64,000 nt of DNA, taken from Arthrobacter sp. CAN_C5 (GTDB lineage: Bacteria; Actinomycetota; Actinomycetes; Actinomycetales; Micrococcaceae). Shown in pieces: positions 1-64,000 of this stretch. The stretch is from NCBI RefSeq assembly GCF_017875735.1, contig NZ_JAGGMZ010000001.1, positions 868,001 to 932,000 of the forward strand, read 5' to 3'. A program made the translations under genes and the position numbers. How positions within the stretch are numbered: position 1 is the stretch's first letter; every line of letters starts with the position of its first letter. Under the pieces are notes generated by a model. The model made no database searches. It saw only the letters and a program-made list of their open reading frames with translations, and was not told the origin of the DNA.

Positions 1-111
1 GACGTTGTCGACAGCGCCCCCAAGGCTGTGCTGGAAGGCGCAACCAAGGATGCTGCCGAGAAGGCCAAGGAATCCCTCGAGGCCGCTGGCGCGACGGTAA
101 CCCTGAAGTAG
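1..111 (+). CDS. rplL: Ribosomal protein L7/L12, C-terminal end (partial)
   Basis: The first 36 codons, open at the window edge, end in TAG at 109-111. They encode the end of the L7/L12 C-terminal domain, recognisable from the SAPKAVLEG stretch, the AEKAKESLEAAGA helix and the closing VTLK. L7/L12 forms the ribosomal stalk that recruits and activates the translational GTPases; two of these, EF-G and EF-Tu, are encoded further on. The start and N-terminal dimerisation domain lie outside the window. A strong terminator follows at once, so this is the end of a transcription unit, presumably rplJ-rplL. Confidence 0.93.
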   Translation, partial: DVVDSAPKAVLEGATKDAAEKAKESLEAAGATVTLK

Positions 112-130
112 GCTCTTTCAGCTATTCAAA

Positions 131-167
131 GAAGCCCCGGACTCCACGAGTCCGGGGCTTCTTTGTG
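131..167 (+). terminator. Intrinsic terminator after rplL
   Basis: A perfect 13-bp inverted repeat (131-143 with 149-161, loop of five bases) is followed by the T-rich run TTTGTGT. It separates rplL from the convergent thiolase gene and could stop transcription in both directions. Confidence 0.85.
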
Positions 168-223
168 TCCGGGGGCGGTCGATCACCCCGAGCTGATGGG
201 CCCGGGGTGATTCCCCACGCCGC

Positions 224-1426
224 CTAGTTCAGGTAAAGCAGCAGCGCCTCGCCCTGACCGCCGCCACCGCACAGCGACACGGCCGCCCGGCCAGCGCCGC
301 GCCGCCCCAACTCATGCGCAGCGTGCAACGCGAGGCGTGCACCCGAGGCGCCGATGGGATGGCCCAGGGCGATTGCCCCGCCATGGATGTTGCAGTTCTC
401 CAGCGGGTAGTCCAGGTCCTGCAGTGACTGGCAAGCAACCGAGCCGAACGCCTCATTGATCTCGATGAAGTCCAGATCGGAGCTCTGCCAGCCGGCGCGG
501 TCCAGCGCCTGTTCGATCGCGCGCGACGGCTGCGAGTGCAGGGAGTTGTCGGGCCCGGCCACCTGACCCGGCTGCCCCACCACCGCGAGGATGGTCAACG
601 ACTTCTCCTCGGCGTGGGCACGGGTGGTCAGCACGAGCGCTGCGGCTCCATCGGAGAGTGGGGACGAGTTGCCAGCGGTAATCGATCCTGCCTTATCAAA
701 CGCGGGCCGCAGCCCGGCCAGGGACTCCACGGTCGTCGTGGGGCGGACACCCTCGTCCTGGGTCAGCACCACCGGCTCACCCTTCCGCTGGGGGACAGTG
801 ACCGGGACGATTTCGACGTCGAATACGCCCGACTCCATGGCAGCGGCTGCCCGCTGATGCGAAGCCGCGGCCACGGCGTCCTGATCTTCGCGGCTGATCC
901 CCAGCCCGGTGTTGCCCCGTTCGGTCGAGGCGCCCATCGATTCGTTGTCGAAGGCGTCGGTGAGGCCGTCGTTGGCTACCGAGTCGATTGCCTGGATGTT
1001 GCCGTACGTCCAACCCTGCCGCGATCCCGGCAGGAGGTGCGGTCCGCGGGTCATTGACTCCTGGCCGCCGGCGATGACCACCGTCGCCTCGCCGCTACGG
1101 ATCAACCGGGCGGCATCGATGACAGCGGTGAGGCCTGAGAGGCAGACCTTGTTAAGGGTGACGGTGGGGACATCCCAGCCGATACCGGCCTTGAGCGCGG
1201 TTTGCCTTGCGGGGTTCTGGCCGCAGCCTGCCTGGATGACATGGCCCATGATCACTGCCTGTACCGAGCCGGCGTCGACCCCTGCCTTGTCCAGCGCGCC
1301 GGCGATTGCCATGGCACCCAGGTCGACAGCCGTGAAGGAGGACAGTTGCCCGTTGAGGCGGCCGTGCGGGGTTCGCGCACCCCCGACAATGACGACGTCG
1401 GTCGGGGACTTTTCTTCAGTGTTCAT
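224..1426 (-). CDS. Acetyl-CoA acetyltransferase (thiolase)
   Basis: A 400-residue thiolase of normal family length. The nucleophile is Cys95 in NKVCLSG, the catalytic His356 lies in the GHPIG motif and the second cysteine is Cys386 in CGGGG, so all active-site residues are present. The enzyme condenses two acetyl-CoA to acetoacetyl-CoA or catalyses the reverse thiolysis. It stands alone on the minus strand, convergent with rplL. Whether it serves fatty acid breakdown, polyhydroxybutyrate or another pathway cannot be told from the context. A role in feeding isoprenoid synthesis is unlikely to be direct, because most actinobacteria use the methylerythritol route. Confidence 0.92.
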   Translation of the reverse strand: MNTEEKSPTDVVIVGGARTPHGRLNGQLSSFTAVDLGAMAIAGALDKAGVDAGSVQAVIMGHVIQAGCGQNPARQTALKAGIGWDVPTVTLNKVCLSGLTAVIDAARLIRSGEATVVIAGGQESMTRGPHLLPGSRQGWTYGNIQAIDSVANDGLTDAFDNESMGASTERGNTGLGISREDQDAVAAASHQRAAAAMESGVFDVEIVPVTVPQRKGEPVVLTQDEGVRPTTTVESLAGLRPAFDKAGSITAGNSSPLSDGAAALVLTTRAHAEEKSLTILAVVGQPGQVAGPDNSLHSQPSRAIEQALDRAGWQSSDLDFIEINEAFGSVACQSLQDLDYPLENCNIHGGAIALGHPIGASGARLALHAAHELGRRGAGRAAVSLCGGGGQGEALLLYLN

Positions 1427-1493
1427 CGAGGGGAACGCTCACTTTCGTCTTTGAAGCAGTTGCGTCAAGGCTACTCTGTCCGGTCCAGCTCAG

Positions 1494-2090
1494 CTAGTGA
1501 ACATTAACTGAAATGGGTTGCCGACTCCGCGAGAGCGTGGCTGCCAGCAGCACCCCAGCCACCAACGAACCGACTCCACCGGCAGCTATATCGCTCAAGG
1601 TGTCTTCATAGCCCACATTGATTTCATGGGTGATGTACTTGCTCCCCGCCCACTCGGCAAACTCCCACACGACGCTCAGGCTCAGACCCAGGGCAAGGGT
1701 GATGATGGTGACCCCGGTTGCGGTCCGACGGCCGGGCGCAGGTCGAGGGAGATAGCGCATCCGCAGGAGCAGCAGGTAGGCGATGAGGGCAATGGCCGCG
1801 GTGGCAAGCGTATGGACGGCAAGATCCCACCACGAGATGAGCTCGTACAGGTCGATGACGGCGCTCCACCCCGCAACAAGCAGGGTAGCTCCGTAGGCGG
1901 CATCGACCCGGGGATCAACGCGAACCATCCGGGACACAAGGACGCCACCGAGCACAAGGAACAGCACTGCGAATTCAACGGGCCCCCACCAGAGCAACAC
2001 AGCGATGACGCTGAGCAAGGCAGCCGTTCGGATCACGTCGGCCGTCACCGCCCAGGGGGTTGACGCAGGTCGAAGTAGATCGTCAATCAT
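1494..2090 (-). CDS. Polytopic membrane protein of unknown function
   Basis: About 198 residues with roughly five to six hydrophobic segments. Charged positions are buried in or next to helices (DLYELISWWDLAVH and VWEFAEWAG) and a GYEDTLSDI stretch precedes the last helix. This pattern resembles the YjdF/DUF2238 type of inner membrane protein, an assignment made from memory of the pattern only. I chose ATG at 2090 because an AGGGTG ribosome-binding site lies six bases before it; GTG at 2099 is an alternative. It is transcribed away from the glycosyltransferase, from a shared intergenic gap of about 25 bases. Function unknown. Confidence 0.75.
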   Translation of the reverse strand: MIDDLLRPASTPWAVTADVIRTAALLSVIAVLLWWGPVEFAVLFLVLGGVLVSRMVRVDPRVDAAYGATLLVAGWSAVIDLYELISWWDLAVHTLATAAIALIAYLLLLRMRYLPRPAPGRRTATGVTIITLALGLSLSVVWEFAEWAGSKYITHEINVGYEDTLSDIAAGGVGSLVAGVLLAATLSRSRQPISVNVH

Positions 2091-2101
2091 GTAAAACACC
2101 C

Positions 2102-2107
2102 TAGTAT
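2102..2107 (+). promoter_or_regulatory. Candidate -10 element giving a leaderless glycosyltransferase mRNA
   Basis: TAGTAT ends seven bases before the ATG at 2115 and there is no ribosome-binding site in front of that ATG. Transcription would therefore begin at or within a base of the start codon. No clear -35 is visible. Confidence 0.35.
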
Positions 2108-2114
2108 CAATGGC

Positions 2115-2852
2115 ATGCCCCCAACACTTTCAGTGGTCATCCCGTGCCGCAACGACGGTGACCTCCTGGCCCTTTGCCTGCAGGCTCTGGGCGCCCAGAC
2201 CCGGCCCCCGCTGGAGGTGATAGTCGTCGACAATGGTTCGACCGATTCGACAGTTGCGATTGCCGAGGCGCACGGGGCGCGGGTGGTCACCGAACCGGTG
2301 ATCGGGATCGGGGCAGCCGCAGCAGCTGGCTACAACGCTGCCCAGGGCACCATCATTGTCCGATGCGACGCCGACTCGGTGCCGTCCGGGGACTGGCTGG
2401 AGAAGATCGCCACCCGCTTCGCCGACGACGTCGGGCTCGCAGCGCTCACGGGACCCGGACAGTTCTACGATGTTTCCCGGTGGCGGGGCGCCGCCGCGGA
2501 CCTGCTGTACATGCGGGCCTACCTTGTCCTCATGGGTGCGGCCATGGCGCACTGGCCACTGTTCGGCTCCAATATGGCCTTCCGCTCCGAGGTGTGGGAA
2601 GCGGTGCGTACCCGGGTGCATTCAACCGACCCCGAGGTGCACGACGACGTCGACCTCGCGTTTGCACTGGCCCCGGGGCATCGAACGGCGTGCGATTTCT
2701 CGCTTCGGGTCGGGATTTCGCCCCGGGCGCTCATCGGGGGAGCCGACCTGCGACGCCGCTTCGTCCGTGCGTTTCGCACGATTGCGCTGCACTGGAGGGT
2801 TTCGCCACCGTGGGAGCGGTGGGCGGGCCGTTACCGCCCGGCGGCCAGATAG
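2115..2852 (+). CDS. Family 2 glycosyltransferase
   Basis: A 245-residue GT-A fold glycosyltransferase. The N-terminus has the usual LSVVIPCRNDG strand, followed by VVDNGSTD for nucleotide-sugar binding and a DAD metal-binding motif in RCDADSVP near residue 90. There are no obvious membrane helices, so it acts in the cytoplasm or at the inner membrane face. It lies beside idi and the carotenoid operon, convergent with idi, so glycosylation of a hydroxylated C50 carotenoid is a possible role, but this rests on position alone. A general cell-wall or lipid glycosyltransferase is equally compatible with the sequence. Confidence 0.85.
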   Translation: MPPTLSVVIPCRNDGDLLALCLQALGAQTRPPLEVIVVDNGSTDSTVAIAEAHGARVVTEPVIGIGAAAAAGYNAAQGTIIVRCDADSVPSGDWLEKIATRFADDVGLAALTGPGQFYDVSRWRGAAADLLYMRAYLVLMGAAMAHWPLFGSNMAFRSEVWEAVRTRVHSTDPEVHDDVDLAFALAPGHRTACDFSLRVGISPRALIGGADLRRRFVRAFRTIALHWRVSPPWERWAGRYRPAAR

Positions 2853-2878
2853 CGCGACGACCGGCTGTGCCTCGGGGA

Positions 2879-3427
2879 CTACCCGGCGGGGTAGAGCAGC
2901 GGAAGCTGGAGCGTCAGCCAGGGGCTGAACGCCCAGGGGGTGAGCCGGACCGATTCGACCAGCTGGTGGGGTTCTACCCACTCCCACTGGCTGACCTCCG
3001 AGTCCCGTGGGGATAGCTCGCCAACGCAACGGGCGGTGTAGACGGGGCAGATCTCGTTTTCGACCACCCCGGAGAAGTCCACGGCCCGGTACCTGAAATC
3101 GGGGAGCGCGAGGGAAAGGTCAGTCACGGCAATCCCCAGTTCGTAGCCGGCCCTCCGCGCAATCGCGTCGACGGTGGATTCGCCCGGTCCTGGGTGCCCG
3201 CAGAACGAGTTGGTCCAGACGCCCGGCCAGGTGCGCTTGGACAGCGCCCGGCGGGTGACGAGGATCCGCCCGTCGTCGTCGAACACGTGGGTGGAGAAGG
3301 CCAGGTGCAGCGGCGTCGAGGTGTGGTGCACCTCCGCCTTGTCCTGGGTGCCGGTGGGTGCCCCGGATTCGTCAACGAGGACCACCAGTTCAGTACCGGA
3401 TCCCGAACCGCCGTCTGCTTCAAGCAC
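2879..3427 (-). CDS. idi: Isopentenyl-diphosphate delta-isomerase, type I
   Basis: A 182-residue Nudix-fold isomerase that interconverts isopentenyl and dimethylallyl diphosphate. The active-site cysteine is Cys76 in WTNSFCGHP, and the metal-binding and catalytic glutamates are Glu123 and Glu125 in VVENEICPVY. The start is GTG with an AGGGAG site ten bases upstream. It is transcribed divergently from crtE and supplies the allylic primer for CrtE, so the two promoters share a short gap of about 65 bases that holds a palindrome (3455-3464). Confidence 0.95.
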   Translation of the reverse strand: MLEADGGSGSGTELVVLVDESGAPTGTQDKAEVHHTSTPLHLAFSTHVFDDDGRILVTRRALSKRTWPGVWTNSFCGHPGPGESTVDAIARRAGYELGIAVTDLSLALPDFRYRAVDFSGVVENEICPVYTARCVGELSPRDSEVSQWEWVEPHQLVESVRLTPWAFSPWLTLQLPLLYPAG

Positions 3428-3454
3428 TGTCTGACTGCTCCCTGACCTGAGTCG

Positions 3455-3464
3455 TTTAGCTAAA
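3455..3464. promoter_or_regulatory. Palindrome TTTAGCTAAA in the idi-crtE intergenic region
   Basis: A perfect 10-bp palindrome in the only non-coding gap between the divergent idi and crtE genes. It overlaps the position expected for a crtE -35 element if TTTACT (3481-3486) is the -10. Related carotenoid operons are controlled by a MarR-family repressor, CrtR, at this place. No crtR is present in this window, so the operator role is an inference. Confidence 0.45.
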
Positions 3465-3480
3465 GAATGTGAGGTCAGTG

Positions 3481-3486
3481 TTTACT
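3481..3486 (+). promoter_or_regulatory. Candidate crtE -10 element
   Basis: TTTACT ends seven bases before the ATG at 3493, which has no good ribosome-binding site. This would make the crtE transcript leaderless. The -35 region (about 3458-3463) falls inside the palindrome. Confidence 0.35.
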
Positions 3487-3492
3487 TTACCT

Positions 3493-4557
3493 ATGGACAT
3501 GGAAACCTTGCTGGTCGACTCCCGCGGCTTGGAGCAGGTGGAAAGTGTCCTCTCAAACAGTTTTGCCCGCTCGAAGGCCCGTGCGGCGACCCTTGGTCCT
3601 ACGTACCACCACCTGTGGGAAACACTCGAGAACTGCGCCGCTGGCGGCAAGCGTTTTCGTCCGCGCATGGTCATGACCGCTTACGACTGCCTCGCCGGGA
3701 CCGACCGGGACAACGCAGCTCTGGTGGCAGCGTCCTTCGAAATGCTCCACACGGCACTGATCGTTCACGACGACGTGATCGACCGGGATTTCGTCAGGCG
3801 GGGCATCCCCAACGTGTCGGGTACCTACCGGCTGCTGGCCGAAGACGCAGGCCTCGCACCCGACGACGCCGCGCACCGCGGACTGTCCATGGGACTCATT
3901 GCCGGGGACCTGGCCCTCTCCAGTGCCCACCGCCTGCTCGATGGCGTCCGCACCGACCCCGCCACGCGGGAACGGCTCGGTGAGCTCCTTGATGACGCAG
4001 TGTTCGCCTCCGCGGCGGGGGAACTGCTCGACGTCGACGCTTCAACCTCCGACGTGGCATCGTCCGAGGAAACCCTCCAGATGGCGCGGCTGAAAACGGC
4101 TGTGTACTCGTTCGAAAGCCCGCTCAAGGCCGGTGCCGTCCTGGCGGGTGCCGATGAAGCCATCATCGATTCCCTCGGTGATTTCGGCAGGGATGTGGGG
4201 ATCGCCTACCAGCTGGCCGATGATATCCTCGGCGTTTTCGGGGACGAGAAGACCACCGGAAAGACCACCTGGGGGGACCTGCGGGAGGGCAAGCGGACCG
4301 CCCTGATCTCGTACGTCGCCCAGCGGGCCGAATGGGAGCAGATTTCATCACTGGTCGGATCGCCGGAGCTCTCGGCCGCCGGGGCCGAGAAGATCCGCGG
4401 AGTCCTGAGGTCCAGCGGGGCACTGGATCACGTGGTGTCGCTGGCAGGAGACTATGCGCAGCGGGCACAGGAGCATCTGGGTGCCGCGCATATCCCGGCT
4501 GAACTGCGCGACGGGCTGGCCCACGTCGCCACGGCCGTCCTGGCGAGGGTGCGTTAG
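3493..4557 (+). CDS. crtE: Geranylgeranyl diphosphate synthase
   Basis: A trans-prenyltransferase of 354 residues that extends allylic diphosphates to the C20 precursor of phytoene. The first aspartate-rich motif is DDVID (residues 93-97) and the second is DDILG in QLADDILGVFGDE; GKRFRPRM near residue 52 is the conserved basic region. GTG at 3469 is a possible longer start, but the ATG at 3493 sits correctly behind a -10-like hexamer and is preferred. It is the first gene of crtE-crtB-crtI-crtEb and is followed after three bases by crtB, which indicates one transcript. Confidence 0.94.
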   Translation: MDMETLLVDSRGLEQVESVLSNSFARSKARAATLGPTYHHLWETLENCAAGGKRFRPRMVMTAYDCLAGTDRDNAALVAASFEMLHTALIVHDDVIDRDFVRRGIPNVSGTYRLLAEDAGLAPDDAAHRGLSMGLIAGDLALSSAHRLLDGVRTDPATRERLGELLDDAVFASAAGELLDVDASTSDVASSEETLQMARLKTAVYSFESPLKAGAVLAGADEAIIDSLGDFGRDVGIAYQLADDILGVFGDEKTTGKTTWGDLREGKRTALISYVAQRAEWEQISSLVGSPELSAAGAEKIRGVLRSSGALDHVVSLAGDYAQRAQEHLGAAHIPAELRDGLAHVATAVLARVR

Positions 4558-4560
4558 CCC

Positions 4561-5454
4561 ATGCAGCCACACGACGCCCTTGCCTTCTACACCGATGTCA
4601 CCCACCGCACCTCGGCCGTGGTGATCAAGTCCTACTCCACCTCGTTTGGGCTGGCCTCCCGGCTATTGGGTGGTGACGTCCGCCAGCACGTTGAGACGGT
4701 CTATGCCCTGGTCCGGGTTGCCGACGAGGTGGTCGACGGCGCGGCTGCCGCAGCGGGGCTCAACCCCGATCAGACGCGGGAGGTACTCGATGACCTGGAG
4801 AGCGAAACCGAGCGGGCCATGGCTACCGGGTACAGCGCCAACCCGGTGGTTCACGCCTTTGCCAACACCGCACGGGAAACCGGAATCACCGCCGAGCTGA
4901 CCCGACCCTTCTTCGCCTCGATGCGTGCCGACCTGGAACGGACCGAGCACACGCAGGAGTCCTTCGACGAGTACGTCTACGGCTCGGCCGAGGTGGTGGG
5001 CCTGATGTGCCTGAAATGCTTCCTGTACCAAGAGGTAACCAAGCCAAGCGCCGCCCAGGAACAAAAGTTCGTCGACGGAGCCCGCCGACTGGGAGCTGCC
5101 TTCCAGAAAATCAATTTCCTGCGCGACCTTGCCGACGACTTCAAGTCGCTGGGGCGCAGCTACTTTCCCGGTATCAGGCCCGGAAACTTCGGCGAAGCCG
5201 ACAAGCACCGGCTCCTCGATGACATTGCAGCTGACCTGGCCGTGTCTGCCGAGGCACTTCGGGAGCTGCCGGGTTCCAGCCGTCGCGCCGTCGCTCTGGC
5301 CCAGGGGCTCTTCGCCGAGCTTTCCGCGCGGCTACGCGACACCCCTGCTGAAGAACTCCTGACGTCGCGGGTCCGGGTGCCTAACCCGGTGAAACTCCGA
5401 ATTGCCGCCCGGGCACTGGCGGGCCGTGTCCCGCAGCCTGATGAAACACCCTGA
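4561..5454 (+). CDS. crtB: Phytoene synthase
   Basis: A 297-residue squalene/phytoene synthase that joins two geranylgeranyl diphosphates into C40 phytoene. The two magnesium-binding motifs are DEVVD (residues 55-59) and DLADD (189-193, in NFLRDLADDF), and the region KSYSTSFGLASRLLG near the N-terminus matches the family. The ATG follows the crtE stop after three bases, with GAGGG inside the end of crtE as ribosome-binding site. Length and motifs are complete. Confidence 0.95.
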   Translation: MQPHDALAFYTDVTHRTSAVVIKSYSTSFGLASRLLGGDVRQHVETVYALVRVADEVVDGAAAAAGLNPDQTREVLDDLESETERAMATGYSANPVVHAFANTARETGITAELTRPFFASMRADLERTEHTQESFDEYVYGSAEVVGLMCLKCFLYQEVTKPSAAQEQKFVDGARRLGAAFQKINFLRDLADDFKSLGRSYFPGIRPGNFGEADKHRLLDDIAADLAVSAEALRELPGSSRRAVALAQGLFAELSARLRDTPAEELLTSRVRVPNPVKLRIAARALAGRVPQPDETP

Positions 5455-5473
5455 TGACCACCGGAAGGCTGCC

Positions 5474-7132
5474 ATGAACTCCCACGCACCCCTGAACAGC
5501 CCAGTGAACGGCCCACGTCGGAAGGTGATAGTCATCGGCGGCGGAATCGCTGGCCTCGCCTCGGCTGCCCTGCTCGCCGAGGAGGGCCACGAGGTCACCG
5601 TGCTGGAGAAGCAGGCAGCCACGGGCGGGCGGGCGGGCCTCTGGGAACAGGATGGGTTCAGGTTCGACACCGGCCCGTCCTGGTACCTGATGCCCGAGGT
5701 GATCGATCACTTCTTCAAGCTGCTCGGCACCAGCGCCACCGCGCAGCTGGACCTGGTCAAACTCGATCCGGGGTACCGGGTGTACTCGGAGGGGCACACC
5801 CAGCCCATCAACGTTCCCGCTGAGCGCGCCGACGTCGTGAAGTTGTTCAACGACATCGAACCAGGGGCGGGGGAGGCCCTGGAGAAGTATCTGGACTCGG
5901 CGAGTGAAACTTACACCATGGCTACCCGGCGTTTCCTCTACACCACCTTCCAGTCGTTCCTGCCGTTCCTACGCCCGGATGTCCTCAGCCGAGTCCCCAA
6001 GCTGGTTCGCCTGCTGCTGCAACCGCTGTCCAGGCTCGCCGCCGCAACGGTGACTGATAACCGGCTGCGCCAGATTCTGGGGTACCCGGCGGTCTTCCTC
6101 GGTACCTCCCCCTTCGAGGCACCCAGCATGTACCACCTGATGAGCCACCTGGACCTCGACGACGGTGTCCTGTACCCGATGGGTGGGTTTACCCGGCTGA
6201 CCGAAGCCATCCACTCGCAGGCCCGGAGCCGGAACGTGGAGATCATCACCGGAGCGCGGGTGGATCAAATCCTGACCCTGCCCGGCGATGGGCGGTCCCA
6301 GAAGGCGCGGGTGACCGGCGTCCGTTGGGTCGCGGCCGACGGCGCCGTGCACACTACCGCTGCGGACACGGTGATCGCAGCCAACGACTTGCACCACGCC
6401 GAAACGCAGCTCCTGCAACCCGCGGACCAGACCTACCCGGAGAAATACTGGTCCAGCCGGACGGCTGGCCCCAGTGCTCTGCTGCTGTACCTGGGCGTCA
6501 AGGGCGGACTGCCCGAACTGGAACACCACACCCTCTTGTTCACCGCTGATTGGGAAGACAATTTCTCGCGGATTTTCGGTAAGACCACCTCGGTGCCGAC
6601 CCCCGCGTCGCTGTACGTGTGCCGGCCGAGTGCCACCGACCCCGGTGTGGCCCCTGAAGGCCATGAGAACGTGTTCGTGCTGGTGCCAGTGCCTGCTGAC
6701 CCCGGGCTGGGAGCTGGCGGGATCGACGGCGCGGGCGATCCCGGCATTGAGAGCCTCGCCGACACAGTGATCGACCAGATCAGCAAGTGGGCGGATATCC
6801 CCGATCTCGCGGACCGCATTGTCGTCCGCCGCACCTATGGGCCGCAGGACTTCGTCGGGGACTTCAACGCCTGGCAGGGCACCTCGTTGGGCCCGGCGCA
6901 CGTGCTCAGGCAGAGCGCGTTCTTCAGGGGCCGCAACAAGAGCCGCAAGGTCGAGGGGCTCTACTATGCGGGCAGCTCAACCATTCCGGGCATCGGCATC
7001 CCCATGTGCCTGATCAGCGCCGAACTGCTGATCAAACGGCTGCGCTCCGACACCAGCACCGGTCCGCTGGCGGAGCCCCTGGTTGCCCGGGCGGGCGTTC
7101 CAGAGGCCGCCGTGGGCAAGGACGGGCAATGA
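5474..7132 (+). CDS. crtI: Phytoene desaturase
   Basis: A 552-residue FAD enzyme that turns phytoene into lycopene in four desaturation steps. The N-terminal dinucleotide fold GGGIAG lies at residues 22-27, and the C-terminal signature YYAGSSTIPGIGIPMCL is intact. I chose ATG 5474 because GGAAGG lies six bases before it; an in-frame ATG at 5441 would overlap crtB. The stop TGA (7130-7132) overlaps the ATG of the next short ORF as ATGA, the arrangement of a translationally coupled downstream gene. Confidence 0.95.
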   Translation: MNSHAPLNSPVNGPRRKVIVIGGGIAGLASAALLAEEGHEVTVLEKQAATGGRAGLWEQDGFRFDTGPSWYLMPEVIDHFFKLLGTSATAQLDLVKLDPGYRVYSEGHTQPINVPAERADVVKLFNDIEPGAGEALEKYLDSASETYTMATRRFLYTTFQSFLPFLRPDVLSRVPKLVRLLLQPLSRLAAATVTDNRLRQILGYPAVFLGTSPFEAPSMYHLMSHLDLDDGVLYPMGGFTRLTEAIHSQARSRNVEIITGARVDQILTLPGDGRSQKARVTGVRWVAADGAVHTTAADTVIAANDLHHAETQLLQPADQTYPEKYWSSRTAGPSALLLYLGVKGGLPELEHHTLLFTADWEDNFSRIFGKTTSVPTPASLYVCRPSATDPGVAPEGHENVFVLVPVPADPGLGAGGIDGAGDPGIESLADTVIDQISKWADIPDLADRIVVRRTYGPQDFVGDFNAWQGTSLGPAHVLRQSAFFRGRNKSRKVEGLYYAGSSTIPGIGIPMCLISAELLIKRLRSDTSTGPLAEPLVARAGVPEAAVGKDGQ

Positions 7133-7197
7133 TTCCTGCCCCCTACCTGGTCATACTGTTGGCCGCTACGGCGCGGGCTGAACGGAACCGCGCATGA
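7129..7197 (+). pseudogene. 22-codon ORF, probable remnant of excised lycopene cyclase genes
   Basis: This tiny ORF starts with an ATGA overlap on the crtI stop and ends with an ATGA overlap on the elongase start. It fills exactly the place where related C50 clusters carry the two small heterodimeric lycopene cyclase genes (crtYe/crtYf or crtYg/crtYh). The first 15 codons encode a hydrophobic stretch (PYLVILLAATA) like the first helix of such a cyclase subunit, and the last seven are charged, like a C-terminal tail. The reading frame is preserved, as if an in-frame deletion had joined the start of the first gene to the end of the second. That origin is inferred. It could instead be only a coupling linker. 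Confidence 0.5.
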
Positions 7198-8084
7198 GCG
7201 CCGACGCCAGGACCGGCCTGTCCGGGACCGCGAAGATGCTGCTGGTGTCCTCCCGCCCCGTGTCCTGGGTGAACACGGCGTTCCCCTTCGCGGCCGCGTA
7301 CTTCCTCACCACCGGGTCCATCGATCTGGCGTTTGTTCTCGGGACGCTGTACTTCCTGATCCCCTACAACCTGGCCATGTACGGCATCAACGACGTCTTC
7401 GACTACGAGTCGGATCTCCGGAATCCCCGCAAGGGCGGGGTGGAAGGTGCCGTCCTGGACCGCAGCTTCCACCGCGTCACCCTGTGGGCTGCAGTGCTGA
7501 CGAATGTCCCGTTCCTGGTGGCACTGCTGCTGCTGGGCAACCCGCTGTCTGCGCTGGTGCTCGCGGTGAGCGTGTTCGCGGTGATCGCCTACAGCGCTCC
7601 CGGACTCCGGTTCAAGGAGCGACCCTTCCTCGATTCGGTCACCTCCAGCACCCACTTCGTCAGTCCGGCCGTATTCGGGCTGGTGCTTGCAGGCGCCACC
7701 TTCGACGTCGGCCTCTGGGCGGTGCTGGGGGCGTTCTTCCTCTGGGGCGTCGCCAGCCAGGCCTTTGGTGCGGTGCAGGACATCCAGGCCGATCGTGAAG
7801 GTGGCATCGCCTCGATTGCGACGGTCCTCGGGGCACGCACCGTCGTGCGCTTCGCCGTCTTCGCCTACCTGCTGAGCGGACTGCTGATGCTGATGACGCC
7901 CTGGCCGGCAATGCTCGGTGGACTGCTGGCCCTGCCGTACATCCTGAGCATCCTGCCTTTCGCCGATCTCCGCGACGAGGACTGCGAAAGCGCCAACCAG
8001 GGGTGGCGGCGTTTCATCAGGCTGAACTTCCTCACCGGGTTCCTGGTGACCATGCTCCTGATCTGGGTGACCCAGGCAGGTTGA
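7194..8084 (+). CDS. crtEb: Lycopene elongase (UbiA-family prenyltransferase)
   Basis: A 296-residue integral membrane prenyltransferase with about eight hydrophobic segments. The two prenyl-diphosphate binding motifs are NDVFDYESD (Asn66, Asp67, Asp70, Asp74) and DIQAD (Asp196, Asp200). In C50 clusters this protein adds dimethylallyl units to both ends of lycopene, giving nonaflavuxanthin and then flavuxanthin. It is the last gene of the operon and starts inside the stop of the 22-codon ORF. With no cyclase beside it, its product should stay acyclic. A quinone-type UbiA role is less likely because of the operon context. Confidence 0.9.
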   Translation: MSADARTGLSGTAKMLLVSSRPVSWVNTAFPFAAAYFLTTGSIDLAFVLGTLYFLIPYNLAMYGINDVFDYESDLRNPRKGGVEGAVLDRSFHRVTLWAAVLTNVPFLVALLLLGNPLSALVLAVSVFAVIAYSAPGLRFKERPFLDSVTSSTHFVSPAVFGLVLAGATFDVGLWAVLGAFFLWGVASQAFGAVQDIQADREGGIASIATVLGARTVVRFAVFAYLLSGLLMLMTPWPAMLGGLLALPYILSILPFADLRDEDCESANQGWRRFIRLNFLTGFLVTMLLIWVTQAG

Positions 8085-8125
8085 CCGGGCCGGGCTGACC
8101 CGGATCACGTATACCACACCCCGGC

Positions 8126-8154
8126 TGGACAGGGCGGGCGCTCTGCAGTACAGT
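8126..8154 (+). promoter_or_regulatory. rpoB promoter
   Basis: -35 TGGACA (8126-8131), a 17-bp spacer and -10 TACAGT (8149-8154). This predicts transcription from about 8161 and a leader of nearly 200 bases before rpoB. Confidence 0.65.
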
Positions 8155-8160
8155 AGATAT

Positions 8161-8356
8161 TTGCGTCTTTCCTCTTAACCTCGGCCTTCATATAGCGGTG
8201 GGCTTTGTTTTGCGTTAGTCATTTAACGGCAGATTCACTGTCCGGTATGACCGCAGGCAATTGGTTCGCACACACAATCCCCGCGTTGATACGCGGCGGC
8301 AGTGCAAAGAGGGCGGATATAGCTGAACAAGCCGAAGGTCTGTGGAAGGATCCCTC
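8161..8356 (+). promoter_or_regulatory. rpoB leader with a small hairpin
   Basis: This untranslated stretch contains the inverted repeat CCGCGT/ACGCGG (8281-8286 with 8291-8296, loop TGAT). It also holds TCATATAGCGG (8188-8198), which recurs in front of rpoA, and the ribosome-binding site GGAAGGA (8344-8350) placed six bases before a TTG codon. No gene was seen in it. Confidence 0.5.
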
Positions 8357-11866
<3,510 letters not shown>

Positions 11867-12058
11867 GGCGACCTTCGGATTTAGCCCACTCCGGTGCCTG
11901 GAGTAAGGCGGCTTTAATATTTCAGAGGCCGTCCGCGGCCGAAGAAATTTCGTTGCCGCCGTTCCAGGTACCGGAGCGGGCGCCGGAACCGCCCGCTCCC
12001 TCCCCGCCCCTTATGAAGACTTCAAGAATTTAGAGAACAAAGAGAGAACAGGGACCAT

Positions 12059-15949
<3,891 letters not shown>

Positions 15950-15962
15950 ACGGACCTATTCC

Positions 15963-16000
15963 GGTCGGCCCCGCACACCTTCGGATGTGCGGGGCCGACC
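15963..16000 (+). terminator. Hairpin terminator after rpoC
   Basis: A perfect 15-bp GC-rich inverted repeat (15963-15977 with 15986-16000) encloses an eight-base loop containing TTCG. There is no T run after it, so it may work as a GC-rich actinobacterial terminator or as a 3' end stabiliser. Confidence 0.7.
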
Positions 16001-16018
16001 GCGTTAACCGCGTCCCCT

Positions 16019-16070
16019 CAACCGGACCGTGCAACCGGACCGTGCAAGGGGTCCGTGCAAGGGCCCGACA
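16019..16070. repeat. Four imperfect 13-bp tandem repeats upstream of rpsL
   Basis: Units start at 16019, 16032, 16045 and 16058. The first two are identical (CAACCGGACCGTG), the third differs in three bases and the fourth shares mainly its first six. They lie between the rpoC terminator and the presumed rpsL promoter. Confidence 0.7.
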
Positions 16071-16307
16071 GCGGGGGAGGGGCGGGGGTACCACCGAATC
16101 GGGGCCCCGCCCGATCTCTGCTAGAGTAGAGGTAATTGTTTGTGTGGCAGAGGATCGGCGTCCTAGCGGACGTATCTCCGCGTTGTAGGGAACTTGTACA
16201 ACGAATGCCACATTTTCGCACGCCTACGGTCAAGTCGTTTCGGCTTCCCCCTGTGGGTTCGGCGCAAACGACAGTCAATATCTCTAGACATTACGGAGAA
16301 CGCAGAA
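16071..16307 (+). promoter_or_regulatory. rpsL promoter and leader region
   Basis: No gene is visible here. TAGAGT at 16122-16127 is the best -10 candidate, without a convincing -35. The leader after it contains a GTTGTA/TACAAC hairpin close to 16183-16203 and a GGAG ribosome-binding site at about 16294. With the preceding repeats and terminator this accounts for the 358 bases between rpoC and rpsL. Confidence 0.4.
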
Positions 16308-16682
16308 GTGCCTACTATCAACCAGCTGGTCCGTAAGGGCCGGACACCTAAGGTCGTCAAGACCAAGGCGCCCGCATTGAAGGGCAGCCCCATGAAGCGC
16401 GGCGTTTGCACCCGCGTTTACACGACCACCCCCAAGAAGCCGAACTCGGCGCTCCGTAAGGTCGCACGTGTGCGCCTCAACGGCGGCATCGAAGTTACCG
16501 CTTACATCCCAGGCGTCGGTCACAACCTTCAGGAACACTCCATCGTGCTGGTGCGCGGTGGTCGTGTGAAGGATCTGCCCGGTGTCCGCTACAAGATCGT
16601 CCGTGGTGCGCTTGATACCCAGGGTGTCAAGAACCGCAAGCAGGCTCGCAGCCGCTACGGCGCGAAGATGGAGAAGAAGTAA
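16308..16682 (+). CDS. rpsL: Ribosomal protein S12
   Basis: S12 of 124 residues, a decoding-centre protein of the 30S subunit. The start is GTG at 16308 ([12 protein letters not shown] after conversion to Met); the longer open frame upstream is leader. Lys43 in [10 protein letters not shown] and Lys88 in GGRVKDLPG are the wild-type residues whose replacement gives streptomycin resistance elsewhere. Its TAA stop overlaps the rpsG ATG by one base (TAATG), so the two are translationally coupled. First gene of rpsL-rpsG-fusA-tuf. Confidence 0.97.
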
Positions 16683-17152
16683 TGCCACGTAAGGGCCCGG
16701 CCCCGAAGCGGCCGCTCGTTGTAGATCCCGTTTACGGTTCACCCCTGGTCACTCAGCTGATCAACAAGGTGCTCGTCGACGGCAAGAAGTCCACAGCAGA
16801 ACGCATTGTCTACGGCGCACTTGAGGGTGCCCGTGCCAAGAGTGGTGGCGACCCCGTCGCAGCACTCAAGAAGGCGATGGACAACGTCAAGCCTTCCCTC
16901 GAGGTTCGCTCCCGCCGAGTCGGCGGCGCGACCTACCAGGTACCCGTCGAGGTCAAGCCCGGCCGCTCCATGGCTCTTGCCCTGCGGTGGCTCGTTGGCT
17001 ACTCGAAGGCTCGCCGCGAGAAGACCATGACCGAGCGTCTGATGAACGAAATCCTGGATGCCTCGAACGGTCTCGGAGCAGCGGTGAAGCGCCGCGAGGA
17101 CACGCACAAGATGGCCGAGTCGAACAAGGCCTTCGCACACTACCGCTGGTAA
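16682..17152 (+). CDS. rpsG: Ribosomal protein S7
   Basis: S7 of 156 residues, a primary 16S rRNA binder that organises the head of the 30S subunit. The N-terminus PRKGPAPKR and the motif [20 protein letters not shown] are typical, and the C-terminus [13 protein letters not shown] is complete. It begins in the rpsL stop codon. The length matches other bacterial S7 proteins. fusA follows after 42 bases carrying its own ribosome-binding site. Confidence 0.97.
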
Positions 17153-17194
17153 CCAGACTCCGACTTCTAGAAACCCAAGAATAAGGGAGACACC

Positions 17195-19309
17195 GTGGCA
17201 CAGGACGTGCTTACCGACCTTAACAAGGTCCGCAATATCGGCATCATGGCCCACATTGATGCCGGCAAGACCACTACTACCGAGCGCATCCTGTTCTATA
17301 CGGGTGTAAACCACAAGATTGGTGAGACGCACGACGGCGCCTCGACCACCGACTGGATGGAACAGGAAAAGGAACGCGGCATCACCATCACGAGCGCCGC
17401 CGTGACCTGCTTCTGGAACGACAACCAGATCAACATCATCGACACCCCCGGTCACGTCGACTTCACCGTTGAGGTTGAGCGCTCACTGCGCGTCCTCGAC
17501 GGTGCCGTCGCAGTGTTTGACGGCAAGGAAGGCGTAGAGCCTCAGTCCGAGACCGTCTGGCGCCAGGCCGACAAGTACGAAGTCCCCCGCATCTGTTTCG
17601 TCAACAAGATGGACAAGCTGGGCGCTGACTTCTACTTCACCGTCGACACCATCATCAGCCGTCTCGGCGCCAAGCCCCTGGTTATCCAGCTGCCTATCGG
17701 TGCTGAGAACGACTTCGAAGGCGTCGTCGACCTCGTGGAAATGCGCGCGCTGACCTGGCGTGGCGACTCCAAGGGTGACGTCACCATGGGTGCCAAGTAC
17801 GAGATCGAAGAGATCCCTGCTGACCTCGTGGATCGCGCGAACGAGTACCGGGCAAGCCTGCTCGAGGCCGTCGCCGAAGCTGACGATGAGCTCATGGAGA
17901 AGTACCTTGCTGGCGAAGAGCCTTCCACTGCGGAGATCAAGGCCGGTATCCGTAAGCTCACCATCGCTTCGGAGATCTACCCGGTCCTCTGCGGCTCGGC
18001 GTTCAAGAACCGCGGTGTCCAGCCGATGCTTGATGCTGTTGTCGATTACCTGCCGAACCCGCTCGATGTTCCCCCGATGATCGGTCACGATCCCCGGGAC
18101 GAGGAGATCGAGCTGACTCGCAAGCCGAGCACCGAAGAGCCGTTCTCGGCCCTGGCGTTCAAGGTTGCCACCCACCCGTTCTTCGGACAGCTGACGTTCA
18201 TCCGCGTCTACTCCGGCCATATCTCGGCTGGCACGCAGGTGACCAACTCCACGAAGAACAAGAAGGAGCGGATCGGCAAGCTGTTCCAGATGCACGCCAA
18301 CAAGGAAATTCCCGTTGAGGAAGCACGTGCTGGCCACATCTACGCAGCTATTGGTCTGAAGGACACCACCACCGGCGATACCCTCTCCGACAGTGCCAAC
18401 CAGATCGTCCTCGAGTCGATGAGCTTCCCTGATCCCGTGATCTCGGTTGCTATTGAACCGAAGACCAAGGGTGACCAGGAGAAGCTGTCCACGGCTATCC
18501 AGAAACTCTCCGCTGAGGACCCGACCTTCCAGGTCTCCCTCAACGTTGACACCGGTCAGACCATCATCGCCGGCATGGGCGAGCTCCACCTGGACATCCT
18601 CGTGGACCGCATGCGTCGCGAGTTCCGCGTCGAAGCCAACGTGGGCAAGCCTCAGGTTGCTTACCGCGAAACCATCAAGCGCGCCGTGGCCAAGCACGAT
18701 TACACCCACAAGAAGCAGACGGGTGGGTCCGGCCAGTTCGCGAAGATCCAGATCGCCATCGAGCCGATGGAAGTTGAAGATGGCGTCCTGTACGCGTTCG
18801 ACAACAAAGTCACCGGTGGACGTATCCCTCGCGAATACATCCCGAGCGTTGATGCGGGCATCCAGGATGCCCTCAACGACGGCGTGCTCGCCGGCTACCC
18901 GGTTGTCGGCATCAAGGCAGTACTCCTTGACGGCGCCTACCACGACGTTGACTCATCCGAAATGGCATTCAAGATTGCCGGCCGGATGGCGTTCAAGGAA
19001 GCCGCGCGGATGGCTAACCCTGTCCTGCTCGAACCGCTGATGGAAGTTGAAGTCCGCACCCCTGAGGAATACATGGGTGAAGTTATTGGTGACCTCAACT
19101 CCCGCCGTGGCCAGATGCAGTCCATGGAGGATGCCAGCGGCGTCAAGGTCATCAAGGCCATGGTGCCCCTGTCGGGGATGTTCGGCTACATCGGTGACCT
19201 GCGGTCGAAGACCCAGGGCCGCGCGGTGTACTCGATGAAGTTCGACAGCTACTCGGAGGTTCCGAAGGCAGTTGCCGACGAGATCATCCAGAAGACCCGC
19301 GGCGAATAA
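17195..19309 (+). CDS. fusA: Elongation factor G
   Basis: The 704-residue translocation GTPase. The G1 loop AHIDAGKTT lies at residues 18-26, switch [10 protein letters not shown] and the NKMD base-recognition motif are present, and domains II to V continue to the end. GTG start with AAGGGAGA ribosome-binding site. It is followed by a 151-base gap before tuf with a hairpin and a candidate promoter, so tuf may be expressed both from this operon and on its own. Confidence 0.97.
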
Positions 19310-19330
19310 CTTTTCCGCAGACCAGCTGAT

Positions 19331-19391
19331 GGAGCCATCCGGCTCCTGAAGCATGCAGTAATTTCATCAAAGTAAAAGCCCCCAGTAGACT
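19331..19391 (+). promoter_or_regulatory. fusA-tuf intergenic hairpin and candidate tuf promoter
   Basis: GGAGCC/GGCTCC (19331-19336 with 19341-19346) forms a small hairpin just after fusA. Downstream, TTCATC (19363-19368), a 17-bp spacer and TAGACT (19386-19391) could be the tuf promoter. The -35 is poor. An AGGAGG ribosome-binding site precedes the tuf GTG. Confidence 0.45.
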
Positions 19392-19460
19392 TGCAACAGT
19401 TTCAGCCGCGAACAGCGCGGCTGGGAAGCAAATCTTCTCAAAACGTTCTAGGAGGAACCC

Positions 19461-20651
19461 GTGGCGAAGGCAAAGTTCGAGCGGACTAAGCCGCACGTTA
19501 ACATCGGAACCATCGGTCACGTTGACCATGGAAAGACGACGTTGACGGCTGCCATTTCGAAGGTGCTGTACGACAAGTACCCCAATCTCAACGAGGCACG
19601 CGACTTCGCGTCCATCGACTCGGCCCCCGAGGAGAAGCAGCGCGGCATCACCATCAACATCTCGCATGTTGAGTACCAGACCGAGAAGCGCCACTACGCA
19701 CACGTAGACGCCCCCGGTCACGCTGACTACATCAAGAACATGATCACCGGTGCTGCTCAGATGGACGGAGCAATCCTCGTGGTTGCTGCAACCGACGGCC
19801 CGATGGCTCAGACCCGCGAGCACGTTCTGCTTGCCCGCCAGGTTGGTGTTCCCTACCTGTTGGTCGCGCTGAACAAGTCCGACATGGTCGACGATGAGGA
19901 ACTGCTTGACCTGGTCGAGATGGAGGTCCGCGAGCTCCTCAGCGCGCAGGGCTTCGACGGCGACGAGGCACCAGTGGTGCGCGTCTCCGGCCTGAAGGCA
20001 CTTGAGGGCGACGCCGAGTGGGTCAAGTCCGTCGAGGACCTGATGGACGCAGTCGACAACAGCGTTCCGGACCCCGTGCGCGACAAGGACAAGCCGTTCC
20101 TGATGCCTGTTGAAGACGTCTTCACCATCACCGGCCGTGGCACCGTTGTAACGGGCCGCGCCGAGCGTGGAACCCTGAAGATCAACTCGGAAATCGAGAT
20201 CGTCGGCATCCGTCCGGTCCAGAAGACCACGGTCACTGGTATCGAGATGTTCCACAAGCAGCTCGACGAAGCATGGGCAGGCGAGAACTGTGGTCTCCTG
20301 CTCCGCGGAATCAAGCGCGAAGATGTTGAGCGTGGACAGGTTATCGTCAAGCCGGGTTCAATCACCCCGCACACTGATTTCGATGCCAACGTCTACATCC
20401 TGGCAAAGGACGAAGGCGGGCGTCACAACCCGTTCTACTCCAACTACCGCCCGCAGTTCTACTTCCGCACCACTGACGTAACCGGTGTCATTACCCTCCC
20501 CGAGGGCACTGAAATGGTTATGCCTGGCGACAACACTGAGATGACCGTTGCGCTCATCCAGCCAATCGCTATGGAAGAGGGCCTCGGCTTCGCTATCCGC
20601 GAAGGCGGCCGGACCGTAGGTTCAGGACGCGTTACCAAGATCATCAAGTAA
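19461..20651 (+). CDS. tuf: Elongation factor Tu
   Basis: The 396-residue GTPase that brings aminoacyl-tRNA to the ribosome. GHVDHGKTT (residues 19-27, G1), DAPGHADY (switch II) and NKSD (base recognition) are intact, as are domains II and III. It starts with GTG behind AGGAGG. A strong terminator follows the stop. No second tuf copy is in the window. Confidence 0.97.
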
Positions 20652-20673
20652 CTCTTCACGAGTCACTGAGGAG

Positions 20674-20707
20674 AGGCCCCGCTGCACTGCAGCGGGGCCT
20701 TTCCTTT
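20674..20707 (+). terminator. Intrinsic terminator after tuf
   Basis: A 10-bp or longer GC-rich stem (20674-20683 with 20691-20700, extendable inward) is followed by TTCCTTTT. It ends the rpsL-rpsG-fusA-tuf unit. Confidence 0.85.
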
Positions 20708-21230
20708 TGGGTCAATGTCAGCCAGGGACGCGTGCAAAAAAGTGGGCTACCCGCAGAAACGTGGTGGGGACACAGCGGTTCTGCGCCGGCGGCACTTTCC
20801 TGGCGGCGGATGTCAGATCGCAGGGGAGTGGGCGGGGCAATGTTCATCACACCGAAGGCGTGTCGGGCCTCCAATTAGCCTTATGCCCTGATATCTGGCA
20901 AACTGGACAAGTTGTTCAAGCGCTTGCGCGCGCGGTTTGAGATACCGTCCCGATCAGGATAATGCCTGATGCAGGGTCAGTGTTCACCGGGCGGTTAGCC
21001 CAAATATAGCCACCCTCATTTCAGTTCGGCTGGAAACGTGGATGCAAACCGATGGATTAGTTTGCGAAGAATCCGCGACACGCCCGAGCGCGGGGGTCGG
21101 TACCTCCACAGGGTGAGGAACCCGGAACTATCCGGATTCAGTCTGTGGGAGGAGCGCCAGTGCAACGGGCGCAGCACGTGCAGGAACTGACAGATATTCA
21201 AGAATTCTTGAGAGAGAGAGTCGAGACGCC
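20708..21230 (+). promoter_or_regulatory. S10 operon promoter region and structured leader
   Basis: This is the longest gene-free stretch of the window. GATAAT at 20958-20963 is the best -10, with GTTTGA or TTGAGA near 20935-20942 as a weak -35. Near the end lie two structured elements. One is a hairpin at 21076-21099 (CGAC...GTCG outer and CCCG/CGGG inner pairs). The other is a longer stem pairing CCTCCACAG (21103-21111) with CTGTGGGAGG (21143-21152) around a CCGGA/TCCGG hairpin. In other bacteria the S10 leader binds L4 to regulate the operon; a similar role here is an inference. No convincing small ORF was found. Confidence 0.5.
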
Positions 21231-21539
21231 ATGGCGGGACAAAAAATCCGCATCCGGCTGAAGTCGTATGACCACGAGGTCATCGACGTATCAGCACGGA
21301 AGATCGTTGAGACGGTGACGCGCGCAGGCGCTACGGTAGTTGGCCCAGTGCCCCTGCCGACGGAGAAGAACGTTTACTGCGTTATCCGCTCACCGCACAA
21401 GTACAAGGACAGCCGCGAGCACTTCGAAATGCGCACGCACAAGCGTCTGATCGACATCATTGACCCCACGCCCAAGGCCGTTGATTCGCTGATGCGTCTC
21501 GACCTGCCTGCGGACGTGAACATCGAAATCAAGCTGTAA
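21231..21539 (+). CDS. rpsJ: Ribosomal protein S10
   Basis: S10 of 102 residues, a 30S head protein that also takes part in transcription antitermination with NusB. The family pattern is clear: [15 protein letters not shown] at the start, [10 protein letters not shown] in the middle loop and RTHKRLIDI near the end. ATG with a GAGAGAG-type site upstream. It is the first gene of the S10 operon, preceded by the long leader and followed 16 bases later by rplC. Confidence 0.97.
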
Positions 21540-21555
21540 GGGAGAGCGGATCATA

Positions 21556-22212
21556 ATGTCTACTTCACTTACGCGTCAGGTAAAGGGTCTTCTGGGCACC
21601 AAGCTCGGCATGACCCAGGTCTGGGACGAGAACAACCTGCTGGTGCCGGTTACTGTCGTCCAGGCTGACTCCAACGTCATTACCCAGCTCCGCTCAGCGG
21701 ACCAGGATGGCTACAGTGCCGTCCAGATCGGCTTCGGCCAGATCGATCCCCGCAAGGTGACCAAGCCTCTGGCCGGTCACTTCGAAAAGGCAGGCGTCAC
21801 GCCTCGCCGCCACGTGGTTGAGCTGCGTACCTCCGATGCTGACACCTACTCGCTGGGCCAGGAGCTCTCTGTTGAGATCTTCGAAGCCGGCCAGAAGGTC
21901 GACGTCATCGGCACCACCAAGGGTAAGGGCTTCGCAGGTGTCATGAAGCGTCACGGCTTCCACGGCGTCGGCGCATCCCACGGTGCCCACAAGAACCACC
22001 GCAAGCCCGGCTCGATCGGTGGCGCGTCCACCCCTAGCCGCGTCTTCAAGGGTATGAAAATGGCAGGCCGTATGGGTGCCGTTCGTCAGACCACCCTGAA
22101 CCTCACGGTTCACGGCGTGGATGCCGAGAAGTCGCTGCTGCTGATCAAGGGTGCCGTCCCCGGCGCCCGCGGCCAGGTCGTACTTGTACGCACTGCCGTG
22201 AAGGGAGCATGA
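21556..22212 (+). CDS. rplC: Ribosomal protein L3
   Basis: L3 of 218 residues, an early 50S assembly protein that reaches toward the peptidyl transferase centre. Recognised by [15 protein letters not shown] at the start, the loop [19 protein letters not shown] and [10 protein letters not shown] close to the end. A GGGAGAG ribosome-binding site lies upstream of its ATG. Its TGA overlaps a possible rplD start as ATGA. Confidence 0.97.
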
Positions 22213-22217
22213 CCAGA

Positions 22218-22877
22218 ATGGTCACCAACTCAGCTGTCAACACCGTAAAGGTCGATCTCCCCGCAGAGATCTTCGACACGCAGACCAACGTGCCCCTGCT
22301 GCACCAGGTCGTCGTGGCACAGCTTGCTGCTGCCCGCCAGGGTACGCACAAGACGAAGACCCGTGCCGAGGTATCCGGCGCAGGCCGCAAGCCGTTCAAG
22401 CAGAAGGGAACTGGTCGCGCCCGTCAGGGTTCGATCCGTGCTCCTCACATGACCGGTGGCGGCGTCGTCCACGGACCTACCCCCCGCGACTACAGCCAGC
22501 GCACCCCCAAGAAGATGAAGGCTGCCGCCCTGCGCGGTGCCCTCTCTGACCGGGCGCGCAACGGCCGTATCCACGTCCTCGAGTCCTTGGTATCCGGCGA
22601 CAAGCCGTCCACCAAGGGTGCAATCGAAGCGCTTCGCAGCATCTCGGAGCGTCCCAACTTGCTCATCGTTATCGAGCGCGCCAACGATCTCACGGCACTG
22701 TCCGTGCGGAACGTCCCGGAAGTACACGTCCTCTATGTTGACCAGCTCAACACCTATGACGTGCTGGTTTCGGACGACGTGATCTTCACGAAGGCCGCTT
22801 ACGACACGTTTATCGGCTCAGCCGACACGACCGTAGATGCTGACGAGAGCACAACAGCTACGGAGGACGCCAAGTGA
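22218..22877 (+). CDS. rplD: Ribosomal protein L4
   Basis: L4 of about 219 residues, which lines the exit tunnel and in other bacteria represses the S10 operon. The loop [21 protein letters not shown] is characteristic. ATG 22218 stands ten bases after GGGAG; ATG 22209 overlaps the rplC stop but is too close to that site. The C-terminus carries an acidic and threonine-rich tail (residues about 205-219) beyond the usual core. rplW starts inside its stop. Confidence 0.95.
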
Positions 22878-23179
22878 GCGCGACCATCTCCAAAGATCCC
22901 CGCGACGTCGTCCTTGCGCCGGTCGTCTCGGAAAAGAGCTATGGCCTGATCGACGAAGGTAAGTACACCTTCCTGGTCGACCCTCGCTCGAACAAGACAG
23001 AGATCAAGTTGGCGGTGGAGAAGATTTTCTCCGTCAAGGTCGACTCGATCAACACACTCAATCGTTCGGGTAAGCGCAAGCGCACCCGCTTCGGATGGGG
23101 TCAGCGGAAGGGCACCAAGCGTGCCATCGTGACCCTCAAAGAAGGAACGATCGACATCTTCGGCGGTCCGCTCGGTTAG
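22874..23179 (+). CDS. rplW: Ribosomal protein L23
   Basis: L23 of 101 residues, located at the tunnel exit where trigger factor and signal recognition particle dock. [20 protein letters not shown] and [17 protein letters not shown] identify it, and the extended loop [19 protein letters not shown] is present. It starts with GTG in a GTGA overlap with rplD, indicating coupled translation. Confidence 0.96.
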
Positions 23180-23210
23180 GGCGGAGACCACTTTAACGAG
23201 GAAATGACAC

Positions 23211-24050
23211 ATGGCTATTCGTAAATACAAGCCAACAACGCCTGGCCGCCGCGGCTCCAGCGTTGCTGACTTCGCAGAAATCACTCGGTCGACACCGGAG
23301 AAGTCCCTGGTACGTCCCCTCCCTAAAAAGGGTGGTCGTAACAACACCGGTAAGATCACGACCCGTCACAAGGGTGGTGGCCACAAGCGCCAGTACCGCC
23401 TGATTGACTTCCGTCGCCACGACAAGGACGGCGTTGACGCTCGTGTAGCTGAGATCGAATACGATCCCAACCGCACGGCCCGCATCGCGCTGCTCCACTA
23501 CGTTGACGGCACCAAGCGCTACATCGTTGCACCTAACCGCCTGAAGCAGGGCGACATGGTGGAAGCCGGAGCCGGCGCTGACATCAAGCCAGGCAACAAC
23601 CTGCCACTGCGGAACATCCCGGTTGGTACCGTGATCCACGCTGTGGAACTTCGTCCAGGCGGCGGGGCCAAGATGGCCCGTTCAGCCGGTGCGTCGGTCC
23701 AGCTGGTTGCGAAAGAGGGCCGCTTCGCGCAGCTCCGCCTCCCCTCCGGTGAAATCCGCAACGTCGACGTACGCTGCCGGGCCACCATTGGTGAAGTTGG
23801 AAACGCAGAACAGTCCAACATCAACTGGGGCAAGGCCGGCCGTATGCGCTGGAAGGGCGTCCGCCCAACCGTTCGTGGCGTTGCCATGAACCCGGTTGAC
23901 CACCCACACGGTGGTGGTGAAGGTAAGACCTCTGGTGGCCGTCACCCGGTGAACCCGAACGGTAAGGCCGAAGGCCGTACCCGCCGTCCAAACAAAGAGA
24001 GCGATTCACTGATTGTGCGTCGCCGTCGTTCCGGCAAGAACAAGCGATAG
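23211..24050 (+). CDS. rplB: Ribosomal protein L2
   Basis: L2 of 279 residues, needed for subunit joining and peptidyl transfer. The N-terminus [12 protein letters not shown], the SH3-like core and the C-terminal motif [21 protein letters not shown] with its conserved histidine are intact. A GAGGAAA ribosome-binding site precedes the ATG. Normal length. Confidence 0.97.
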
Positions 24051-24062
24051 GAGCCTGGAGAC

Positions 24063-24344
24063 ATGCCACGCAGCCTGAAGAAAGGCCCCTTCGTCGATCA
24101 GCACCTTTTTGTAAAGGTAGCTCGTGAAAACGACAAGGGCACCAAGAACGTCATCAAGACGTGGTCCCGCCGCTCAATGATCATCCCCGACATGCTGGGG
24201 CACACGATCGCCGTGCACGACGGGCGCAAGCACATCCCGGTGTTTGTCACAGAGTCAATGGTCGGGCACAAGCTCGGCGAATTCGCTGCGACGCGGACCT
24301 TCCGCGGCCATGTAAAGGACGACCGCAAGGGCAAGCGCCGCTAG
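24063..24344 (+). CDS. rpsS: Ribosomal protein S19
   Basis: S19 of 93 residues, which pairs with S13 in the 30S head. The start [11 protein letters not shown] and the end motif [16 protein letters not shown] are diagnostic. It follows rplB by 12 bases with GGAGCC(T)GGAG as ribosome-binding region, and rplV follows after 39 bases. Confidence 0.97.
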
Positions 24345-24383
24345 GCGCTGCTCGTAGCGGCAGAAGACGAGAGAAGGAAAGCA

Positions 24384-24749
24384 ATGGAAGCCAAGGCAGT
24401 TGCGCGTTTTTCGCGTGTCACGCCTATGAAGGCCCGGCGCGTCGTCAACCTGGTTCGTGGCAAGCAGACGAATGAGGCTCTGGCAATACTGAAGTTCGCC
24501 CCACAGGCAGCTTCAGAGCCGGTATTCAAGGTAGTACAGTCGGCGGTCGCCAACGCCCGGGTCCTCGCGGACCGGGACGGCATCGCATTCGACGAAGATA
24601 ACCTGATCATCAGCGAGGCATTTGTTGATGAAGGCCCCACGATGAAGCGGTTCCGGCCGCGCGCTCAGGGCCGTGCGTTCCGCATCTTGAAGCGGACCAG
24701 TCACATCACAGTTGTAGTAGCAACCCCTGAGAAAGCGCAGGTCCGCTAG
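24384..24749 (+). CDS. rplV: Ribosomal protein L22
   Basis: L22 of 121 residues, whose beta-hairpin helps to line the exit tunnel. [33 protein letters not shown] and RTSHITVVV are the family blocks. No macrolide-type deletion is seen in the hairpin. Its TAG overlaps the rpsC GTG (TAGTG). Confidence 0.97.
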
Positions 24750-25606
24750 TGGGACAGAAAGTAAACCCGCATGGGTTCAGGCTCGGTATCACCACGGACC
24801 ACCGTTCGCACTGGTTTGCCGACAGCAACAAGCCCGGACAGCGGTACAAGGACTATGTCCGCGAGGACATCAAGATCCGTCAGCTCATGGCTACGGGCAT
24901 GGACCGCGCCGGTATCGCCAAGGTAGAGATCGAGCGCACCCGTGACCGTGTTCGTGTGGATATCCACACCGCACGTCCCGGCATTGTGATCGGCCGCCGC
25001 GGCGCCGAAGCAGACCGCATCCGCGGCGAGCTGGAAAAACTGACGGGCAAGCAGGTTCAGCTGAACATCCTCGAGGTCAAGAACCCCGAGATGGAAGCTC
25101 AGCTTGTCGCTCAGGGCGTTGCTGAGCAGCTCTCCTCACGTGTGGCTTTCCGCCGCGCAATGAAGAAGGCAATGCAGTCGGCACAGCGGGCCGGTGCCAA
25201 GGGCATCCGTGTCCAGTGCTCCGGTCGTCTGGGTGGCGCTGAAATGAGCCGTTCCGAGTTCTACCGTGAAGGCCGTGTGCCCCTGCACACCCTCCGAGCG
25301 AACATCGATTACGGTTTCTTTGAAGCGAAGACCACCTTCGGCCGCATCGGCGTCAAGGTCTGGATCTACAAGGGCGACATCACCGCGAAGGAGCTCGCGG
25401 CGCAGGCTGCAGCAGCACCGTCGCGTGGACGTGGCGGCGGAAGCGACCGCCCGAGCCGTGGACCAGCAGGAGCTGACCGTGGCGGTGACCGCGGTGCAGA
25501 CCGTCGTCGTCGTAACCCGGCCGGTTCCGCTCCCGCCGAGTCGCAGGCAACTGCCGCTCCGGCTGAAGCTGCAGCTCCGGCAGCAGCGGAAGGAGGACAG
25601 GCTTAA
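24749..25606 (+). CDS. rpsC: Ribosomal protein S3
   Basis: S3 of 285 residues, part of the mRNA entry site. The N-terminal [13 protein letters not shown], the KH domain motif [11 protein letters not shown] and the C-terminal domain ([22 protein letters not shown]) are complete at about residue 215. The remaining 70 residues are a low-complexity tail, first rich in Gly, Arg and Asp, then Ala, Pro and Glu, longer than in most bacteria but of the kind seen in Micrococcaceae. GTG start in a TAGTG overlap with rplV. Confidence 0.97.
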
Positions 25607-26023
25607 ATGCTTATCCCACGTCGAGTCAAGTTCCGTAAGCAGCACCACCCGGGTCGTTCCGGCGCTGCAACCGGTGGCACTGAGGTCAGCTTCGGTGAAT
25701 GGGGTATCCAGGCGCTGAGCCCGGCATACGTCACCAACCGTCAGATTGAAGCTGCTCGTATTGCCATGACCCGCCACATCAAGCGTGGCGGCAAGGTCTG
25801 GATCAACATTTATCCTGACCGCCCACTGACCAAGAAGCCTGCCGAAACCCGCATGGGTTCCGGTAAGGGTTCCCCCGAGTGGTGGGTTTCGAACGTCAAG
25901 CCGGGCCGGGTTCTTTTCGAACTCTCCGGTGTATCAGAAGAGGTAGCCCGCGAAGCCCTGCGCCTAGCAATCCACAAGCTGCCGTTGAAGGCACGCATTG
26001 TGCGTCGTGAGGGTGGTGAATAG
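25607..26023 (+). CDS. rplP: Ribosomal protein L16
   Basis: L16 of 138 residues, which contacts the A-site t[22 protein letters not shown] at the start and [20 protein letters not shown] in the middle identify it. It begins immediately after the rpsC stop, with GGAAGGAGG inside the end of rpsC as ribosome-binding site. Confidence 0.97.
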
Positions 26024-26025
26024 AC

Positions 26026-26361
26026 ATGGCTATAGGTTCAAAGGAACTGACATCCGAGCAGCTGGACGGTTTCGATCGTGATCGCCTGGTCGAGGAACTC
26101 CGGAAGGGCAAGGAAGAGTTGTTCAACCTCCGCTTCCAGTCCGCTACGGGTCAGTTGGAAAATCACGGGCGTCTGCGCTCAGTGAAGCGCGATATCGCAC
26201 GCCTGTACACGGTGATGCGTGAGCGTGAGCTCGGCATTCGGCCTGACTACGTTGCTCCCGTTGAGGAAGCAAAGCCTGAAAAGGCCAAGAAGTCCAAGAA
26301 GGCCTCCACCAAAGACGCCCCGGATGCGGGCACCGAGGCATCTAAGGAGGACGCCAAGTGA
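26026..26361 (+). CDS. rpmC: Ribosomal protein L29 with extended tail
   Basis: L29, a tunnel-exit protein. The core of about 75 residues ([43 protein letters not shown]) is normal. The last 35 residues form a Lys, Glu and Ala-rich tail ([12 protein letters not shown] and on), making the protein 111 residues instead of the usual 65 to 75. Its stop overlaps the rpsQ GTG (GTGA). Confidence 0.95.
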
Positions 26362-26651
26362 GTGAACAGAAGAGTGAAGCAACGATGTCGGACGATCTCG
26401 CCCGCGGCTACCGCAAAACCCGTCGTGGGTATGTAGTTTCGGACAAGATGAACAAGACCATTACGGTGCAGGTTGAAGACCGCGTGAAGCACGCGCTTTA
26501 CGGCAAGGTTCTTCGCCGCAGCACCAAGGTGAAGGTCCACGATGAAGAGAACACCGCCGGCATCGGCGATCACGTTCTCATCAGCGAGACCCGGCCGCTG
26601 TCCGCTACCAAGCGGTGGCGCCTGGTCGAGGTTATCGAGCGCGCCAAGTAG
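26358..26651 (+). CDS. rpsQ: Ribosomal protein S17
   Basis: S17 of 97 residues, a primary 16S rRNA-binding protein. [23 protein letters not shown] and the later [23 protein letters not shown] are diagnostic. The GTG start overlaps rpmC; an internal ATG ten codons in is a possible shorter start. It is the last gene of the S10 operon here, followed by a strong hairpin. Confidence 0.96.
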
Positions 26652-26682
26652 GCTGCAAGGATAACCAAGCACTTTACGAATT

Positions 26683-26728
26683 GCGCCCCGGACGTGATAT
26701 CGCAGCAGCGATTTCGCGTCCGGGGCGC
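26683..26728 (+). terminator. Large hairpin between rpsQ and rplN
   Basis: A perfect 12-bp outer stem GCGCCCCGGACG/CGTCCGGGGCGC (26683-26694 with 26717-26728) encloses an inner ATCGC/GCGAT stem with loop AGCA. Only three T follow, so termination may be partial. It splits the classical S10 and spc operons. Confidence 0.65.
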
Positions 26729-26749
26729 TTTCGCGATAAGATGAAAATC

Positions 26750-26778
26750 TTGTCTGTCCGGTGGGTTAGAGGTATTAG
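26750..26778 (+). promoter_or_regulatory. Candidate spc operon promoter
   Basis: -35 TTGTCT (26750-26755), exactly 17 bp of spacer and -10 TATTAG (26773-26778), directly after the hairpin. It would give rplN a leader of about 155 bases. Confidence 0.55.
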
Positions 26779-26941
26779 CTTCCACACCGGCGATTGAGAC
26801 AAAAGCCCGATAATCTTGTTCAGCTTCTTTGTGCCGGCGTGTTCGCGTGCCTGCACAGGCTGAGGACCAGTATTACGGGGCCAACCCATATCCGTTCCGC
26901 AAGGCTCGCAGAGAGAACCAGCGCGACGACAGGAGTAATCA

Positions 26942-27310
26942 GTGATTCAGCAGGAGTCGCGGCTTAAGGTCGCCGACAACACGGGTGCCAAGGAAATCTT
27001 GACCATCCGCGTTCTCGGTGGATCTGGACGCCGCTACGCAGGCATCGGCGACGTGATCGTCGCCACCGTCAAGGACGCAATCCCCGGCGGCAACGTCAAG
27101 AAGGGCGACGTCGTCAAGGCGGTTATCGTCCGCACTAAAAAGGAACGCCGCCGTGCGGATGGTTCCTACATCAAGTTTGATGAGAACGCTGCGGTGATCT
27201 TGAAGACAGACGGCGACCCACGCGGTACGCGTATCTTCGGTCCCGTCGGTCGCGAACTTCGCGACAAGCGCTTCATGAAGATCATCTCGCTGGCGCCGGA
27301 GGTGCTCTAA
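26942..27310 (+). CDS. rplN: Ribosomal protein L14
   Basis: L14 of 122 residues, at the subunit interface. [18 protein letters not shown] at the start and the later [16 protein letters not shown] and [23 protein letters not shown] are typical. GTG start behind AGGAG. It is the first gene of the spc operon and probably has its own promoter. Confidence 0.97.
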
Positions 27311-27313
27311 CCC

Positions 27314-27697
27314 ATGGGAGCGAACAAAGCAGTGAAGTTCAAGATCAAGAAGGGTGACCTGGTTCAGGTCATCAGTGGAGCCAAGCAGGAGCGCGGCGGA
27401 GACCGCGGCAAGCAAGGCAAGGTTCTGAAGGTATTCCGGGAGAACAACCGGGTCCTCGTTGAAGGAATCAACCGCGTTACTCGCCACACCAAGGTTGGAC
27501 AGTCGCAGCGCGGCTCCAAGACCGGCGGCATCGAGGTCATTGAAGCCCCCATCCATATCAGCAATGTTGCAGTGGTTGACCCCGAGACCAACAAGCCGAC
27601 CCGCGTCGGCTACCGCATCGATACCGTCGAAAAAGACGGTAAAGAGCGCACAGTCCGGATCCGCGTCGCCAAGGCATCAGGGAAGGATCTCTCATGA
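27314..27697 (+). CDS. rplX: Ribosomal protein L24
   Basis: L24 of about 127 residues, a 50S assembly initiator with a KOW motif ([20 protein letters not shown]). The ATG at 27314 gives an N-terminus about eight residues longer than usual; GTG at 27332 would give the common MKFKIKKGD start. I kept the longer form because it is only four bases from the rplN stop. Its TGA overlaps the rplE ATG. Confidence 0.94.
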
Positions 27698-28269
27698 CTA
27701 CCGAAGCCGTAGAGACTAAGATCTCCCCGCGCCTGAAGACGCGCTACGCCGCTGAAATCAAGTCGGGACTGCAGGAAGAATTTGGTTACACCAACGTCAA
27801 CCAGGTTCCACGCCTGGTGAAGGTTGTTGTCAACATGGGTGTTGGAGATGCCGCCAAGGACTCCAAGCTCATCGACGGCGCTGTCCGGGACATGACTCAG
27901 ATCACCGGTCAGAAGCCTCAGGTCACGAAGGCCCGCAAATCCATCGCACAGTTCAAACTGCGCGAGGGAATGCCCATCGGCTGCCACACGACTCTGCGTG
28001 GAGACCGCATGTGGGAATTCGTTGACCGCCTGGTCTCGCTTGCCCTTCCCCGTATCCGCGACTTCCGCGGCCTCAGCGGCCGCCAGTTCGACGGGAACGG
28101 CAACTACACCTTCGGACTCACGGAACAGTCAATGTTCCACGAGATCGACCAGGACAAGATCGACCGCGTACGTGGCATGGACATCACCGTTGTCACCACC
28201 GCAAAGACCGACGACGAAGGCCGCGCGCTGCTCAAGGCGCTTGGCTTCCCGTTCAAATCCGAAGATTAA
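27694..28269 (+). CDS. rplE: Ribosomal protein L5
   Basis: L5 of 191 residues, which binds 5S rRNA and forms the central protuberance. [44 protein letters not shown] and the C-terminal [19 protein letters not shown] are present. ATGA overlap with rplX. In many bacteria rpsN follows; here 99 non-coding bases lead to rpsH. Confidence 0.97.
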
Positions 28270-28368
28270 TCTAACTACGTTCCAGGTCCGTACCGGGCAG
28301 GGCAGGGCGCAAGTCCAACACCCTAAACCGGGCCCCGGAAACCGTTACGAGGAAGGGCAAGAGCCCAC

Positions 28369-28767
28369 ATGACAATGACAGATCCTGTGGCAGACATGCT
28401 GACACGTCTGCGCAATGCAAACTCCGCATACCACGACACCGTGAGCATGCCATACAGCAAGCTCAAAGCTCGCGTCGCCGACATCCTGAAGGCTGAAGGC
28501 TACATCGCGGGCTGGAAGGAAGAGGAAGCGGAGGTCGGCAAGAAGCTGACCATCGACCTCAAGTTCGGTCCTGAGCGCCAGCGTTCAATCGCCGGCATCC
28601 GCCGCATCTCCAAGCCGGGACTGCGCGTTTACGCGAAGTCCACCAACCTGCCGCACGTACTGGGTGGACTTGGTATCGCAATCCTGTCCACGTCCTCCGG
28701 ACTGCTGACAGACCGCCAGGCATCCAAGAAGGGCGTGGGTGGGGAAGTCCTCGCCTACGTCTGGTAG
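28369..28767 (+). CDS. rpsH: Ribosomal protein S8
   Basis: S8 of 132 residues, a central-domain 16S rRNA binder that in E. coli represses the spc operon. [16 protein letters not shown] and the end [26 protein letters not shown] are diagnostic. The first ATG (28369) is kept because GGAAGGG lies 11 bases before it; ATG 28375 would give the standard start. It directly follows rplE without rpsN. Confidence 0.97.
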
Positions 28768-28791
28768 CCGGAACAGAGAAGGAGTAAACAC

Positions 28792-29328
28792 ATGTCACGT
28801 ATTGGACGTCTCCCCATCTCCGTTCCCGCGGGTGTTGAGGTAAAAGTCACCGGTAACCTGGTGTCCGTCAAGGGAGCCAAGGGGGAGCTGAGCCACACTG
28901 TGCCCAGCCCGATCCTGGTTGATCTCGACGAGAACACCCTGACCGTCACCCGGCCGAACGACGAGCGCGAATCGCGTTCGCTCCACGGCCTGACGCGCAC
29001 GCTGATCTCCAACATGATCATTGGTGTCACCGACGGTTACAAGAAGAACCTCGAAATTGTCGGCACCGGTTACCGTGTGCAGGCAAAGGGTTCCGATCTG
29101 GAGTTCGCACTGGGCTTCAGCCACCCGGTAGCCGTCAAGGCACCGGAGGGCATCACTCTGACCGTTGAGGGACCTACCAAGGTTTCCGTCTCCGGCATCA
29201 GCAAGCAGCAGGTCGGCGAAGTCGCCGCAAACATCCGCAAGCTGCGGAAGCCGGACCCCTATAAGGGCAAGGGCGTGCGCTACGCAGGCGAAGTTGTTCG
29301 CCGTAAAGTCGGAAAGTCTGGTAAATAA
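28792..29328 (+). CDS. rplF: Ribosomal protein L6
   Basis: L6 of 178 residues near the factor-binding site. [16 protein letters not shown] at the start and [26 protein letters not shown] at the end enclose two repeats of the L6 fold. The AGAAGGAG ribosome-binding site is good. rplR follows after two bases. Confidence 0.97.
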
Positions 29329-29330
29329 TC

Positions 29331-29714
29331 ATGGCTATCAGCATTAACAAGAAGCGAAGCTCCAAGAGCAAGTCCGCCCAGCGTGGACGCCGCCACCTCC
29401 GTGTGCGTAAGCGCATCACCGGAACAGCGGTCCGCCCGCGTCTGGTAGTCAACCGGTCCGCACGGCACATGTTCGTTCAGGTTGTCGACGACGGACTGGG
29501 CGTCACGGTTGCTTCGGCATCCACCCTCGAAGCGGATCTCCGTGCATTCGACGGTGACAAGACCGCCAAGGCCAAGCGCGTGGGCAACCTCGTTGCAGAG
29601 CGTGCCAAGGCCGCTGGTATCGAAGCAGTCGTCTTCGACCGCGGCGGCAACAAGTACCACGGCCGCATTGCCGCCATCGCAGATGGCGCCCGCGAAGGTG
29701 GGTTGGCACTGTGA
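29331..29714 (+). CDS. rplR: Ribosomal protein L18
   Basis: L18 of 127 residues, which anchors 5S rRNA with L5 and L25. [34 protein letters not shown] and the final [20 protein letters not shown] are present. The stop overlaps the rpsE GTG (GTGA), so translation is coupled. Confidence 0.97.
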
Positions 29715-30460
29715 CCGAGGAAAACAACGCAAAGGAACCTGAATTGAGTACAGGTACTGAACAGCCTGCTGCTACAGCTCCGGCTGCAGAGGCACCCGCA
29801 ACGGCAACTGCCGACGACCGCAAGGGTGGTGCCCGCGGAGAACGCGGTGGCCGCAACAGCGGCGCCGGTGGCCGCGACGGAGGCCGTGGCGGTCGCGACG
29901 GTGGCCGTGGTGGCCGTGACGGCGGTCGTGGTGACGACAAGGACAAGTTCGTCGAGCGCGTCGTCGCCATCAACCGTGTATCCAAGGTGGTCAAGGGTGG
30001 ACGGCGCTTCAGCTTCACCGCCCTGGTTGTCGTTGGTGACGGTAACGGTATGGTCGGCGTCGGTTACGGCAAGGCTAAGGAAGTTCCATCAGCCATCGCC
30101 AAGGGCGTTGAAGAGGCCAAAAAGTCCTTCTTCAAGGTCCCCCGCATCGGCGGCACCGTTCCTCACCTGGTACAGGGTGAAGCGGCTGCAGGCGTAGTCC
30201 TGCTTCGCCCGGCCTCCCCAGGTACCGGTGTTATCGCCGGTGGCCCGGTGCGCGCCGTACTGGAGTGCGTCGGTATCCACGACGTGCTGTCGAAGTCACT
30301 CGGCTCCTCGAACGCCATCAACATTGTTCACGCAACCGTTGACGCCCTGAAGCGGTTGGAAGAGCCCCAGGCAGTAGCCGCCCGTCGCGGGTTGCCACTG
30401 GACCAGGTCGCTTCCTCGTCGATGCTGCGCGCAATGCAGGAACAAAAGGCAGGTGCGTAA
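29711..30460 (+). CDS. rpsE: Ribosomal protein S5 with RGG-type N-terminal extension
   Basis: S5 of 249 residues, involved in decoding fidelity. The conserved core starts near residue 75 ([25 protein letters not shown]) and ends normally. The first 75 residues are extra: an Ala, Pro and Thr-rich part followed by Gly, Arg and Asp-rich sequence with three copies of GGRDGGR (21-bp DNA repeat, 29867-29929). Typical S5 is 165 to 200 residues. GTG start in a GTGA overlap with rplR; TTG 29744 is an alternative. Confidence 0.95.
29867..29929 (+). repeat. Three 21-bp tandem repeats inside rpsE
   Basis: Units begin at 29867, 29888 and 29909. Each encodes GGRDGGR, with only third-position differences between copies. 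Confidence 0.85.
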
Positions 30461-30672
30461 TGGCAACTCCCAAGCGCGTGTTAGTAAGCTCAGCGCAGCT
30501 TCAGATCACCCAAACCAAGTCCGCCATTGGCGGCAAGCAGAACCAGCGTGACACGCTGCGGTCCCTCGGCCTGAAGCGTATCGGACACACCGTTGTCCGT
30601 ACCGCCGACGCCGTTACCGTTGGCATGGTCAACACGGTTCCGCACCTCGTGAAGGTTGAGGAGGCCAACTAA
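30460..30672 (+). CDS. rpmD: Ribosomal protein L30
   Basis: L30 of 70 residues. [19 protein letters not shown] and the [12 protein letters not shown] block identify it, and the length is normal. The ATG overlaps the rpsE stop (TAATG) and its own stop overlaps the rplO ATG in the same way, so the three genes are tightly coupled. Confidence 0.96.
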
Positions 30673-31166
30673 TGGCAGAGAAGAATGTGGCAGCAGCCAC
30701 GGTTACTGCGGACTCGGAGCGCGTTCACGCGCTCAAGGTCCACCATCTGCGTCCAGCTCCCGGAGCCAAGACCGCCAAGACCCGTGTGGGCCGTGGCGAA
30801 GGTTCCAAGGGTAAGACCGCAGGTCGCGGTATGAAGGGCACGAAGGCCCGCTACCAGGTCAAGGCAGGCTTCGCAGGTGGACAGCTTCCCCTGCACATGC
30901 GCCTTCCCAAGCTGCGCGGTTTCAAGAACCCCTTCCGGGTCGAATTCCAGGTTGTCAACCTGGACAAGATCTCGGAGCTGTACCCCAACGGTGGCGAGGT
31001 GTCAGTCGAGAGCCTGGTTGCCAACGGTGCGGTTCGCAAGAACCAGCCCGTGAAGGTACTGGGCACCGGAGAGATCACCGTCAAGGTTGATGTCACGGTG
31101 CACGCCTACTCAGCTAGCGCTGCAGAGAAGATCACTGCAGCTGGCGGTTCGGTCACCGGACTTTAG
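30672..31166 (+). CDS. rplO: Ribosomal protein L15
   Basis: L15 of 164 residues, a late 50S assembly protein. The usual start ([22 protein letters not shown]) is preceded by about 20 extra residues. [30 protein letters not shown] is followed by a typical end with [17 protein letters not shown] overlap with rpmD. A strong terminator closes the spc operon after it, so secY is a separate unit here. Confidence 0.96.
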
Positions 31167-31202
31167 GTAGATCTGCTGTGATCTACCCGATCTAGCAACT
31201 AG

Positions 31203-31246
31203 ACTCTTGGTGGGCCGGAAGATTCCGGCCCACCAAGAGTTTTTTT
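31203..31246 (+). terminator. Strong intrinsic terminator after rplO
   Basis: A perfect 17-bp stem (31203-31219 with 31224-31240, loop AGAT) is followed by seven T. This is the clearest terminator in the window. Confidence 0.95.
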
Positions 31247-31303
31247 ACGGCCATATTGCCGCACGGAGTTGCCCCCGGGTCCAATGCACCGGGTTTCAAC
31301 CGT

Positions 31304-31309
31304 TAGACT
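31304..31309 (+). promoter_or_regulatory. Candidate secY -10 element
   Basis: TAGACT lies about 50 bases before the secY start and just after the rplO terminator. The same hexamer precedes tuf and nnr. No good -35 is seen. Confidence 0.4.
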
Positions 31310-31360
31310 CGGTTGTTGAGTATCTGTCCGCCATGGACACCAAGACCTTCAGGAGGACGC

Positions 31361-32674
31361 TTGCTTAGCGCTATTGGCCGGGCTTTCCGGACGCCAGACT
31401 TACGGCGCAAGCTGTTGTTCACGCTGGGAATCATCACAATTTTCCGCCTGGGTGCTTTCATCCCCGCGCCCGGTGTTGACTACGGCAACGTCCAGCAGTG
31501 TTTGCAACTTGGGAACACCGAGGGCGGGCTCTACGAGTTCGTGAACCTTTTCAGTGGTGGCGCACTCCTCCAGGTATCCATTTTTGCTCTGGGCATCATG
31601 CCCTACATCACCGCGAGCATCATCACCCAGCTGCTCCGCGTGGTGATCCCGCGTTTCCAGGAACTGCATCAGGAAGGCGCGCAGGGCCAGTCCACTCTGA
31701 CCCAGTACACGCGTTACCTGACGATTGCACTGGCCCTGTTGAATGCGACCACCCTGGTTTCCCTGGCGCGATCCGGTGCGCTGCTGGGCGACTGTCCGGT
31801 GCCGATCATTCCTGATGACAGCATCATTACCATCCTGCTGCTGATCCTCACCCTGACCGCTGGCACAGGCCTGATCATGTGGATGGGTGAACTCATCACC
31901 GAACGCGGTGTCGGCAACGGCATGTCCCTGCTGATCTTCACCGCCATCGCTGCAGGCTTCCCCACCTCGCTGGGCGAAATCCTCCGGACCCAGGGCTGGA
32001 CCGTCTTTGTGGCAGTCATCGCCATCGGGTTGGTCGTCGTCGCCCTGGTGATCTTCGTCGAGCAGTCGCAGCGGAGAATCCCGGTGCAGTACGCGAAGCG
32101 TATGGTCGGCCGGCGCACCCTCGGCGGCAGCAGCACTTACATTCCCATCAAGGTCAACATGGCCGGGGTTATCCCGGTCATCTTCGCTTCGTCGATGCTG
32201 TACCTGCCCAGCCTGATTGCGCAGTTCAATACGCCAACCGATGGGCAGACACCGCCACCGGAATGGGTCAACTTTATTACCACCTACCTGGCAAACGGGG
32301 ACCACCCGCTTTACATGGCCCTGTACTTCGCCATGATCGTGTTCTTCACCTACTTCTACGTAGCGATCACGTTCAACCCGGACGAGGTCTCCGAGAACAT
32401 GAAGAAGTACGGCGGGTTCATCCCGGGCATCCGGGCTGGCCGGCCGACGGCCGAGTATCTGCAGTATGTGCTGTCCCGGATCACCCTCCCCGGCGCCCTC
32501 TACCTCGGCCTGGTAGCACTGATCCCGTTGATCGCCCTGGTGCTGATCAACGCCAACCAGAACTTCCCGTTCGGCGGCGTCTCAATTCTCATCATGGTGG
32601 GCGTTGGACTCGAGACGGTGAAGCAGATCGACGCTCAGCTACAGCAGCGTCACTACGAAGGGTTGTTGCGATGA
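31361..32674 (+). CDS. secY: Protein translocase subunit SecY
   Basis: The 437-residue channel protein of the Sec translocon, with ten membrane segments. FRTPDLRRKLLFTLGI at the start, the plug-region GALLQVSIFALGIMPYITASI and the FNPDEVSENMKKYGGFIPGIR loop are typical. The start is TTG at 31361, four bases after a full AGGAGG site; an upstream in-frame codon at 31313 would precede that site and is rejected. adk begins inside its stop. Confidence 0.96.
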   Translation: MLSAIGRAFRTPDLRRKLLFTLGIITIFRLGAFIPAPGVDYGNVQQCLQLGNTEGGLYEFVNLFSGGALLQVSIFALGIMPYITASIITQLLRVVIPRFQELHQEGAQGQSTLTQYTRYLTIALALLNATTLVSLARSGALLGDCPVPIIPDDSIITILLLILTLTAGTGLIMWMGELITERGVGNGMSLLIFTAIAAGFPTSLGEILRTQGWTVFVAVIAIGLVVVALVIFVEQSQRRIPVQYAKRMVGRRTLGGSSTYIPIKVNMAGVIPVIFASSMLYLPSLIAQFNTPTDGQTPPPEWVNFITTYLANGDHPLYMALYFAMIVFFTYFYVAITFNPDEVSENMKKYGGFIPGIRAGRPTAEYLQYVLSRITLPGALYLGLVALIPLIALVLINANQNFPFGGVSILIMVGVGLETVKQIDAQLQQRHYEGLLR

Positions 32675-33243
32675 CACGCATGCTCATAATCGGTCCTCCC
32701 GGATCCGGTAAAGGCACACAGGCGGCGCGGATCTCCGAACGGCTCGGGGTCGTAGCAATCTCCACGGGAGACATCTTCCGGGACAACGTCAAGCGCGAAA
32801 CACCACTGGGGCTGGAAGCCAAGAAGTTCATGGATGCCGGAGATTTCGTCCCCGACAGTGTCACCAACTCAATGGTCCGCGATCGGTTGAAACAGGCTGA
32901 CGTCCGTGACGGGTTCCTGCTCGATGGCTACCCCCGGACTGCCGCGCAGGTGACCGAGCTCGACGACATCCTGCAGCAGAACGAAGTGGCCCTGGATGCG
33001 GTCCTGCAGTTGACAGCTCCTGACGAGGAACTGGTCCGCCGGCTTACCAATCGTGCGCAGCTCGATGGACGCAGCGACGACAACGAGGCCGTCATCCGTC
33101 ACCGCCTGGACCTCTACCACGGGCAGACGGAGGGTGTGGTGTCGCAGTATGAAGGACGCGGCATCGTCAGGCGTGTCGACGGCATCGGGGAGATCGACAC
33201 GGTTACCGAGCGCGTGGTCAGCGCACTGAACGGTTCGCGGTAA
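32671..33243 (+). CDS. adk: Adenylate kinase
   Basis: A 190-residue adenylate kinase interconverting ATP, ADP and AMP. The P-loop GPPGSGKGT is at residues 8-16, the AMP-binding DGYPRT motif is present, and the short LID (RAQLDGRSDDNEAVI) lacks the zinc-finger insertion, as usual in actinobacteria. ATGA overlap with secY; a minus-strand ORF over it is a shadow. map follows after seven bases. Confidence 0.96.
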   Translation: MTRMLIIGPPGSGKGTQAARISERLGVVAISTGDIFRDNVKRETPLGLEAKKFMDAGDFVPDSVTNSMVRDRLKQADVRDGFLLDGYPRTAAQVTELDDILQQNEVALDAVLQLTAPDEELVRRLTNRAQLDGRSDDNEAVIRHRLDLYHGQTEGVVSQYEGRGIVRRVDGIGEIDTVTERVVSALNGSR

Positions 33244-33250
33244 CTTGTCG

Positions 33251-34075
33251 ATGTTCCGCCAGCCTAAGGTTGAGTACAAGAGCAACCAGCAGATCCTCAC
33301 CATGCGCAAGGCGGGACTGGTTCTTTCGGCGGCTCTGGACGAAGCTATCGGCGCGGCAGCGGTAGGTGTCACTACCGGTGAACTGAACGCAGTCTTCGCG
33401 GACGTTCTCAAGTCGGCTGGTGCCACCTCCAATTTTCTTGGCTACCACGGTTTCCCGGCGTCCATCTGCGCCTCCGTCAATCATGAAGTGGTCCACGGTA
33501 TCCCCGGGGACTATGCGCTTCAGGATGGCGACATCCTCTCCATCGACGGTGGCGCAGTAGTGGACGGCTGGCATTCGGATTCCGCACGATCGGTTATCGT
33601 CGGTCAGCCCCGGCCCGAAGATCAGCGTCTCTCCGACGCCACTGAGTCCGCCATGTGGCACGGCATCGCTGCTCTGGCCAGTGGGCGCAACGTCGGCGAC
33701 GTCGGCAATGCGATCGATGACTACGTGAGCGGGCTTGAGGGCGCACCACTGGGTATCCTGCAGGACTATGTGGGACACGGGATCGGCACCCAGATGCACC
33801 AGGCGCCTGACGTTCTGAACTACCGAAGCGGACACCGGGGCCCTAAAATCAGACCCGGGCTGTGCCTTGCGATTGAACCGATGCTGGTCCTCGGTAGCCT
33901 CGAGACAACCCTGCTCGACGACGATTGGACGGTCGTCACGACAGATGGCCGCCGCTCCTGCCAATGGGAGCACACGGTGGCGGTGCATGACCGTGGCATT
34001 TGGGTTCTCAGCGCAGCCGACGGTGGTGCTGCAAAGCTTGAGCCGCTGGGGGTCACACCCGTTCCGCTGTCCTAG
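33251..34075 (+). CDS. map: Methionine aminopeptidase, type I
   Basis: A 274-residue metalloprotease that removes the N-terminal methionine from new proteins. Metal and catalytic residues are visible: His82 (VVHGIP), Asp99 (SIDGG), Asp110 (WHSD), the GHGIGTQMHQAP histidines, the glutamate of LAIEPM and that of QWEHTV. The N-terminus is short, without the SH3-binding extension of some actinobacterial paralogues. TTG at 33245 is an alternative start; no strong ribosome-binding site is seen. Probably co-transcribed with secY-adk. Confidence 0.95.
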   Translation: MFRQPKVEYKSNQQILTMRKAGLVLSAALDEAIGAAAVGVTTGELNAVFADVLKSAGATSNFLGYHGFPASICASVNHEVVHGIPGDYALQDGDILSIDGGAVVDGWHSDSARSVIVGQPRPEDQRLSDATESAMWHGIAALASGRNVGDVGNAIDDYVSGLEGAPLGILQDYVGHGIGTQMHQAPDVLNYRSGHRGPKIRPGLCLAIEPMLVLGSLETTLLDDDWTVVTTDGRRSCQWEHTVAVHDRGIWVLSAADGGAAKLEPLGVTPVPLS

Positions 34076-34098
34076 TGGTTCAGCCGCCGGTCGCAGAT

Positions 34099-34127
34099 TT
34101 AACATTTCCCCAGCGGTAGCGTAGAGT
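34099..34127 (+). promoter_or_regulatory. infA promoter
   Basis: -35 TTAACA (34099-34104), 17-bp spacer, -10 TAGAGT (34122-34127). The predicted leader of about 150 bases ends in a GGAGG site before infA. Confidence 0.65.
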
Positions 34128-34282
34128 TGCCTGTTGGTTGTCTCTACTCGTGTGCCCATTTCGGGCGCCCACGCCTGCACAAATCGGGAAGTCCGGTTCT
34201 GGTGCTGAGGCGGAAGTAAGCCAACAATTACCATTCCATTCGTTCATCGTGCAAGCGGTGGGCATAGACGTTAGCGGAGGAT

Positions 34283-34504
34283 ATGGCCAAGAAAGACGGT
34301 GTCATTGAGATTGAAGGCACTGTGAACGAGGCTCTGCCCAACGCGATGTTCCGCGTTGAGCTGGCCAACGGTCACATTGTCCTTGCCCACATCTCGGGCA
34401 AGATGCGTCAGCACTATATCCGGATCCTCCCTGAGGACCGGGTGGTAGTGGAGCTTAGCCCCTACGACCTCACCCGAGGTCGTATTGTCTACCGCTACAA
34501 ATAA
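34283..34504 (+). CDS. infA: Translation initiation factor IF-1
   Basis: IF-1 of 73 residues, a single OB-fold protein that occupies the A site during initiation. The sequence from [18 protein letters not shown] to [16 protein letters not shown] is the standard family pattern. ATG behind GGAGG. It opens the infA-rpmJ-rpsM-rpsK-rpoA-rplQ block with its own promoter. Confidence 0.98.
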
Positions 34505-34577
34505 GGAATTCTCCCATCCTGCCTCAGGGTAGGGAGTGTAGTTACAGCACAATCTGCAAACAACGCAAAGGAAAACC

Positions 34578-34691
34578 ATGAAGGTCCAGCCGAGCGTCAA
34601 GCGGATCTGCGATAAGTGCCAGGTGGTTCGCCGCAAGGGCAACGTACTCGTGATCTGCGAAAACCCGCGCCACAAGCAGCGTCAGGGATAG
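34578..34691 (+). CDS. rpmJ: Ribosomal protein L36 (zinc-binding form)
   Basis: A 37-residue L36. Cys11, Cys14, Cys27 and His32 form the complete zinc ribbon, so this is the zinc-dependent (C+) form. [14 protein letters not shown] and the end NPRHKQRQG are diagnostic. A GGAAAA site precedes the ATG. It lies 73 bases after infA. Confidence 0.97.
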
Positions 34692-34692
34692 T

Positions 34693-34863
34693 TCTTCTCC
34701 TTTCGAGAAGAGCCCCGCACGCAGCAGCAGTACATCCATAAAGGCAGAGCAGTTCCCCTCGCTTGAGGGGAGCACACCCCCGGGCACGGAGGCCGGGGAG
34801 CTGAAAACCTCAGCAGGCCGCTCTGTTTCAGACCTCCAGTATCACCAAAGGAGAACCGCCACT
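34693..34863 (+). promoter_or_regulatory. Structured gap between rpmJ and rpsM
   Basis: Two perfect 7-bp hairpins, TCTTCTC/GAGAAGA (34693-34699 with 34705-34711) and TCCCCTC/GAGGGGA (34754-34760 with 34765-34771), lie in this gap, followed by an AAAGGAGA site for rpsM. They may be attenuators or an S13/S4-type regulatory leader; neither has a T run. Confidence 0.4.
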
Positions 34864-35241
34864 ATGGCACGTCTCGCTGGCGTAGACATTCCCCGCGAAA
34901 AGCGGGTAGTGATAGCGCTTACCTATATCTATGGCGTGGGCAAGACCCGTGCAGACCAGACGCTCGCAGAAACCGGGATCAGCCCGAATACGCGTGTCAA
35001 GGACCTCACTGACGCGGAGCTGCTGCAGCTTCGTGACTACATCGAAGTCAACTACAAGGTCGAAGGTGACCTCCGCCGTGAGGTAGCTGCCGACATCCGC
35101 CGGAAGGTGGAAATCGGAAGCTATGAAGGCATCCGGCACCGCCGCGGTCTTCCAGTGCGCGGACAGCGCACGAAGACCAACGCGCGTACCCGTAAGGGCC
35201 CCAAGCGCACTGTAGCCGGCAAGAAGAAGGCCGCGCGCTAG
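34864..35241 (+). CDS. rpsM: Ribosomal protein S13
   Basis: S13 of 125 residues, forming intersubunit bridges from the 30S head. [20 protein letters not shown] at the start and the later [19 protein letters not shown] and [16 protein letters not shown] are diagnostic. rpsK follows after a 161-base gap that holds a GCCCC/GGGGC hairpin near 35311 and a GTAGGAGA ribosome-binding site. Confidence 0.97.
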
Positions 35242-35402
35242 TTCCCCACTGGCTCCCTAACCTGACTCGCTAGCGCTCGTCCGGCCAGGGAACCCTCGCC
35301 AGCGGAGGCCCCTGTTGTAGGGGCTTATGGTTCTAGCCAGCCGCTTGCTCGCCAGACCTTCAGGTCCCGGCACCTCACCCATCACCTTTCGTAGGAGAAG
35401 CA

Positions 35403-35804
35403 ATGCCCCCCAAGACTCGTGGAGCGGTACGTAAGCCGCGTCGCAAGGACAAGAAGAATATCGCGCTTGGACAGGCGCACATCAAGAGCACCTTCAACAA
35501 CACCATCGTGTCCATCACGGACCCGTCAGGAGCAGTCATTTCCTGGGCCTCCGCTGGTGAAGTTGGATTCAAGGGCTCTCGTAAGTCGACGCCGTTCGCC
35601 GCGCAGATGGCAGCCGAGGCTGCTGCAAAGCGTGCGCAGGAACACGGCGTCAAGAAGGTCGACGTTTTCGTCAAGGGCCCAGGCTCAGGTCGCGAAACGG
35701 CTATCCGCTCGCTGCAGGCCACCGGCCTGGAGGTTGGCTCCATCCAGGACGTCACCCCCAGCGCCCACAACGGTTGCCGGCCTCCGAAGCGTCGCCGCGT
35801 CTAA
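35403..35804 (+). CDS. rpsK: Ribosomal protein S11
   Basis: S11 of 133 residues, on the 30S platform. [36 protein letters not shown] and the end [18 protein letters not shown] are conserved. The gene for S4 (rpsD), which often follows, is absent; a large hairpin and then rpoA come next. Confidence 0.97.
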
Positions 35805-35818
35805 TTAGCTTTTCCGGC

Positions 35819-35877
35819 GTCGAATGCCGCTCTGAGGGTGATCCCGGTCCCGGGATCATTCCGGGGCGGCGTTCGAC
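35819..35877 (+). terminator. Nested hairpin between rpsK and rpoA
   Basis: The outer stem pairs 35819-35830 with 35866-35877 (12 bp, one G-T pair). Inside, TGATCCCG/CGGGATCA (35839-35846 with 35851-35858) forms a second stem with loop GTCC. No T run follows, so it could be a partial terminator or processing site setting the ratio of S11 to RNA polymerase alpha. Confidence 0.5.
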
Positions 35878-35972
35878 ACCGATCCTTAAGCTAATAAGCG
35901 TTGCTTGCTAGCTGTCCCTTTCCACCATTTGTGTTGCGTCATATAGCGGATGCTCCCTGAAAGGAAATGTAA

Positions 35973-36983
35973 GTGCTTATTGCACAGCGCCCCACCCTGA
36001 CTGAAGAAGTCGTCGCCGACAACCGCTCGCGGTTCGTCATCGAGCCGCTTGAGCCCGGTTTCGGCTACACCCTCGGAAACTCACTCCGCCGCACCCTGCT
36101 CTCATCGATCCCGGGTGCAGCTGTCACCAGCATCCGCATCGACGGTGTGCTGCACGAGTTCACCACGGTTCCGGGTGTCAAGGAAGATGTCACTGAGATC
36201 ATCCTGAACATCAAGAATCTGGCTGTGTCCTCCGAGCACGACGAGCCAGTCGTTGCCTACCTGCGCAAGCAGGGCCCCGGCGTCGTCACGGCAGCGGACA
36301 TCGCGCCTCCAGCAGGTGTCGAATTCCACAACCCGGATCTGCACATTGCCACCCTGAACTCAAAGGGGAAGTTCGAGCTCGAACTGACCATTGAGCGTGG
36401 ACGCGGTTATGTGTCGGCGTCCCAGAACAAGTCCGGTGACTCCGAGATCGGCCGCATCCCGGTCGATTCGATCTACTCACCAGTCCTGAAGGTCACCTTC
36501 CGGGTTGAAGCAACCCGTGTTGAGCAGCGCACCGACTTCGACCGCCTGATTGTCGACGTCGAAACCAAGGACGCCATCGCCCCCCGCGATGCCGTCGCTT
36601 CGGCCGGTACCACCCTGGTGGAACTGTTCGGTCTGGCCCGCGAGCTTAACACCGCCGCTGAAGGCATTGAGATCGGCCCGTCGCCTACTGACGCTGCCCT
36701 GGCAGCCGACATGGCGCTCCCGATCGAAGATCTTGAGCTGACTGTTCGTTCGTACAACTGCCTCAAGCGCGAGGGTATCCACACCGTGGGTGAGCTCGTT
36801 GCCCGCTCCGAGGCAGATCTGATGGATATCCGTAACTTCGGTGCGAAGTCCATCGACGAGGTCAAGGCCAAGCTCGTTGAGCTGGGCCTGTCCCTGAAGG
36901 ATTCCCCTCCAGGGTTCGACCTCGCGGCTCGCGCAGCAGCCATTGAAGAGGACGACGCCGCGTACAGCGACGAAGAGCTCTAA
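35973..36983 (+). CDS. rpoA: RNA polymerase alpha subunit
   Basis: Alpha subunit of 336 residues. The N-terminal dimerisation and assembly domain contains [18 protein letters not shown], and the C-terminal domain (about residues 250-310, [21 protein letters not shown]) binds promoter UP elements and activators. GTG start. The upstream gap contains TCATATAGCGG (35939-35949), shared with the rpoB leader. Confidence 0.97.
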
Positions 36984-37047
36984 CAATTTAGAACGACCTG
37001 TCCGCCGCTCCTAGCGGCGGACAGGACCACTTAGAGGAGAAACAATC

Positions 37048-37701
37048 ATGCCCACACCAACAAAGGGCCCACGTCTCGGAGGCGGTCCGGCGCACGAACG
37101 CCTGATGCTCGCCAACTTGGCCGCCTCACTGTTCGAGCACAAGCGCATCACCACCACGGTGACCAAGGCGAAGAGGCTTCGTCCCTACGCCGAGCGCCTG
37201 ATCACCTTCGCGAAGAAGGGCGATCTCGCCTCACGTCGTCGCGTCCTTGGCGTCATCAGCAGCAAGAGCATCGTCCACGAGCTGTTCACGGACATCGCTC
37301 CGGCCGTTGCCGAGCGCGAAGGTGGCTACACCCGCATCACCAAGATCGGCAACCGCAAGGGCGACAACGCTCCGATGGCTGTCATCGAACTGGTTCTTGA
37401 GCCAATGTCAGCGAAGCAGTCAGTCGTTGCAGAAGCTGAGCAGTCCAAAGCCAACGCAGCTACTGCCGCACCGGTGAAGGCCGACTCGCCTGAGTCAGCC
37501 GACTCCCCGGATTCACCTGAGTCAGCCGACTCTCCGGATTCACCTGAGTCAGCCGACTCTCCGGATTCACCTGAGTCAGCCGAATCAGCACCGTCGGCCG
37601 AAGAGGTCGCCGCTGAAGACACGAACGTCAGCGCCGAGGCCGGCGCCGACGAGGTTGTCGTCGTTGAAGAAGGCACCACCGAGGACGACGGCAAGAAGTA
37701 A
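37048..37701 (+). CDS. rplQ: Ribosomal protein L17 with repetitive acidic tail
   Basis: L17 at the tunnel exit. The core of about 125 residues ([26 protein letters not shown] to the end of the fold) is normal. The remaining 90 residues are an acidic tail with DSPESA repeats encoded by 27-bp tandem units (37486-37589), making 217 residues in total. AGAGGAGA site before the ATG. A terminator hairpin lies 33 bases after the stop, already inside the predicted truA frame. Confidence 0.95.
37486..37589 (+). repeat. 27-bp tandem repeats in rplQ
   Basis: Three full units (from 37486, 37513 and 37540) and a partial fourth (37567-37589), nearly identical at DNA level. Each encodes SPESADSPD. Such a repeat is prone to length change by slippage without breaking the frame. 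Confidence 0.9.
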
Positions 37702-37725
37702 TTCTTCCGCCGCTTGGTAAGTACC

Positions 37726-38658
37726 GTGATTGAGCAAAAGCCCGCTGTCCCTGCTGTGGATGGCGGGCTTTTGCGTGTCCGGCTAGACCTGGCCTACGAC
37801 GGGGCGCACTTCTCTGGGTGGGCGGTACAGCCCGGGTTGCCCACCGTTCAGGGAGTGATCGAGGCTGGGCTTCAGACCCTGCTACGCAGACCCGGACGGC
37901 TGACCGTCGCGGGACGCACCGACACCGGCGTCCACGCCCGGGGCCAGGTGGCGCACGTGGATCTCACGCCTGAGGAGTGGCACGGACTCAGCAGGGGCAA
38001 GGAGATGACACCGGAAACCGCAATGCTGCGGCGGCTTGGCGCTACAATCAGCCGCGAACTGGAAAAATCGGACCGGCAGCGTCACCAGGTTCCGGCCGTC
38101 GTCGTCCGGAAGGTCTCCCTTGCCCCTCCCGGATTTGATGCCCGGTTCTCAGCGCTGTGGCGCCGCTACAGTTACCGGATCGCCGACCGGCCCGAGCTGC
38201 GGGACCCGTTGGTCCGCGGGGTCACCCTCTGGCACCCCGAAGAACAACAGGTTCAGAGACTGAACGACGGCGCACGGCAGCTTCTTGGGCTGCAGGACTT
38301 CCGGTCCTTTGTGAAACCCCGACCCGGGGCGACGACAGTCCGTGAACTGCAGCGATTCGATTTCGAACGAGTCGAGGACGGAATCATCACCGTTGCCATC
38401 CAGGCCGACGCGTTCTGTCACAACATGGTGCGTGGATTGATCGGATCGGCCTTGCGTGTGGGCGCCGGAGAGAAGGAGCCGTCCTGGCTCCTTGAACGGC
38501 TGAACGCACGCAGCAAGGAAGCCCGCTCGGTGCTTGCCGCTCCCCACCCGTTGATCCTCGAAGAGGTCCGCTATCCCGACGACGCCGTTATCGGGCTACG
38601 GGCCGAAGAGACCCGCGCCCGGCGTGCCGGCACAGTGGTCGTTTTTCCTGATCGCTGA
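37726..38658 (+). CDS. truA: tRNA pseudouridine synthase A
   Basis: TruA makes pseudouridine at positions 38-40 of the anticodon stem. The catalytic aspartate lies in AGRTDTGVHARGQV, and DAFCHNMVRGLIGSALRVG is the conserved C-terminal block. The start is uncertain: GTG 37726 is listed, TTG 37714 is open upstream, and TTG 37771, just after the terminator-like hairpin, would give the usual MRVRLDLAYDGAHFSGWA start. About 310 residues with the listed start. It ends 13 bases from the convergent histidine kinase. Confidence 0.93.
   Translation: MIEQKPAVPAVDGGLLRVRLDLAYDGAHFSGWAVQPGLPTVQGVIEAGLQTLLRRPGRLTVAGRTDTGVHARGQVAHVDLTPEEWHGLSRGKEMTPETAMLRRLGATISRELEKSDRQRHQVPAVVVRKVSLAPPGFDARFSALWRRYSYRIADRPELRDPLVRGVTLWHPEEQQVQRLNDGARQLLGLQDFRSFVKPRPGATTVRELQRFDFERVEDGIITVAIQADAFCHNMVRGLIGSALRVGAGEKEPSWLLERLNARSKEARSVLAAPHPLILEEVRYPDDAVIGLRAEETRARRAGTVVVFPDR
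37734..37774. terminator. Hairpin at the rplQ-truA junction
   Basis: A perfect 12-bp inverted repeat GCAAAAGCCCGC/GCGGGCTTTTGC (37734-37745 with 37763-37774) with a 17-base loop. On the plus strand it ends in CTTTTGC, like an intrinsic terminator for rplQ. It lies within the first 20 codons of the longest truA frame. Confidence 0.65.
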
Positions 38659-38671
38659 TGCACCGAGGGGC

Positions 38672-40417
38672 TCAGGAATGCGAGGCGGCGGCCGTCGCAG
38701 TGTTAGCGACAGTGGTGGGTAGGGTGACGGTGAACGTGGTCCCGACGCCTGGGGAGCTGGAGCACCTGATAGTCCCGCCATGTCCCTCGACGATCGCCTT
38801 GGTCACCGCCAGCCCCAGCCCTACGCCGGGAATGGCTGCCTCGCGGGCGCTCCGGGCGCGGAAGAAGCGGCCGCAGACGAGGCCGGCCTCACGCTGCGTC
38901 ATTCCAATGCCGTTGTCCTGAACTTCAACCTGGATGGTGTCCTCACCTGCGTGGGCACGGATAACGATTTCGCCGCCACCGGGGGAGTATTTGATCGCGT
39001 TGGAGAGCAGGTTATCCATGACCTGGCCCAATCTCAGCGGGTCGGCGATGACCCACAGCCGGTCGGGGAGCTCAGTCACCAGAGTCACCCCAGCGACGTC
39101 GGCATGGGCGCGGGCGGAACGCAGCCTGGTGGAGATGAGCTCTGACAGTTCGGTGGATTGCGGATGGATACTCATGGCGGCGGTGGTGGATGAGAGGAGA
39201 TCGGACACGAGCACCGACAACCTTTGGGCGTTCCTCCGGGCGACCACGAGTGACTGATGCGCCGACGGAGACAGGCACTCTTGGGATTCCAGGACCAGAT
39301 CCAGGTGGCCGATGACCGAGGTTAGGGGGGTACTGAACTCGTGGGTCACATTCGCAACAAAGTCTTCCTTGACCGTGAGTAAGCCAACCAGTTCAGTCAC
39401 ATCGTTGAAGACGATGACGGATCCGACGAGATTACCGTTCGTATCGGTCATTGGTCGTGCAGCAGTCGAGACTGCCCGCTGGGCTTCCCCTTCGCCGAGC
39501 CAGAGCAGGTTGTTGGAGAACGACTCGCCGTTGACTGCGCGGCGGATCGGATGCCTGGAGCCGGGCAGCCGGGCAGCACCCTTGCTGCCCGAGAACGGGA
39601 GCACGTCCTCGTCCGTCGAGTCCGACGGGTCCGCTACCTGGTGGAATAGCTGTTGTTGCCGGTTCGAAAGGAGCATCCTACCCTCCGCATCGACCGCGAC
39701 CACCCCGACGCCAACCGTGTCCAGGATCGTGGCGAGCAGCCGTTCGCGATTCCCGCTCTCAGCCTCCAGAACACTGACCGCCTGGTTTTTCCGGTCCAGC
39801 TCCACCCTTTGCCGGATGACGCGCATGCTGAGGATGTGCATGGTGAGGAAGGTGGCCAACATCATTGTCGGAAGAAGCAGAGTCTCAACGGCGCGGGAAC
39901 TTGTCATGGAAAAGGTGGCGAGCTGTGGGAAATGAATGATGAGATAGGGCGCAACGAAGCTCATGACAGCGGCGACAAAGGTAATACGTCCGGATGCGGC
40001 AAGCCAGATCACGGGAAAAACAGCCAGTGTGCCCAGACCCGGCAGATCCTCGTAGGCGCCGTTCCTGCATAGTCCGATGGCGACGAAATCGAGGAACGGG
40101 ACAGCGAGCACGGACCAGACTGGCAGACGTTCCCAGGGCGTCACCAGGCATGCAGCGAAGAGCAGCACAATCATCACAAGGCCAGCGAGAAAAGGTTCGC
40201 TTTGAAGAATTCCTGGATTCAATAGCGGTGCCGTGCCAGCGATCAGAACTACACATAACGTTAGTGGCAATTGGTAGAGCGCGGTCTTCCCGCGCAGGCT
40301 AAGATGGCGCTCGAACTTTCCGTCACCAAGGAGCCAAAAGGGCTCTGTCGTTTTAGGCTCGCTGAAAAGTTTCTGCTCTGGCACAATTGCGGCGTCCCCG
40401 GGCCGTAGGCGATGCAT
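38672..40417 (-). CDS. Membrane sensor histidine kinase
   Basis: A sensor kinase of about 581 residues. Six hydrophobic segments fill the first 200 residues (an integral membrane sensor), followed by a linker helix and a PAS-like domain at about 225-345. The phosphoacceptor is His359 in NVTHEFSTPLTSV (HEFSTPL instead of the common HELRTPL). The ATPase domain has the N box (DNLLSNAIKYSPGGG), DNGIGM and GVGLGLAV. The start is ATG 40417; GTG 40456 is possible. It is divergent from an OmpR-type regulator, its probable partner. The signal is unknown. Confidence 0.92.
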   Translation of the reverse strand: MHRLRPGDAAIVPEQKLFSEPKTTEPFWLLGDGKFERHLSLRGKTALYQLPLTLCVVLIAGTAPLLNPGILQSEPFLAGLVMIVLLFAACLVTPWERLPVWSVLAVPFLDFVAIGLCRNGAYEDLPGLGTLAVFPVIWLAASGRITFVAAVMSFVAPYLIIHFPQLATFSMTSSRAVETLLLPTMMLATFLTMHILSMRVIRQRVELDRKNQAVSVLEAESGNRERLLATILDTVGVGVVAVDAEGRMLLSNRQQQLFHQVADPSDSTDEDVLPFSGSKGAARLPGSRHPIRRAVNGESFSNNLLWLGEGEAQRAVSTAARPMTDTNGNLVGSVIVFNDVTELVGLLTVKEDFVANVTHEFSTPLTSVIGHLDLVLESQECLSPSAHQSLVVARRNAQRLSVLVSDLLSSTTAAMSIHPQSTELSELISTRLRSARAHADVAGVTLVTELPDRLWVIADPLRLGQVMDNLLSNAIKYSPGGGEIVIRAHAGEDTIQVEVQDNGIGMTQREAGLVCGRFFRARSAREAAIPGVGLGLAVTKAIVEGHGGTIRCSSSPGVGTTFTVTLPTTVANTATAAASHS

Positions 40418-40525
40418 AGGCCTATTATCCTCCCCGATACGCAGAGCGATAGCCACCTTGGAGGATTAGTTTCAAGTGCGAACGAGTGTGTTGGGAGCCA
40501 AAGATGAGTATTGTGAAATGCAAGG

Positions 40526-40545
40526 TACGTCATAAGTGACGCACT
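40526..40545. promoter_or_regulatory. Inverted repeat between the kinase and response regulator genes
   Basis: GTACGTCA-TAAG-TGACGCAC: seven of eight positions in each arm are symmetric around a four-base spacer. It lies in the gap of the divergent pair, about 40 bases before the regulator start, a plausible autoregulatory site. Confidence 0.45.
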
Positions 40546-40587
40546 ACCACCACAGGCCAGGTTCGAGTGAAGACGAGGGGATGACAT

Positions 40588-41343
40588 ATGAGCGATCCCG
40601 GAGTAGCAGTTGTCATCGAGGACGATGATGATGTGAGGAACCTGCTCGATGCGGTTCTCACGCAGTCAGGTTTTGAGGTTCACTCGGCCGGCCTCGGGCG
40701 CGACGGGGTTGAGCTTGTCTCACAACACGGCGCCACCATCGTCACTCTCGACGTAGGGCTTCCGGACATTGACGGGTACGAGGTGCTGCGGCGCATCCGG
40801 GCCACCAGCGACTGTTACGTGCTGATGCTCACCGCCCGCACCGACGAACTCGATACCCTCACGGCACTGCAATCCGGGGCTGACGATTTCATCACCAAGC
40901 CGTTCCGCCCGCGGGAGTTGAGGGCCCGAATAGCCGCGATGCTTCGCCGTCCACGTGACCAGGGACCGGTCGGCATGGGAGCGGCGCCCCAGGAAACTCT
41001 CGACAGTGAATCGGGGCTCCTCAAACACAACGGGCTGACCCTCAACCATGAGACGCGGACGGCAAGCCTCCCCGGCACCACACTCAGCCTGACCCGAAGC
41101 GAATTCGATTTGTTGCACGACCTGCTGCGCAGTGGTGGAGCGGTTCGTACCAAGGCCAACCTGGTGAGGGTGGTACGCGGACACCACTACCGGGACGATG
41201 CCTTCATCAGTGACGCAGACGAGCGGGCGGTGGAAGTCCACATGGGAAATCTGCGCCGGAAACTTGGCGAGGATTCGCGGGAACCAAAGTGGTTGCTCAC
41301 CGTGCGTGGCGTTGGCTACCGTCTCGCGCCCAGCCAAGACTGA
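40588..41343 (+). CDS. OmpR/PhoB-family response regulator
   Basis: A 251-residue regulator. The receiver domain has the acidic pocket EDDDD (residues 11-15), phosphoacceptor Asp55 (TLDVGLP) and Lys104 (ITKPFRP). A linker of about 30 residues leads to a winged-helix DNA-binding domain (about 150-250, with LTRSEFDLLHDLL, VEVHMGNLRRKLGED and VRGVGYRL). It is divergent from the membrane kinase and followed by the convergent Hpt-like gene. Targets unknown; the neighbouring pilus genes are candidates by position only. Confidence 0.94.
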   Translation: MSDPGVAVVIEDDDDVRNLLDAVLTQSGFEVHSAGLGRDGVELVSQHGATIVTLDVGLPDIDGYEVLRRIRATSDCYVLMLTARTDELDTLTALQSGADDFITKPFRPRELRARIAAMLRRPRDQGPVGMGAAPQETLDSESGLLKHNGLTLNHETRTASLPGTTLSLTRSEFDLLHDLLRSGGAVRTKANLVRVVRGHHYRDDAFISDADERAVEVHMGNLRRKLGEDSREPKWLLTVRGVGYRLAPSQD

Positions 41344-41375
41344 CTGACGGGAAGATCTTCAGGGGCGTCCCGGAC

Positions 41376-41759
41376 CTAGCCGTTGGTTTCAGCCTCCCGG
41401 AGAAGAGCCTCGATGGTTTGGAGCGCGCAGGAATGTAGGCGAGGCAACAATGCGGCAGCCGCGGGGTACTCGTCGACTCTGATCAGGTTTTCCAGGTCAG
41501 CTGCGAGGTCGGCGAGCCGGGAGGCTCCCACCATGGTCGCCGTCGTCTTGATACTGAGGATGGCATCCACGGCGGCTACGCCACTGTGGTCCTCAAGATC
41601 GGTGGTCAGGCGCAGGTACCTGTCGTCCCAGGCGTCGACGAAGTCGAGTACAAACGATTTCAGAGCCGTGGGGTTGTCGATGTGATCTCCGAGGAGAGCG
41701 AGGATCTGGCGATCAACCAAGGGTAGTTCTTCACGCTCCGGGACGGTCACCACACGCAT
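41376..41759 (-). CDS. Hpt-like protein lacking the phosphoacceptor histidine
   Basis: A 127-residue all-helical protein. The segment ILSIKTTATMVGASRLADLAADLE (residues 67-90 in part) matches the histidine phosphotransfer motif AHxLKGxxxxxGAxxLxxLxxxLE, but Leu68 stands where the histidine should be and Thr72 replaces the glycine. Phosphotransfer by the usual mechanism is therefore not possible. It may bind a receiver domain as a pseudo-Hpt, perhaps of the regulator next to it. The family assignment is from motif comparison by eye. It faces the response regulator gene convergently. Confidence 0.7.
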   Translation of the reverse strand: MRVVTVPEREELPLVDRQILALLGDHIDNPTALKSFVLDFVDAWDDRYLRLTTDLEDHSGVAAVDAILSIKTTATMVGASRLADLAADLENLIRVDEYPAAAALLPRLHSCALQTIEALLREAETNG

Positions 41760-42014
41760 TTCGCGGAATCCGCCGCAGACGCAGCCACCGAAATTACCAT
41801 GATCACCGCCTGACGCCCGGCGTATTCTGTCTTCAACATTTCATTAGAATACGTTCGAAGTGCCCGTTGGGGATGGCAGTGCCCAGACCCTGCGCAAAAG
41901 CTTCGCCATTCCTACAGATGGTGCGTATCCACCACCGCTCTTAGCGTGGGGACAGGTCCTGATCGCGAACCAGCACGCCGTCGTGAAGCTCCACCAGAGG
42001 ACCTGCACGAGTGG
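41760..42014. other. Intergenic region between the Hpt-like gene and the prepilin peptidase
   Basis: No convincing gene. It holds the symmetric element at 41821-41853 and TAGAAT (41845-41850), a near-perfect -10 hexamer on the plus strand with no annotated gene downstream. Plus-strand and minus-strand open frames cross it but continue only as shadows of the prepilin peptidase. Confidence 0.4.
41821..41853. promoter_or_regulatory. Inverted repeat CGTATTCT-N17-AGAATACG
   Basis: A perfect 8-bp inverted repeat with a 17-base spacer upstream of the Hpt-like gene (minus strand). It lies in locally AT-rich sequence. The spacing equals the -35 to -10 distance, and the right arm overlaps TAGAAT. Confidence 0.5.
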
Positions 42015-42611
42015 TCAGGCGAATCCCACGACCCCGGCGAAGCAGGCCATGAGCATTGGTGGCCCGAACGGGAATACCGAGCGGCGGGACGCCTTCTGTG
42101 CAAGGAGCAGGAACACGCCGATCAGAGCCCCGAGCACAAAACCCCCCAGCACCGTCACCGTCCACGCGGTCATACCTGCATAGCCACCGTAGAGTCCCAG
42201 GACTGCGGCGAGTTTCACGTCGCCCATACCGAGGCCCCCGGGGGAGACCAGGGCCAGGACCAGATAGAGGGCGAACATGGCGGCACTGCCGACGATCGCC
42301 CCCGCTAACCGGTCCCATTCGCCTGACACGAGGCTGGCGAGCGTGAACAGGACCAGTGCGGTAACGCCGAAGGGCAGCAGAAGCGCGTTCGGCAAAAGAC
42401 GGGTGCGGAGATCCACGACCCCCAGCACCACCGAGAAAACAGGGAGTGCCAGAAAGGCCGGGGTGGCGGGGGACCACCCGAGCCGCCAGAACACCGTCGC
42501 GCACAACACAGCGGTTATCAGACCAGTCCATTGCCTCACCGCAGGGGGAAGGTCCAGCACCGATCGCGGCAGGACCACGCGCCCCGATTTAGTGTCCCGT
42601 TGCCGCTTCAT
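42015..42611 (-). CDS. Prepilin peptidase, A24 family (TadV-like)
   Basis: An aspartic membrane protease of about 198 residues with some six helices. The two catalytic aspartates lie in VVDLRTRLLPN and in the GMGDVK motif (GGLGMGDVKLAAVLG). There is no N-terminal methylase or zinc domain, as in the short TadV/CpaA type. It should cleave the Flp and TadE-like prepilins encoded from 51.7 kb. The open frame runs upstream of the ATG at 42611, but the start there gives the expected N-terminus. Divergent from the PAS-GGDEF-EAL gene with a gap of fewer than 40 bases. Confidence 0.9.
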   Translation of the reverse strand: MKRQRDTKSGRVVLPRSVLDLPPAVRQWTGLITAVLCATVFWRLGWSPATPAFLALPVFSVVLGVVDLRTRLLPNALLLPFGVTALVLFTLASLVSGEWDRLAGAIVGSAAMFALYLVLALVSPGGLGMGDVKLAAVLGLYGGYAGMTAWTVTVLGGFVLGALIGVFLLLAQKASRRSVFPFGPPMLMACFAGVVGFA

Positions 42612-42648
42612 TCCCCCATTATCTACTGGTGCGGTGGCATAGGCTGTG

Positions 42649-45516
42649 ATGATGAGCACGCACCGTCCCCCGGTCTCGCCCGGGGGCAAGCCGCTGACTC
42701 GGGCAGAGCCGAGGTTGAGCGAGACCCTGGATGCTCTGCCGGTGGCTGTGGCCCTCCTCTCGGCACACGGTGTGATCACCGAAGTCAATCGGGAGTGGGA
42801 AAGATTTCCTCAGCCCTTCGATGAGATCGGAGGGGTCCACGGAGCGGGTGAGTCCTACACCGCGGCGTGCGACGATGCCGCAGTACGCGGGGATGATGCG
42901 GCGATAGCGGTCTCCCGCGGCCTGCGCACGGTCTTAGCCGGGGACGAACAGAACCTGGCCCTGGAGTATCCAACGCGCGGCGGTGAACGCTGGATTCGGA
43001 CCCGGATCTGCGGGATCGACGGCGGCGGACTGCTCGTCACCCATATCGACATTTCGCGGCAGATGCTTGGGCAGCAGGAAATATCCTTTCAGGCGTCGCT
43101 GCTGAACGCGGTCGGGCAGTCAGTGATTGCCATTGATCTGGATGGCAGGATTTCCTTCTGGAACGATGCCTCAGTGGGGATGCTGGGCTGGAATGCAGGG
43201 GAGGCGGTGGGCCGACACTTTGCCGATCTCGCCCTCTTTGAGAGCGGATCCAAGGCGGCAGCGATCATCTCCCAGGTCGCCGCCGGCGGGACTTGGTCAG
43301 GCGAGCACTGGACGAAGCACCGCAGCGGGCGCCGGTTGTCGGTTTACTCCACTGTCACGCCGCTGTATGGCTCCCGGGGCGAAGTGATCGCGGTGATCGA
43401 TGTGTCCACTGACACCACCGAGTCCCAGCAAGCCGAGGCAGAAATGGGTCGCCTGTCCAGCCTCGTCGAATCGTCGAATGATGCAATCAACGGTGCCACT
43501 CTCGACGGTATCATCACCAGTTGGAACTCCGGGGCCGAGAAGATGTACGGCTACTCGTCGAAGGAGGCCATCGGGAAGAGCGTCGCGATGTTGTCCCCGG
43601 TGGAGCGTTCCAGAGCGGATGAGGAGCTGCGCGACCGGCTGCGCCGTGGCGAAGCGGTCATGGGCCAGTACGTCCGGGGAATGCGCAAGGACGGCACGCT
43701 GATGGATGTTTCCCTGACGTTGTCGCCCATGTATGACGCGTCGGGTCAGCTGATCGGATCGTCGGCGATTGCCCGTGATGTTACGGAGCTGAACAATCTG
43801 CGTGCGGCCTCCGAACTGGAGCGGGACAGGCTGGCCGCTGCCCAGGAGATGGCCCATGTGGGCTCGATCGAATGGGATGCAGGCTCGGGTCGTGTCTGGT
43901 GGTCCGACGAGTACTGCCGGATCCATGGGATCCCGGTAACGTCCGCAGGTGCGCGGGTACCACTGGTACAAGCCGTCCATCCTGCCGACCGCCGACGCGT
44001 GGTCCAGATCTGGGATGAATTGATTGCCCGCGGGGGGCCGGTCGACTTCACCTATCGGGTCAGGACGCCCGAAGGGGAAACGCGGTGGGTGTTCGCCCGC
44101 GGCACCCTGGAGAGGAACAGCGACGGCGGGCCGGTCAAAATGCTGGGAACCGCGATGGACATTACCGAGCGCAAGCTGAGCGAACAGGCGCTCGAGCGGC
44201 TGGCTTTCCGTGACCCGCTCACCGGGCTCGCGAACCGTGCGCTGCTCACTGAGAGCATCGACAGGGCGCTCTCCCACTGTGCCCTCCGGGGTACCCGGGT
44301 GGGATTGCTCTTCCTCGACGTCGACCGGTTCAAGGTGATCAATGACGGTCTGGGCCATGCGGCGGGCGACAGTCTTCTGGTCCAGCTGGCTGCCCGCTTA
44401 CAGCACGCGGTGCGCCCCGACGACACCCTGGCCCGCTTTGCCGGTGACGAGTTTGTGATCGTGTGTACGGACCTGACCGAAGAAAGTGCGACGCAGCTCG
44501 CCCGCCGCATCCGGACCGCGGTGCAGCTGCCGTTCGAATTGCTGGAACGGGAGGTGTTTGTCGATGTGAGTATCGGGATCGCGATCTCGGACGCGGACGA
44601 CACCCCTGGATCACTCCTGCGCAACTCGGACGCCGCGATGTACCGGGCGAAGGGGAGTGGCAGGAAGAAGGCAGTTCTCTTTGACGAGGCGATGCATCGG
44701 CGGGCTGAACTGCGCCTGGCGGTGGAATCGGAATTGCCCCGCGCCATTGAACGGGATCAACTGAAGATTCACTATCAGCCGGTGGTGGACGTTGCCGGCG
44801 GTGAGCCGATCGGATTTGAGGCGCTGCTGCGATGGCAGCACCCGGAGCATGGGCTGATTGGTCCTGACTCGTTCATTCCGGTGGCCGAGGAGACTGGCCA
44901 AATAGTGCCGATTGGCCTGTGGGTCCTGAACCAGACACTGAAGCAGGCGCAACTCTGGAAATCCGAAGTGCCCGGCGCAGCCAACTGGCGGATCTCGGTG
45001 AACCTGTCCGCGCGGCAACTCCAGGACCCAGGACTGCCCGCCGCAGTGGCTGAGGCGATCCGGACGGCAGGGATCGACGCGGCCGCCCTGGTACTGGAAA
45101 TCACCGAGTCGGTGCTGATGGGCGACGCCGACCAATCGTTGAGGACCCTGACGAAACTGCGGGGCCTGGGCATCGGGATAGCCATTGACGACTTTGGAAC
45201 CGGGTACTCGTCGCTGAGCTATCTCCGGCGCTTCCCCGTCACCTCGCTGAAGATTGACCGCTCCTTTACCGAGGGGCTTGGGGGAAGCGATGCGCACGCT
45301 GGCCCCATTGTGGAGGCCATAACCGCCATGGGGCGGGCGCTTGGGTTACGGGTGGTCGCCGAGGGGGTGGAAACCGTTGAGCAGCTCAGGGAACTGTCCC
45401 GCATGGAGGTCCAATTTGCCCAGGGTTACCTGTGGTCGCCAGCGTTGCCGGCCGACGAGGTGCCCGGATGGTTCGCGGCGCATCAGGTAGGCGCCGCTGA
45501 GCGGTCGTTACCCTAG
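42649..45516 (+). CDS. PAS-GGDEF-EAL cyclic-di-GMP enzyme
   Basis: A soluble 955-residue signalling protein. Three to four PAS domains fill residues 20-510, the last with a PAC segment (GGPVKMLGTAMDITERK). The cyclase domain follows: the signature reads AGDEF (598-602) and an inhibitory RxxD site, RPDD (589-592), stands five residues before it. The EAL domain has Glu724-Ala-Leu, DDFGTGYSSL (from 847) and LKIDRSF, so both activities look possible. ATG 42649 or 42652 (TAGGCT ends seven bases before the latter). It lies within the pilus region and overlaps the end of tadC by nine bases. Confidence 0.93.
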   Translation: MMSTHRPPVSPGGKPLTRAEPRLSETLDALPVAVALLSAHGVITEVNREWERFPQPFDEIGGVHGAGESYTAACDDAAVRGDDAAIAVSRGLRTVLAGDEQNLALEYPTRGGERWIRTRICGIDGGGLLVTHIDISRQMLGQQEISFQASLLNAVGQSVIAIDLDGRISFWNDASVGMLGWNAGEAVGRHFADLALFESGSKAAAIISQVAAGGTWSGEHWTKHRSGRRLSVYSTVTPLYGSRGEVIAVIDVSTDTTESQQAEAEMGRLSSLVESSNDAINGATLDGIITSWNSGAEKMYGYSSKEAIGKSVAMLSPVERSRADEELRDRLRRGEAVMGQYVRGMRKDGTLMDVSLTLSPMYDASGQLIGSSAIARDVTELNNLRAASELERDRLAAAQEMAHVGSIEWDAGSGRVWWSDEYCRIHGIPVTSAGARVPLVQAVHPADRRRVVQIWDELIARGGPVDFTYRVRTPEGETRWVFARGTLERNSDGGPVKMLGTAMDITERKLSEQALERLAFRDPLTGLANRALLTESIDRALSHCALRGTRVGLLFLDVDRFKVINDGLGHAAGDSLLVQLAARLQHAVRPDDTLARFAGDEFVIVCTDLTEESATQLARRIRTAVQLPFELLEREVFVDVSIGIAISDADDTPGSLLRNSDAAMYRAKGSGRKKAVLFDEAMHRRAELRLAVESELPRAIERDQLKIHYQPVVDVAGGEPIGFEALLRWQHPEHGLIGPDSFIPVAEETGQIVPIGLWVLNQTLKQAQLWKSEVPGAANWRISVNLSARQLQDPGLPAAVAEAIRTAGIDAAALVLEITESVLMGDADQSLRTLTKLRGLGIGIAIDDFGTGYSSLSYLRRFPVTSLKIDRSFTEGLGGSDAHAGPIVEAITAMGRALGLRVVAEGVETVEQLRELSRMEVQFAQGYLWSPALPADEVPGWFAAHQVGAAERSLP

Positions 45517-46386
45517 CGTCTCCACAAGCTGGATTGCTGCTGGTCCCATCACCACAATGAATAACACCGGGAGGATGCAGACCATTAGTGGGAACAAGAC
45601 CTTCACGGGAATCTGCATAGCTTTTTCTTCGGCCCGTTGCCTGCGTTTAAGTCTCATCTCACTTGCCTGCACTCGAAGAACACTGGAAATCGAGATGCCG
45701 TACCGGTCGGCCTGGACTATGGCGTTGACGAACTTACGCAGATCCGGCGCATTGGTGCGGGAAAGTAGGGCCGCATAGGCTTCACGGCGTGCCATCCCCA
45801 ACTGCATGTCCTGGAGGGTCCGGACCAGCTCGGCCGAGAGTGGGCCCTTCCCATTTTGGCCGGCACGCGCCATGGCGGAGTCGAAGCCGAGCCCGGCTTC
45901 CACAGCGATGGTCATCTGGTCGAGGGTGTCTGGCAATTCGAGTGCAATGGCAGCCTGACGTTCGGTGCCCTTGCTGTAGACGAGAAGATCAGGCACGAAA
46001 TAGGCAATCCCGGTGAGGGCCAATGCGAGCAGGACGCTCCGGGCCCCCGGTGCGCCGCCGACGTAAAGAACTCCCAGAACCGCGGCTGCGATAGCCAGGA
46101 GGATTTTGGCGGTGACAAGTCGTTTCAGTGGCCATCCCGCTGGGCGTCCTGCCAGTGCGAGGCGCCGATCGAGCTTCGCGACCAGACGGTCAGGGGTGAA
46201 GCGGCTGGCGAAGGTTTCGAGCGAGGAGCCGTTACGCTGCTTCGCCTTTGTCTCATTGGGGAGACCGCGGGTCAGATTGTGCTGGATCTGGGTTCGTCCC
46301 GGCGCCCGATGCCCAACGATCGACCATGCAAAGAGCGGGATGGCAGCCACGATGGCCAGAATGCTGAGTGTTACCAATGGCGGCAT
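45508..46386 (-). CDS. tadC: Tad pilus membrane platform protein TadC
   Basis: A 292-residue inner membrane protein of the type II secretion F family. Hydrophobic segments lie at about 5-25, 95-140 and 260-285. Between the middle and last segments is the F domain (ELPDTLDQMTIAVEAGLGFDSAM). With TadB it forms the platform on which the ATPase works. It is the last gene of the leftward flp-to-tadC operon; 40 bases separate it from tadB. The convergent cyclic-di-GMP gene overlaps its 3' end. Confidence 0.9.
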   Translation of the reverse strand: MPPLVTLSILAIVAAIPLFAWSIVGHRAPGRTQIQHNLTRGLPNETKAKQRNGSSLETFASRFTPDRLVAKLDRRLALAGRPAGWPLKRLVTAKILLAIAAAVLGVLYVGGAPGARSVLLALALTGIAYFVPDLLVYSKGTERQAAIALELPDTLDQMTIAVEAGLGFDSAMARAGQNGKGPLSAELVRTLQDMQLGMARREAYAALLSRTNAPDLRKFVNAIVQADRYGISISSVLRVQASEMRLKRRQRAEEKAMQIPVKVLFPLMVCILPVLFIVVMGPAAIQLVETLG

Positions 46387-46426
46387 GCGATCCTCCTTCC
46401 AGGGGGCCGACCCGATTGACAGTGGG

Positions 46427-47380
46427 CTAGAACTTGAACGAGACCACCTTCTTCATCCACACCCCACCCACCAGAAGTAGTATCAGTGAAACCCCGATCA
46501 GCAGGTAGCCGATGGGGTGCTGAAACATCGGATCCATATACCCGGGACTGACCACCATCAGAATTGCACCCATGGCGAACGGCAAACCCATCAGGATGTA
46601 GGCCGACAGCTTGCCTTCAGCGCTCAACGTGTCTACCTGCCGACGAATCTGGTTGCGTTCACGAATGGTTTGACCCACCTGATCGAGCACTTTGGCCAGG
46701 TTGCCACCCACTTCACGATGGATGGCAATAGCTTGCGCCACCCAGGAAAAGTCCTCGGATTGCATCCGATCGGCGGCGTCATCCAGTGCGTCACCCAGGT
46801 CACGACCGAGCCGGGTTTCGTTGATGATACGGGTGAACTCCTCGGTGGTCGGAGCTTCCGAATCGGCTGAAACGGCGTCGATTGCGCGCAGCAGGCTGTG
46901 CCCGGCACGCAAACCTCCTGCCAGCAATTGCAGGGTGTCGTCGAGTTGCTCTGCAAACTGTTTCTGACGGCGGGACGTCAGGATGCCGAGGGTCACCTTG
47001 ACGAGAAGCGGGGCAGCAATAGCCAGAATGATGGCGAAGAACGGTCCGGCAAGGATCAGCCCCACACAGGCGGCGAGCACAGTGACGATGCCGGTCAGCA
47101 CAACGAAGTCGGCTGGTCGGATCGTCACGCCAGCGCTTTCAAGTCTCGCAGCTGTTCCCGCCATCAGGTTGCGTCTCTTGAGGAGCCTGTCGACCAGGCT
47201 GATGGTCACGCTCGCCAATTGGGTCAGCTGGATAGGGGAGGGTGGGGCAGCCGACTTGGCGCGGTTTAGCGAATTCCGTTGGGGACGGGGGATGAGTACG
47301 AGCAAGATGGCGGCGCCCAGTGCGGCGAAACAGGCGACGATTCCAAGGAGGAGCTGGATAACCGGTGGTTCAGGCGTCAT
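46427..47380 (-). CDS. tadB: Tad pilus membrane platform protein TadB
   Basis: A 317-residue type II secretion F family protein. An N-terminal helix, two central helices (VVLTGIVTVLAACVGLILAG and the following one), the F domain with QLDDTLQLLAGGLRAGHSLLRAI, and two C-terminal helices are visible. Its GTG start overlaps the tadA stop (GTGA or ATGA type, four bases), so translation is coupled to the ATPase. Confidence 0.92.
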   Translation of the reverse strand: MTPEPPVIQLLLGIVACFAALGAAILLVLIPRPQRNSLNRAKSAAPPSPIQLTQLASVTISLVDRLLKRRNLMAGTAARLESAGVTIRPADFVVLTGIVTVLAACVGLILAGPFFAIILAIAAPLLVKVTLGILTSRRQKQFAEQLDDTLQLLAGGLRAGHSLLRAIDAVSADSEAPTTEEFTRIINETRLGRDLGDALDDAADRMQSEDFSWVAQAIAIHREVGGNLAKVLDQVGQTIRERNQIRRQVDTLSAEGKLSAYILMGLPFAMGAILMVVSPGYMDPMFQHPIGYLLIGVSLILLLVGGVWMKKVVSFKF

Positions 47381-48852
47381 CGTTCACTCCTCCCGTTGAC
47401 AGGGGACCCGAAAACGCTGGGGGAGAGTTCAATGCCGAGGTCCCGGAACCGGTCGGTGAACTTCGGGCGTACTCCGGTTGCCACCGGAACGCCAAGGAAC
47501 CGGCCGTTGGAGTCGACGCCCGCGCTGTAGTCAAAGACGAAGGCATCCTGCAGGGTCACGATCTCGCCCTCCATGCCCTGGACCTCGGTCACATGGGTGA
47601 CCCGACGGGTACCATCACGCAGACGGGTGAGCTGCACAATGACGTCCACTGCAGCAGCGAGCTGCTCACGGACCGCACGGAGCGGAAGGTCCATCCCAGC
47701 CATCAGAACGAGAGTTTCCAGCCGGGCAATTGCGTCGCGGGGTGAGTTGGAGTGGACGGTGGAGAGGGATCCGTCGTGGCCAGTGTTCATGGCCTGCAGC
47801 ATGTCCAGGGTCTCGCCCCCGCGGACCTCCCCCACCACTATGCGGTCGGGCCGCATACGGAGGGAGTTGCGGACCAGATCCCGTATGGTGATCTCACCCT
47901 TGCCCTCGATGTTGCTGGGCCTGCTCTCCAACCGCACCACGTGGTCCTGCTGGAGCTGCAGTTCCACCGCATCCTCGATAGTAACGATCCTCTCGCCCTC
48001 CGGGATGAAGGAGGAGAGGACATTCAGGAGAGTGGTCTTCCCTGTGCCAGTGCCGCCGGACACGATGATATTCAACCGGGCCTTGACGCAGGCATCCAAC
48101 AGCTCAGCCATGTCGGGGGATAGGGTCCCGAAGCCGATCAGGTCGTGAACCTGAAACGGGTCGGTGGCGAACTTTCGAATGGTCAAGGAGGATCCATTCA
48201 CCGCCAAGGGCGGAATCACGGCGTTCACGCGGGAACCGTCGGCCAAACGAGCATCCACCAGCGGGGACGACTCGTCAATCCGTCGGCCCACCCGGGACAC
48301 GATGCGTTCAATTACCTTCCGGAGGTGTTCCTCTGACGCAAACCGGACCCCGCTGCGGGTCAGCTTGCCGTGCTGCTCCACATAGATCATGTTCGGACCA
48401 TTCACCATAATTTCGGTGACGCTTTCGTCGTCGAGCAGGTGCTGCAACGGACCGTAGCCCAAAACATCATCGCTGACACCACGGATCAGCCGCTGACGTT
48501 CATCTTTGGAAAGGGGCACCTCCTCTTCCTCGACCACCTGGGTGAGTTCTTCCTGTACCAGGGCGTGCAGCTGATCCTCGGTCAGGGCTGAATCGAGTAG
48601 CCGGTTTCCGAGCCGTTCGAAGAGAATGGTGCCGGCCCTGTCTTTCAGCTTGGCCAAGGCGTCGCGAGCTGGTGGCGGGGCTGACGCCGACGGCTTGGGA
48701 GTTCGCGGCGGCTGCCCTTCCCTCGTGCGCGGCTGTAATGACTGTTTCTGCTGAGGAGCGGCGGCCAGCACAGGCGCGTCCTGCGCTGCTGGTTGAGAGG
48801 ACCCTGTTCCTGACGATCGACGGGCGGCTTCCAGACGCTCGGCAAGATTCAC
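47377..48852 (-). CDS. tadA: Tad pilus assembly ATPase TadA (CpaF)
   Basis: A 491-residue secretion ATPase. The first 80 residues are Ala, Pro and Gln-rich and probably disordered. The N-terminal domain ([20 protein letters not shown]) is followed by the Walker A motif [10 protein letters not shown], an aspartate box and a Walker B region ([13 protein letters not shown]) and the final [10 protein letters not shown] block. It powers assembly of Flp pili. The GTG start overlaps the tadZ stop (GTGA). Confidence 0.95.
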
Positions 48853-50060
48853 TGCTTTCCTCCCCGATGACGTCCATGACCCTTGGCTTTCACGGCGACG
48901 ACGGGCGGTGCGAAGCGGAGCAACAGCTTCCGCAGCGCCTTGCTCGCGGGATCCCGTCGCTTGTTCTCGAGCAGGGGTGCCCCCTGGTTGGTGGAAAGCC
49001 GAACGGCGCGGGAGGACGGGATGACGATGTCGACCTTGACGCTGAGTGCCTTCTCGACGTCGGCGAGGGTCAGGCCGTCCCTTTGGTCAGCATTGTTGAG
49101 CACAATATGACGGGTGATCGGAATGAGTGCCAGCTCCCGCAGCACATCGAGTTCCTTGCGCAACCCCCGCACGCTGGGTACGTCCATGCCGCTGACAAAG
49201 ACATAGTCGGTTGCCTTGTCCAGTGCGGCGAGGGTGTGCTCGGACAGCCCGGGGGAGGTGTCGACCACCACGTAGCGGTACTGGCTTGCCAGCTGGTCCA
49301 GTAGATGCGATACGTCTTCGCCGGAGACCTGATCCACCGAATCGGGAAGATCGGGGGCGCACAGGGCAAATAGCCCGGTTGGATGGGCGCTGAGAAAAGA
49401 TTTCAACACCATGGTGTCGCGGCGGGCTGGACCATGAACCGCATCGGTCACCGAGTGGTCCGGGGAAATTGTCAATGCACTCGCCACGTCCCCGAACTGC
49501 AGGTCGAGATCGACCAGTACCGTGGCGTGGGGAGCTGATGCAGCCAGTCCGACCGCCAGGTTGCTTGCAACAGTAGTTTTTCCGGCTCCCCCCTTGGGAG
49601 AAACCACTGCGATTACCCGACCGTTGGCAGTGCCAGCGGTATCGCCGGACGAGAGGCTGGCTGAGCGTCGTCGAATGGCCGCGCTGCGGGTGGCCCGATG
49701 AAGGAGCACGCTCAGGTCGGCAACCTCGGCCTCGGGTTCAACGACGTCCCGGATCCCGGCGCGCATGGCGCTGAGCACCACACTGGGGGTGGGGGTGGTG
49801 GCGAGAAGAACGCTGACTTCGGGGAACTGCACCTCAAACTCGTCGGCAAGCTGCAGTGCGTCATCGAGGGGAACCCCTGGCCCGAGCATCAGTACGTCGA
49901 GAAGCCGGGGATCTGGAAGCTGGGCAACCAGCTCCTGCGCACCCGTCGGAAAAGCCGAGCCCGGCCAGGAATGTATTTCTCCCTCGAGTACTCCCGACGC
50001 CGCTTCCGTGAGTCGCTGGAGAAAGTCAGGAGCTGCGGTGACTATCGCGTAGCGGCTCAT
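48849..50060 (-). CDS. tadZ: Tad pilus localisation ATPase TadZ (CpaE)
   Basis: A 403-residue protein of the MinD/ParA superfamily. Residues 1-130 form a receiver-like domain without a clear phosphorylation site, and the ATPase domain begins with the deviant Walker A SPKGGAGKTT (around 155). VLVDLDLQFGDVASAL and YVVVDTSPGLSEHTLAALD follow. It places the pilus machinery in the cell. ATGA overlap with rcpC upstream and GTGA overlap with tadA downstream. Confidence 0.92.
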   Translation of the reverse strand: MSRYAIVTAAPDFLQRLTEAASGVLEGEIHSWPGSAFPTGAQELVAQLPDPRLLDVLMLGPGVPLDDALQLADEFEVQFPEVSVLLATTPTPSVVLSAMRAGIRDVVEPEAEVADLSVLLHRATRSAAIRRRSASLSSGDTAGTANGRVIAVVSPKGGAGKTTVASNLAVGLAASAPHATVLVDLDLQFGDVASALTISPDHSVTDAVHGPARRDTMVLKSFLSAHPTGLFALCAPDLPDSVDQVSGEDVSHLLDQLASQYRYVVVDTSPGLSEHTLAALDKATDYVFVSGMDVPSVRGLRKELDVLRELALIPITRHIVLNNADQRDGLTLADVEKALSVKVDIVIPSSRAVRLSTNQGAPLLENKRRDPASKALRKLLLRFAPPVVAVKAKGHGRHRGGKQ

Positions 50061-50797
50061 TCGTAAATCTCATCTGCAGTGATCGGCCGGGTGCCGTCCT
50101 CGGTGGCTGTCGCCGGTTCTTTTGAAAGCCAGATCCTGCCAAATTCTTGCCCATAGACGACTTTCTCGGCGTCAGGTGCTGGGCGGGCTACCGTCACCAA
50201 GACGCTTCCGGCAGGAATTGGGGTGGAGCCTGGAACATTCGATTCCTCCACCTGCTCTGGCAAGCCCTGAACGTTTGTGACCAGTACTTTATGCAGGGTG
50301 AGGTGGCTTACAGCCAGCGGATTTTCTTCACCGCCGCCTTCCAGCGATATAAAGACGCCGACCGTGTCCCCGGGACGTATCTGGCCACCAACGGCACGCT
50401 GGGGCTCCAGAAGAATGGTGACTTCCTGCATGCCCTCGGGCACCTCGACCACTGAGTCTTCACTGAGCTCCGCCGGGTCAACAAACCGGCTGCTCAACAC
50501 CTGCTCACCAGCTACCAACTCCACACTGGTTACCAGGCCGGCGACCTGATCAAGGCTCACGATTGCGTCTGCGGGTACCACTTTGGCGGGGACTGCCTCC
50601 TCGCTCACCAGCTCGACTATGCCCTCGGCAGTAGTGCCCTCGGGGATTGAGATTCCGTTCCGGACCACCAGGACTGTCTGGGTTTCGGTGCCAGCCAGAG
50701 CCCGCTGCTCGGAGGCGCTGACGTATTGCACCAGGAGCACGGCGCCGATCACTGCAAGGACGACGGCGGCTATCGCACCGATGATTCGGCTTTTCAC
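50057..50797 (-). CDS. Pilus assembly protein RcpC/CpaB
   Basis: A 246-residue protein with one N-terminal membrane helix (IIGAIAAVVLAVIGAVLLVQYV), then a SAF domain (about 45-110, VRNGISIPEGTTAEGIVELV and GEQVLSSRFVD) and an RcpC-type C-terminal domain. In Gram-negative bacteria CpaB helps the outer membrane channel; in this Gram-positive it presumably supports the pilus through the cell wall. GTG start, 11 bases after tadG. Confidence 0.9.
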   Translation of the reverse strand: MKSRIIGAIAAVVLAVIGAVLLVQYVSASEQRALAGTETQTVLVVRNGISIPEGTTAEGIVELVSEEAVPAKVVPADAIVSLDQVAGLVTSVELVAGEQVLSSRFVDPAELSEDSVVEVPEGMQEVTILLEPQRAVGGQIRPGDTVGVFISLEGGGEENPLAVSHLTLHKVLVTNVQGLPEQVEESNVPGSTPIPAGSVLVTVARPAPDAEKVVYGQEFGRIWLSKEPATATEDGTRPITADEIYE

Positions 50798-50808
50798 TGG
50801 AAATTCCC

Positions 50809-51729
50809 TTACTGGCTTAGCGTGACAAAGAAGGCGTTTAACTCGTCTCCGCCGAGCTCTTCGACGCCGAAGGACTCGAGGTCTTCGAGGGAGACCAGGG
50901 TAATGAATTTGCCCTTGATTCCGGCGCAGTTGTTGCAGCCGGTCTCCTTGATGGATTCACCGGGCCAGCTGTGTTTTGTGGTGTAGAACGCAGCAAAACC
51001 GTCAATCACGTAGTTAACGTTATTGCCGTTGCCTGACTTCGCCACGTAAACAGGCAATAAGATGGTTTTCCCATCGATATCGCAATTCTGGGGGCCACTC
51101 TTTCCTGGATCCCCTGCAATGATCTCGTCGACATCGACTGTTGCGCTACAGCTCTTCTTGTCGAGCGTATCGAGCCAGCCGAAAGCTCCCGGTAGAGACT
51201 TGCCGTCCGTACCCGTGCAACTGGAGTCGACGGTTATCCAGATCTCTTCGTCAGTGGGGGTCTGATCGAAGAGACACTTCGGTGCGGTGAAAGGAAAGAC
51301 AGTCGCTTTGGAGGGGCTGCCCCAAGACGCCCGTGCTTTGGCCTGTACAGCCGACGACTCGATGCCCAGCACCGGCGCAAACCAGAACTGGACCGCCGAT
51401 TTGCCATCGATGGTGAGGGTATTGGTGGTGACGGTGACCGTGTTGGAAACTGACAAGTCGACGACTGCGCTCGCGCGGCCGTCATTGGCGTTGGCGCTGG
51501 CAAGAGTTGCTGCGGTCACAGCTGACACTCCTGGATCGCACAAGTCCTTATATGCGCACTCCTGGGCAATGGCGAGAGCCGCGGCGTCTGCACCGTTCTG
51601 CAACTGGGCGCGTTCGGCGAAGACAATTCCGACATCGATGACCAGCGCGGCCATTCCCAGTACCAGCACCATCAGGAGCGACGCCATGACCGCCACCGCG
51701 CCGTCCTCGTTCTTCATCAGCCGCCGCAT
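50809..51729 (-). CDS. TadG-like pilus-associated protein
   Basis: A 306-residue protein beginning with the TadE/TadG-like membrane segment (EDGAVAVMASLLMVLVLGMAALVIDVGIVF) and the QLQNGADAAALAIAQ block typical of TadG. The extracytoplasmic remainder carries several cysteines, including CNNC, that could form disulfides. The start overlaps the end of tadE by 13 bases; Met5 is an alternative. Probably a minor pseudopilin or anchoring protein. Confidence 0.88.
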   Translation of the reverse strand: MRRLMKNEDGAVAVMASLLMVLVLGMAALVIDVGIVFAERAQLQNGADAAALAIAQECAYKDLCDPGVSAVTAATLASANANDGRASAVVDLSVSNTVTVTTNTLTIDGKSAVQFWFAPVLGIESSAVQAKARASWGSPSKATVFPFTAPKCLFDQTPTDEEIWITVDSSCTGTDGKSLPGAFGWLDTLDKKSCSATVDVDEIIAGDPGKSGPQNCDIDGKTILLPVYVAKSGNGNNVNYVIDGFAAFYTTKHSWPGESIKETGCNNCAGIKGKFITLVSLEDLESFGVEELGGDELNAFFVTLSQ

Positions 51730-52091
51730 CGCATCACTCCCCTTCCAGTGACGGATACTGCATCGGCGAATAGTCCGGACAGCAGATCGACCGAGTAGGT
51801 CACCGTAACCGTCGTTTCAGTAGCGCTTTCGCAGGGCGTGACCGTGACCTGTCCTGAAGACAAAGCGGGTTGGAGGCCAGGTGCCGAGAGAATCGCTGCG
51901 GCCACGGCGACATCAGAGTCCTTCTGGATGGCCATCACCCGGACCGCCTCACGGGCAGCCGAGGTCACCTGAAGCTGGGCGTTGTAGACCCGCCCGAATT
52001 CGACGATTCCAAACAGGACCAGAAGGAGAATGGGCACCACGAGCGCGAATTCGACCGCAGCCGCTCCGGATTCGGAACGCAATCGTCTCAT
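51717..52091 (-). CDS. tadE: TadE-like minor pseudopilin
   Basis: A 124-residue protein. RSESGAAAVEFALVVPILLL is a prepilin-like signal with the +5 glutamate, followed by FGRVYNAQLQVTSAAREAVRV typical of TadE. It should be processed by the prepilin peptidase at 42.0-42.6 kb. Separated from flp by 132 bases with a strong hairpin, and overlapping tadG downstream. Confidence 0.92.
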   Translation of the reverse strand: MRRLRSESGAAAVEFALVVPILLLVLFGIVEFGRVYNAQLQVTSAAREAVRVMAIQKDSDVAVAAAILSAPGLQPALSSGQVTVTPCESATETTVTVTYSVDLLSGLFADAVSVTGRGVMRCGG

Positions 52092-52126
52092 GGGGTTCTT
52101 TCCTTGAATCTAGTTCCGCTGTTAAG

Positions 52127-52167
52127 CAGATCGAAGCAGCGGTGCTGTACGCCGCTGCTTCGATCTG
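52127..52167 (-). terminator. Hairpin between flp and tadE
   Basis: A perfect 16-bp inverted repeat (52127-52142 with 52152-52167) with a nine-base loop. There is no T run on the minus strand after it. It is placed so that flp message could be more abundant than the assembly genes, through partial termination or 3' protection. Confidence 0.7.
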
Positions 52168-52223
52168 TATCCCGACCTCCCCAGCGGGCCGGGAGGACCA
52201 AAGCCAGTTGTAGTTGAGTGAAG

Positions 52224-52421
52224 TTAGTCGACAGCCGGGAGGATGTCCGTGAATGCATCCTGAAGCTGTGGACCGAAGACCACCATGAGACCGGTAATAA
52301 CTACTGCGATCAGGCCGACCAGCAGGCCGTATTCAACTGCGGTGGCACCGGTTTCTTCGCGGCGAAGGCGTTCGGTGGCCTTGAGGCCGAGGACGTGGAG
52401 GGTGGCAAAGAGAGAGACCAT
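52224..52421 (-). CDS. flp: Flp-type major pilin
   Basis: A 65-residue Flp/Fap pilin. The leader of 25 residues ends in ETG, the predicted cleavage is between Gly25 and Ala26, and the mature protein begins ATAVEYGLLVGLIAVVI with Glu at position 5 and Tyr at 6, the Flp hallmark. It forms the pilus fibre. First gene of the leftward operon, with CAGGAG seven bases before the ATG. Confidence 0.95.
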   Translation of the reverse strand: MVSLFATLHVLGLKATERLRREETGATAVEYGLLVGLIAVVITGLMVVFGPQLQDAFTDILPAVD

Positions 52422-52624
52422 GGGATGCTCCTGGAAAATGTGAGTGAACGGAAGCGGGGGATCAATTCCGCCGCTGAATAGAAAGTAGCATTAGCAATCG
52501 GCCAAATACGGGCGTGATTCCTATCCTGTGCAAACACTGCGGTTTGGCCCGTATTGATGCGCCAATCCTTCGCAGATTCCGCACTGTTCCGACCCATACG
52601 GGCGGTCAAGGGCTCAGATCGGGC
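52422..52624 (-). promoter_or_regulatory. Presumed tad operon promoter region with repeated ATACGGGC boxes
   Basis: The sequence ATACGGGC occurs at 52506-52513 and 52596-52603, and inverted as GCCCGTAT at 52547-52554. The first and third form a 9-bp inverted pair AATACGGGC/GCCCGTATT. On the minus strand TTGGCC just after the first box could be a -35 and TCTATT, 17 bp further, a weak -10. The ABC transporter genes end at 52625. Confidence 0.45.
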
Positions 52625-53383
52625 TCAGGTGTAGTGGAAGCTGATCCGGTTTCCATTGATGCTTTGCACATCGATGGGCGTCTCGTAGATCGACGACAGT
52701 ACTTCCGGCTGCATGATGTCGTCGACCGGCCCCTGCCGGACGATCCGGCCGTTGCTCATCGCCACAATCTCGTCCGAATAGACCGAGGCGAAGTTGATGT
52801 CGTGCATGACGAGGACCACGCGTTTTCCCATCTCATCGGCGGCGCGGCGGAGGAGCCGCATAATCTCGACGGCATGCCGAAGATCGAGGTTGTTCAGCGG
52901 CTCATCGAGGAGGACATAGTCAGTGTCCTGCGCCAGCACCATCGCGATGAATGCCCGCTGTCTTTGCCCACCCGAAAGCTCATCAAGAAAACGGGTCTGG
53001 AGCTCCGTCAGGTCGAGGTACGCCAAGGCATTGGCTATCCGCGACTTGTCATCCACTGTCAGCCGGTCCCGGGAGTGGGGGTAGCGTCCGAAAGCTACCA
53101 ATTCGCCGACCGTCAGCCGGGCCGTGAGGAAGTTGTCCTGATGCAGCAGGGCAACCTTCTTCGCCAGGATCCGGCCCGACGTCGTCCTGGTGTTCAGCCC
53201 GTCAATCTCGACAGCGCCCGCATCCATGGTGAGCAGCCGGCCGATGATTGAGAGCACCGTGGACTTGCCAGCCCCATTGGGTCCGATGATCGAGGTCACC
53301 CCGATTCGGCCGAGATCCAGATCGACACTGTCGACCACAGGGACCGACCCGTACGTTTTTGTTACCCCTCGCAGAGTGATCAT
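52625..53383 (-). CDS. ABC transporter ATP-binding protein, iron-siderophore type
   Basis: A 252-residue FepC/YclP-type ATPase. Walker A GPNGAGKST (about residue 36), signature ELSGGQRQRAFIAM, Walker B DYVLLDEP and the switch histidine VMHDINF are all intact. It would power the FecCD-type permeases encoded just upstream. Its start overlaps the permease stop by four bases. No iron-box operator was recognised nearby. Confidence 0.93.
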   Translation of the reverse strand: MITLRGVTKTYGSVPVVDSVDLDLGRIGVTSIIGPNGAGKSTVLSIIGRLLTMDAGAVEIDGLNTRTTSGRILAKKVALLHQDNFLTARLTVGELVAFGRYPHSRDRLTVDDKSRIANALAYLDLTELQTRFLDELSGGQRQRAFIAMVLAQDTDYVLLDEPLNNLDLRHAVEIMRLLRRAADEMGKRVVLVMHDINFASVYSDEIVAMSNGRIVRQGPVDDIMQPEVLSSIYETPIDVQSINGNRISFHYT

Positions 53384-54381
53384 CGGGGTCCCTTTCTGAT
53401 CAGAAGAACGACAAACAGGATGCCACCGACAGATTCGATGATGATGCTCAAGGCGGTGTTGAACCCGAAGACCTGCTCAAGAACGAACTGTCCACCGACG
53501 AGAGCGATAATTCCCAGCAGGACAGTCGCAGGAAGCACCACCAGGTGGCGGCTGGTTCCGGTGAGGCCATAGGCCAGGTTGGCGACGATCAGGCCGAAGA
53601 AGGTGATTGGACCTACCAGGGCGGTCGATACCGACACCAGCACCGCAATGAGCACCAGAATGCCGAGAACTGTTCGGCGGTAATTGACCCCCAGTCCCAC
53701 CGAGTGGTGCTCGCCTAGGCCCAGGACGTCGAACACGGACATCAACCGTGCGCCGACCAGCACGCAAACTAGTACGGCAATAGCCGAGATGACAATGAGG
53801 TCTTCGTTGACGGCGTTGAAGCTGGCGAAGAACGAGTCCTGCAGGACGGCGAAGGCGGCGGGGTCCAGCATGCGCTGGAGGAAACCGGAGATGCTGCGAA
53901 AGAGGACGCCGAGGATAATGCCCACCAGGATCATCAGGTGCAGGCTGCGCCGTGCACCGAAGAAGAGCCAGCTGAAGAGGAGGGTGGAGAAGAGCACCAT
54001 TGCACCCACCTCGAGAAGCCATTTCAGGCGGTCGTCGAACGTCGACAGGGTCAGTGCTCCAAAGCCGAAAACGATTACCGTCTGAATCAGCACATAAAGG
54101 GCATCGAATCCCATGATGGACGGCGTCAGGATCCGGTTGTTGGTGATGGTCTGGAAAAGCACCGTCGATACTCCCACGGCAATGGCAACCAGGACCATCG
54201 CTGCTACTTTGCGGGCCCGGAACGGCACAGCGAAGTCCCAGCTCCCGGTAATGCCGACGGTGAGGAAGCAGATGATGCTGCCGAGTGCCACCGCGCAGAG
54301 GACCACGAGGACCATCGCAGGGCGGGTGAATCGCCGTCGTCGGGCAGTCACTAATGAGGATGTCGACAGATTAGTGGACAC
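53380..54381 (-). CDS. ABC transporter permease, FecCD family (YclO-like)
   Basis: A full-length 333-residue permease with nine to ten hydrophobic segments. The C-terminal cytoplasmic loop and following GPITFFGLIVANLAYGLTG match the FecCD pattern GPIxFxGLxxPHxxR, with Asn-Leu in place of Pro-His as often in the second subunit. The start, GTG at 54381, overlaps the truncated first permease by 11 bases. With an intact partner it would form the siderophore channel. Confidence 0.92.
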   Translation of the reverse strand: MSTNLSTSSLVTARRRRFTRPAMVLVVLCAVALGSIICFLTVGITGSWDFAVPFRARKVAAMVLVAIAVGVSTVLFQTITNNRILTPSIMGFDALYVLIQTVIVFGFGALTLSTFDDRLKWLLEVGAMVLFSTLLFSWLFFGARRSLHLMILVGIILGVLFRSISGFLQRMLDPAAFAVLQDSFFASFNAVNEDLIVISAIAVLVCVLVGARLMSVFDVLGLGEHHSVGLGVNYRRTVLGILVLIAVLVSVSTALVGPITFFGLIVANLAYGLTGTSRHLVVLPATVLLGIIALVGGQFVLEQVFGFNTALSIIIESVGGILFVVLLIRKGPR

Positions 54382-54856
54382 GGCTGGGGCTCCTGAGCAG
54401 GAGGTACAGGAAGATCGCGGCGCCCACTACACCGACCACGACACCCAGCGGGATTTCGTAGGGAAAGCGCACCAGGCGTCCGATCATGTCGCAGAGAAGC
54501 ACGAATCCAGCTCCCAGCACAGCCACCCAGGGCATGGACTTCCGGACGTTGTCGCCCACCATGAGACTCACCACATTGGGGACGACGAGGCCCAGGAACG
54601 GGACGACGCCGGCCGTCACCACCACCACGGCGCTCACAACCGAAACGATCACCAGCCCGAACGTGAGGAGGCGTCCATAGTTAAGCCCCGCGTTCGCCGT
54701 GAACTGCTGGCCGAGCCCGGCAACGGTGAATCTGTTGGCTGCCAGGTAGGCGATGACCGTCATGGCGAACGCAACCCAGAGCAGCTCGTAGCGGCCCCTC
54801 AGGATGCCGGAAAAGTCGCCGGTCATCCACACCCCGAGTGTCTGGAGCAGGTCCAA
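54371..54856 (-). pseudogene. 5'-truncated FecCD-family permease (YclN-like)
   Basis: The 161 codons correspond only to the C-terminal half of a FecCD permease, from DLLQTLGVWMTGDFSG through the GVVPFLGLVVPNVVSLMVG loop to FLYLLLRSP. Normal members have 310 to 340 residues, so the first four or five membrane helices are missing. The open frame continues upstream without a stop but reads as charged, non-membrane sequence. The expected substrate-binding protein gene is also absent. The junction lies about 40 bases from the rplM promoter, which suggests a deletion. Whether a shortened product is made is unknown. Confidence 0.75.
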
Positions 54857-54904
54857 GCCCAGGTACGGCCGGCGTCGTCCAATTTTCTGCCGGTTGATCC
54901 CGCT

Positions 54905-54934
54905 TTGACCTGAGGCACAGCTTCGCGCTAATCT
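54905..54934 (+). promoter_or_regulatory. rplM-rpsI promoter
   Basis: -35 TTGACC (54905-54910), 18-bp spacer and -10 TAATCT (54929-54934). The -35 lies close to the broken end of the truncated permease gene. Confidence 0.65.
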
Positions 54935-54940
54935 TGGTAG

Positions 54941-55152
54941 TCGTTGTGCGTATCCCTCCTCGATACGTCCATGCCCGCGTGGCGACTCGGTTGCAGAGTC
55001 ACCTGGCCCGCGGGGATGGCCGAGATACCCGGGATCACTGGCTTTCAGCCCTCACCTGAAGTTCCGGTAGCGCATGCATAAGCTGAGCTTTCGCGTGGGA
55101 ATCATTTTCCTCTCGTGGAGGCGTCACCGAACAAGAAACGAAGGCAAAAACC
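54941..55152 (+). promoter_or_regulatory. Structured leader of rplM
   Basis: A leader of about 210 bases. CCCGCG (54974-54979) pairs with CGCGGG (55009-55014), and inside it GACTC (54984-54988) pairs with GAGTC (54996-55000). Autogenous L13 leaders exist in other phyla; equivalence here is not shown. No small gene is visible. Confidence 0.45.
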
Positions 55153-55596
55153 GTGCGTACGTACACCCCGAAGCCAGGCGACATCAACCGCCAGTGGCAC
55201 GTCATTGACGCCACCGACGTTGTCCTAGGCCGACTTGCCAGCCAGACCGCAACACTGCTGCGCGGAAAGCACAAGCCGACCTTTGCACCCCATATGGATA
55301 TGGGCGATTTCGTCATCATCATCAACGCCGAGAAGGTAGCCCTCACCGGCGCCAAGCTCGAGCAGAAGCGTGCATACCGCCACTCCGGTTTCCCGGGTGG
55401 CCTCTCGTCAGTCAACTACGCAGAGCTGCTGGAACAGAATCCGGTCCGCGCTGTGGAGAAGGCCATCCGAGGCATGCTTCCCAAGACTTCCCTGGCTGCC
55501 CAGCAGATCGGGAAACTGAAGGTCTACCGCGGTGCCGAGCACCCTCACGCTGCCCAGCAGCCCAAGACCTTCGAAATTACCCAGGTCGCCCAGTAG
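55153..55596 (+). CDS. rplM: Ribosomal protein L13
   Basis: L13 of 147 residues, an early 50S assembly protein. [19 protein letters not shown], the following [19 protein letters not shown] and [20 protein letters not shown], and [10 protein letters not shown] near the end are typical. GTG start. rpsI follows after 41 bases with AAGGAGA. Confidence 0.97.
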
Positions 55597-55637
55597 TCCT
55601 GGCCACCACACACTAAGAAATTAATTCAAGGAGAACC

Positions 55638-56135
55638 GTGGCTCAGAACACTGAAGAGCTGAATGAACCAACTGAGGAGCTTACGAGCTACACCTCAGAA
55701 ACCGGCGAGACCACCGAGGCAACCGCCAAGGAACGTCCCGCCCTGACCGTCGGCGGCGGAGCCGTCGGCCGTCGCAAGGAAGCAGTTGCACGGGTCCGGC
55801 TCGTCCCCGGTACCGGCAAGTGGGTCGTCAATGGCCGCGAACTGGCCGATTACTTCCCGAACAAGCTGCACCAGCAGGAAGTCAACGATCCGTTCAAGAT
55901 CCTTGAACTTCTCGGCTCCTACGACGTCATCGCCCGTATCCACGGTGGTGGCCCATCCGGCCAGGCTGGTGCGCTTCGCCTCGGCGTCGCCCGTGCCCTG
56001 AACGAGATTGACCGCGAGAACAACCGCGCCATCCTCAAGAAGGCCGGCTTCCTGACCCGCGACGCACGAGTGATCGAGCGTAAGAAGGCTGGTCTGAAGA
56101 AGGCTCGCAAGGCACCTCAGTACTCCAAGCGCTAG
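55638..56135 (+). CDS. rpsI: Ribosomal protein S9
   Basis: S9 of 165 residues, whose C-terminal arginine reaches the P-site tRNA. The core begins near residue 38 ([19 protein letters not shown]) after an acidic Glu and Thr-rich extension typical of actinobacteria, and the end KAPQYSKR is intact. GTG start. A terminator follows. Confidence 0.97.
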
Positions 56136-56188
56136 AGCACCGCGTGGATCGGCCCGCTTCCTCAAGCGTGACTGGTCCTGTGTGCTTC

Positions 56189-56226
56189 CCAACGCCCGTC
56201 CGGGTTCCGGACGGGCGTTGGCTGTT
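56189..56226 (+). terminator. Intrinsic terminator after rpsI
   Basis: A perfect 15-bp stem (56189-56203 with 56207-56221) with a three-base loop and a short CTGTTT tail. Confidence 0.85.
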
Positions 56227-56267
56227 TAAGATCGGGATCGTTTCCCCCTGAACTAGGATGTACATCG

Positions 56268-57620
56268 ATGAGTAGATTATTTGGGACCGATGGGGTCCGC
56301 GGACTGGCAAATGAACTGATCACGCCCGAGCTGGCAATGCAGCTGGCACAGGCGGCGGCAGTGGTGCTGGGGCACCGCTTTACCAATGGCAGACGGCCCA
56401 CCGCCGTCATCGCCCGTGACCCCCGCATCAGCGGCGACTTCATTGCCGCAGCAGTGGAGGCCGGCCTGGCCGGGGCGGGCGTTGACGTTTTCGACGCCGG
56501 AATTCTCCCCACGCCTGCCGCAGCGTTCCTCGTGGCGGACCTGGACGCCGATTTCGGTGTCATGATCTCCGCTTCCCACAACGCGGCGCCCGACAATGGC
56601 ATCAAGTTCCTCGCCCGCGGAGGCAAGAAGCTCGATGACAGGATCGAGGACGCCATCGAGCTGGAGCTGACCCGCCCAGCCCTTCGGCCCACCGGGGGTG
56701 ATGTCGGACGGATCCAGCGCTTCGCCGATGCCGAGGACCGCTATGTGGTCCATCTGCTCCAGACCCTCCCCAACCGGCTGGAGGGAGTCAAAGTGGTGCT
56801 CGACTGCGCCAACGGAGCCGCCAGCGGTTGCTCGCCCCAGGTCTTCGCCGATGCGGGCGCCGAGATTGTGGTGATTGGTGCCGACCCCGACGGGATCAAC
56901 ATCAATGACGGGTGCGGGTCCACCCACCTCGGCCCCCTGCAGGCGGCGGTGCTTGAGCATGGCGCGGATCTGGGTATTGCCCACGACGGCGATGCCGACC
57001 GGTGCCTTGCCGTCGACCACGAAGGAAACATCGTTGATGGCGACCAGATCATGGCGATCATGGCCGTGGCGATGAACGCTGCCGGCACACTCAAGGACAA
57101 CACCCTGGTCGCCACGGTGATGAGCAACCTCGGTCTGAAGCTCGCTCTCCGCGAGGCTGGCATCAGCCTCAGGGAAACTGGTGTTGGCGACAGGTATGTG
57201 CTTGAGGGAATGCGCGACGGCGGCTACAGCCTCGGCGGCGAGCAGTCGGGTCACGTCATTTTTGCCGAGTACGCCACTACCGGTGATGGCGTCCTGACCG
57301 GTCTGCAACTGGCGGCCCAGGTCGCGCGGACCGGACGGACGCTCAAGGAGCTGTCCCAGATCATGAACAAGCTTCCCCAGGTGCTGATCAACGTCAAGGG
57401 CGTCGACAAGGGCGCCGTGACCACCAACGAGCATGTCCAGCAGGCAGTCCTCGAAGCGCAGGACGTGCTGGGGGAGACCGGTCGGGTGCTCCTGCGACCA
57501 TCCGGCACCGAGCCCGTGGTGCGGGTCATGGTGGAGGCAGCCGACATGGCAACCGCCCAGCTGACCGCCGACCGCCTCGCCGAGACGGTCTCGCTCCGGC
57601 TGGCTCTGGCCTCAGCGTAG
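56268..57620 (+). CDS. glmM: Phosphoglucosamine mutase
   Basis: A 450-residue mutase that converts glucosamine-6-phosphate to glucosamine-1-phosphate for UDP-GlcNAc and peptidoglycan. The phosphoserine is Ser103 in [15 protein letters not shown], the metal loop is DGDADR, the sugar-binding GEQSGH and the phosphate-binding [12 protein letters not shown] are present. With GlmS, encoded 2.4 kb downstream, it covers two successive steps of amino sugar synthesis. Confidence 0.96.
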
Positions 57621-57673
57621 GTTCGGGCCCCAGGGTCCGCAGCAGACAGCGGCCAGCCTGGAATATCTGCCCC

Positions 57674-58066
57674 TTAGGGGCGGGTCGCCAGACTGTCCCG
57701 GATCTCCGTCAGCAGGGCGATCTGCGGGTCCACGGCAGGCTCCTCCTGCACGATGCCAAGGGTCCGATTGCGGCGCGCGATCATCTTGTTCATGGGCAGC
57801 ACGACGACGAGGTAGATTGCTGCCGCTACGAGCAGGAAGTTGACGATTCCGGTCAGGAGTACCCCGAACATGATGTCGTTCCCATCGATGGTGACCTTCG
57901 CGAAATCATCGAAGTTCGGGGATCCCACCAATGCCGAGATCAGCGGCATGAGAACCGAATCGACGAGTGCGGTGACCACAGCGCCGAAGGCAGAGCCGAG
58001 AACGACGGCGACGGCCAGGTCGACGACGTTTCCCTTCATGATGAATGTCTTGAATCCGTTGAGCAT
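57674..58066 (-). CDS. mscL: Large-conductance mechanosensitive channel
   Basis: A 130-residue MscL that releases solutes on osmotic downshock. NGFKTFIMKGNVVDLAVAVVLGSAFGAVV is the pore helix, the second helix follows the periplasmic loop (FGVLLTGIVNFLLVAAAIYLVV), and the C-terminal helix is intact. Its stop codon sits in the loop of a small GCCCC/GGGGC hairpin (57669-57681). Convergent with glmM. Confidence 0.95.
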   Translation of the reverse strand: MLNGFKTFIMKGNVVDLAVAVVLGSAFGAVVTALVDSVLMPLISALVGSPNFDDFAKVTIDGNDIMFGVLLTGIVNFLLVAAAIYLVVVLPMNKMIARRNRTLGIVQEEPAVDPQIALLTEIRDSLATRP

Positions 58067-58084
58067 CCGCCAAGGATATCTTCG

Positions 58085-58906
58085 CTAGCCGTAGTCGGGC
58101 GCATCGGGCAGCCCGAAGTACTCCTCGAGGGTCTGGACCCCGTCATCCCACATGGAGGTAGAGGTCTCCGCTCCAACGAACCGGTAGTGCCATGACTCGG
58201 CGAGAAACCCGGTGGTGTCCTGGCGACCCTCCGGGTACCGCAGGATGAAGCCGAACCTGTGGGCGTTCTCCGCTGCCCAGGCTGCTGCGGCTGTCTCCGC
58301 AAAACATGATCGGAGGGTACAGGCGCCGTCGTCCTGCCCGATGTCGAAGGCCAGCCCGGTCTGGTGTTCCGAGAAACCGGGGCGGGCCGAGTAGTTGTCG
58401 GCGTTCTCAGCACTGCCATTAAGGCTCACCCAGTAGTTATAGGTATCCACCTGCACCGGATAGGAGCGGTAACCGCTCACGAGGGTGAGTCCGACGTCGT
58501 CGGCGGCTGCCGCTGCGTACATCTCCTCCACCGCCTGCGCGGCGTCGGGGCGCAACGTGGCATTTGCCTGGTCGACGGCGAGGGCCACCGCGGGCAGGAC
58601 CAGATCGTCGGGTACGTAGTCGATCGGGTCAAGGGGACGGCGCTTGTTGACGACGACGGTCACGGCGGCGGGGTCGGCGAACGCGTCCGCCACGACAGAC
58701 GGGACGGAGTTGGTCGCGGGAGCGGAGGGGGCAGGGCCCGCAGACGACGGCGCCCGTTGGGCGGGCGCGGGGATCTCCCCGACGGTAAGGCTGGGGATCT
58801 CCGACGTTGCAGGGTCCGGGTCGGTTGCCCCGCAGCCGGACAGGACGGCGGCAAGGACGATGGCGGCTGCCAGGAGCCCTCGCACGGGCCGCCGGGACTG
58901 GCTCAC
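58085..58906 (-). CDS. D-alanyl-D-alanine carboxypeptidase lipoprotein, VanY/M15 family
   Basis: A 273-residue secreted lipoprotein: signal peptide with lipobox VLSGC (lipidated Cys25), a Pro, Ala and Ser-rich linker to about residue 90, then an M15B peptidase domain. SGYRSYPVQ, the zinc ligands in [12 protein letters not shown] and the WHYRFVG histidine are present. It trims the terminal D-alanine of peptidoglycan at the outer membrane face. Its start overlaps the coaA stop by four bases, so the two share a transcript although their functions differ. Confidence 0.92.
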
Positions 58907-59913
58907 GTCTTCCGCAGCAGCATTCGCCGCACCGAGTGGTCGGCTTCCTTGGTGAGGACCAGTTGCGCCCGCCCGCGGGTGGGGAGCACATTGTCCATCA
59001 GGTTGGGCTCATTGATCCGCTTCCAGATCCCGAGGGCGGTTTCCTTCGCCTCATCGTCGGTCAGCGACGCGTACCGGTGGAAGTACGACTGCGGATTGGC
59101 GAACGCGCCGGTCCTCAGGGACTGGAACCGCTGCACATACCACTGCTCAATGTAGGAGGTCTTGGCGTCCACATAGATGGAAAAGTCGAAAAAGTCGCTG
59201 AGCGCCAGGCCGGACCGGCCATCCGCCCGGGTGCGGGCGGGGGCGAGCACGTTCAGGCCCTCGACGATCAGGACATCCGGCCGCCGGACCACCACCTCCC
59301 GGTCCGGGACAATGTCGTACGAAAGGTGGGAGTACCACGGTGCCCGCACTTCCTCGGCACCGCTCTTGACCTCGCTGACGAACCTGAGCAGGCGCCGCCG
59401 GTCGTAGGACTCGGGGAAACCCTTCCGCTGCATCAAACCGCGTCGTTGCAGCTCGGCATTGGGGTACAGGAACCCGTCGGTGGTCACCAGCTCCACATTG
59501 GGGGTGTCCGGCCAGCGGCTGAGCAGTTCCCGGAGCACGCGGGCGGTGGTTGATTTGCCGACGGCGACCGAGCCGGCCACGCCGATGACAAAGGGGGTGC
59601 GGGTGCGTTGCTCGCCCAGGAAGGTGGTGGTCGCGGCATGCAGTTCCCCTGCGGCGGCGACGTACAGGTAGAGGAGCCGGGAGAGGGGAAGATAGACCTC
59701 ACGTACCTCGTCGAGGTTGAGCTCATCGCCCAAGCCTTTCAGCCGCAGGATGTCTTCCAGGCCCAGAGGTGAGGTGATTTCGTTGGAAAGCCGGGCCCAG
59801 GTCTGCCGGTCGAGTTCGACAAACGGTGTGAAATTGCTCTCCGCACCATTGGTTGCGGCCTCCCCGGCATTTGATTCGTTCACCATAGGAATTGTGCCTG
59901 TTGGTGCGGCCAT
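58903..59913 (-). CDS. coaA: Pantothenate kinase, type I
   Basis: A 336-residue kinase that phosphorylates pantothenate, the first step of coenzyme A synthesis. The P-loop [12 protein letters not shown] is preceded by the family-specific [16 protein letters not shown] start, and [21 protein letters not shown] and [13 protein letters not shown] are conserved. ATG 59913 has AAGGAG 11 bases upstream; ATG 59886 would shorten it by nine residues. Divergent from glmS. Confidence 0.95.
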
Positions 59914-59982
59914 AAGCGAACTTACTCCTTACCCGGGGGCCCCGCGCGGGCCCGGCTGCAGCTGTTACCTCGCCGCTGACGG

Positions 59983-59988
59983 TACTCT
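59983..59988 (+). promoter_or_regulatory. Candidate -10 for a leaderless glmS mRNA
   Basis: TACTCT ends seven bases before the glmS ATG, with no ribosome-binding site between. No clear -35 was found. Confidence 0.4.
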
Positions 59989-59995
59989 TAAACCC

Positions 59996-61894
59996 ATGTG
60001 TGGAATCGTAGGCTACGTAGGCCGGTCATCAGTGTCATCCGACGGAACAGCAGCGACGCATGGCGCGCTGGACGTTGTCATGGAGGGGCTGCGGCGTCTC
60101 GAATACCGGGGGTATGACTCGGCTGGGGTAGCAGTACTGACTCCTTCCGGTATCGCATCACGGAAGAAGGCAGGCAAGCTCAGCAACCTGATCGGCGAGC
60201 TGGAGGCCAGCCCCCTGCCAGCGTCGATGACCGGGATTGGCCATACCCGCTGGGCCACCCACGGGGCACCGAACGACCTCAATGCCCACCCGCACCTCGC
60301 CGACAACGGGCGACTGGCCGTCATCCACAACGGCATCATCGAGAACTTTGCTGAACTGAAGGCAACTCTGCTGGAGCAGGGCGAAACGTTCCTCTCGGAG
60401 ACCGACACCGAAGTGGCGGCTACCCTGCTGGGCAGCATTTACCGGGAGCTCGCGCTCGCCGGTGACACCGACCCACTGAGCAATGCCATGCGTCAGGCCA
60501 GCCAGCGCCTGGAGGGTGCTTTCACCCTGCTCGCCGTGCACGAGGATTCCCCGGGCGTCGTCGTCGCCGCCCGGCGCAATTCGCCGCTCGTCGTCGGTCT
60601 CGGTGACGGAGAGAACTTCCTCGGCTCCGACGTGTCAGGCTTCATCGACTTCACCCGGCGCGCCGTCGAACTCGGGCAGGACCAGGTTGTCACTATCACC
60701 CCCGACGAGGTCATCATCACCGACTTCTTCGGGGCTCCCGCCGTCGGCAAGGAATTCCACGTCGACTGGGATGCGGCGGCAGCCGAGAAGGGCGGTTACC
60801 CGTCCTTCATGGAGAAGGAAATCAATGACCAGCCCGACGCCGTCGGCCAGACCCTGCTCGGGCGTTCCGACGCCCAGGGCCGCCTGGTGCTCGACGAGCT
60901 GCGCATCGACGAGTCGATCCTGCGCTCGGTCGACAAGATTGTGGTTCTCGCCTGTGGCACGTCGGCCTACGCGGGGCAGGTGGCGAAGTACGCCATCGAG
61001 CACTGGTGCAGGATCCCCACCGAGGTGGAGCTGTCCCACGAGTTCCGGTACCGGGATCCGATCGTCAACGAGAAGACCCTGGTGGTCGCCATCTCCCAGT
61101 CCGGGGAAACCATGGATACCCTGATGGCGGTGCGGTACGCCCGCGAGCAGGGCGCCAAGGTGGTCGCGATCTGTAACACTAACGGCTCCACCATCCCGCG
61201 CGAATCCGACGCCGTCCTCTACACCCACGCCGGCCCCGAAATCGCCGTCGCCTCGACGAAGGCGTTCCTGGCGCAGATCACCGCCGCCTACCTGCTGGGC
61301 CTGTACCTCGCCCAGCTGCGCGGCAACAAGTTCGGCGACGAAATCGCTGCGGTCCTCGCCGACCTGGCCGAAATGCCGGCGAAGATCCAGAACATCCTGG
61401 ACAACGCTGACAAGGTCAAGAAGCTCGCCCGCGACATGTCCGACGCCAAGTCGGTGCTCTTCCTGGGCCGGCACGTCGGTTTCCCTGTCGCGATGGAGGG
61501 TGCGCTGAAGCTGAAGGAACTGGCCTACATCCACGCCGAAGGATTCGCGGCAGGAGAGCTCAAGCACGGCCCGATCGCGCTGATCGAGGACGGCCAGCCT
61601 GTCGTTGTCGTTGTCCCGTCACCGCACGGCAGGGATTCGCTGCACGCCAAGGTGGTCTCCAACATCCAGGAGATTCGCGCCCGCGGTGCCATCACCATCG
61701 TCATCGCCGAGGAGGGGGACACCTCGGTCGAGGCGTACGCCGAGCACGTCTTCTATGTGCCGCAGACCCCCACCCTGCTTGCGCCGCTGCTGACGACCGT
61801 CCCGCTCCAGATTTTCGCCTGCGAGCTGGCCTCTGCGAAGGGGTACGACGTCGATCAGCCCCGCAACCTGGCCAAGTCAGTCACCGTTGAGTAG
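59996..61894 (+). CDS. glmS: Glutamine-fructose-6-phosphate aminotransferase
   Basis: A 632-residue enzyme making glucosamine-6-phosphate from fructose-6-phosphate and glutamine. The mature N-terminal nucleophile is Cys2 (MCGIVGYVG), which fixes the start at 59996 although the frame is open further upstream. The glutaminase domain reaches about residue 240; two SIS sugar-isomerase domains follow (CGTSAYAGQVAKY, ISQSGETMDT, GRHVGFPVAMEGALKLKE) up to the closing KSVTVE. acpS begins six bases after the stop, so glmS-acpS-nnr may form an operon. Confidence 0.97.
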   Translation: MCGIVGYVGRSSVSSDGTAATHGALDVVMEGLRRLEYRGYDSAGVAVLTPSGIASRKKAGKLSNLIGELEASPLPASMTGIGHTRWATHGAPNDLNAHPHLADNGRLAVIHNGIIENFAELKATLLEQGETFLSETDTEVAATLLGSIYRELALAGDTDPLSNAMRQASQRLEGAFTLLAVHEDSPGVVVAARRNSPLVVGLGDGENFLGSDVSGFIDFTRRAVELGQDQVVTITPDEVIITDFFGAPAVGKEFHVDWDAAAAEKGGYPSFMEKEINDQPDAVGQTLLGRSDAQGRLVLDELRIDESILRSVDKIVVLACGTSAYAGQVAKYAIEHWCRIPTEVELSHEFRYRDPIVNEKTLVVAISQSGETMDTLMAVRYAREQGAKVVAICNTNGSTIPRESDAVLYTHAGPEIAVASTKAFLAQITAAYLLGLYLAQLRGNKFGDEIAAVLADLAEMPAKIQNILDNADKVKKLARDMSDAKSVLFLGRHVGFPVAMEGALKLKELAYIHAEGFAAGELKHGPIALIEDGQPVVVVVPSPHGRDSLHAKVVSNIQEIRARGAITIVIAEEGDTSVEAYAEHVFYVPQTPTLLAPLLTTVPLQIFACELASAKGYDVDQPRNLAKSVTVE

Positions 61895-61900
61895 TCGCCG

Positions 61901-62299
61901 GTGATCGTGGGTATCGGCGTCGACGTCGTCGACATCGAGCGGTTCGGCCGCCAGCTGGAGCGCACCCCCGGACTGCGGGACAGGTTGTTCGTGCCCGCCG
62001 AGCGGGTGCTCAACCTGCGCTCCCTGGCTGCTCGGTTTGCTGCCAAGGAGGCGGTAGCCAAGGTGCTGGGAGCACCCGCGGGGATGAACTGGCAGGACTG
62101 CTGGATCGGTGTCGACACTGCCGGTAGCCCGTCGATCGAGGTCAAGGGGACGGTCGCTGCTGCAGCGGCTCTCAAGGGCGTGCGCCGCTGGCATCTGTCC
62201 CTCAGCCATGACGGCGGGGTAGCCACCGCCATGGTGGTGGGAGAGGGCGTAGCCGGCGAAGGTGCACCGGCATCGCTTTCTGGCGGGATAGACTCCTAA
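61901..62299 (+). CDS. acpS: Holo-[acyl-carrier-protein] synthase
   Basis: A 132-residue phosphopantetheinyl transferase that loads coenzyme A-derived arms onto acyl carrier protein. The magnesium-binding Asp in [12 protein letters not shown] and Glu in [13 protein letters not shown], and [15 protein letters not shown], are conserved. GTG start six bases after glmS. It uses the product of the CoA pathway started by the neighbouring coaA. nnr follows two bases after its stop. Confidence 0.95.
62289..62294 (+). promoter_or_regulatory. Candidate -10 in front of nnr
   Basis: TAGACT, inside the end of acpS, ends seven bases before the nnr ATG. It would give a leaderless transcript in addition to read-through from glmS-acpS. 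Confidence 0.3.
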
Positions 62300-62301
62300 G
62301 T

Positions 62302-63855
62302 ATGCTTAGCGCCTATTCGGGCAGTGCGATCCGTTCGGCTGAAGCCCCCCTCCTCACGGCCGGGCACAGCGACGCCCTGATGCAACACGCGGCCTATGGC
62401 CTCTACACCGCCGCGACCACCGAGCTCCTTGCCTCCCGGGGAGGCTGCTACGGGCGCAACGCTTTTGTCCTCGCGGGCAGCGGCAACAACGCCGGTGACG
62501 CCCTCTTCGCGGCGGCCCGCCTGGCCGGCAGGGGAGTACGCACCACCGCGGTGCTCACCGCCGGGACCACCCACCCCGCCGCGCTGGCGGCGTTTGAACG
62601 CGCGGGCGGCCGCGTCGAGCGGCTTTCCGAGGAAATCCTCCACCGGCTCGTGCAACTGTGCGCGGCTGCGGACCTGATCATTGACGGCATCCTGGGAATC
62701 GGCGGATCCGGCGGATTGCGCGAACCGGCAGCGAGTCTCGTCCGCGAGCTCGCCACCGCCGCAACGGGAACGGTCATCGCCTGCGATCTGCCCAGCGGGC
62801 TGGATGCCACCACCGGGATGGTCCACGAACCGGTGCTCCCCGCCGATCTGACCGTGACGTTCGGCGCGCTGAAGGCCGGGCTCCTCACCGGTGCGGGTGC
62901 CCGCGCAGCAGGACGGGTCACGGTCATCGACATCGGGCTCGGCGCGACGCTCCCCGAACCGGCTATCCGCCGGCTGGAGCCGGCCGACCTCGCGGCACTC
63001 TACCGACAGCCGCGCGCCAGCGATCACAAGTACACCCGCGGGGTACTCGGGATCGCCGCCGGCTCCGTGAAGTACCCGGGGGCCGCGGTGCTGGCCACCG
63101 GTGCTGCCCTGGCTACCGGCCTGGGCATGGTGCGGTACCTGGGACCGGAGCCCGTCGCCAGTCTGATCAACCGGAGCCACCCGGCAGCCGTCTGCTCCCA
63201 GGAATCCGTCAGGTCATCCCAGGTCCAGGCCTGGCTGGTCGGACCCGGCGCCGAAGACGACGCGGACCAGCGACGGCGGGCCCGCGACGCCATGTCCTCG
63301 GGTCTGCCCACGGTGGTCGACGCCGGAGCGCTGCCCCTGCTGCCGCGCAGGCTGGGACCTCATGTCATCCTGACCCCCCATGCCGGTGAGCTGCAGACGG
63401 TCCTGGCCAGCCGCAAGGTCCGGGTAACCCGGCAGGACATTGAGTCGGCGCCCGCCGACTACGCCCGCAAGGCCGCGGAGCTCACCGGTGCGACGGTGCT
63501 GCTCAAGGGTGCCGTCACGGTGGTCGCCTCGCCGTCGGGCGCGCTCTTCAGCCAGGCCGCCGCAACGCCGTGGCTCGCCACTGCCGGATCAGGTGACACC
63601 CTGGCCGGCATCCTTGGAGCCCTCGCGGCGACACTTGCCGAGGACGACGACGGTGCGGCCGCTGGCCGCCTCGGGGTGCCCGAGGCCGACACCTGGGCCG
63701 CCGTCGCGGCGGCGGCAGCCCTGCTGCATGGCCTCGCCGGGACGAGGGCGGCCGCCTTCGGGCCCGTGGTCGTCTCGGACCTGCCGAAGCATGTCGGTGC
63801 GGTCCTCGCGGACCTGCTGACGGGACCGCCCGATAGGACACAATTCACCAAATAG
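62302..63855 (+). CDS. nnr: Bifunctional NAD(P)H-hydrate repair enzyme
   Basis: A 517-residue two-domain repair enzyme. Residues 1-220 are the epimerase (YjeF_N type, AGSGNNAGDALFAAARL), and about 230-510 the ADP-dependent dehydratase of the ribokinase fold (TPHAGELQ, LLKGAVTVVASP and the catalytic GSGDTLAGILGAL). It restores NADH and NADPH from their damaged hydrates. The epimerase loop reads NNAGD rather than the more common NNGGD. Confidence 0.95.
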   Translation: MLSAYSGSAIRSAEAPLLTAGHSDALMQHAAYGLYTAATTELLASRGGCYGRNAFVLAGSGNNAGDALFAAARLAGRGVRTTAVLTAGTTHPAALAAFERAGGRVERLSEEILHRLVQLCAAADLIIDGILGIGGSGGLREPAASLVRELATAATGTVIACDLPSGLDATTGMVHEPVLPADLTVTFGALKAGLLTGAGARAAGRVTVIDIGLGATLPEPAIRRLEPADLAALYRQPRASDHKYTRGVLGIAAGSVKYPGAAVLATGAALATGLGMVRYLGPEPVASLINRSHPAAVCSQESVRSSQVQAWLVGPGAEDDADQRRRARDAMSSGLPTVVDAGALPLLPRRLGPHVILTPHAGELQTVLASRKVRVTRQDIESAPADYARKAAELTGATVLLKGAVTVVASPSGALFSQAAATPWLATAGSGDTLAGILGALAATLAEDDDGAAAGRLGVPEADTWAAVAAAAALLHGLAGTRAAAFGPVVVSDLPKHVGAVLADLLTGPPDRTQFTK

Positions 63856-63931
63856 TCACCTGGTTGCGCTATGAAGGTAGCTGGACCGTTTACTTTTCGA
63901 CCCACGATTTACCCACTTTTCAGGAGAATAC

Positions 63932-64000
63932 ATGGAACTCTGGCCCGGCGAAGCGTACCCCTTGGGCGCCACCTATGATGGCACCGGCACCAACTTTGCG
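63932..64000 (+). CDS. glgX: Glycogen debranching enzyme, N-terminal end (partial)
   Basis: Twenty-three codons from ATG 63932 to the window edge, after an AGGAGA site. The peptide ELWPGEAYPLGATYDGTGTNFA matches the first strands of the carbohydrate-binding domain of GlgX isoamylases (YPLGATxDGxGTNFA). GlgX removes the branches of glycogen. Another GH13 enzyme such as TreX is hard to exclude from so short a part. Confidence 0.8.
   Translation, partial: MELWPGEAYPLGATYDGTGTNFA

Follow-up and report, generated by a model that had tools for sequence, protein, structure and literature searches.

How does a bacterium come to carry a C50 carotenoid operon in which a 22-codon ORF takes the place of the cyclase genes, and what pigment would it then make? 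The locus lies in a window of 64,000 nucleotides, bases 868001-932000 of the 3.86 Mb single-contig genome of Arthrobacter sp. CAN_C5. Using the ORFs of this window and profile searches, we identified crtE, crtB, crtI, the 22-codon ORF and a lycopene elongase in this order, with rpoB next:

3493-4557, plus strand: crtE-like polyprenyl (GGPP) synthase (PF00348, E 6.2e-49)
4561-5454, plus strand: crtB phytoene synthase, the sole PF00494 match in the genome at E 0.01
5474-7132, plus strand: crtI phytoene desaturase (TIGR02734, 556.6 bits, cut-off 238.1)
7129-7197, plus strand: 22-codon ORF, fused remnant (deletion scar) of crtYe head and crtYf tail
7129-7158, plus strand: part of the ORF assigned to the crtYe head (MIPAPYLVIL)
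7159-7166, plus strand: breakpoint zone with genome G027 as yardstick, the exact base lying beyond resolution
7167-7197, plus strand: part of the ORF assigned to the crtYf tail, including the sequence directly 5' of the elongase ATG
7194-8084, plus strand: lycopene elongase, CrtEb-type UbiA prenyltransferase (PF01040; NF009608, 479 bits, cut-off 217)

With crtB-crtI and a CrtEb-type elongase in one cluster, this is a C50 operon of the decaprenoxanthin/sarcinaxanthin type. The decaprenoxanthin operon of Corynebacterium glutamicum is given as crtE-cg0722-crtBIYeYfEb (PMC3598387); its order around crtB-crtI and the elongase is like that found here and its crtYe/crtYf site matches that of the relatives described below, whereas in our strain crtYe/crtYf are represented by a 22-codon fusion, and a second, unlinked pair is present. 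The ORF translates as MIPAPYLVILLAATARAERNRA (22 codons and TGA), with the hydrophobic start and charged tail that an earlier note on this DNA had described. Its position between crtI and the elongase with ATGA overlaps on both sides, also reported in that note, is exact at 7129-7197: the ATGA at 7129-7132 overlaps its start with the crtI stop, and the ATGA at 7194-7197 overlaps its stop with the elongase start. The cluster contains no complete crtYe/crtYf (or crtYg/crtYh), only this fusion. A tblastn search with CrtYe and CrtYf of G027 gave no match at E 1e-10 in positions 1-12000 of the window, and the cyclase profile TIGR03462 matched nowhere in the window.

The nearest members of the genus have a complete crtYe and crtYf at the position of the 22-codon ORF. 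A scan with the elongase found at least 561 relatives; in the best 80 named loci, which we analysed, the two cyclase subunits precede the elongase without exception (80 of 80), and crtI was also seen in 79 (L089 is the one without it). In a set of 38 genomes of the genus, which overlaps with the 80 loci in some genomes, a CrtEb-type elongase is present in 11. The 10 other copies are 73-95% identical to that of the window and every one of them is adjoined by a cyclase pair, leaving the genome of the window alone without one. The deletion is observed so far in one genome.

Does the ORF derive from the missing genes? The ATGA overlaps fix both of its ends, so that no search was needed to compare it with the crtYe head followed by the crtYf tail of a relative, and each shuffle of its interior was given its own best breakpoint. 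Against G027, whose CrtI is 96% identical at the amino acid level, 51 of 69 nt match, a score that 0 of 100,000 shuffles reach (best 42). The comparison with G024 gives 47 of 69 nt (0 of 100,000 shuffles; best 44) and that with G015 gives 41 of 69 nt (17 of 100,000 shuffles). With G027 the best score of 51 is obtained for breakpoints at offsets 30, 32, 33, 34 and 37, and a score of 50 at offset 38; with the more distant genomes the best breakpoints fall at offsets 47, 49 and 50 (G024) and at 38 and 45 (G015). Relative to G027, ~638 bp are missing. The ends are thus homologous to both lost genes of the relatives, in order and in place, as an in-frame gene-deletion remnant should be, and the alignment supports a fusion in which roughly 10-12 codons from the start of crtYe are followed by the final 10-12 of crtYf. 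The earlier note had read the ORF as such a scar, with cyclase termini at its two ends and translational coupling retained; the alignment to the gene ends of G027, the complete genes at this site in relatives and the two intact ATGA junctions all agree with it. That the ORF is instead a leader peptide or chance ORF unrelated to the cyclases would fit its short length. We give this reading next to no credence, since no shuffle equals its similarity to the gene ends of G027 or of G024 and since it sits at the exact operon position.

The remnant, hereafter the stub, has diverged since. Its 36-nt head carries 12 nt differences from the crtYe of G027 and 11 from that of G024, as against 7 between those two, and 5 of 12 crtYe-derived residues differ from G027, as against 1 of 12 between G027 and G024. 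The head peptide therefore seems to be no longer constrained. In the last 33 nt there are 7 differences from the crtYf tail of G027, as against 12 between G027 and G024, and the tail gives no such sign. Because the stub has its own substitutions, an assembly error is an unlikely source of it. No clear direct repeat was seen by eye at the scar. We found no report of such a scar, of C50 cyclase loss or of coupling scars in the literature searched, which covered few subscription papers.

Has the stub been retained for the sake of translation? Selection could have kept it as a leader for translational coupling, across which ribosomes pass from crtI to the elongase. Both ATGA junctions are intact, and only one of the three phases stops at 7195, that of the stub, the other two stopping at 7179 and 7796. 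Among the best 80 of the at least 561 loci, moreover, crtYf and the elongase overlap by 4 nt in 58 and crtYe and crtYf in 78, counts biased towards 4-nt overlaps, since among possible starts the one giving the overlap closest to 4 nt was taken. However, the phase is a 1-in-3 chance outcome and one genome cannot show selection; the stub head departs from G027 at the 5 residues noted above, as if the peptide were unconstrained; a junction without the stub might couple equally; and the crtI-crtYe overlap varies among the same 80 loci (4 nt in 27, 1 nt in 29, other in 23 and not seen in 1). The tail may have survived for a simpler reason. It includes the bases directly before the elongase ATG, so a longer deletion would remove the likely initiation region of the elongase, and this alone could explain why the tail is still there. 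Retention as a coupling leader is a tentative possibility, compatible with the explanation of the locus that we favour below.

From the operon alone, the earlier note had concluded that the cell should make an acyclic C50 pigment of the flavuxanthin or bacterioruberin type. In C. glutamicum, crtYeYf are described as the genes of the sole C45/C50 cyclase; their deletion is reported to cause accumulation of flavuxanthin and a pale orange to red colour, and deletion mutants were complemented ectopically (PMC3598387). The same operon genes are missing here as in that mutant. The difference is that here the deletion is natural, has left a fused remnant, and is accompanied by a complete second pair in the genome, found by a genome-wide TIGR03462 search of the kind that the earlier note had proposed, with two matches above the cut-off at C1:446780-447390:

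C1:446771-447468, ~428 kb from the stub and outside the window: complete second heterodimeric cyclase pair

The second pair consists of two adjacent small subunits, encoded by overlapping ORFs of 114 and 118 aa (L034 6772-7116 and 7113-7469), both of which pass the cut-off of 39.4 (61.0 and 53.2 bits); of the two, only the second also matches PF18916. One more TIGR03462 match (14.8 bits, E 0.11) fell below the cut-off and was dismissed. At columns conserved in ≥93% of 114 other pairs, the second pair agrees in 23 of 25 and 21 of 22, including the P-x-E-E and P-x-E-D stretches; for the operon pairs that are intact in the clade, three in number, the figures are 23 of 25 and 21-22 of 22. By eye in the translations, two of its three departures (of 47 columns) are common to all four second pairs known from the genus set and the third to three of the four. 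Its dN/dS is 0.19 and 0.14 against G027 and 0.11-0.20 across three relatives (simple Nei-Gojobori), so that it looks to be under purifying selection. In passing the cut-off and keeping most conserved residues it resembles the known heterodimeric CarR-domain cyclases (TIGR03462; CrtYe/Yf, CrtYg/Yh, LbtA/B, CrtYc/Yd). It differs from them in standing alone: it is flanked by a LacI-type regulator on one side and two small multidrug-resistance-type genes on the other, all three on the opposite strand, and no other crt gene was seen by eye among the listed ORFs of the 15 kb around it. A simple scan found no sigma-70-like promoter on its strand, and a search of solved structures with the first subunit gave no match at E 1.

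A further difference from the known cyclases is that in three relatives, G027, G024 and G015, the second pair is co-resident with the operon pair (four TIGR03462 matches each); in total it occurs in 4 of the 38 genus genomes. By DNA similarity of its surroundings it occupies the same site in G027 and G015, and in G024 only ~0.7 kb holding the pair aligned. In G027 (C117; L144 ~5376-7027) ~1.65 kb separate the regulator-side similarity from the second pair, as compared with ~0.1 kb in the genome of the window, and G015 aligns through the region without this stretch. A 2010 survey states that there is no obvious paralogy in the heterodimeric CarR-domain cyclase type (PMC2889829); G027, G024 and G015 are an exception to this statement insofar as they contain co-resident pairs. 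A table of Antarctic Arthrobacter gives one crtYe and one crtYf for strain H20 (PMC4326396), as against the four TIGR03462 matches in G015, which we take to be H20. No report of a second C50 cyclase copy was found in the literature searched, which covered few subscription papers.

Since a complete second pair is present, an acyclic C50 pigment does not follow from the state of the operon, and on balance the genome content tips against it. The earlier note had itself set a crtYe/crtYf pair elsewhere in the genome, together with a cyclic pigment, against its prediction; the genetic half of that combination is what we observe. The steps up to the elongase appear intact: dN/dS against G027 is 0.04 for crtE, 0.07 for crtB, 0.05 for crtI and 0.11 for the elongase (0.09-0.11 against three relatives), indicating that the path to flavuxanthin is under constraint. 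Flavuxanthin is an isomer of decaprenoxanthin, so mass spectrometry, the means of identification proposed in the earlier note, would by itself be unlikely to tell the two apart; the acyclic pigment, with its more extended chromophore, absorbs at longer wavelengths. The formula of decaprenoxanthin is given as C50H72O2 (PMC11731199). We found no match to a full-length CrtY/CrtL-type cyclase in the genome. There are 6 matches to PF05834, each covering only 34-51 N-terminal positions of 380, and one of these (24.7 bits) is just above the cut-off of 23.4. Such matches occur in 14 of 14 control genomes, above the cut-off in 9, and we take them to be dinucleotide-binding motifs of other flavoproteins and not cyclases.

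Bacterioruberin requires CruF. No CruF (PF04240) match was found in this genome at E 0.01 by a search that matched in 4 of 14 control genomes, and bacterioruberin, the other pigment named in the earlier note, is therefore an unlikely product. Pink Arthrobacter such as A. agilis and A. bussei, which share the genus name, are described as producers of this acyclic C50 carotenoid (PMC8709818); unlike in this strain, PF04240 is matched in 25 of the 38 genus genomes. Cyclase pairs are present in 11 of the 38 and the two occur together in none, while G018 and G021 have neither.

Where did the second pair come from? Its second subunit shares 49-53% identity with the operon copies found in this clade. 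A family search with it matched 222 of 395 genomes, and among the matches listed none beyond the four second pairs exceeds 54% identity. We built a tree from 74 of 118 pairs, in which three genomes are represented twice; 26 loci of the family set and 18 of the loci L098-L140 (43 in all) were left out. In this tree, which holds no CrtYc/CrtYd reference, the second pair falls on a long stem (0.92) in a 44-row clade composed mostly of C50-operon pairs of Microbacteriaceae (SH-aLRT 97). The second pairs form a group with support of 100, as do the three operon pairs that remain, and the four genomes look like one clade. We had expected transfer from Microbacteriaceae. In AU tests, however, trees that unite the second pairs with the operon pairs of their own genomes (p 0.43) or with operon pairs of Micrococcaceae (p 0.24) were not rejected, so that transfer and duplication would both be compatible with the data. 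Plasmid searches for C40-type cyclase references returned one Arthrobacter plasmid only. In the same tree, operon cyclase pairs of two other strains lie on very long branches (1.56 for Arthrobacter sp. H35-D1, L139 7358-7998; 0.81 for Arthrobacter sp. H14-L1, L110), perhaps having relaxed or changed function.

The explanation of the locus that we favour, and consider probable as a whole with ample room for doubt, combines redundancy, deletion of the operon pair and cyclisation of C50 in trans. The ancestral operon would have been crtE-crtB-crtI-crtYe-crtYf-elongase, as in the sister genomes. The ancestor probably already had the second, unlinked pair, judging from the common location of that pair in this genome, G027 and G015, so that by parsimony redundancy would have preceded the loss and made the operon pair dispensable, the loss being tolerated because a second pair was already present. 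A deletion of ~640 bp in this lineage would then have joined crtYe codon 10-12 to the last 10-12 codons of crtYf, in a phase that ends at the old crtYf stop, so that from crtI to the elongase each stop still overlaps the next start; the fusion with its two ends is observed directly, and the event itself is deduced from the relatives by parsimony. The stub would have no product function of its own and at most carry ribosomes from crtI to the elongase. The second pair would most likely take over the cyclisation of the elongase product in trans, in which case the C50 pigment would probably still be cyclic. A chimeric operon of M. luteus crtE2 and C. efficiens crtYeYf is described as giving three products in an engineered C60 pathway (PMC6393565), so an elongase and a cyclase need not share an operon. 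Some features of the second pair hint against trans cyclisation of C50, namely the 49-53% identity of its second subunit to the operon copies, its long stem of 0.92, its position off the operon without a promoter found by the simple scan, and an association with rhodopsin genes that may point to a different role.

The divergence and separate position of the second pair could mean that it forms a different ring product. A rhodopsin gene is present in the genome:

G000:C1:650752-651432 (L189 7660-8526), minus strand, outside the window: rhodopsin (PF01036, 134 bits)

Among solved structures it is best matched by 9hfk (named bacteriorhodopsin), psXR, Gll0198 and xanthorhodopsins; the lysine presumed to bind retinal is aligned in both alignments shown. 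By eye it is adjoined by no recognisable retinal or carotenoid gene. Rhodopsins are also encoded in G024, where the surroundings look alike, and in G015, G001 and G005, or in 5 of the 38 genomes including this one.

The second pair might therefore supply, for example, beta-carotene for the retinal or the antenna of the rhodopsin, while the C50 pigment stays acyclic and of the flavuxanthin type. The xanthorhodopsins among the best matches speak for this, as do the deep divergence of the pair and its separation from the C50 operon, and a rhodopsin is found in 3 of 4 genomes with a second pair as compared with 2 of 34 others (38 genomes; one-sided Fisher 0.0045). However, G027 has the second pair without a rhodopsin match, G001 and G005 have a rhodopsin without a cyclase-domain match, and the apparent single clade of the four genomes reduces the association to a few events, which makes the link suggestive and not clean. 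No Blh match was found in this genome by a search that matched no control either, and by eye no Blh-like ORF is listed beside the rhodopsin; the actinobacterium Aurantimicrobium minutum, with putative crtYe/Yf, is reported to make retinal without blh (PMC7734400). The second pair also lies among C50-operon pairs in the tree, to the extent that a tree lacking CrtYc/CrtYd references can place it. Given the exceptions in both directions, the apparent shared ancestry and the want of a recognisable Blh, we rank another ring product second to cyclisation of C50 in trans and consider it rather unlikely. Its stricter form, in which the pair is dedicated to a beta-ring chromophore or antenna of the rhodopsin, the C50 cyclase is lost and an acyclic flavuxanthin-type carotenoid is the main pigment, is unlikely on the same evidence. 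If true, ring formation would have split from the C50 pathway to become a private cyclase for a light pump, a natural chemotype switch with a legible operon scar in a genus in which CruF and cyclase pairs never occur together (38 genomes). It is improbable, finally, that the second pair is unexpressed or inactive and the strain accumulates flavuxanthin. The lack of a promoter-like site on its strand and the departures at 3 of 47 conserved columns could be read in this way, but the dN/dS of 0.11-0.20 against three relatives suggests constraint, and departures common to at least three of the four second pairs are not decay in this strain.

The scar is a record of natural C50 cyclase gene loss for which a sister genome shows the intact state. 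The co-resident second pair points to redundancy and, apparently, a subsequent loss among cyclases in which the broad survey cited above saw no obvious paralogy. An operon alone is thus a poor basis for predicting an acyclic pigment, as the missing step may be encoded elsewhere, and the case allows a clean test of whether small heterodimeric cyclases can replace one another on C40 and C50 substrates. The family search with the second subunit also gave two matches per genome in three genomes of one genus (g15): G051 (C1:97685-99565), G124 (C1:10900-12762) and G207. The matches are ~1.3 kb apart in G051 and G124, suggesting two neighbouring cyclase pairs in each, and for G207 one place is given among the matches listed.
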